Shown here in pieces: positions 1 to 26,323 of a stretch of 26,323 bases of DNA; the stretch's first letter is position 1, and each line of letters begins with the position of its first letter. The translations under genes and the position numbers were made by a program. The notes beneath the pieces are model-generated. The model was not told the DNA's origin. It made no database searches and worked only from the letters and a program-made list of their open reading frames with translations. The stretch is from a virus: positions 1 to 26,323 of IMG/VR virus record IMGVR_UViG_3300020205_001789; one strand, written 5' to 3'.

Positions 1-88
1 AACGATCTATGTTGTCATTATAATCAACAAATCGGGAATGAATACAACATCCCCAAGACCACCAAGCATCTTCAAACCATTTTTTCAT
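1..88 (-). CDS. Hypothetical protein, cut off by the window edge
   Basis: An open frame starts with ATG at 88 and runs off the left edge, showing 29 residues (begins MKKWFEDAWW, then a GCC pair and SRFVDYND). The ATG shares the ATGA tetranucleotide with the stop of the upstream gene, and GGAAGG lies just upstream as a ribosome binding site. The visible part is rich in tryptophan and has two adjacent cysteines. It is probably the second gene of the short unit starting at 297. I do not recognise the family. The C-terminus is not visible, so neither length nor function can be judged. Confidence 0.55.
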   Translation of the reverse strand, partial: MKKWFEDAWWSWGCCIHSRFVDYNDNIDR

Positions 89-297
89 TTTCCTTCCAGA
101 ATATCAAGTTGTTCAGCAGCATAACCACCAAAGTCAATCTCGCAACCTTCCTCACAATAACCGGGCAGAGCATCAATCAGGTAATCATCAAATCCAAGAA
201 ATACCTGAATGGCACGGCGTTTGTCGTGTTCTGTGATGGCAGTATGAGGAGAAGCAATAACCTTGGTTACAATCTCAAAGAGTTCTGCTTGAGTCAT
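85..297 (-). CDS. Small hypothetical protein (70 aa)
   Basis: I place the start at the ATG at 297 (protein begins MTQAELFEIV). A longer frame is open to 378, but that extension runs through a promoter cassette shared with three other loci, and its -10 hexamer (319-324) lies inside it. AAAGGAC precedes ATG 297. The protein is acidic with a C-x3-C pair (CEEGC) near residue 50. It is the first gene of its unit and overlaps the next by ATGA. I do not recognise the family. The placement is supported by the promoter, the binding site and the coupled downstream start. Confidence 0.6.
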   Translation of the reverse strand: MTQAELFEIVTKVIASPHTAITEHDKRRAIQVFLGFDDYLIDALPGYCEEGCEIDFGGYAAEQLDILEGK

Positions 298-318
298 GTC
301 CTTTGTGCGTATGAATGT

Positions 319-377
319 ATTGTAGGGCAGATGGAGTGCCTTGCGGAGTCTTCTATGCCAGTTGTTCAAGTGTCCCA
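319..377 (-). promoter_or_regulatory. Box-type promoter cassette, copy A
   Basis: The dyad box is at 354-377 (contains ACTGGCATA and GGACACTT). After 29 bases comes the -10 hexamer TACAAT at 319-324. No -35 is recognisable. It precedes the gene at 297 and overlaps the stop of the preceding gene. The leader shares TTCATACGCA with copy B. Confidence 0.65.
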
Positions 378-707
378 AGGTGCTTTGCGATTCATAAGTC
401 TTTTGATACTCTCCATAGTAGCTTCACTGGGAAGTGATAATTTTTCTACAAGAGCAGCAAAATCCCCTTCCTTTAAGAAAATAGTTTTTGGTGGATAGGA
501 ACCTTTACCCCAAAACTCTTCAAACTTATAGACATATTCCATATGTTCCCATCCATGATTTAATGAGCGCCAGAAAGATCCCCAGATATGATAGTCATCA
601 AACCTGAATCCTTCGTGAGACATCAAGCGATACCACCACCAGAATGGAGTATACTTAATCGGTTTTAATCCGATGATCCACTTGTTTAAGAACATTGGGA
701 AGTTCAT
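366..707 (-). CDS. Aromatic-rich protein with TacA/DUF1778-antitoxin-like C-terminal tail
   Basis: The protein has 113 residues. Residues 1-70 are unusually rich in Trp, Tyr and Phe (for example FWWWYRL at 22-28) and match no family I know. Residues about 76-112 (IFLKEGDFAALVEKL ... RLMNRKAPWD) resemble the toxin-binding tail of DUF1778/TacA-type antitoxins, which ends in a proline-tryptophan segment after a Leu-rich helix. The ribbon-helix-helix DNA-binding domain that precedes this tail in real antitoxins is absent. No GNAT toxin gene is nearby. The start overlaps the previous stop by ATGA. The stop codon lies inside the regulatory box at 354-377. A role in neutralising a host acetyltransferase toxin is inference only. 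Confidence 0.65.
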   Translation of the reverse strand: MNFPMFLNKWIIGLKPIKYTPFWWWYRLMSHEGFRFDDYHIWGSFWRSLNHGWEHMEYVYKFEEFWGKGSYPPKTIFLKEGDFAALVEKLSLPSEATMESIKRLMNRKAPWDT

Positions 708-886
708 GTCAAATCACCATCATCGAAGGTAAAGTATTCATAGATTTGAGACATCACACAATCCTCAATAGATTGTAGAATAGCACCCTCCAGTGGACTA
801 TCATTATGCTTGAAGGCACGACGATAACCACGCGCAACACCTTGTTCAATCGCCATCTCTAAGATGACAATAGTTTTAGCTTTCAT
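704..886 (-). CDS. Small hypothetical protein (60 aa)
   Basis: A 60-residue protein beginning MKAKTIVILEMAIEQGVARGY. The N-terminal half looks like a basic amphipathic helix and the C-terminal end is acidic (FDDGDLT). GGGGA lies about ten bases before the ATG and is a plausible ribosome binding site. The gene shares ATGA junctions with both neighbours, so it is probably translationally coupled to them in the unit that starts at 1119. Small proteins of this appearance are common in T4-like cyanophages, but I cannot name a function. Confidence 0.65.
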   Translation of the reverse strand: MKAKTIVILEMAIEQGVARGYRRAFKHNDSPLEGAILQSIEDCVMSQIYEYFTFDDGDLT

Positions 887-1119
887 TCGATTACATCCCC
901 GATTTCAGAAACAATTTCCCAGTGAGCATCTGCTTTATCACCGAAACGATTAGTTCCAGTTCGAGTGCTCACCCACATAAAGTATTTACGATTCTCAGCA
1001 GCAAGAAACAACTCACCACCACTATCCTGTTCTACAATACAGACGGGGTTGCCTTCCATTGTATTGGCAAGACGATTCTTTGCCTTGCTGGATTTAGGTT
1101 TGACTACTACTTTCCTCAT
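883..1119 (-). CDS. Small hypothetical protein (78 aa), first gene of its unit
   Basis: The start chosen is ATG 1119 (protein begins MRKVVVKPKSSKAKNRLA). An upstream ATG at 1152 is in frame but would place the -10 hexamer (1141-1146) inside the gene. With start 1119 the predicted leader is about 15 bases and no clear Shine-Dalgarno sequence is visible, so initiation may depend on the short leader. The N-terminus is very basic. The middle (IVEQDSGGELFLAAENRKYFMWVSTRTG) looks like a small beta-rich fold. The gene is followed by two coupled genes down to 366. I do not recognise the family. Confidence 0.6.
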   Translation of the reverse strand: MRKVVVKPKSSKAKNRLANTMEGNPVCIVEQDSGGELFLAAENRKYFMWVSTRTGTNRFGDKADAHWEIVSEIGDVIE

Positions 1120-1140
1120 CGGTCTGTTGCGTATGAAACT

Positions 1141-1199
1141 ATTATACGGCAAAACACTCCCCTGTGGTGGGGGAGTGTGCCAGTTAGTCAGGTGTCTCC
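1141..1199 (-). promoter_or_regulatory. Box-type promoter cassette, copy B
   Basis: The dyad box is at 1176-1199 (contains ACTGGCACA). The -10 is TATAAT at 1141-1146. The total length of 59 bases is identical to the other copies. The 29 bases between box and -10 hold most of a terminator hairpin. It serves the gene at 1119. Confidence 0.7.
1151..1178 (-). terminator. Rho-independent-type terminator hairpin
   Basis: The stem ACACTCCCC/GGGGAGTGT is nine perfect pairs with a seven-base loop and is followed by TTT on the transcribed strand. It ends the unit that starts at 3770 and lies immediately upstream of the next -10 hexamer. Confidence 0.75.
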
Positions 1200-1369
1200 T
1201 CGCTGTAGTGAATCTGAAGATTTTGTCCTGTAATAGTCATATGATACATCTTACCATCTTTTAGATACACTCCCATCCATACAGCACTATCACTCAAAGA
1301 TTCATAATGCCACATTTTAATGTCTTCTAGAACAATCTCATCTGGATTTTTCACTCTAAATCTACTCAT
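1184..1369 (-). CDS. Small hypothetical protein (61 aa)
   Basis: A 61-residue protein beginning MSRFRVKNPDEIVLEDIKMW. It probably forms a small beta-rich domain (YLKDGKMYHMTITGQNLQIHY). It is coupled to the preceding gene by an ATGA overlap and is the last gene of the unit starting at 3770. Its stop codon lies inside the dyad box at 1176-1199, and a strong hairpin terminator follows. No family recognised. Confidence 0.6.
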   Translation of the reverse strand: MSRFRVKNPDEIVLEDIKMWHYESLSDSAVWMGVYLKDGKMYHMTITGQNLQIHYSEETPD

Positions 1370-1947
1370 GAGAAATTGTAATGAACGTCAGTGTAAAACT
1401 CTTTGTAGCAATTTTTGTTTGAAAGTTTCATCATCACAGGAGGAATGTAATAAGCACATTCAGTAAAGAAATCTTCCCTACTGAGAAACTTCACACCATA
1501 CAACATCCAAGTGCCAAACTTTTCGTGGAAATTACGAACAGCACGATATTCTTGTGATGTGATTGCTTTGTATTTGTCTGGTCCGTCAGGTGGGAAATCA
1601 TCTCCGTGTGGTATTGCCTGTGTCATCATAACACAGGTAGTTTGACCTTCCCCCGTGCCGAAGTATTCAGCAATCATATAGACCCAGTATTCGTCTTCTG
1701 GGCGGTCTTCGCCATAGTTCTTACGATACTCTTTCATACAGGCATCAGCAACCAGTTGGAAGTTTTCTTTCTTCTTTGCTTCCAGTTCTGCTCGTAGCTC
1801 TACCTTTTCTGTTTCATTAAGTTCTTTGAGAGCATCGGAATACTTACCGATACCAGCAATAGCAGTTTTCATTACTTCAATTCTTTTGTCTTCAAGATAT
1901 TCATCAATCGCTTCTTTCTTTACTTGGTAGGGGTCAATTTTAGTCAT
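1366..1947 (-). CDS. Hypothetical protein (193 aa)
   Basis: A 193-residue protein. Residues about 1-75 are predominantly charged helix (KKEAIDEYLEDKRIEVMKTA, then ELRAELEAKKKENFQL), probably a coiled coil. Residues 80-193 form a more globular part with several cysteines and aromatic residues (CAYYIPPVMMKL near the C-terminus). AAGGT precedes the ATG. It overlaps both neighbours by ATGA. I see no catalytic motif and no membrane segment, and I do not recognise the family. Confidence 0.7.
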   Translation of the reverse strand: MTKIDPYQVKKEAIDEYLEDKRIEVMKTAIAGIGKYSDALKELNETEKVELRAELEAKKKENFQLVADACMKEYRKNYGEDRPEDEYWVYMIAEYFGTGEGQTTCVMMTQAIPHGDDFPPDGPDKYKAITSQEYRAVRNFHEKFGTWMLYGVKFLSREDFFTECAYYIPPVMMKLSNKNCYKEFYTDVHYNFS

Positions 1948-2222
1948 GATAAAAATACCTTAAGTGTTCGTCCCTGATCTTGTATTGACACTTGGACATT
2001 AGAGCAATCATATTGAGTAAACTCTCGTCCTTTTTTGCCAATCACTTCTACGCGGGTGACATTTGGAAATGATTCAATGGAATCGCCATCGGGATAAATT
2101 TGTTTGTTTGCTGCTTCTCTTCGTGCTGCTTCTTCAAGCATTTCTTCGTGTGTCATAAATCCATCCATACAATCTAACCAAGGAGAGTCATCTTTTTCTA
2201 GTAAGTTATGCTCATTCATCAT
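1944..2222 (-). CDS. Small acidic hypothetical protein (92 aa)
   Basis: The frame is open up to 2291, but that extension overlaps the upstream gene by 80 bases. I therefore prefer the ATG pair at 2222/2219 (protein begins MMNEHNLLEKDDSPWLDC), which overlaps the upstream stop by about ten bases. No convincing Shine-Dalgarno sequence is seen for either start. The protein has a short helical stretch (THEEMLEEAARREAANKQ) followed by a beta-rich C-terminus. It ends in an ATGA overlap with the next gene. Function unknown. Confidence 0.55.
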   Translation of the reverse strand: MMNEHNLLEKDDSPWLDCMDGFMTHEEMLEEAARREAANKQIYPDGDSIESFPNVTRVEVIGKKGREFTQYDCSNVQVSIQDQGRTLKVFLS

Positions 2223-2505
2223 AGTTGCACTGGTTGTCGATATCTTTCGCATAATCCCAGTTCCAAGTTCGAGTAAACAGATCGACAACAAATGAAAACC
2301 TGAAGATACTAATCATCAAAGCAAGTGGTCCATGTCTAGACGATGATAATTGGAAATACCAAGTTGGTTCATCATCATAAGAGAATGATAGTTGTATCAA
2401 CGATACTCCTCTCAGTCGCCTCGGATAATGTCTGCTAGTATTAAAAATTTGAACATACCACTCATGTCCAAAGTCTTCTCGGTAACTAGTTTTGAATAGT
2501 TTCAT
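2212..2505 (-). CDS. Hypothetical protein (97 aa), aromatic-rich
   Basis: A 97-residue protein beginning MKLFKTSYREDFGHEWYVQI. It is rich in Phe, Trp and Ser and looks like alternating beta strands (LIQLSFSYDDEPTWYFQLS, then MISIFRFSFVVDLFTRTW). The ribosome binding site AGGTAGGAG before ATG 2505 is strong. It shares ATGA with the preceding gene. It resembles the small single-domain beta proteins common in cyanophage early regions, but no function can be assigned. Confidence 0.65.
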   Translation of the reverse strand: MKLFKTSYREDFGHEWYVQIFNTSRHYPRRLRGVSLIQLSFSYDDEPTWYFQLSSSRHGPLALMISIFRFSFVVDLFTRTWNWDYAKDIDNQCNYDE

Positions 2506-2759
2506 TTGCTCCTACCTTTACGCTTACGCTTGTTCTCTTGAATCAACTGCTGATACAGATCAACCAGTTCATCTTCATCATACCATATGATGGGATCTTC
2601 CACATCAGGATTCAACCATTCCATAAACTCATCGCCAATAGCAATGGCATCATCATTACGCTCATTACGAATCAAATACATGAACCTACGCTCACGATTC
2701 TTCACAATATGCTCAACTTGATCCGATAATTTCTGTGCTTTACTCAAAGTGGCAGACAC
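2502..2759 (-). CDS. Small charged hypothetical protein (85 aa)
   Basis: An 85-residue, highly charged, probably all-helical protein (begins MSATLSKAQKLSDQVEHIVK). It has an acidic middle (NPDVEDPIIWYDEDELVDLY) and a strongly basic tail ending KRKRKGRSK that could contact nucleic acid. It overlaps the preceding gene by 16 bases. A sigma70-like promoter lies inside that gene 21 bases upstream of this ATG (2780-2808), so this gene may also start its own transcript. Family not recognised. Confidence 0.65.
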   Translation of the reverse strand: MSATLSKAQKLSDQVEHIVKNRERRFMYLIRNERNDDAIAIGDEFMEWLNPDVEDPIIWYDEDELVDLYQQLIQENKRKRKGRSK

Positions 2760-2986
2760 TCCAATCGATTGTTAAGGTGATCATAGGACACAAACTTGTA
2801 TCCGTCAAGTGCTTCGTTGATAGCTGTCACAAATTCTAAAGGAAATTTGTGATGATATACCCAGAAGGTTTTCTTCTCGGTATCAGTGGTAGTATCCCTA
2901 GGGCGAACACTCATACGATCATAATTGATCTCCATCCAACTACGGAGATCTGATACTACAAATTGGGAGAGTTTCTGTGCTTTCAT
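2744..2986 (-). CDS. Small hypothetical protein (80 aa)
   Basis: An 80-residue protein beginning MKAQKLSQFVVSDLRSWMEI. The layout looks like an alpha/beta domain (FWVYHHKFPLEFVTAINEALDGYKFVSY) with no cysteine apart from one near the C-terminus. It overlaps the upstream gene by ATGA. Its 3' end carries the promoter-like sequence serving the next gene. No family recognised. Confidence 0.65.
   Translation of the reverse strand: MKAQKLSQFVVSDLRSWMEINYDRMSVRPRDTTTDTEKKTFWVYHHKFPLEFVTAINEALDGYKFVSYDHLNNRLECLPL
2780..2808 (-). promoter_or_regulatory. Sigma70-like promoter inside the gene upstream of 2759
   Basis: TTGACG (2803-2808), 17 bases, TATGAT (2780-2785). The expected transcription start lies about 15 bases ahead of ATG 2759. 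It is embedded in the C-terminal codons of the preceding gene. Confidence 0.6.
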
Positions 2987-3228
2987 TTGACAAATACCAC
3001 GTTAGGTTTTACAGAGAGTTCATACATACGGACCAGACAATCATATGCGGTTTTATACAGAGCATATTCATTAGGATTTAGCTCATCCCACTCAATATCC
3101 CATTCGCTATCCCAATCAGGAGTGCCATCTTGAGACATGGGCATCTGATAGACACCACCAGTGTGATCAAGACTTACGGCAATACCGAGAGGACCAATAA
3201 CGATGTAGAGATCGTCTTCGTGAAGCAT
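2983..3228 (-). CDS. Small acidic hypothetical protein (81 aa)
   Basis: I start this gene at ATG 3228 (MLHEDDLYIVIGPLGIAVSL). A TTG at 3285 would extend it by 19 residues, but that stretch exactly contains a sigma70 promoter (TTGACA 3280-3285, TAAAAT 3257-3262) whose expected start lies about 20 bases ahead of ATG 3228. The protein has a beta-rich N-terminus and a very acidic middle (DWDSEWDIEWDELNPNEY), which could mimic DNA charge or simply be a linker. No clear ribosome binding site is visible. It ends in an ATGA overlap. Function unknown. Confidence 0.6.
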   Translation of the reverse strand: MLHEDDLYIVIGPLGIAVSLDHTGGVYQMPMSQDGTPDWDSEWDIEWDELNPNEYALYKTAYDCLVRMYELSVKPNVVFVK

Positions 3229-3256
3229 TTTGAACACCGGAATGAAGGACAAAAGT

Positions 3257-3285
3257 ATTTTAGCAGAACATGTTCCGCGTGTCAA
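3257..3285 (-). promoter_or_regulatory. Sigma70-like promoter at the junction upstream of 3228
   Basis: TTGACA (3280-3285), 17 bases, TAAAAT (3257-3262). The -35 overlaps the stop codon of the upstream gene. The expected start is about 22 bases before ATG 3228, which decides the start of that gene. Confidence 0.65.
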
Positions 3286-3770
3286 CCACGTTTGTAGTTG
3301 AAACCGACCACGTTATCCATATATAGGTATCCACCCGACCAATCAGCATTAGCAAGAACGAATTCACGCTCTTTAATAACACGGAGATCGTAACGAACAC
3401 CCTTAGCAGGAGAGCGCCAAGATGCGGATTTGTAGACTTCGCCAGTCTTCTTGTCTACAAAACAATGAACAGAGCGGGAACCACCATCAACATAAACAAC
3501 CTTGTGGTATTTACGACCAGATTCAAAGATAAAATCTGCGGAACAACGACCATTCTTTAGGTCAGTGATACATGATTCATGATAGTTAACGCTGTTCACA
3601 TCACCAGCATCTGCATGATAGATAGATTTCTGATGACTCAGAATAGAATAGTCAATGTAATTCTGGCGCAGTGCCTCGCACAGCATGTAGGTCCACTTAA
3701 CAACATTCAATTGAATGGTATTCTTAGCGTCTTGCTGAGCAACGAATTGATCGAAGGTGGCGCTGGTCAT
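3282..3770 (-). CDS. Conserved-looking cyanophage hypothetical protein (162 aa)
   Basis: First gene of the second left-arm unit, with a -10 hexamer at 3793-3798 and a good ribosome binding site (AGGAGA) just before ATG 3770. Residues 1-45 look helical (FDQFVAQQDAKNTIQLNVVK, then YMLCEALRQNYIDY). Residues 60-162 look beta-rich (VVYVDGGSRSVHCFVDKKTG, then RYDLRVIKEREFVLANADW). I recall near-identical proteins of unknown function in other marine cyanophages, but this is memory and not a search. I see no catalytic motif. Confidence 0.75.
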   Translation of the reverse strand: MTSATFDQFVAQQDAKNTIQLNVVKWTYMLCEALRQNYIDYSILSHQKSIYHADAGDVNSVNYHESCITDLKNGRCSADFIFESGRKYHKVVYVDGGSRSVHCFVDKKTGEVYKSASWRSPAKGVRYDLRVIKEREFVLANADWSGGYLYMDNVVGFNYKRG

Positions 3771-3792
3771 GGTCTCTCCTCTTGATCTCTTT

Positions 3793-3851
3793 ATTATAGA
3801 CCCTCAGGTGGTGCTGGCGACGAGGTGTGTGACACTAAAGCAACTGGCACC
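3793..3851 (-). promoter_or_regulatory. Box-type promoter cassette, copy C (box inverted)
   Basis: The box is at 3828-3851 and the -10 TATAAT at 3793-3798. The box reads GGTGCCAGTT then AGTGTCACA on the transcribed strand, which is the reverse complement orientation of copies A and B. It serves the gene at 3770, which has an AGGAGA binding site. Confidence 0.68.
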
Positions 3852-4100
3852 CTGCGGCGGTGGCATGGCAGAATATGGTGTTACAAATTCAGCAAGTTTG
3901 CCAGGTTTCTTAGCATTGACTGGGGATACAATCTTCATATCCTTCTTGCGAATAAATCCCCAGATGCTCTTTACTTCTTCAGTCGTAAAACTATAAGGAA
4001 AAGAATGATATAACCAGATAGCATGATGCTTGGCATCAAAATCGCGCTGAACCACAAATTTGTATCCATCAGGTGCCTTCGGTAGACTGATCTTGTTCAT
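3804..4100 (-). CDS. Small hypothetical protein (98 aa), last gene of the pebS unit
   Basis: A 98-residue protein beginning MNKISLPKAPDGYKFVVQRD. Residues 1-65 look like a compact alpha/beta domain (HHAIWLYHSFPYSFTTEEVK). The last 30 residues (FVTPYSAMPPPQGASCF and onward) are translated from the regulatory cassette that serves the next unit, so they may be an unstructured read-in tail. It overlaps the 42-codon gene upstream by 32 bases. No family recognised. Confidence 0.6.
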   Translation of the reverse strand: MNKISLPKAPDGYKFVVQRDFDAKHHAIWLYHSFPYSFTTEEVKSIWGFIRKKDMKIVSPVNAKKPGKLAEFVTPYSAMPPPQGASCFSVTHLVASTT

Positions 4101-4197
4101 TTTGTAATAATGTAAATAGTTTTTGATACAGATCTTTCATCATCTGTAACTCATCATCAGATAGAGTTTTACTTAGTTCTTCCCAGTTAGGTTCCAT
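4069..4197 (-). CDS. Short acidic ORF (42 aa) between pebS and the next gene
   Basis: A 42-codon frame starts with ATG 4197, which overlaps the pebS stop as TAATG, and ends with TGA at 4071-4069. It begins MEPNWEELSKTLSDDELQMM and continues as an amphipathic helix rich in Leu, Asp, Glu and Gln. The start coupling to pebS, the clean helix pattern and the lack of any other use for these bases support a real gene. It overlaps the following gene by 32 bases in another frame. Function unknown. Confidence 0.55.
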   Translation of the reverse strand: MEPNWEELSKTLSDDELQMMKDLYQKLFTLLQNEQDQSTEGT

Positions 4198-4817
4198 TAG
4201 TATACAAATAGAAAGTCGTCAACAAATGCTTTTGATTTTTGTTCATCGTAGATGCTCCGCATGAATCCCGAGATTGGATCCAGTTTACGCATATATGCGT
4301 CAAAATCACGATATTGTAACGTATCGTAGCCATGTGGTGCCTCGGTCAGAACAATATCTTTATACACAGCAAGATATTGTTTGAAGTCATCAAGATAGTT
4401 ATTCACCTCAGACATCTTACACTTACGAACAAAGATATGTTCACTGAAATGATTGCCCATCTCAAAGAATCTGTATTCTTGTCTGTCTACTGGTAGTCTA
4501 TCACCAACGCTAAACAGATAGTTTTCTACTGGATGCTGAAAGTCCCACACGATAATAACTTTGTCCTCATTAAATCCCATGAGATCAATACCAAAGCAAG
4601 GAGTATTTTTGTCCGTCAATGGGTAGAGAACATGATTGTAAATGTCAGTCTTGTCGTTACGAACTAATGCCTCTCTGGTTCTAAGAAAGTATCCACCACG
4701 ATAGATATTACCATCCATCGTCATCTTACCTTCCCAGTGATCCCAAACCTGTGTGAGTTTGAGTTCTGGGAAGGTATCGAATAGGATAGTTTTATACTCT
4801 CCCCAGATGTCCTTCAT
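4197..4817 (-). CDS. pebS: Phage ferredoxin-dependent bilin reductase, PebS type
   Basis: This 206-residue protein matches the ferredoxin-dependent bilin reductase family and most resembles cyanophage PebS. PebS reduces biliverdin IX-alpha by four electrons to phycoerythrobilin, taking electrons from ferredoxin. Recognisable segments are PCFGIDLM (73-80), VWDFQHPVENYLFS (90-103), YRFFEMGNHFSEHIFVRKC (115-133), YMRKLDPISG (175-184) and AFVDDFLF (197-204). The two aspartates known to be needed in P-SSM2 PebS (D105 and D206) correspond to D78 and D180 here. The N-terminus is about 27 residues shorter than in that protein, ahead of the core. It is coupled by ATGA to the upstream gene and lies downstream of cp12. 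PcyX or PebA activity is possible, because the family cannot be subdivided by eye with certainty. Confidence 0.93.
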   Translation of the reverse strand: MKDIWGEYKTILFDTFPELKLTQVWDHWEGKMTMDGNIYRGGYFLRTREALVRNDKTDIYNHVLYPLTDKNTPCFGIDLMGFNEDKVIIVWDFQHPVENYLFSVGDRLPVDRQEYRFFEMGNHFSEHIFVRKCKMSEVNNYLDDFKQYLAVYKDIVLTEAPHGYDTLQYRDFDAYMRKLDPISGFMRSIYDEQKSKAFVDDFLFVY

Positions 4818-5140
4818 AGTGCCAAAATATCCTCTGCTAGATATTCCGGAATATAATCGCCTGCGTCCGGATGAAGAACAGAATCGAGAGGATCAATAGG
4901 ACGATGACCATTTACCATCTTCTTCAGCAGTTTACACTTCTCAAGATACGTCTGATGATAGTCAGACCATGTATCAATCTCATGAACGAGATCATTAAAA
5001 AATTGTTCTGCTGAAGTATCTTCATCAGTAATGTAATCACCAACGATGTCAGTCAGGCGATCTTTGCGGGCAGATTGGTATGATGTAGTCATGTAATTAT
5101 GTGGGTAAGTGTTCAGGGAATGATCAATTTTAGTTGTCAT
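4814..5140 (-). CDS. Hypothetical protein between cp12 and pebS (108 aa)
   Basis: A 108-residue protein beginning MTTKIDHSLNTYPHNYMTTS. An alternative start is Met17. The middle looks helical (DRLTDIVGDYITDEDTSAEQ, then YHQTYLEKCKLLKKMVNG). The C-terminus is acidic with a PDAGDYIPEYLAEDILAL segment. It overlaps cp12 by 11 bases and pebS by ATGA, so it is probably cotranslated with both. I do not recognise the family. Confidence 0.65.
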   Translation of the reverse strand: MTTKIDHSLNTYPHNYMTTSYQSARKDRLTDIVGDYITDEDTSAEQFFNDLVHEIDTWSDYHQTYLEKCKLLKKMVNGHRPIDPLDSVLHPDAGDYIPEYLAEDILAL

Positions 5141-5342
5141 GAATTTTACATTCTATGGCACCAGGATTCTCATCACAATATAGTTCTAGAGGACTTGGAT
5201 CGTGATGATCTTCCGGATGTTTAGTAGCATAACGCTCTAGTTGTTCTAGCTCTTCCTCAATGTGACGGCGAGATTGAGAAGATACCATAGGATCTTCAAG
5301 AATGCGTCTATCTTTTTGAATATGTATTTCTATGCTTTCCAT
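5130..5342 (-). CDS. cp12: CP12-like Calvin-cycle inhibitor
   Basis: The last 20 residues of this 70-residue protein (PLELYCDENPGAIECKIHDN) match the C-terminal signature of CP12, including its cysteine pair with eight residues between (C56 and C65). In cyanobacteria CP12 binds GAPDH and then phosphoribulokinase and inhibits both. Phage copies are thought to divert host carbon flow from the Calvin cycle to the pentose phosphate pathway. Residues 1-50 are charged helix (HIEEELEQLERYA). The N-terminal cysteine pair and the AWD_VEE core of cellular CP12 are missing. A TTGACA-18-TATGAT promoter lies inside the upstream gene (5430-5459). It overlaps the next gene by 11 bases. Confidence 0.85.
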   Translation of the reverse strand: MESIEIHIQKDRRILEDPMVSSQSRRHIEEELEQLERYATKHPEDHHDPSPLELYCDENPGAIECKIHDN

Positions 5343-5363
5343 ACTAGTTTTGAGATAATGTCC

Positions 5364-5591
5364 TTAATCATCGGAATGTATTCCGTAGTCTTTGCGAATT
5401 TTAATGAGTGCTCGCTTGAGTTTGAAGTTATCATAACGCAAACGAATCCCTAATGTCAAGACAAACCAGCGTTTCACCATATTGATGCGAAACAACTGAA
5501 TCTGTAGTGCCACCCACTGACTCACATTCGGATCGACAATGATTATGTATGCGATTACTGCAAATATAGTCAGCAATACGTAGTTAGTCAT
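5364..5591 (-). CDS. Small membrane protein (75 aa)
   Basis: Residues 3-20 (NYVLLTIFAVIAYIIIVD) form a clear hydrophobic segment, a signal anchor or single membrane helix. A second, weaker hydrophobic stretch follows (QWVALQIQLFRINMV), and a basic C-terminal half (RLRYDNFKLKRALIKIRKDY) probably stays in the cytoplasm. A strong ribosome binding site (AGGGGGG) precedes ATG 5591. A sigma70-like promoter is embedded in the coding sequence and points at cp12. No family recognised. Confidence 0.65.
   Translation of the reverse strand: MTNYVLLTIFAVIAYIIIVDPNVSQWVALQIQLFRINMVKRWFVLTLGIRLRYDNFKLKRALIKIRKDYGIHSDD
5430..5459 (-). promoter_or_regulatory. Sigma70-like promoter for cp12, inside the membrane-protein gene
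   Basis: TTGACA (5454-5459), 18 bases, TATGAT (5430-5435). The expected start is about 80 bases upstream of the cp12 ATG. It could give cp12 and pebS expression independent of the helicase promoter. Confidence 0.55.
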
Positions 5592-5600
5592 TTAACCCCC

Positions 5601-5819
5601 CTAATGCTTAGACCATAATTGTTCGTTCTTACGAACCATCCATAGCAATTCATTGGTCTTCTCAAAGTCTATCAAAGATGCACTAGAGCGTTCATATAGG
5701 ATCTGAATGATGTCTTGTAGAATCTTATGGTTCTCTACACCATTATCAATATATGAGTCTAGTGCCTCTCTCAGATAGCGTTGACGCCAATATTCCGGAG
5801 AGTATGGTTTGTAAGTCAT
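5601..5819 (-). CDS. Small helical hypothetical protein (72 aa)
   Basis: The frame is open to 5957, but the first 46 codons would overlap most of the upstream gene and encode an implausible Arg-rich stretch, so I use ATG 5819 (MTYKPYSPEYWRQRYLREAL). The protein is helical and charged, with the pattern YSPEYWRQRYLREALDSYID then ILQDIIQILYERSS. I recall small cyanophage proteins with a YSPE-W-RYL start and unknown function. No clear ribosome binding site is seen. Confidence 0.6.
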   Translation of the reverse strand: MTYKPYSPEYWRQRYLREALDSYIDNGVENHKILQDIIQILYERSSASLIDFEKTNELLWMVRKNEQLWSKH

Positions 5820-5841
5820 AATATAGTGCTCAGATGATACA

Positions 5842-6018
5842 TTATTTAGTTTCCTTCTTGCGAATCTTCTTGAGACCCTTATACAGCTCCTTGATCTGGT
5901 GGTATGCTTCCTCTTCGCTGATCTTCTCACCCATTTGCAGACCAACAATGATGTCAATCCTGTTGCCGAAATGGAGCAAAGCTCGCTCCATGTCGTTCAT
6001 ATTGTCCCATTCATACAT
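5842..6018 (-). CDS. Small helical hypothetical protein (58 aa)
   Basis: The start at ATG 6018 (MYEWDNMNDMERALLHFGNR) is supported by a GAGGT ribosome binding site eight bases upstream, which overlaps the helicase stop. A longer frame to 6114 lies inside the helicase gene and is rejected. The protein is helical with a very basic C-terminus (ELYKGLKKIRKKETK). It is coupled to the helicase gene. Function unknown. Confidence 0.65.
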   Translation of the reverse strand: MYEWDNMNDMERALLHFGNRIDIIVGLQMGEKISEEEAYHQIKELYKGLKKIRKKETK

Positions 6019-6028
6019 AATAGTTACC

Positions 6029-7282
6029 TCAGATAGAAAATTCAGTAGCAGCGATACCCTTGACAAAGATATTGTCAACGATATTCTGGAGACGCTTCTC
6101 GGTGCGTTGACCATAGTTGGCGAACACTGGAACAGTTACGAATCCAGTCTTCTTACGATAGAACTCACACTGACCGGCAACAATCTTACCAGCAGCGATA
6201 TCAGCAGCATCACGACGATCAAGACGAATCACGCGACCAATAGTCTGTGCCATCTCGATCACCGGCAGGCAGCGCAGCAGGATGGTGTGAGTGAGACCAG
6301 GGCAGTTGATACCCTCAGCAAGAATGCTGTAGTGGAAGATCACAAACTTAAGAGTAGGATCTTCGCCCCACTTGGTCAGCGTGTTAAAGAACACATCACG
6401 ACCAACTTTGTTGCCATTCACATAAGCACCATGCTTGGCAGTGATGTGAAGAACATTATAACCCATAGCAGTGAATTCGTCAACAACATTGGTGCTGTTG
6501 AGCAAACGCCACAGAACCTTAGTGTTAGGAGCAGCAACAAGGATCTTCTGAGCATGATCCTCATCAAGATCACTGATAATATCCATCAGAACCTGACGAT
6601 CATTATCAGCAGCAGCAAGAGACTTCTGACGCTTGAAATCGACTTTGTGTGCCTGAATGGTGGGAGCAAGGATGCTACCATTGGCAATCAACTCAGTAGC
6701 TGGCACACTAATCAACTCAGGACCATATACATCGGTATTGTTCATACCATTAGCATACGGACTATTGTGATACTTAGGAGTGGCAGTAAAGAAGTAAGCG
6801 TTGTCGGCATTGCCAGCAACATCAGCAACGCTAGGGAACACATGACGCTGAACACTATTGTGTGCCTCGTCAAAGTAAACAAAGTTCACCTCGATCTCAC
6901 TCTCAACAATACGATGGAGCGACTGATAGGTGGTGAAGATGATACAATGCGTGTTAGCAGAGTAGCACATGTCTTGATACAGACGAATACGCTCAGGTTT
7001 GGTAGTATGGAAGTGCTCAGTCTCACCGCTGTGAACATGACCCACAATGGCATTCACGCTACCATTCAGAGCAGACCAGAACTCTTCACAGAGTTGGTTA
7101 GCAAGCAGAATACGAGGAGCAACAACTACAACAGTCTTAGGGTTGATAGCAGTCATAAGACGACGCTCAACATCTTTAATAGCAATCAGAGTCTTACCAC
7201 CACCGGTAGGGATGATAACACGACCGCAGGTGTTCTGAAGCATGGCGTCCAGAGCACGTTCTTGGTGGGGACGAAGGCGCAT
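6029..7282 (-). CDS. Superfamily 2 DEAH-box helicase
   Basis: This 417-residue protein has the ordered motifs of an SF2 ATP-dependent helicase: an upstream RPHQ element (4-7), Walker A PTGGGKT (25-31), VVAPRILLANQ (53-63), DEAH (138-141), TAT (166-168), LAEGIN (321-326) and QTIGRVIRL (346-354). SF2 enzymes unwind or translocate on nucleic acid using ATP. No nuclease, methylase or accessory domain is visible, so it is a short two-lobe helicase. It could be UvsW-like (branch migration in T4 recombination) or a restriction-type helicase homologue; I cannot decide. It is the first gene of the unit that leads to cp12 and pebS, with a box-type promoter at 7305-7363. Confidence 0.9.
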   Translation of the reverse strand: MRLRPHQERALDAMLQNTCGRVIIPTGGGKTLIAIKDVERRLMTAINPKTVVVVAPRILLANQLCEEFWSALNGSVNAIVGHVHSGETEHFHTTKPERIRLYQDMCYSANTHCIIFTTYQSLHRIVESEIEVNFVYFDEAHNSVQRHVFPSVADVAGNADNAYFFTATPKYHNSPYANGMNNTDVYGPELISVPATELIANGSILAPTIQAHKVDFKRQKSLAAADNDRQVLMDIISDLDEDHAQKILVAAPNTKVLWRLLNSTNVVDEFTAMGYNVLHITAKHGAYVNGNKVGRDVFFNTLTKWGEDPTLKFVIFHYSILAEGINCPGLTHTILLRCLPVIEMAQTIGRVIRLDRRDAADIAAGKIVAGQCEFYRKKTGFVTVPVFANYGQRTEKRLQNIVDNIFVKGIAATEFSI

Positions 7283-7304
7283 GGGAGTCGTTGAATGTCT
7301 TCAT

Positions 7305-7363
7305 AGTATAGGGTCATCCGGTGCCCTGTGCGTGGGGGCTGTGCCAGTTCCCACTTTGGCACA
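7305..7363 (-). promoter_or_regulatory. Box-type promoter cassette, copy D (perfect dyad)
   Basis: The box at 7340-7363 is the cleanest dyad: TGTGCCA, ten bases, TGGCACA. The -10 is TATACT at 7305-7310. It serves the helicase gene and, through it, the genes down to 3804 including cp12 and pebS. Confidence 0.72.
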
Positions 7364-7431
7364 CTGATCAATTCAGTAAATATAATTAATTTTTTTAGTA
7401 AAGCAAGACCATACTATATCGCATCACATTA

Positions 7432-7764
7432 CTACACATTTGTCCATAAAATAGATCCTTCATTTGAGTATACTTCAACGTATATGTAATAAAGCGGATC
7501 GATATTTTCAATGATATCCTTAGTGGAAAAGACCTCTTCAGCAAACTCTATTGCATATTCATCACTATTAAACTCAATGAAATTATCGTCTTCAGTTTTT
7601 AGTGAGTGATAGATTTCGGAAGGAATCTTTCCTTTATAAAATTCAAGTATTTTATTTTTTTCTTCTTCTGTTCTGGGTTTTACCTCATAATAAAGAACCG
7701 CTTTTTGCTTTATTTTGCAATAATCATACAAGACATCAGATAAATTTAAAATTTTGATTTCCAT
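7432..7764 (-). CDS. Hypothetical protein (110 aa), last gene of the adhesion module
   Basis: A 110-residue acidic protein beginning MEIKILNLSDVLYDYCKIKQ. It looks alpha/beta, with helical middle segments (EEEKNKILEFYKGKIP, then DEYAIEFAEEVFS) and a beta-rich end (YYIYVEVYSNEGSILW). The ribosome binding site GGAGAAA is strong. By eye its DNA is more AT-rich than the left arm, like the tail genes upstream. No family recognised. A possible role as a small tail-assembly or host-takeover factor is only guesswork from position. Confidence 0.65.
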   Translation of the reverse strand: MEIKILNLSDVLYDYCKIKQKAVLYYEVKPRTEEEKNKILEFYKGKIPSEIYHSLKTEDDNFIEFNSDEYAIEFAEEVFSTKDIIENIDPLYYIYVEVYSNEGSILWTNV

Positions 7765-7790
7765 CTTATTTCTCCAATTTGTTTAGAATA

Positions 7791-8477
7791 TCATTTGTTA
7801 TTTTTGCGAATCCGTGTTCCGTAGTTTCGCGTAATTTGTTGTTGTACGGAAAATAAATCCCTCTTAAGAGATAAATTTGATTCCATAATATTCTCATATT
7901 TTATAAAAATATTAGACATATTTTCATACATTTTTCTGACTTCAACATCTCTAAACAAAGATTCCATCCAAAATACTAGGCATTTTCTGGATCCAGAAAT
8001 GACATCTTTGACTTCATGATATAAACCAGTCTCATAAACCAATATTTTTCCACGTTTCAATTTTATGTTCTGATCTATATCGCCAACTTTAATAACTAGA
8101 TCACCACCATCATATTCTTCTGGATCATTCAAAAAAATTGTACAACTATAATCAGTGTAAACGTCAGACATTACATAGTTATCTATATGATATCTATAGT
8201 ACATGCCTGGATCATATCTCAAAAAATTTGGTAAAGTATATTTTACAACAGAAGTTACTGAATTTAAATTATCATTCCTATTAAATGCTTCTCTGAAAAT
8301 TTCCAAGCATTTTTGATAGTATGGGGAAGAAAATGACATCATTAATGTATTTTTGTCGTCTGTCGCGACATCTTTACCATTAAATTTCATTTTACCCGCT
8401 TCAAATTTTGCTTTATCATAATATTCTAATATTTCATCACATTCAGACTCACTGAAAAAATCAAAAATCTTCATCAT
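7791..8477 (-). CDS. 2OG-Fe(II) oxygenase, PKHD/PiuC-like hydroxylase
   Basis: This 228-residue protein has the double-stranded beta-helix core of 2-oxoglutarate/Fe(II) dioxygenases. H97 and D99 sit in YYRYHID, H154 in YETGLYHEV, and R164 is placed to bind 2-oxoglutarate. The segment YSCTIFLNDPEEYDGGDLVI (110-129) is characteristic of PKHD-type hydroxylases. These use O2 and 2-oxoglutarate to hydroxylate a substrate, often a protein side chain. Residues 175-228 form a charged C-terminal extension. Substrate unknown; the neighbouring fibre and collar proteins are candidates by position. ATG 8477 and 8474 are both possible starts, with AAAGGGG upstream. Confidence 0.88.
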   Translation of the reverse strand: MMKIFDFFSESECDEILEYYDKAKFEAGKMKFNGKDVATDDKNTLMMSFSSPYYQKCLEIFREAFNRNDNLNSVTSVVKYTLPNFLRYDPGMYYRYHIDNYVMSDVYTDYSCTIFLNDPEEYDGGDLVIKVGDIDQNIKLKRGKILVYETGLYHEVKDVISGSRKCLVFWMESLFRDVEVRKMYENMSNIFIKYENIMESNLSLKRDLFSVQQQITRNYGTRIRKNNK

Positions 8478-8497
8478 CTAAACCCCTTTTAATAATT

Positions 8498-9457
8498 TTA
8501 AGATTTGCAGTCTCCACAATCTGATGCATCTATCACAGATATATCCCAAACATAGTTAGGATCTATCTTCTGTAATCTTTCATTTACATAATCTGATAGA
8601 TTTTCTAGGTTAAGTTTAGCTAAAGTTGTGGTAAGATCATTTAACTTAGCAGTCTCATTACCCCGTTTAATTGCTTCGTAAATATGAGCTTCGGTAGTGC
8701 TCTCATCAGTAATACCAGGAACTTTTGATGCCAGTTCATCTAAATTACCCATTCGTTCAAGTATCTTAAGAAGTTTTAATTTGGTCATCATTACAGCTGG
8801 ATTTACAAAATGTAAAGGAACCGACAGATATTCCTCCTTTTGTTCTGGATCAATTTCTTTGTATTCATATGGCGAAATTGGAAAATCAACTTTAAATACA
8901 TCGCCAATGATCCAATTTACCTCGTCTCCAAGATCTCTGAGATATTTTCTATATTTTTTCCATAATTCACGACTAGATTCGTCAATTTCGAGATCCGGCA
9001 GCTGAGTCCAATCACTAGAAGATAGTAATTCTTTCCTCTTTGATTGTAAATTTAATTTAAATAATTTTGCTTGTTTTTTGACGTATTCTTTTATACTTTC
9101 AACAGATTCTTTTAGTTTAATATCATGAAGAGTAGAAGTAGAATTTGTAATTACTTCGTATACTTCTTCAAATTCTTCTGGGTTTGCCTCTAGATATTCG
9201 TATACTTTTTTAGTATATACTTTCGATCTGAAATCATAGAATTTTTTTTGCCTTTCGCAAGAAAACATTTTACCATTATTAAATGAATTTAGAGCAATAA
9301 TAATATCGTCATCATTCCACCATTTTTTTGGCAATTTATCAGCAATAATGCTCTTAAATGAATCTTTAGGTATTTTATAATAATTATTTTTTGTATGTAA
9401 AAAATAATCGCCCGTTTCATTATCCAATATTAATTGAAAATCTAATTCTTTATCCAT
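8498..9457 (-). CDS. Structural or tail-assembly protein with chaperone-like motif
   Basis: The protein has 319 residues. Residues 141-176 (RKELLSSSDWTQLPD, then LWKKYRKYLRDL) match the pattern found at the C-terminus of many phage tail-fibre assembly chaperones: a short basic helix, an LL-x-DWT-x-PD turn and a W-x-YRxxLRDL helix. The N-terminal 100 residues look alpha/beta and the C-terminal 140 mainly helical. The protein ends in a C-x2-C motif (CGDC). It follows the collar genes, which suits an assembly helper, but the extra domains do not match a family I can name. It could also be a virion component. Confidence 0.65.
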   Translation of the reverse strand: MDKELDFQLILDNETGDYFLHTKNNYYKIPKDSFKSIIADKLPKKWWNDDDIIIALNSFNNGKMFSCERQKKFYDFRSKVYTKKVYEYLEANPEEFEEVYEVITNSTSTLHDIKLKESVESIKEYVKKQAKLFKLNLQSKRKELLSSSDWTQLPDLEIDESSRELWKKYRKYLRDLGDEVNWIIGDVFKVDFPISPYEYKEIDPEQKEEYLSVPLHFVNPAVMMTKLKLLKILERMGNLDELASKVPGITDESTTEAHIYEAIKRGNETAKLNDLTTTLAKLNLENLSDYVNERLQKIDPNYVWDISVIDASDCGDCKS

Positions 9458-9461
9458 TTGA

Positions 9462-10118
9462 TTACAACGATCTGTTGATACGGGGAGCTGTTAAATACCA
9501 GCCAGTTAAAATGTATTTATCTCCATTTAATGGTGGATTTCCCCTATGAACATGAGTAAAAGCTGCTGGCCAAATCACAACTGTTCCTGTTGTTGGCGCA
9601 AATCTTTTATGCTGAAAGAGAAACTCAGTTTCGCCACCTTCTTTTATATCATTTAAATATATTGCCCAGACTAAAGTTCTAGAAGAATGTGAATAACTAG
9701 AATTTTCACAATGCCAAACGTGATATCCACCACCCGGAGATGTTTTTTGAATTTTCATATCCGAAGAAAATAGTATTTCACTAGCAAGTTGAGGAAATTC
9801 ATCGATGTAATGATTAAAGCATGACTGCAAGTATTGACTCATTTGAATTGTAGAGGCGCTACTATATTGATTCATCATCAAACTTATATCAGATCTGCCC
9901 AATTTTCTGGTGTCAAATTGAGTATTACCATCCATTACACTAAGATTTTGATCATCAAATGCATTTGTAGATATCTTTTCTAGGGTATCTTCATAATTAT
10001 CTATTATTTTTTTACAAACAGATTTCGGTACAAATTTATCCCACACACCAATGAATTGATCAATTTTTCCCTCTTGCTTTACCAGTTCTAGAGGTTTTAT
10101 AGGAATAATGCCTTGCAT
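9462..10118 (-). CDS. 2OG-Fe(II) oxygenase, prolyl-4-hydroxylase-like
   Basis: The protein has 218 residues. The metal-binding set appears as H136 and E138 in YHVWHCEN, H191 in THVHRGNPP, and K201 ten residues later as the likely 2-oxoglutarate anchor. LVWAIYLNDIKEGGETEFLF (149-168) and GTVVIWPAAFTHVHRG (178-193) are typical of phage prolyl-4-hydroxylase-like proteins. The usual HxD is HxE here, which should still bind iron but is less common. It would use O2 and 2-oxoglutarate to hydroxylate an unknown substrate. It lies directly after the third collar gene. A short perfect inverted repeat lies in the gap upstream. Confidence 0.87.
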   Translation of the reverse strand: MQGIIPIKPLELVKQEGKIDQFIGVWDKFVPKSVCKKIIDNYEDTLEKISTNAFDDQNLSVMDGNTQFDTRKLGRSDISLMMNQYSSASTIQMSQYLQSCFNHYIDEFPQLASEILFSSDMKIQKTSPGGGYHVWHCENSSYSHSSRTLVWAIYLNDIKEGGETEFLFQHKRFAPTTGTVVIWPAAFTHVHRGNPPLNGDKYILTGWYLTAPRINRSL

Positions 10119-10138
10119 AAAAATTACAAAATTCAGTT

Positions 10139-10155
10139 TACTATATTATATAGTA
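10139..10155. repeat. Perfect inverted repeat between the last collar gene and the 2OG gene
   Basis: TACTATA, three bases, TATAGTA, forming a perfect seven-pair dyad in a 44-base gap. On the transcribed strand it overlaps a TATACT/TATAAT-like stretch. It may be a promoter with operator, or a weak hairpin. Confidence 0.45.
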
Positions 10156-10162
10156 TAGCACA

Positions 10163-11278
10163 TTAATATGCTTTAATCATGTATTTCACTCTAAAATAAG
10201 GAGTCATCATAGAAAGTTCTTCTGCAGATTGTAGTCTAACATTTAAAGATGCGTCCCAACTTAGTGCATTCTGATCTCTCATCACCAATTGCCCAGGATT
10301 AACGGAAATACTCATATCATTAACCACATCAACAGTTTTGTTAATATTACTTCCTCTATTTGTACTAACAGGATAAGATACCGACCATTGAGGAATTGCT
10401 TGAGTAAAAACATCATTATATATTGTTCCGCCGTTAGTATTGTCTGAACCATAAGATCCATATGATGCAGCACCAGCAGATCCCCAAGCAACATAATGAG
10501 AATGTTGGCGAATTGGAGCGCCGCCCCTATCAAATCTATTAACATATCCAGAACTGGCAACATTTGGATAAGCACCAATTGATCTCCCACAACAAGATGG
10601 TCCATCATCATCGGAAGGTCCAAGACCTCCAGTTGCTCTAATATATGTAACTTCATGGTCGTGCGATGGCGCAGAAGGCACAGTTCTGCTAGATACAGGA
10701 CCTGCACTCCATGTAGCATTTCCAGTTATAATTCCTTCAACTTGAGTATCGGTGGAAGAAAATCCACTAGTTCTATAAGTTCCTATATTAAACGTATCAG
10801 TTGAAGATCCTCCTGTAGTATTAGAACCTGTTGGTGATCCAGGAGTTATTTCAGATCCTGGTGGTAATTGTCTAACTGTGTTGACAACATATTGACCTCC
10901 TTCCGATCCAGGAACACTTATGTCTGGCGAAGTATTTCCTGGTGCATCATTTACAGTAACTGCAAGTCCAGTTGCAATATTTCCATTCAAATATCCAGTT
11001 CCAACTAATTTTTTTGACCTATAATCAGGAAGAACAAATGTTGTTGCTGTTCCTCCATAGATGTTTCCAATGATTTCATATAAAATTGGGTAGTCAGATA
11101 CATTCACAGTTGCTCCATCACAAGGAAGCCACCCAGGATAATCATTAATTATATTCCATCCATTTCCTTCAGTGGTGACATCTGCACTATCTGTCCATGT
11201 AGATGGTTTTGGAACCATTGCAATGGTTCCAATAGAAGTTCCCAGTCTTTCTGTAGATTTGGAGTATTTTACAGGCAT
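10163..11278 (-). CDS. Tail collar-domain protein, copy 3
   Basis: The protein has 371 residues. The N-terminal collar domain is clear: SIGTIAMVP, then PGWLPCDGATVNVSDYPILY (48-67), GNIYGGTATTFVLPDYRSKKL. Such domains are found in T4 gp12-like short tail fibres and other receptor-binding tips. The middle is Gly/Ser/Thr-rich and low in complexity, as in variable adhesin tips. Two HxH motifs (206-208 and 259-261) could bind metal in a trimer, as in T4 gp12 and gp37. A CC pair (229-230) lies between them. The C-terminus ends KYMIKAY, as in related collar proteins. Its position beside two paralogues suggests alternate or layered adhesins. Confidence 0.82.
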   Translation of the reverse strand: MPVKYSKSTERLGTSIGTIAMVPKPSTWTDSADVTTEGNGWNIINDYPGWLPCDGATVNVSDYPILYEIIGNIYGGTATTFVLPDYRSKKLVGTGYLNGNIATGLAVTVNDAPGNTSPDISVPGSEGGQYVVNTVRQLPPGSEITPGSPTGSNTTGGSSTDTFNIGTYRTSGFSSTDTQVEGIITGNATWSAGPVSSRTVPSAPSHDHEVTYIRATGGLGPSDDDGPSCCGRSIGAYPNVASSGYVNRFDRGGAPIRQHSHYVAWGSAGAASYGSYGSDNTNGGTIYNDVFTQAIPQWSVSYPVSTNRGSNINKTVDVVNDMSISVNPGQLVMRDQNALSWDASLNVRLQSAEELSMMTPYFRVKYMIKAY

Positions 11279-11281
11279 TGT

Positions 11282-12184
11282 TTATATTTTAATTAAATAT
11301 TCTACTAATATAAATTTACCAACAATATCATCAATTTTAATTGTATTATCTTGTGATATATTTACTAAGGTGGAGATATTAGATGATTCAAGATTGGTGC
11401 TAATTGTATTTTGTGTGGTATTTCGGGTGACTCTCGATCTAGTTAATTGATGACTATGTTCTGTTCCTGCTGCATCTCCTCCATATCCAACACTTTCTGG
11501 CCCAAGTTTATCTAATTGTATAGCTCCAACAGAAGGAGAGGCATCCTTACCAACAACTGAACATTGATTACCAGCACCACCACCACAATTTCCATCATCA
11601 GTACGTGGAGGATTAGTTAAAAATGATTGGGGATAATTTCCATAATGACCATGAGTTAGATATCCGTCAATAGATACTGTTTGTGGAGTTAAAGCACTAC
11701 TTAAATTACTAACAAATGTTCTTCCGGATGCTATATCTAAGGGGATAGATGGCACGACAAATTCACCAGAATATATTATTTCAATTTCACTTCCCTGATT
11801 TAAATCTAATTCTACACCAATTCCAACTCTTGGTAAAAATCTTCCATTTGAAGTATCTTCAATATTAAGTGAATCATATCTCCCAGAAGATGATCCAGCT
11901 ATAATGTTCTTAGATCCTAAATCTGGAAGTTGAAACTCATCGTTGTCTAACTCAGTATCATCTTTTTTAAATTTGCAATCTTGCCCTGTTCCTAATATTT
12001 GAGATAATTCAATATATTCTTCTGCTTTTTTTACAGATCCATCACATCTTAAATAACCGGCTGGAACATAATCAATCCATTGAGATTCATCTGGATTACT
12101 TCCCTCAATTTTACGCGCAAAGGAAATAATTGTGCCAGGAAATATGCCATATTTTCCCCTTTCAAAAGAATATCTAGAAGGCAT
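11282..12184 (-). CDS. Tail collar-domain protein, copy 2
   Basis: The protein has 300 residues. The collar domain is at the N-terminus (PAGYLRCDGSVKKAEEYIEL at 41-60, ILGTGQDC, then FQLPDLGSKNI). It is more diverged than in its two neighbours. Two HxH motifs (178-180 and 243-245) and cysteines at 200 and 208 in a Gly-rich loop fit a metal-bound trimeric tip. The protein ends KFILVEYLIKI, like the other copies. It lies three bases from the next gene and two from the previous one, so the three copies are probably cotranslated. Confidence 0.8.
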   Translation of the reverse strand: MPSRYSFERGKYGIFPGTIISFARKIEGSNPDESQWIDYVPAGYLRCDGSVKKAEEYIELSQILGTGQDCKFKKDDTELDNDEFQLPDLGSKNIIAGSSSGRYDSLNIEDTSNGRFLPRVGIGVELDLNQGSEIEIIYSGEFVVPSIPLDIASGRTFVSNLSSALTPQTVSIDGYLTHGHYGNYPQSFLTNPPRTDDGNCGGGAGNQCSVVGKDASPSVGAIQLDKLGPESVGYGGDAAGTEHSHQLTRSRVTRNTTQNTISTNLESSNISTLVNISQDNTIKIDDIVGKFILVEYLIKI

Positions 12185-12185
12185 A

Positions 12186-13289
12186 TTAATAAACTCGTAT
12201 TATATGTAATATTTGAAGTGAGGCGGTAGAAACATTTGCTCTGAAATTAGCAATAGATCTAGTCACCCCATCAATTGGTGCTACATTTCCCGTTCCTATA
12301 TTATTTATGGTATAAAGATTACTAAATTGAACATTTCCTATATCTACACTAAAATTCATTTCATTGTGTCTATGTGGATCGGATGCATTTTGTGTCCAAT
12401 TAATAATATCAGTTGCTAAAGAAACTGGATATGGGTATATGTTGCCACTGGATTCTTCTGGATCCCACACAGGTTCAATATAATTATAAGGATTAGTTGT
12501 ACGTTCAAATTCTCCTGTTACTGGAATTCCTGATATAGTTGGATTATTTAAACTTGGAACATTAAATCCACTATTGCCAGCAGCTTTAGTATACAAAGAT
12601 TCCAAAGAATTTGCGGATTCATATGTATAAACTTGAGTTCTTTCAATTGAATCATTATTTGTTTCATTTCTCCAAACCTGATAAACATCACAATCATCGC
12701 TACAATCAGGTTCACCAAAAACACTAAAACAATTTGCATTTCTATTTTGTTGACAAGCTTCAACAAATTCAGTTGGTCTTCCAACAACATCAACAAAACG
12801 ACTATGAGAATGTGTTGTTAAATGATGATCTGACAACAATCTAGACGCAACAATTACACTATCAAAATAAGAAGGATTGTTCAAAGCAAATTCAGTCATT
12901 TCCCCAATATAATTATTTTGTGTTTGTACTTGAACAAACAAATCAATACTTGATATAGGATTTAATTCTATAGCATTTGCGACATCATTTAAATTATTAA
13001 TAGCATTTCTAAAAGTAGTTGGTATTCCACCAGAAATGACATTAGTATGTGAAGTGTGGTAATCAGTCATTGCTTTATCTTGAATTCTCGGCAATTTAAA
13101 TACATTACCAGAACCTCCATATCTATATCCAATTAAATCAAATAAATCTGGATAATCACTAACATTTAAATCAGCTCCATCGCATCTACTCCATCCAGGC
13201 GGAATAGATGTAATTTGTCCACACCAAGGAACAATTGTTCCTATACTTGTACCTTTTAAAGATTTTAAAGTGTTGTAATTTACTGCCAT
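12186..13289 (-). CDS. Tail collar-domain protein, copy 1
   Basis: The protein has 367 residues. The collar domain is typical: GTSIGTIVPWCGQITSIPPGW (13-33), SRCDGADLNVSDYPDLFDLI, then YGGSGNVFKLPRIQD. HxH motifs occur at 160-162 and 306-308. A cysteine-rich patch (C179, C187, C196, C200) in the variable middle could form disulphides or bind metal. The C-terminus is ILHIIRVY. It begins immediately after the giant fibre gene (stop at 13290, start at 13289). By family it should be part of a tail fibre or baseplate tip that contacts the host surface. Confidence 0.82.
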   Translation of the reverse strand: MAVNYNTLKSLKGTSIGTIVPWCGQITSIPPGWSRCDGADLNVSDYPDLFDLIGYRYGGSGNVFKLPRIQDKAMTDYHTSHTNVISGGIPTTFRNAINNLNDVANAIELNPISSIDLFVQVQTQNNYIGEMTEFALNNPSYFDSVIVASRLLSDHHLTTHSHSRFVDVVGRPTEFVEACQQNRNANCFSVFGEPDCSDDCDVYQVWRNETNNDSIERTQVYTYESANSLESLYTKAAGNSGFNVPSLNNPTISGIPVTGEFERTTNPYNYIEPVWDPEESSGNIYPYPVSLATDIINWTQNASDPHRHNEMNFSVDIGNVQFSNLYTINNIGTGNVAPIDGVTRSIANFRANVSTASLQILHIIRVY

Positions 13290-16200
13290 TTAGATCTCCA
13301 TTATTCTCCATCCCTGTAAGGATCCATCTACAGAAACTCCATCACCATCAGTTGCTCCAACATAGACAAGTCCAAGTCCGACATTTGGTGTATTAATTAT
13401 TAATTCACCTCCGCCATATGCTGTTGTTAATCCACCAAGAGTAGTTCCAGTAGAATCCCCCTGAATCGCAATGCCAACTGGAGCCCTAACAATCAATTGA
13501 GTGTTGTATTTAATATCTCCCAGTATATCTAGGATTCTAATAGTATCGCCAGTTTGAGCATTTGTGGGGAGTTTTAATATTAGAACCTGATTGGTTCCGG
13601 AAGGTCTCACGAAGTAATTTATATTTGATCTTAATCTTTCAGTGGTTTCACTGAATGAAGCTTCTGTATTAGATGTTGTACTAATGTATTTCCACTTAAA
13701 TCCGCCAGTATTTGTTCTGTAGTTTGTGATTCCACCAAAATCAATTGATCCATTTGCGTTAACAGCAAATCTCTCAGTTGCCCCAGAATTAACTGTGAAG
13801 TCGCCACCATTGAGAGTTAAATCGCCACCAATAGTAGTTGTTCCGCCAATATCCAAATTATCAGCAAATGTTGCGTCATTTGCATTCAGAGTAAGTACTG
13901 TAGCACCAGTGCTAGATTTAATATCATTTCCAGTGATGGTAAGATCACCTCTCACTTGAACATCAGCACCACTGAGAGTTAGAGCAATAGCAGTGCTAGA
14001 ACTAATGTCATTACCACCAACTGTTAAGTCACCAGCAATAAACAGATCTCCAGTTGAGTTTGTTAATGTAAGTTTATTACCTGTTCCTGCGGCATCATTA
14101 ATAATGAAGTTTCCACCATTAAGTGTTAAAGCACTTGGAGTATTGAATGTTACATTTCCACCAGAAGTGGTTAAAGATCCAGTCAAATTGGTTGGTCCAA
14201 AGACTGTCAATCCACCATTGCTTATGCCATCGCTAATTAATGTTGCTCCACTAATTGTATCAACTTCAAATTTTAATACATTTGCTCCATTAAAGATCTG
14301 GAATTTTTTATTAGATACCGATGTAGACGTTCCGACTAATACAGCTTCACCAGAAGTTCCAGCAGTATTTCGTGAAAGTAATAGATAACTTCCTTGCGGC
14401 AGTTGTCCACCAAATTCCGAAAGGGAGACTATATCGGATGTTCCGGTTCCATCAATATTAGCGGTCAACCAAGTACTATCAAAAGATGCATTTACCTTTC
14501 TGATGATTGTTGCGTCTGGGTGATCAGTTCTTGTTGGTAAGAATGTTCCGTATGGTTGTCTTTCAACAATGAGGTAATAAGGAGCACTATTAACTCTTCT
14601 CAATCCTCCAACAGCAACTCTAACAATTTCTGGATGAAGCGATCCAGAAACTGGTGTATCAATTAAAAGATCATCTCCTGGAACAATGCCAGTTGGTGGA
14701 TTTACAATTGGTAAATAATATTGCTTGTCAGTTAGAGCAATAAGTGCCGTTGTATCATCTCCAGTAAATGTGGGAATTGCTTGCTGGAAGAATGCTCCAC
14801 CCCAAGTGCTGGCACCAGCAGTATCCAATACATTTGTTGTGGTGGTGATAGTGATAAAATCAACGTTCTTATCAGTAGGAATTCCAGTTGGAGTTCCGGT
14901 ATGTGATGTTTGTGTGCTTCCTAATCTAGATCTCGTTCCATCAAACGAGAATGCTGCCGTTCCACCAACAACTATTGAATTACCTTTAACACTTAAAGTA
15001 GCATCAACTGCTAAACTATTTCTTACTGTTGTAATTCCACCTTGAGCTCCGATTGCAATTACTGCCGCATTTGTAGCAAAATTCAAAGTGCTAGTAGCAC
15101 CAGAATTACTAAAGAAATTAACAGTTCCAGCTGTTCCAGTAACATCTAAAGTATCGCCAAATGATTTGTTGAGACCAATTGAAAGATCTCCCCAAATGTT
15201 AGTTTGCTTAGTCTTGATTGTTGTAAAACTAAGACTTTGATTTTGATTATATGCACCACCCAAAGTAACTCTGGATCTAGATGCTGTTGGGAGAGGACTA
15301 CCAAGATCGAAATCAAATGTAGTTGCGACAACACCAATGTTCACATCTTGTGTAGTTGCTGCCGTTCCCAAATTGAGAGTTTGTGTAGTTGCTGCCGTTC
15401 CTAAATTGAAAGTTTGTGATAAAGCAGCAGTCCCTAAATTAATAGTCTGAGGAGATGTGGTGGTGCTTCCAATACTAATTGTGGTTGCTCTAGCACCAGC
15501 ATTTAAAGTCGTTGCCCAATTAGCAAGATTTGCTGTTCCAACAAAAGTGCTATTAGTAATAAAGTTAAATGTTCCACTGGTTATACTAGTTCTAACATCA
15601 GCAGTGTTTGCTCCGCCACCACCATTGATATCAATATCATTTTCAAATAGGAAGTCACCTGTAATTCTGGCATTACCTTTGACAACAAAGTTTCTATCTA
15701 AGTCAGTCAGAATTGTATTGATACCAATTCTTCCTCCTATTTGATAACCAACTCCATCCGGAGTGGAATCATCAGTTGTTGCTACTCTAAATGTTGCTGC
15801 TACTCCACCAGGATTTAAACTGTTACCGCCAAGTACAAATGCATCATCTAATTTTTGCAGTGTTCTACTGGAAGGATTAGATTGTGATCTATAATTTGGA
15901 ACTCCAGTTCCAGTAAGGTAAAGATTACCAACTATATCTAGATTTGCTCTAGGATCTGTTGTTGAAGAATCTACATATGAATTTTCGTAGGAACTATGGG
16001 GTGATCTTGCGACCGTGTTAATTCCAACTCTAAAATCTCCTAGTGTTGTTGTTAATGTTCTGATCGATTCAGATCCAATTATACCAAATTCTTTCCAATC
16101 TGAATTCGTAACTGATACTTGCGAAGATCCACCAACAGATGGTGTATTCCAAGTTTGAACTAGATCAAAGGAGACGAGACCATTTACTTGAACATCAATA

Positions 16201-19200
16201 AATTGCCCATCGATATCCCAAGTTTCTGGATAGATTGTGAATCTACCATTAAATCTTTGTGATAATTCCTGGCCGTCCACACCAATAGTGCGAATGATTG
16301 AATCTAGAGACAATCCATATATTTCATTGAGTTCTCTATTTGTGATAGGAGCACCACCAACTCCTCCTGCAATTGCCCAGGATAATCTAATTAAATTAGT
16401 GGCAGTATATCCTTCGCCACCACCAGTTCCAATTTGAAGTTGCTCAGTAATATCATTAATTTTTGGTGTGGAGACTGTTTGAATGAGATTATTTGGAATA
16501 ATCTCAAATGTATTGGCATATATCCATCCAAGAGATCCAGACTTACCAACCTCTTTCCCTTTCAGTAAAATATCACCAGGAGCAGGTTGGTTGTCTGTGT
16601 TACCGTAGTAAACAGATTGATTTGCAAATAATTTATTTGAATTTGTATTTGATGGAGAATAAATTTCGGGAGATTGATTTGGAGTTACATTAGAAGGAGA
16701 TCCACCATCTTCTTGGAAATTATAATGAGTTCTAATTGAATAGTCTTGACCAGGAACTCCACTAGATCCATTCCCTCTTGGATTTAGCGCAAAAATTGCT
16801 GAGTTAATTCTATTTTTACTTAATCGAATATCTCCATTACTATCTTCTGGGAAGGAAGTTCTATCAAGTGTTGGATCTTCACCAAGTAAAGCTGGATCGA
16901 CAAGACTAAGAATTCTGAGAGCAGCAGTTGGGTCTTGAGCATCTCCAGGTTGAACTCTAATAGTTACTGGGGCTGAGAAGTCTGCTACGCCCTTAACTGT
17001 GATTTTTTCCCTGAATGTTACAGGCACTGTGAATGTAGTTACCAGAGCACCACCCAGATCATCATCTTCCTCACCAAAACCAATTAGTTCTGCAGATTCT
17101 AGGAATGTTTCTTCTCCCGTAATAGCATTGATTTTCTTGTTACCAATATAGAGATCACCATTGGAGTTGAGACCCGTGTAGAAGACGATTCCTCCGTCCT
17201 CTCGCTTAGCTTGGGCATAGAAGTCCTGTGTGTCAGTTAGGATGACTTCCTGACGCAGTGGGAAACCAGTTGAGTAGTTACCAGGACCAAATCCTAGATA
17301 CTCAAATGTATGGTTTCCTGAACGAGCAATAGATGGTCTACGAAGTTCGACATAAAGTCTCTCTTCTGATGGAAATTGCGATATTCCTTTAATTGGAATT
17401 AATCTATCTTCTGATCCGGATTCAGCATTTCCAAATTGTGCTCTGATTCTAGCATCAACCGAAAATTCTGGTAACACATCTAAATATTCGTTAAATGAAT
17501 ATTCTGCCAAGACTGGATTTTCAATTAGTGTATTAATTGCTTCTTTAGTTTCACTAAATTTAGAATCGTTTACAGTAACCAGTCCATGTACGTAATTATC
17601 AGCGGCTGAATATGTAGCAGGAGGATCATTGATTTGCGATCCATAGTATACAGGATCTAATTTTTCATACCACAATGGATCATTTGAATAATCCTGGGGA
17701 TATATGTAAGCAACTGGTTGAGAGAATTTGAAATTTTTAAAGTTATTGCCAACTCCAGGACCAGTTGGGAATGGCGATACATTTCCCTTCAGACAAGTTA
17801 GATAATAAATTCCATCTTGTTGACCAGGAATTCTTTGCTTCACTTCTTCGATACTGAAAATATAGAAAGTATCCTCAATTTCCCCAACATCTTCAATTGT
17901 ATCGATGTAAAATTCTCCGCCAAAATCATCCCTAACTACATCTCCAGGCACAAGTGTGTAAACATTTGTTCCCTTAAAGGAATATAGATAATCTTCTTTG
18001 GAAGATTTGCTCTTTCCGGTTGAATCACCAACACTATCAGGTTTTGCTGCCAATTGGGCAAATACTACTGAACCTTGTGGAGTGGATCCACCTTGGAAGA
18101 ACGTAGTGGCAACAATAGAATTAAAATTAATTTCTCCATTAGTAATATTTTTAATAATTAAATAATACTCCTGAGATGCACCTCCTGATGAATTGAAAGG
18201 TTTATTTTCGGTAGTAAAATAACCATGAAGATATCCAGTTCCGGAACTATGCCCACTCCACTGAATTAAATTGGATTGATTATTTGCTGTTGAATTTGAT
18301 GCAAATATACCAACTGGACCCTGAGGTGCTTTAATTTTTACAATTGTAAATCTTTCGTTCTTAATTGCTTGATTTACAATTGTGTGATCAAAAACAATTG
18401 CTTCAAGATACTTATATTGTGTTCCGTTTCCATTATCCTGCGAAACAATTTTAGCAGATTCAATAGTAAATTGAATCTTTCCGTTTAATGTTTCAACATT
18501 TTTTGGATTTAAATACGGATCGTATTTTACATCAATATTTCTATTTTTATAGATCCGGCGACTCCAACCGATTTGTTCCTGAGGATTATTAGCAGTATCT
18601 ACAATATTAGCATCATTTAAGAATCTAGCTATAGATGAAGAAGTGTAAGAATCACTCGATCCATGACTTGCCGAGACAATTGGTTTCAAGACAATTTTTT
18701 GCGGTCTCAATCTTCTCTTTGTATCTGTTCTAACTTTAAGAACAAATCCATTTAGAGGATCTCTAACAGTACCAAGATATCTAGGAATTACATATCTCAA
18801 TTTATAAGTTCTATCTTCCTTTATCCTACCATCATTAACTCTTTCAAAGAATGTATCTGATGTCCTGAGTTCTCCTGGTGATGAACCACTATAAGTGGTA
18901 TTAACCTTGAATCTGTAAAGAATGTGGTTTTGATTTCGATTAGATATAGCTATATTACTACTAGTTTCATCCACACAACGCAAATACCACTGACCAGTAG
19001 AATTAGCAACATTATTGTTACTGGTTGGTTTTGGTTCGAATCTTAGTGGAGAGAATCTCTTGTTAGTATAAGTTAAAAATGTAGTATTTCCGTTTAATAC
19101 AACTTCATTTACATCATTTTTAGAGTCTTCAAAATTTGTATATATTTTAAATTCATTTGGACTAAAATAACGCACCCAGAACTCATCTTGAGGATTTAAA

Positions 19201-22200
19201 GCAACCTGTGATACTACCCCACCAACAGAAATTGTTCTAGTCGGTAAATTTGCACCATTTAATGATCTGAAAAATACCTTCTGGTGGTCAATTGCATCTA
19301 TCGAATCTGATGGGATATCAAAAGCATGTGATACAGATGTTTTAATAACACCAGTTCCGGAACCAACTGATATTGTTGATTCATACTTCTGCAATGAGTA
19401 GTTTGTATCTACAATATATTTGTTTACTTCAATTACGAGATCTGGGTTAAGTGAATCAGTTTCTGGTGAATAGATGTAGTTTCCTGCCTTTGCATTTTCT
19501 AAAGTTGTGGCAAGTAAAAATACTGCTTGATTCGATCCATCAAAAATTGTTGTGGATGAGAAATCTTCTGGTGCAGTTTGTCTACCTGGGGCAATTACAT
19601 AGTAAACTACATTTGTATCAAATCCTTTTGGTAAGCGAATAACTCTTGGGTCTGGATTAGTTCCTGGTAGTGGTTTTGGAACGAGTCTCACTGGGGTTCC
19701 AGTTTCCATTTGGTGAGCATCACTTGCACCAAGAATGGTGAATATTGTTGCTCTTCTGGACAACACTGAAAAATCTGTATCCGGTTCAATTTTTTCTACT
19801 CCAGAATTATCTGGATCAGATGATAAAATTTGTGCAATATCGGAAAAATATCCTTCAATTACTGTAGCAATGTCATCACGTTCTGTGCTGCCAGTTGATA
19901 CATCCGCACTATCTTCACCAATACTATCATCATAATATGACCTAATTGTGGAGAAAATGCCATCTCTAACCGCAGTAGGTCCACCTGGGTAACTTGTAGT
20001 TTGCGTTTCATCTCTCAGAGTAAAGTATAAAATTGCTCCAGTTCCAGGTCCACTAGCAGTGATAGTTTGCGAAGCAACTCTAGTTGCTAAAGATGGAGAA
20101 TAAGAGGCACCAACTGCAGATCCAAAATTATAGGATCCTTTTATTCCAATTTGTATAGTAGTTTCGTCAATTATCCTTCTCACGTAGGATCCGGCTGGTA
20201 TGTTAATTGTTGGGAATCCAGCAGGTTCCGATTGTGTTAAAGGATCGATTGATGCATATGATTGAATTTTCATACCAACTACTAATCCATTAGTAGACGG
20301 CACAGTGATAGTAGCACTGCCACTTGTAGTAGAACATCCAGTTAGTAAATAATTCCAATTACGCATTGCAGCAATAGTGAAATCTTTAGTAACACCAAGT
20401 ACATCAATTGCTTCATTAAGTTGATTAGTGATGTAAATTAATTGATTGGCACTAAAATATGCTTCAGCTGCTTGAACTGAATTTACATTTCCACCAAGTT
20501 TTAAATCTTGAACAACCGCATCAATATAGTATCCAATATCTCTTCTACAAGTTAAGATATCTCTATCTGGATTTGTTAGCAGATTTGGATATTTTTTAGT
20601 AAGATATCCGTAAACTTCATCTTGTATAAATGCTTTATTCGATGCAATAGAATTTGAGGCGTCCTGAGATCTGGTGTCAATTGAGACACTGGTTGGATTT
20701 AAGAAGTCAACACTGACATTATAAGTATCGATTCCAGTAGGAGATAAAGTTGCTTCAAATATAGTATTGCCACCTGGACTAATTGGTTCCAACTCTACAT
20801 ATAATTTTTCATCTGGTCTGCCTCCAATTCTATAACCGCTTAAAGTTGCTGCTGGTCTATTGTCTGGATCAAATGCAGTATCTGTTCCTAGATATAATCT
20901 AGTGAAATTACTTGGGTCATTTGATGTCGGAACATCAATAGGATAATAAGATATTTCAGTGGAATTTACCGATTTACCTAGAGGAGTTGCTCTATATCCA
21001 CCACTTAATGCTTTGGGAGGAATAATGTGCGTAATATATCCACCCTTATCTTGGTTAAATGAGTATCCTTTATGACCAATTGAGTGAAGTGAAGTATTAC
21101 CAAAGTTGGAGTTTGAGTTGGTGATTGACATATCACCACCAGATTCCATCAGGAAGTGATCAAAGAATCCAACCGCAAAGACAGATACGCACTGAATGAA
21201 GGAATCTTCCGAAGCACGGATGTGGAAGTTTCTCCACTCATCTTTCCAATAAGAATCACCTTTTGCGTGATAAGGAACTGAAGCAAAAGCACTAGTTAGC
21301 GATGCCTGATTCCAAGTATTGGTAAACTCATCATAACGAATGAATGCCCTATCATCTTTTTGGAGTGATACACCCGTATATTGCGCCACAACCATCGAAC
21401 GGAATCCAGTTGCTTTGGCACCATTTGCCCACATTCCACATATTCCCCATATGGAACGAATAGAGCAGTTAAAGACATATGGAGATGCCGATTCAACCGA
21501 GTCAATTTCTGCTTGAGCAACCGCATTTGAACTGATTCCACTACCTGATGTATAAATTTGATTAGTGGTTAATCCAAGTCCAGCGGCAACTTTGTTAGGA
21601 ATTTCGTAGGTAAATACTTTGGGATTATTTTGATCAATCGATGCAACTTTAAATGTTCCATTCAATTCTTCATCTAGACCAAGATTTAAAATTGCCACAT
21701 ACTGATCTTTAAAATATCCATGATCAATTTTGGTTGTGACATTGATAACTAATTTTTGATTAGGTTGACCAATATTAGTGTTTACTGGTTTAATATTATC
21801 AATAAATCTGGTATCGGAAAGAGGACCAACAATTCTATTTTCTTGTGCAAGTGCTTCAAATTCTCCAGGATCATCAATAGATGGTTGATACCTTGAAAAT
21901 GCAACTCCAACTTTTTTGTAATATTCGACAAGTTCAAAGTTATCCGCATACTCCATAATTGTAATCTTATGGTGTGAATATTCAGGAACAGCAAGATCCG
22001 TAATATTACCTTTTTTGTAATAAACTTTACCGACGTTATCTGCTGTATTGAATAATGGCGAATTTTCAGAAAGATCTCCATCTTTAATTGTAAACTGCCA
22101 AAGATAGCAACCACCAGTTAAATTAAAGATTGATGTTCTTTCTTGATCTGAATCAGCTGGATCAGGAACATACAAAGGACGAACAACAGTTCTACGAAGA

Positions 22201-23210
22201 TCGTATCCAACAAGTGAGCAACCTCTAGGAACAATTGTGCCACCAGTTGATGCATTGAATTTCCAAAAAATATTATCGGGATTTCTTAAATCAATAATTG
22301 AACTATCTTGCCATTGTCCTAAAGATTGATCAAAATTAAATACAGGAAGTTCTGCAAGAGTTTCGGGATCTGTGCGATCATCTAGATCCAGTGATCCACT
22401 TATACCCTGCGATACTATTGTAAATAATGTATTTAAATTACTCTGAACATCGGCACAAGTATCTATCTGTCCATATGCTACTTCTAGTTGTCCTCCCTGT
22501 ATGGATGGTCCAGTTAAAATCAGAGGATCAAATACTTGATTAAAAGCTGATGGTATATTAAGTTGAGTTAAATATGCAGTCTGAAAAATATTACCTATAA
22601 TCTGTTGCTTGATTACTGATATCGCAAGATTATTAGCATTTGCATAAACTTCCTGAACTTCGGACTGATAAGAAGAAGTTTGAAATTGTTGATCATTTTG
22701 ATATGATAAAGCAGAATCAAATGTTCTGTCATTACCACCAAATTTAATATTGTATATAATATTGTCTAAAATTTTAGACACATCATCAAGTATACCATTA
22801 ATTGTAACCAATGGTAATGTAAACCCTACATTGTTATTAAGCATTCTAGCATATGCTTCATATGCGATAAATTGCTTATTCGATTCAATTAAAAGTCCAG
22901 CATCATAATATCTATTTCTATCTTGATTATTTCCACCAATACTATAATTAACTAATCCAGGGCGGTTATCAATGTAGTGATCACCAGGCATAAGCATGAT
23001 GCTAAATTGATCAAAGCGATCATTATTAGCACCAGGTTGATATGAGAAGCGCGATACTTCTAAAAATGCTCTTTGAATCGTCTTGAATGGACGGAGAGGA
23101 GAATTTCCTCTATTGTCTAAAGTATCTGTAGCATTAAAGTCGTCTGGCGAAACATAAAGATATTTTCCAGTCTTACTTGAATACAGATTATCAAGTCTTG
23201 TAAGAGACAT
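13290..23210 (-). CDS. Giant fibre-like virion protein (3306 aa)
   Basis: A single uninterrupted frame of 3306 residues, 38 percent of the window. Residues 1-100 (YVSPDDFNATDTLDNRG, then LRPFKTIQRAFLEVSRFSYQ) and about 590-740 (FIQCVSVFAVGFFDHFLMES) look like right-handed beta-helix modules of phage fibres. Residues about 2588-2620 contain three 11-residue NLGTAATTQ-type repeats. Residues about 3010-3155 contain a looser GDLTxxG series of beta-solenoid type. The C-terminus ends in a globular domain (LVYVGATDGDGVSVDGSLQG, then WRIMEI) typical of cyanophage fibres. A late promoter (23242-23249) lies 32 bases upstream. It is probably a long tail fibre or baseplate-associated adhesin. No enzymatic motif was noticed, but I did not model the middle 2000 residues. 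Confidence 0.85.
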   Translation of the reverse strand: MSLTRLDNLYSSKTGKYLYVSPDDFNATDTLDNRGNSPLRPFKTIQRAFLEVSRFSYQPGANNDRFDQFSIMLMPGDHYIDNRPGLVNYSIGGNNQDRNRYYDAGLLIESNKQFIAYEAYARMLNNNVGFTLPLVTINGILDDVSKILDNIIYNIKFGGNDRTFDSALSYQNDQQFQTSSYQSEVQEVYANANNLAISVIKQQIIGNIFQTAYLTQLNIPSAFNQVFDPLILTGPSIQGGQLEVAYGQIDTCADVQSNLNTLFTIVSQGISGSLDLDDRTDPETLAELPVFNFDQSLGQWQDSSIIDLRNPDNIFWKFNASTGGTIVPRGCSLVGYDLRRTVVRPLYVPDPADSDQERTSIFNLTGGCYLWQFTIKDGDLSENSPLFNTADNVGKVYYKKGNITDLAVPEYSHHKITIMEYADNFELVEYYKKVGVAFSRYQPSIDDPGEFEALAQENRIVGPLSDTRFIDNIKPVNTNIGQPNQKLVINVTTKIDHGYFKDQYVAILNLGLDEELNGTFKVASIDQNNPKVFTYEIPNKVAAGLGLTTNQIYTSGSGISSNAVAQAEIDSVESASPYVFNCSIRSIWGICGMWANGAKATGFRSMVVAQYTGVSLQKDDRAFIRYDEFTNTWNQASLTSAFASVPYHAKGDSYWKDEWRNFHIRASEDSFIQCVSVFAVGFFDHFLMESGGDMSITNSNSNFGNTSLHSIGHKGYSFNQDKGGYITHIIPPKALSGGYRATPLGKSVNSTEISYYPIDVPTSNDPSNFTRLYLGTDTAFDPDNRPAATLSGYRIGGRPDEKLYVELEPISPGGNTIFEATLSPTGIDTYNVSVDFLNPTSVSIDTRSQDASNSIASNKAFIQDEVYGYLTKKYPNLLTNPDRDILTCRRDIGYYIDAVVQDLKLGGNVNSVQAAEAYFSANQLIYITNQLNEAIDVLGVTKDFTIAAMRNWNYLLTGCSTTSGSATITVPSTNGLVVGMKIQSYASIDPLTQSEPAGFPTINIPAGSYVRRIIDETTIQIGIKGSYNFGSAVGASYSPSLATRVASQTITASGPGTGAILYFTLRDETQTTSYPGGPTAVRDGIFSTIRSYYDDSIGEDSADVSTGSTERDDIATVIEGYFSDIAQILSSDPDNSGVEKIEPDTDFSVLSRRATIFTILGASDAHQMETGTPVRLVPKPLPGTNPDPRVIRLPKGFDTNVVYYVIAPGRQTAPEDFSSTTIFDGSNQAVFLLATTLENAKAGNYIYSPETDSLNPDLVIEVNKYIVDTNYSLQKYESTISVGSGTGVIKTSVSHAFDIPSDSIDAIDHQKVFFRSLNGANLPTRTISVGGVVSQVALNPQDEFWVRYFSPNEFKIYTNFEDSKNDVNEVVLNGNTTFLTYTNKRFSPLRFEPKPTSNNNVANSTGQWYLRCVDETSSNIAISNRNQNHILYRFKVNTTYSGSSPGELRTSDTFFERVNDGRIKEDRTYKLRYVIPRYLGTVRDPLNGFVLKVRTDTKRRLRPQKIVLKPIVSASHGSSDSYTSSSIARFLNDANIVDTANNPQEQIGWSRRIYKNRNIDVKYDPYLNPKNVETLNGKIQFTIESAKIVSQDNGNGTQYKYLEAIVFDHTIVNQAIKNERFTIVKIKAPQGPVGIFASNSTANNQSNLIQWSGHSSGTGYLHGYFTTENKPFNSSGGASQEYYLIIKNITNGEINFNSIVATTFFQGGSTPQGSVVFAQLAAKPDSVGDSTGKSKSSKEDYLYSFKGTNVYTLVPGDVVRDDFGGEFYIDTIEDVGEIEDTFYIFSIEEVKQRIPGQQDGIYYLTCLKGNVSPFPTGPGVGNNFKNFKFSQPVAYIYPQDYSNDPLWYEKLDPVYYGSQINDPPATYSAADNYVHGLVTVNDSKFSETKEAINTLIENPVLAEYSFNEYLDVLPEFSVDARIRAQFGNAESGSEDRLIPIKGISQFPSEERLYVELRRPSIARSGNHTFEYLGFGPGNYSTGFPLRQEVILTDTQDFYAQAKREDGGIVFYTGLNSNGDLYIGNKKINAITGEETFLESAELIGFGEEDDDLGGALVTTFTVPVTFREKITVKGVADFSAPVTIRVQPGDAQDPTAALRILSLVDPALLGEDPTLDRTSFPEDSNGDIRLSKNRINSAIFALNPRGNGSSGVPGQDYSIRTHYNFQEDGGSPSNVTPNQSPEIYSPSNTNSNKLFANQSVYYGNTDNQPAPGDILLKGKEVGKSGSLGWIYANTFEIIPNNLIQTVSTPKINDITEQLQIGTGGGEGYTATNLIRLSWAIAGGVGGAPITNRELNEIYGLSLDSIIRTIGVDGQELSQRFNGRFTIYPETWDIDGQFIDVQVNGLVSFDLVQTWNTPSVGGSSQVSVTNSDWKEFGIIGSESIRTLTTTLGDFRVGINTVARSPHSSYENSYVDSSTTDPRANLDIVGNLYLTGTGVPNYRSQSNPSSRTLQKLDDAFVLGGNSLNPGGVAATFRVATTDDSTPDGVGYQIGGRIGINTILTDLDRNFVVKGNARITGDFLFENDIDINGGGGANTADVRTSITSGTFNFITNSTFVGTANLANWATTLNAGARATTISIGSTTTSPQTINLGTAALSQTFNLGTAATTQTLNLGTAATTQDVNIGVVATTFDFDLGSPLPTASRSRVTLGGAYNQNQSLSFTTIKTKQTNIWGDLSIGLNKSFGDTLDVTGTAGTVNFFSNSGATSTLNFATNAAVIAIGAQGGITTVRNSLAVDATLSVKGNSIVVGGTAAFSFDGTRSRLGSTQTSHTGTPTGIPTDKNVDFITITTTTNVLDTAGASTWGGAFFQQAIPTFTGDDTTALIALTDKQYYLPIVNPPTGIVPGDDLLIDTPVSGSLHPEIVRVAVGGLRRVNSAPYYLIVERQPYGTFLPTRTDHPDATIIRKVNASFDSTWLTANIDGTGTSDIVSLSEFGGQLPQGSYLLLSRNTAGTSGEAVLVGTSTSVSNKKFQIFNGANVLKFEVDTISGATLISDGISNGGLTVFGPTNLTGSLTTSGGNVTFNTPSALTLNGGNFIINDAAGTGNKLTLTNSTGDLFIAGDLTVGGNDISSSTAIALTLSGADVQVRGDLTITGNDIKSSTGATVLTLNANDATFADNLDIGGTTTIGGDLTLNGGDFTVNSGATERFAVNANGSIDFGGITNYRTNTGGFKWKYISTTSNTEASFSETTERLRSNINYFVRPSGTNQVLILKLPTNAQTGDTIRILDILGDIKYNTQLIVRAPVGIAIQGDSTGTTLGGLTTAYGGGELIINTPNVGLGLVYVGATDGDGVSVDGSLQGWRIMEI
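15352..15450 (-). repeat. Three 33-bp tandem repeats in the giant fibre gene
   Basis: Three 33-bp units in a row encode 11-residue units of the form NLGTAATTQT. The first two units differ by about three bases and the third is more diverged. A fourth, degenerate unit (VNIGVVATT) continues downstream in the protein. Confidence 0.8.
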
Positions 23211-23241
23211 AATTATTGCGCTGCTGATTATTCTTCTGTTT

Positions 23242-23249
23242 TATTTATA
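23242..23249 (-). promoter_or_regulatory. T4-type late promoter for the giant fibre gene
   Basis: The exact octamer TATAAATA lies 32 bases before ATG 23210. This is the late promoter element used by T4-like phages through the gp55-type sigma factor. It is the only exact copy I found in the window. Confidence 0.75.
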
Positions 23250-23254
23250 GGACT

Positions 23255-23273
23255 CGTCAAGAAAAAATTGACG
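23255..23273 (-). terminator. Hairpin at the end of the 2OG oxygenase gene
   Basis: CGTCAA, seven bases (TTTTTTC), TTGACG. The six-pair dyad overlaps the oxygenase stop codon and is directly followed by the late promoter. The T-run is in the loop and not after the stem, so it is a weak terminator at best. Confidence 0.4.
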
Positions 23274-23880
23274 AAGTTCCGTAACCATACGTCCCTGATG
23301 GAATTATATTAAATGCCAAACAATATCTAGTTTTATTTGATGAATTAATATGAGCTCTATGCTCAATGTGGGATGGAAAAAGTAACAACATATTTTTTTC
23401 CGGATTTACTACAAATCCAGAAGTATTGTACAATGTATGTTTTTCCTCATCAAAGGTGTGTCTACTTGCTCCAAGAGGAGATTTAAATACAATACTACTA
23501 ACATTATTTTCAAAGTACATTACCCCACTGAAGTAAGAATTTGCATGTGCATGGTTATCCCCACCAGATTCACCAGGATTGAGTTTAACAGCCCAAGATG
23601 AACTAATGATAAATTTTGTGTTTATAATTGTTTTTATATCATAAATGTATTTGGTAAAAATTTCTTCAAATATTTTTTTTACTTCAGGAACTTCCGAAAG
23701 TATATTTAAATTTTTAGACAAATCGTTTTGTAATCTTAGTGTATGTTTTTTTGCGCCTGCCAGTAACCCATAGTCACAATTTTTTACTAGATCATAAACA
23801 ATTTGATATTTTTCATCATCAAGTGCATCTCTAAAGATGCCCAATGGTGTGGAAAAAAGAGGTATCACATCACAATTCAT
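23257..23880 (-). CDS. 2OG-Fe(II) oxygenase-like protein with HxH motif
   Basis: The protein has 207 residues. It resembles the phage family of putative 2-oxoglutarate/Fe(II) oxygenases (2OG-FeII_Oxy_5 type): VKLNPGESGGDNHAHANSYF (98-117), SGVMYFENN, then MLLLFPSHIEHRAH (164-177) and TRYCLAFNI (184-192). Likely metal ligands are H110, H112 and H174, with R185 as the 2-oxoglutarate anchor. The second ligand is His where HxD enzymes have Asp. It sits upstream of the giant fibre gene and shares the 3' inverted repeat. It lies after tRNA-Ala, so it may be read from the tRNA promoter at 24391-24419. Substrate unknown. Confidence 0.8.
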   Translation of the reverse strand: MNCDVIPLFSTPLGIFRDALDDEKYQIVYDLVKNCDYGLLAGAKKHTLRLQNDLSKNLNILSEVPEVKKIFEEIFTKYIYDIKTIINTKFIISSSWAVKLNPGESGGDNHAHANSYFSGVMYFENNVSSIVFKSPLGASRHTFDEEKHTLYNTSGFVVNPEKNMLLLFPSHIEHRAHINSSNKTRYCLAFNIIPSGTYGYGTSSIFS

Positions 23881-23931
23881 TTTATTTACAATTGAAAAAA
23901 TTATGTTTGTTGAATATTTGCTATTCGCAAA
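23881..23931 (-). other. Spacer between tRNA-Ala and the 2OG gene
   Basis: It contains two mutually exclusive small hairpins (TTTGC-GAATA-GCAAA and GAATA-GCAAA-TATTC) and then a run of six T. It might process or terminate the tRNA transcript. Nothing else was seen here. Confidence 0.35.
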
Positions 23932-24004
23932 TGGAGAATAGGAGACTCGAACTCCTGACTTCCTGCTTGCAAAGCAGGCGCACTACCAACTGTGCTAATT
24001 CCCC
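23932..24004 (-). tRNA. tRNA-Ala (anticodon TGC)
   Basis: 73 bases. The seven-pair acceptor stem GGGGAAT/ATTCTCC has one G-T pair, the anticodon loop is TTTGCAA, the T-loop is TTCGAGT, and the discriminator is A. CCA is not encoded. It is the last of three tRNA genes behind the promoter at 24391-24419. Confidence 0.92.
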
Positions 24005-24093
24005 AAGTGACCCCTCTGTTTGAGCATCGTTGATAGGCTTGAGGGGTGTTAATGCTACGGCATTCTGGTTTATCTTTCCAGCGCATATAGCAA

Positions 24094-24165
24094 CTGGGAT
24101 GGCTGGATTCGAACCAGCAACCTAAGAGTTAACAGCTCTTCGCACTGCCGTTGTGCTACATCCCA
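24094..24165 (-). tRNA. tRNA-Asn (anticodon GTT)
   Basis: 72 bases. Acceptor stem TGGGATG/CATCCCA is perfect. The anticodon stem AAGAG/CTCTT encloses CTGTTAA. The T-arm is GCTGG-TTCGAAT-CCAGC, and the discriminator is G as expected for Asn. CCA is not encoded. Confidence 0.92.
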
Positions 24166-24278
24166 ATATAGAAAGTTACTGGACTTACACCAGTTCAAAA
24201 GGCATTGTCTGCTTGTCTCGATTCTTTGACTTAACTTCCTTTGGCGTCTTTCTAGGCTATGTGCCTAACGACTTCCAA

Positions 24279-24350
24279 AGCCCCCGACTGGATTTGAACC
24301 AGCAATCTTTGCTTTACAAGAGCACTGCATTACCATTATGCTACAGGGGC
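24279..24350 (-). tRNA. tRNA-Thr (anticodon TGT)
   Basis: 72 bases. Acceptor GCCCCTG/CGGGGGC, anticodon loop CTTGTAA, T-arm GCTGG-TTCAAAT-CCAGT and discriminator T fit Thr. The outermost pair of the anticodon stem is a G-A mismatch. It is the first tRNA behind the promoter at 24391-24419. Confidence 0.9.
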
Positions 24351-24390
24351 AAATGAGGGCGTCACGCATTCGGACCTTTAATACTCCCTC

Positions 24391-24419
24391 AGTATAGCAT
24401 CTATCTATTTGGATGTCAA
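24391..24419 (-). promoter_or_regulatory. Sigma70 promoter for tRNA-Thr, -Asn and -Ala
   Basis: TTGACA (24414-24419), 17 bases, TATACT (24391-24396), near the full consensus. It begins in the last codons of the HNH gene and points at tRNA-Thr, about 35 bases downstream. Confidence 0.8.
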
Positions 24420-24892
24420 GAGATGCCGTAAACATAATTTGACCATTCAGGAACTCTAGACTTTTCAATTGTTAAAAACATACTATTGATGGGTGCTTTA
24501 GGTTTCCTGGCAAGTTTCATACCAGTTTGTTCAAGATACCTATCTCCTTTTGATGTGTTACAAGAAGAACAAGCAACAACCATATTCTCCCAGGTATCTT
24601 CACCACCTTTAGATCTAGCTAAAACATGATCAATTGTCAGATGACGGGTGGAACCGCAATACTGACACTTATTATCATCTCTTTGATAGATCATATTACG
24701 AGTTGGGTGTGTAACCCTCATCCTTTTAAAAGGTAAAGCAATGTAATTTACAAGTCGAATTACTCTCTTAGAAAGCATGTGAGCTTTGTTCTTGAGAAGT
24801 AGAACAATTGCTCGTTTCCAATTTGTAATGTTAATTGGTTCGTAAGAACTATTCAACACTAGTACTGGATTATACGGGTCTGGATAGTCCAT
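24416..24892 (-). CDS. HNH endonuclease
   Basis: The protein has 158 residues. The zinc-bound HNH core is complete: C76 and C79 (CQYC), D88-H89 (IDHV), N103, and C108 and C111 (CSSC), followed by N112 and K115. The N-terminus (PVLVLNSSYEPINITNWKRA) is the extension seen in HNH proteins of cyanobacteria and their phages. HNH enzymes cut DNA, and free-standing copies in phages are often homing nucleases. It lies between cpeT and three tRNA genes, a common location for such elements. Its last codons contain the -35 hexamer of the tRNA promoter. Possible ribosome binding site AAGAG. Confidence 0.9.
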   Translation of the reverse strand: MDYPDPYNPVLVLNSSYEPINITNWKRAIVLLLKNKAHMLSKRVIRLVNYIALPFKRMRVTHPTRNMIYQRDDNKCQYCGSTRHLTIDHVLARSKGGEDTWENMVVACSSCNTSKGDRYLEQTGMKLARKPKAPINSMFLTIEKSRVPEWSNYVYGIS

Positions 24893-24914
24893 AACTCTTA
24901 CTACGCTGGATTAT

Positions 24915-25412
24915 TTAGAAGGTTTTCGCAAATTCAAAAGGACCATATTCTGTGCCCCATATTTGCTTTTTAGTGACTGGATCATAACCACGATCAATTA
25001 CATGATAATAATTAATACCCAATTGCGTCTTGGTTGTAAAATAGGTGTCTTTGCCATTTCTTTTTACAATACAATTGCATCCTTCAGAAGAACCGACAAA
25101 GACATCATCAACCAGATTAAATAGTATGTCACACCCCTCACGATATGTCAAGTTGTCTTGAGTGATCGGTTCATTAGGATTGGTAATGGAATAGTTTTTG
25201 ACGACTAACCTACCATCCGAAAGAACAGGTTCCAACACAAATTTACGATACGGAGAGTTTAGCATATAATGATATGCTTGCTCCCCATAAATCAATTTTC
25301 CATCAACATTTTCATGAATAATTCTCACATACGCAAACCTAGAAGGATTGCGAAATGCTTGACGCTTGTTCTCAAATTTGCCAATTAGGCGATTACGAAA
25401 TTCATTAATCAT
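24915..25412 (-). CDS. cpeT: CpeT/CpcT-type phycobiliprotein lyase
   Basis: The start chosen is ATG 25412 (MINEFRNRLIGKFENKRQAF), which overlaps the upstream stop by eight bases, giving 165 residues. Family features in order are GKFENKRQA (11-19), GEQAYHYMLNSPYR (43-56), GC (93-94), DRGYD (140-144) and WGTEYGPFEF (152-161). T-type lyases bind bilins and attach them to a conserved beta-subunit cysteine of phycobiliproteins. Phage copies bind phycoerythrobilin, and the product of pebS in this window is that pigment. The nearest known relative from memory is the cyanophage PhiCpeT group. It lies downstream of a tRNA block and upstream of the HNH gene. Confidence 0.9.
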   Translation of the reverse strand: MINEFRNRLIGKFENKRQAFRNPSRFAYVRIIHENVDGKLIYGEQAYHYMLNSPYRKFVLEPVLSDGRLVVKNYSITNPNEPITQDNLTYREGCDILFNLVDDVFVGSSEGCNCIVKRNGKDTYFTTKTQLGINYYHVIDRGYDPVTKKQIWGTEYGPFEFAKTF

Positions 25413-25671
25413 CTTTAGGTAAGAGTTCTGGATTATCCAATTCCATTTCAAACATTAGAGGATGAGCTGCTTCTGTAATCAAATAATTTGATGCCATATA
25501 CATATCTTCATCATCAAAGTCACGATTAGTTAGTGCCTCTGTTTGAACTGATGGGTGGTCCTGTATCATTTGAGGAAGTTCATCAAATGTATAAGGAATA
25601 CCCTGTATGAAATACATACGCACCACTTCTCCCATGTAAAAACAATAGGATTGTGAAAGATGGTATTTCAT
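25405..25671 (-). CDS. Small acidic hypothetical protein upstream of cpeT (88 aa)
   Basis: ATG 25671 (MKYHLSQSYCFYMGEVVRMY) is preferred because GTGGAAA lies upstream. ATG 25689, Met13 and Met19 of the chosen frame are alternatives. The C-terminal two thirds is acidic and probably helical (FDDEDMYMASNYLITEAAHP, then FEMELDNPELLPKDD). It overlaps cpeT by eight bases, so the two are likely coupled and may act together, although nothing in the sequence shows this. No family recognised. Confidence 0.55.
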   Translation of the reverse strand: MKYHLSQSYCFYMGEVVRMYFIQGIPYTFDELPQMIQDHPSVQTEALTNRDFDDEDMYMASNYLITEAAHPLMFEMELDNPELLPKDD

Positions 25672-25706
25672 ACTTGAATTTCCACACATGTTATATAGTG
25701 TGAAAG

Positions 25707-25789
25707 TAGGAGCGGGGGGACTTGAACCCCCACAGGCAATGCCCGACAGATTTTAAGTCTGGTGTGTCTACCGATTCCACCACGCTCCC
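25707..25789 (-). tRNA. tRNA-Leu (anticodon TAA), class II
   Basis: 83 bases. Acceptor GGGAGCG/CGCTCCT, anticodon loop CTTAAAA, a long variable arm (TCGGGCATTGCCTGT) as normal for Leu, and discriminator A. It is separated by four bases from tRNA-Ile. Confidence 0.93.
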
Positions 25790-25793
25790 AAGG

Positions 25794-25865
25794 TGCTTCT
25801 GCGGGGAATTGAACCCCGTTCACTCCGTTATAAGCAGAGGGCTTTAACCAATAAGCAACAGAAGC
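25794..25865 (-). tRNA. tRNA-Ile (anticodon TAT)
   Basis: 72 bases. Acceptor GCTTCTG/CAGAAGC, D-stem GCTT/AAGC, anticodon stem CTCTG/CGGAG around CTTATAA, T-arm CGGGG-TTCAATT-CCCCG and discriminator A. The unmodified anticodon would read the ATA codon. Only CC of the CCA end is encoded. Confidence 0.9.
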
Positions 25866-25877
25866 ATTTCTTGTATT

Positions 25878-25953
25878 TGGTCGGATTGCTAGGACTTGAA
25901 CCCAGTTCACGCTACCCCTGGCAGCGGGCCTTAACCGATTAGGCGACAATCCG
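25878..25953 (-). tRNA. tRNA-Pro, atypical anticodon loop (AGG), CCA encoded
   Basis: 76 bases with an encoded CCA. The acceptor CGGATTG/CAATCCG starts with C1-G72, and A73, G35 and G36 are present, all known Pro identity elements. The anticodon loop is CCAGGGG, so position 33 is C instead of the near-universal T and the anticodon by geometry is AGG. The D- and T-arms are well formed. Confidence 0.78.
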
Positions 25954-25967
25954 TTGACCATAAGACA

Positions 25968-25996
25968 ATCATACCATAAATGTGGCATGTTGTCAA
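25968..25996 (-). promoter_or_regulatory. Sigma70 promoter for tRNA-Pro, -Ile and -Leu(TAA)
   Basis: TTGACA (25991-25996), 17 bases, TATGAT (25968-25973), in the 44-base gap between tRNA-Arg and tRNA-Pro. It can also serve the small ORF, cpeT and the HNH gene downstream. Confidence 0.8.
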
Positions 25997-25997
25997 G

Positions 25998-26071
25998 CGT
26001 CCTTTGAGAGATTCGAACTCCCGACACATAGGTTCGTAGCCTACTGCTCTAATCCACTGAGCTAAAAGGAC
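25998..26071 (-). tRNA. tRNA-Arg (anticodon ACG)
   Basis: 74 bases. Acceptor GTCCTTT/AAAGGAC, D-stem AGCTC-type arm, anticodon loop CTACGAA, T-arm CGGGA-TTCGAA-type and discriminator G. A34 would need deamination to inosine for full CGN decoding. Confidence 0.92.
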
Positions 26072-26075
26072 AAGG

Positions 26076-26147
26076 CGAAGGGTGAGGGATTTGAACCCCC
26101 ATCGCAAGGTTTTGGAGACCTGCATCTTACCGTTAGACTAACCCAAC
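26076..26147 (-). tRNA. Probable tRNA-Trp (anticodon CCA), degenerate acceptor stem
   Basis: 72 bases. The anticodon loop is CTCCAAA (CCA), the T-arm GGGGG-TTCAAAT-CCCTC is good and the discriminator is G as in Trp. The acceptor stem GTTGGGT/ACCCTTC has two adjacent T-T mismatches at positions 2-71 and 3-70, and the outer anticodon pair is C-T. It could be inactive. Confidence 0.75.
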
Positions 26148-26169
26148 AAAATTTGGATATAAAATCCAA

Positions 26170-26243
26170 TGCCCGATACAGGACTCGAACCTGTAAAACC
26201 TTGTTTCTAAGACAAGTATGTATACCAATTCCATCAATCGGGC
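26170..26243 (-). tRNA. tRNA-Leu (anticodon TAG), short variable loop
   Basis: 74 bases. Acceptor GCCCGAT/ATCGGGC, anticodon stem CTTGT/ACAAG around CTTAGAA, T-arm ACAGG-TTCGAGT-CCTGT and discriminator A. The D-arm (GATGGAATTGGTATA) is Leu-like, but the variable loop is only GTTTT where a class II arm is expected. Confidence 0.85.
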
Positions 26244-26247
26244 AAGG

Positions 26248-26321
26248 CTCCCAGAGAAGGGGTCGAACCTCCAAAAAACTCATTCAAAGTGAGGTGACTT
26301 TACCAATTTGTCTATCTGGGA
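26248..26321 (-). tRNA. tRNA-Gln (anticodon TTG)
   Basis: 74 bases. Acceptor TCCCAGA/TCTGGGA with T1-A72, anticodon loop CTTTGAA, T-arm GGAGG-TTCGACC-CCTTC with one G-T pair, discriminator G. It is the first tRNA of the visible cluster, and its promoter lies outside the window. Confidence 0.9.
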
Positions 26322-26323
26322 TT

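Follow-up and report, generated by a model that had tools for sequence, protein, structure and literature searches.

A promoter cassette of cyanomyoviruses that likely imitates the host yfr2 promoter

Background

How cyanomyoviruses start transcription without MotA, AsiA, Alt and Mod has been posed as a question (PMC2984593). The DNA analyzed here, a stretch of 26,323 nucleotides from a virus record of IMG/VR (IMGVR_UViG_3300020205_001789; the window), is a fragment of a T4-like cyanophage genome with four dyad boxes, all on the minus strand, and it gives the question a concrete form: what activates a promoter that consists of a dyad, a fixed gap and a -10 hexamer? The likely answer, drawn from sequence comparison and from published work on the host, is that these are early promoters, found across the cyanomyoviruses, which imitate the yfr2 promoter of the host and depend on its regulator PlmA for activation.

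Four cassettes in the window

The original prediction described a 59-bp layout at 319-377, 1141-1199, 3793-3851 and 7305-7363, and all four copies are present there, each with a 24-bp box, 29 bp and then a -10 hexamer (Table 1). The ideal form of the box is the 24-bp dyad TGTGMCASTT-N4-AASTGKCACA. Box 3 is reversed relative to the other three, with the 29-bp spacing still kept; in a common orientation the boxes read TGGGACACTTGAACAACTGGCATA, GGAGACACCTGACTAACTGGCACA, TGTGACACTAAAGCAACTGGCACC and TGTGCCAAAGTGGGAACTGGCACA.

Table 1. Positions of the cassette elements and downstream genes in the window
Feature	Position	Strand	Remarks
Dyad box 1, TGGGACACTTGAACAACTGGCATA	354..377	-	matrix rank 1 among window boxes
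-10 TACAAT, 29 bp from box 1	319..324	-	predicted start ~312
Dyad box 2, GGAGACACCTGACTAACTGGCACA	1176..1199	-	
-10 TATAAT, 29 bp from box 2	1141..1146	-	predicted start ~1134
Terminator-like hairpin and T run	1151..1178	-	cassette 2 spacer, overlaps end of box 2
Dyad box 3, GGTGCCAGTTGCTTTAGTGTCACA, inverted orientation	3828..3851	-	
-10 TATAAT, 29 bp from box 3	3793..3798	-	predicted start ~3786
Dyad box 4, TGTGCCAAAGTGGGAACTGGCACA	7340..7363	-	weak alone (score 12.1)
-10 TATACT, 29 bp from box 4	7305..7310	-	predicted start ~7298
Gene behind cassette 1, 70 aa	85..297	-	no family match; ATG 15 nt past predicted start
Gene behind cassette 2, 78 aa	883..1119	-	phrog_1653 (unknown function)
Gene behind cassette 3, 162 aa	3282..3770	-	DUF7717 / phrog_818
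Gene behind cassette 4, 417 aa	6029..7282	-	DEAD/ResIII helicase, phrog_16

When the window was scanned with a position matrix trained on other contigs only, the four sites ranked 1-4, with scores of 24.8, 20.7, 19.8 and 12.1. The best scores in block-shuffled sequence averaged 12.0, so box 4 is weak by itself; what supports it is its geometry together with its orthologous position. A joint model of box, spacing, -10 and start found exactly four cassettes once palindrome readings were merged, and zero in the reversed or shuffled window sequence. Threshold 16 gave three additional cassettes, which proved to be opposite-strand readings of these palindromic boxes and were merged.

Two features of the original prediction need qualification. 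Each of the four window copies has the claimed 29-bp spacing, but across the class the spacing is 28-30 bp and mostly 29. Likewise, no window cassette contains a TTGACA match of 5/6 or better, which rules out a canonical -35 for these copies, but the class as a whole has a weak -35-like tendency (mean best match 3.3/6, versus 2.8/6 in shuffled sequence).

The cassettes had also been placed at the heads of transcription units, and this is supported. The predicted starts lead into ATGs at 297, 1119, 3770 and 7282 through leaders of 15-16 nt, and they agree with an A-T-A start element that lies 6 nt after the -10 across the class (72-84% per position). Homologues of the DUF7717 gene also lie behind cassettes in P-SSM2, P-SSM4, S-PM2 and S-RIM44, and homologues of the helicase in P-SSM4, S-PM2, S-RIM44 and syn9. 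By-eye inspection ahead of the S-CREM1 homologue of the cassette 2 gene found no obvious box.

The 29-bp spacer, which had been described as variable, proved to have features of its own. A sense-strand intrinsic terminator lies between box and -10 in 22-33% of cassettes, versus 0.6% in shuffles and 0/60 in hosts. One of the four window cassettes has such a terminator-like element, a hairpin with a 9-bp stem (ACACTCCCC/GGGGAGTGT) and a 7-nt loop in cassette 2. A terminator-bearing unit of ~60 bp would end the transcript of the preceding gene and start a new one.

A promoter class across cyanomyoviruses

The fixed geometry extends well beyond the window. Among 143 AACTGGCACA-N15..45-TATAAT pairs in IMG/VR, 105 have the two elements 28-30 bp apart, with ~1-2 pairs at each of the other offsets, and the inverted half-site is most frequent at 42-44 bp, as predicted. 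The reversed-sequence control of the IMG/VR spacing was flat. In complete cyanophage genomes the peak falls at 29 bp (73 boxes, versus a background of ~11). Random placement of the box relative to -10 hexamers, which would have spoken against the original prediction, was thus not seen. The reading as an activator-type promoter class with fixed geometry is supported.

At threshold 16, with both readings of each box counted, the cassette model gave 30 matches in S-PM2, 26 in P-SSM2, 20 in P-SSM4, 19 in S-RIM44 and 15 each in syn9 and P-HM2; reversed controls gave 0-3 and shuffled controls 0-2, and phage T4 and pelagiphage HTVC008M gave none. Merging palindrome readings left 111 cassettes (13 in syn9), or 3-23 per genome in eight complete cyanomyoviruses, with just 3-4 each in S-SM2 and S-CREM1. 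Cyanomyovirus-like proteins are encoded at 77 of 79 on-peak IMG/VR loci, compared to 27 of 100 control loci. Furthermore, cassettes are conserved ahead of the same genes, namely a peptidase (7 genomes), cobS (7), the helicase (5, window included) and DUF7717 (5, window included). These counts and shared gene places bear out the expectation that the cassettes recur in related cyanophages, and by sequence the four putative promoters of the window belong to a class common to most T4-like viruses of marine cyanobacteria. The dyad was not found in S-TIM5, whose host should carry PlmA, and the device is therefore optional. A search for plasmids related to a tandem box array gave no match.

Relation to other phage promoters

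T4 middle promoters resemble the cassettes in using an activator box in place of a -35. The MotA box, however, lies near -30, whereas the cassette box has a different sequence and lies at about -65 to -42. A search for MotA (PF09114) detected it in T4, the positive control, but in none of the eight cyanomyoviruses and not in the window. The original prediction was thus right to set the cassettes apart from the MotA system, and T4-style MotA control is rejected.

A novel regulatory element reportedly described by Doron et al. in 2016 (ISME J 10:1437) is said to control the early genes of Syn9; that element and these cassettes are probably the same thing. A kinship with PeSL had also been suggested. 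PeSL units (Arbiol 2010; Comeau 2014) reportedly fuse a terminator and an early promoter into a short intergenic unit in T4-type phages. The suggestion may be partly right, for the 22-33% of cassettes that carry a terminator hairpin, among them one of the four window copies; the arrangement differs from PeSL in that the hairpin sits between the activator box and the -10. A stem-loop at 11369-11391 of S-PM2 (PMC4503421) falls inside a cassette found here at 11347. The late promoters of cyanomyoviruses (NATAAATA) occur in the same phages and are read by the same host polymerase, but they are gp55-dependent and have no upstream dyad (PMC2984593).

Resemblance to the host yfr2 promoter

Exact dyads found in cyanobacteria are located before the small RNA Cyano-1/Yfr2, which is present in 186 of 201 Cyanobiaceae genomes. 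For 56 of 60 yfr2 genes, the top match of the matrix trained on phage boxes lies 42-49 bp ahead of the Yfr2 5' anchor, and the shuffle p is <0.05 in 53. This box (consensus TGTGACAGTTgag..AGtG.cC) is the strongest conserved block upstream of host yfr2, where no other element of comparable conservation was found, and the host -10 is most often 29-30 bp away. The yfr2 (Cyano-1, RF01701) promoter therefore shares with the phage cassettes both the dyad box and the 29-30 bp to the -10. The original prediction had missed this host layout, and hence PlmA, rather than a phage protein, as the likely activator.

The two sets also differ. The phage cassettes drive protein genes, their number reaches 23 in a genome, a terminator is often present within the spacer, and their right half-site is better conserved. 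Picocyanobacterial yfr2 boxes match 8.3/10 consensus letters in the left half and 5.2/10 in the right, versus 7.5/10 and 8.4/10 in phage boxes; host and phage boxes are therefore alike but not identical.

The yfr2 promoter leads to a candidate activator. Induction of Yfr2 is mediated by the host GntR factor PMM1637, which binds those yfr2 promoters that have the CGRE1 motif (PMC6778093), and this regulator has been identified with PlmA (PMC6243067, PMC7344720). PlmA is a cyanobacteria-specific regulator whose regulon has been described as undefined (PMC6243067); it is tied to nitrogen status via PII-PipX and to redox via thioredoxin (PMC6243067, PMC7344720). Given that the box is the strongest conserved element upstream of yfr2, we infer that CGRE1 is the TGTGACAGTT-N4-AACTGTCACA-like dyad. 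By extension from the shared sequence, PlmA would bind the phage boxes and activate there, presumably early in infection. A search for GntR genes found none in 12 phage records or the window, so that a phage-encoded GntR activator is rejected, and one GntR above cut-off in 35 of 41 Cyanobiaceae. This distribution is consistent with, but not proof of, a host-supplied activator. Among the papers examined on PlmA, Yfr2 and GntR factors, none linked PlmA to phages.

Alternative explanations

Phages frequently encode their own activators, as T4 does with MotA, and the box could be the target of an activator that the phage encodes or carries in its virion and that has copied the host specificity. 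The better right half of the phage boxes and the scarcity of near-consensus dyads in host genomes both fit such a protein. We nonetheless consider it unlikely, given that neither the eight cyanomyoviruses nor the window has a GntR or MotA homologue, and that a shared factor best accounts for the agreement with the host in box sequence, in dyad form and in the 29-30 bp spacing. That factor might be a host protein other than PlmA, binding both yfr2 and phage boxes: the half-site centers are ~17 bp apart, which is wide for a GntR dimer. This reading has a slightly smaller chance than a phage activator, since nothing comparably conserved lies upstream of yfr2 and PMM1637 is the published binder of CGRE1-containing yfr2 promoters (PMC6778093).

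The remaining alternatives do not involve an activator. With the -10 generally lacking a good -35 partner, and with a box at about -65 to -42 that is upstream of the polymerase core site, it is improbable that the box is an operator through which PlmA or a phage protein shuts the genes off later, even though palindromic sites commonly serve as operators and repressors are numerous among GntR proteins. The mediation of Yfr2 induction by PMM1637 (PMC6778093) likewise argues against repression. Least probable of all is that the dyad acts as a DNA or RNA hairpin (a terminator, processing or recombination site) instead of a protein site. The joining of terminator and promoter in T4-type PeSL cassettes and a fold z < -1 in 38% of boxes favor a hairpin, but the median box fold z is -0.11, the arms are imperfect (5.7/10 matches), and a fixed distance from box to -10 would be needless for a terminator or processing site. 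A hairpin-only function was rejected on the imperfect pairing.

Conclusions

Activation of yfr2-like phage promoters by host PlmA remains the reading we favor. A PlmA dimer (PMM1637 in Prochlorococcus MED4) would bind the 24-bp dyad, centered near -53, and recruit host RNA polymerase with the principal sigma factor to a -10 located 28-30 bp beyond the box, without a good -35. Transcription would start ~6-7 nt after the -10, at the A-T-A element, and reach the gene through a leader of ~15-22 nt. Since the cell contains PlmA before the phage enters, these promoters could be active from the outset of infection. More tentatively, and with somewhat less than an even chance, the phages may hijack PlmA with up to ~23 copies of a yfr2 promoter improved in its second half-site, perhaps titrating it from yfr2, and may have fitted a terminator between the activator site and the -10, at their constant distance, to form a stop-and-restart unit of ~60 bp.

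Cyanomyoviruses are among the commonest viruses of the ocean, and for their transcription PlmA can now be named as a testable host factor. In cyanophage genomes and in metagenomes, the cassette offers a ready means of predicting transcription units. Since PlmA is linked to nitrogen status and redox, the expression of viral genes could be tied to the nutrition of the host and to light.

A promoter class with fixed geometry

The window (26,323 bp, from IMG/VR) is T4-like cyanophage DNA with relatives Syn1, S-RIM44, S-RIM32, S-CAM1 and S-PM2, and its genes are carried by the minus strand. The layout originally noticed, a 24-bp box, 29 bp and a -10 hexamer, is exact in all four copies (see table). 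Put in one orientation, boxes 1 to 4 read TGGGACACTTGAACAACTGGCATA, GGAGACACCTGACTAACTGGCACA, TGTGACACTAAAGCAACTGGCACC and TGTGCCAAAGTGGGAACTGGCACA. They are the window's top four positions (ranks 1-4) for a matrix built from other contigs; box 4 by itself is not distinguishable from shuffles by its matrix score. Box 3 is inverted relative to the others with unchanged spacing, as expected if a symmetric dimer binds, and spacing that is independent of an imperfect dyad's direction would, judged from sequence, fit a site for such a dimer. Window leaders measure 15-16 nt from the predicted start to the ATG. On the plus strand, box 2 has TGTAAT 29 bp off with an ATG close behind (score 25.8), and might be bidirectional. 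Elsewhere, the window carries a group of nine tRNA genes that includes an HNH endonuclease gene and a match to abiF RNA (RF03085).

Features with coordinates
Feature	Sequence	Position	Strand	Remark
Cassette 1	window	319-377	-
Cassette 2	window	1141-1199	-
Cassette 3	window	3793-3851	-	box inverted
Cassette 4	window	7305-7363	-
Terminator-like hairpin, cassette 2	window	1178-1154	-	9-bp stem, then T's
Box 2, opposite reading	window	1176-1234	+
tRNA gene group	window	23932-26321	-
HNH endonuclease gene	window	24416-24892
abiF RNA match	window	24010-24046	-
Stem-loop	S-PM2	11369-11391		within cassette at 11347
Tandem dyad array	locus L555	12-390		~7 copies

The geometry was examined without bias by scanning IMG/VR for AACTGGCACA, 15 to 45 bp and TATAAT, with counts taken from fetched loci. 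Of 143 pairs, 105 lay at 28, 29 or 30 bp (13, 64 and 28 respectively), with about 1-2 at each remaining offset, so that the distance is not random and is fixed beyond the window. The claim that it never varies holds within the window (29 bp four times), but has to be widened to 28-30 bp for the class. If the box were a dyad, a second half-site peak would be predicted 14 bp farther out, and TGTGCCAGTT-N-TATAAT indeed peaks at 42-44 bp in IMG/VR (12, 35 and 8); reversed letter order gave no comparable IMG/VR peak. Proteins of cyanomyovirus type occurred at 77 of 79 on-peak loci versus 27 of 100 control loci. Among 100 IMG/VR cassettes, the half-site left out of the search is still conserved (GMCACTT), and an A-T-A start element lies 6 nt past the -10 (72-84% per position).

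The -10 count in complete cyanophage genomes is highest at offset 29 (73, versus a background of about 11). A joint model of box, spacing, -10 and start element, with both readings of one box merged, finds 111 cassettes, although the matrix and thresholds were defined in this analysis, the -10 weights were hand-picked, and other choices would move the counts: S-PM2 23, P-SSM2 18, S-RIM44 17, P-SSM4 16, syn9 13, P-HM2 13, S-SM2 4, S-CREM1 3 and the window 4. The expectation that related cyanophages share the cassette is thus borne out in eight cyanomyoviruses (3-23 per genome). The joint model finds zero cassettes in the pelagiphage HTVC008M and in the 160 kb of T4 that it was run on, and the dyad was not found in S-TIM5 or Ma-LMM01.

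Tandem arrays of the same dyad box, with copies about 58 bp apart in L555, also occur in loci L523 and L526 (IMGVR_UViG_3300008113_001711 and IMGVR_UViG_3300031784_003461). Each array box is followed by TTGACATTT, not TATAAT, and a plasmid relative was looked for and none was found; such an array could be iteron-like or serve titration.

Terminators and flanking genes

The 29-bp spacer had been described as variable and lacking TTGACA. It is not empty, and folds more stably than shuffles (mean z -1.43, versus 0.02 for the downstream stretch). Terminator-like hairpins (stem ≥6 bp, then T's) occur, with the box end included, in 33 of 100 IMG/VR and 24 of 111 genome cassettes, compared with 0.5-0.6% of shuffles and with 11 and 9 on the reverse strand. 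The strand bias is sharper for the spacer alone (33 versus 1 in IMG/VR, 22 versus 2 in genomes). Cassette 2 is the only window cassette with such a hairpin. The S-PM2 stem-loop listed in the table had already been noted (PMC4503421).

The upstream gene tends to end close to the box, at a median of 4 nt inside it (-40 to +24 in 57 of 98), and the median leader to the next start codon is 18 nt long, with quartiles of 15 and 22 nt. Homologous downstream genes are common to cassettes of different phages, with 43 of 97 downstream proteins in such groups. A peptidase and cobS follow cassettes in 7 genomes each, and a helicase (including window cassette 4) and DUF7717 (including window cassette 3) in 5 each; there are smaller groups too, among them gp32, which follows a cassette in both syn9 and S-RIM44.

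Likeness to the host yfr2 promoter

When 85,000 genomes of bacteria and archaea were searched for exact copies of the ideal dyad, 44 places were found, about 14 of them cyanobacterial. Five of the latter lie about 30 bp ahead of a -10-like element followed by the small RNA Cyano-1/Yfr2, which is present in 186 of 201 genomes of the picocyanobacterial family Cyanobiaceae. For 56 of 60 host yfr2 genes, the top-scoring site of the phage-trained matrix falls 42-49 bp upstream of the conserved 5' anchor of the RNA, and the upstream box outscores 95% of shuffles in 53 of the 60. This box is also the strongest conserved upstream block in 39 non-redundant picocyanobacterial yfr2 promoters, where its distance to the best -10 is most commonly 29-30 bp (20 of 39), as in phage cassettes. 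The phage right half-site is better, however, with 8.4 of 10 consensus letters versus 5.2, and terminator-like hairpins were found in 0 of 60 host yfr2 spacers.

Exact or near-consensus dyads were also seen in other settings. An exact one is common to Nostocales in a conserved non-yfr2 stretch (L484:4565, L491:4344, L502:2297, L503:1234), and is possibly another PlmA-type target. One Cyanobiaceae assembly, G016, has seven near-consensus dyads (contigs C6, C28, C45, C51, C61 and C70) and most others none; perhaps contigs of cyanophage origin ended up in the host bin. Among Acidobacteriota, the Pyrinomonadaceae MAG SSF56 has six exact dyads (L464, L471, L475, L481, L493, L496) and other members have further ones, which raises the question of a similar site for an unrelated regulator.

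A candidate activator and model

The GntR-family protein PMM1637 mediates Yfr2 induction and binds the promoter regions of yfr2 homologues that bear CGRE1, a motif with no other occurrence in the genome of MED4 (PMC6778093). This regulator was identified as PlmA, which is in all cyanobacteria and exclusive to them, with an otherwise undefined regulon (PMC6243067, PMC7344720). One GntR protein scored above cut-off in 35 of 41 Cyanobiaceae genomes; no GntR domain is encoded in 12 phage records or the window. Nor was MotA found in cyanomyoviruses or the window, in agreement with the original view that this is not the T4 MotA system.

The promoter class itself has probably been described already, since work by Doron from 2016 reportedly revealed that the early genes of Syn9 are controlled by a novel element. 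In the model that we favor, host PlmA would bind the dyad, which spans roughly -65 to -42, and recruit host polymerase to the -10, activating transcription, presumably early in infection, from the A-T-A element; cassettes with a terminator would also end the transcript of the upstream gene. PlmA is present at about 400 chains per S. elongatus cell (PMC6243067), and we speculate that the better right half of the phage boxes would suit competition for this scarce factor.
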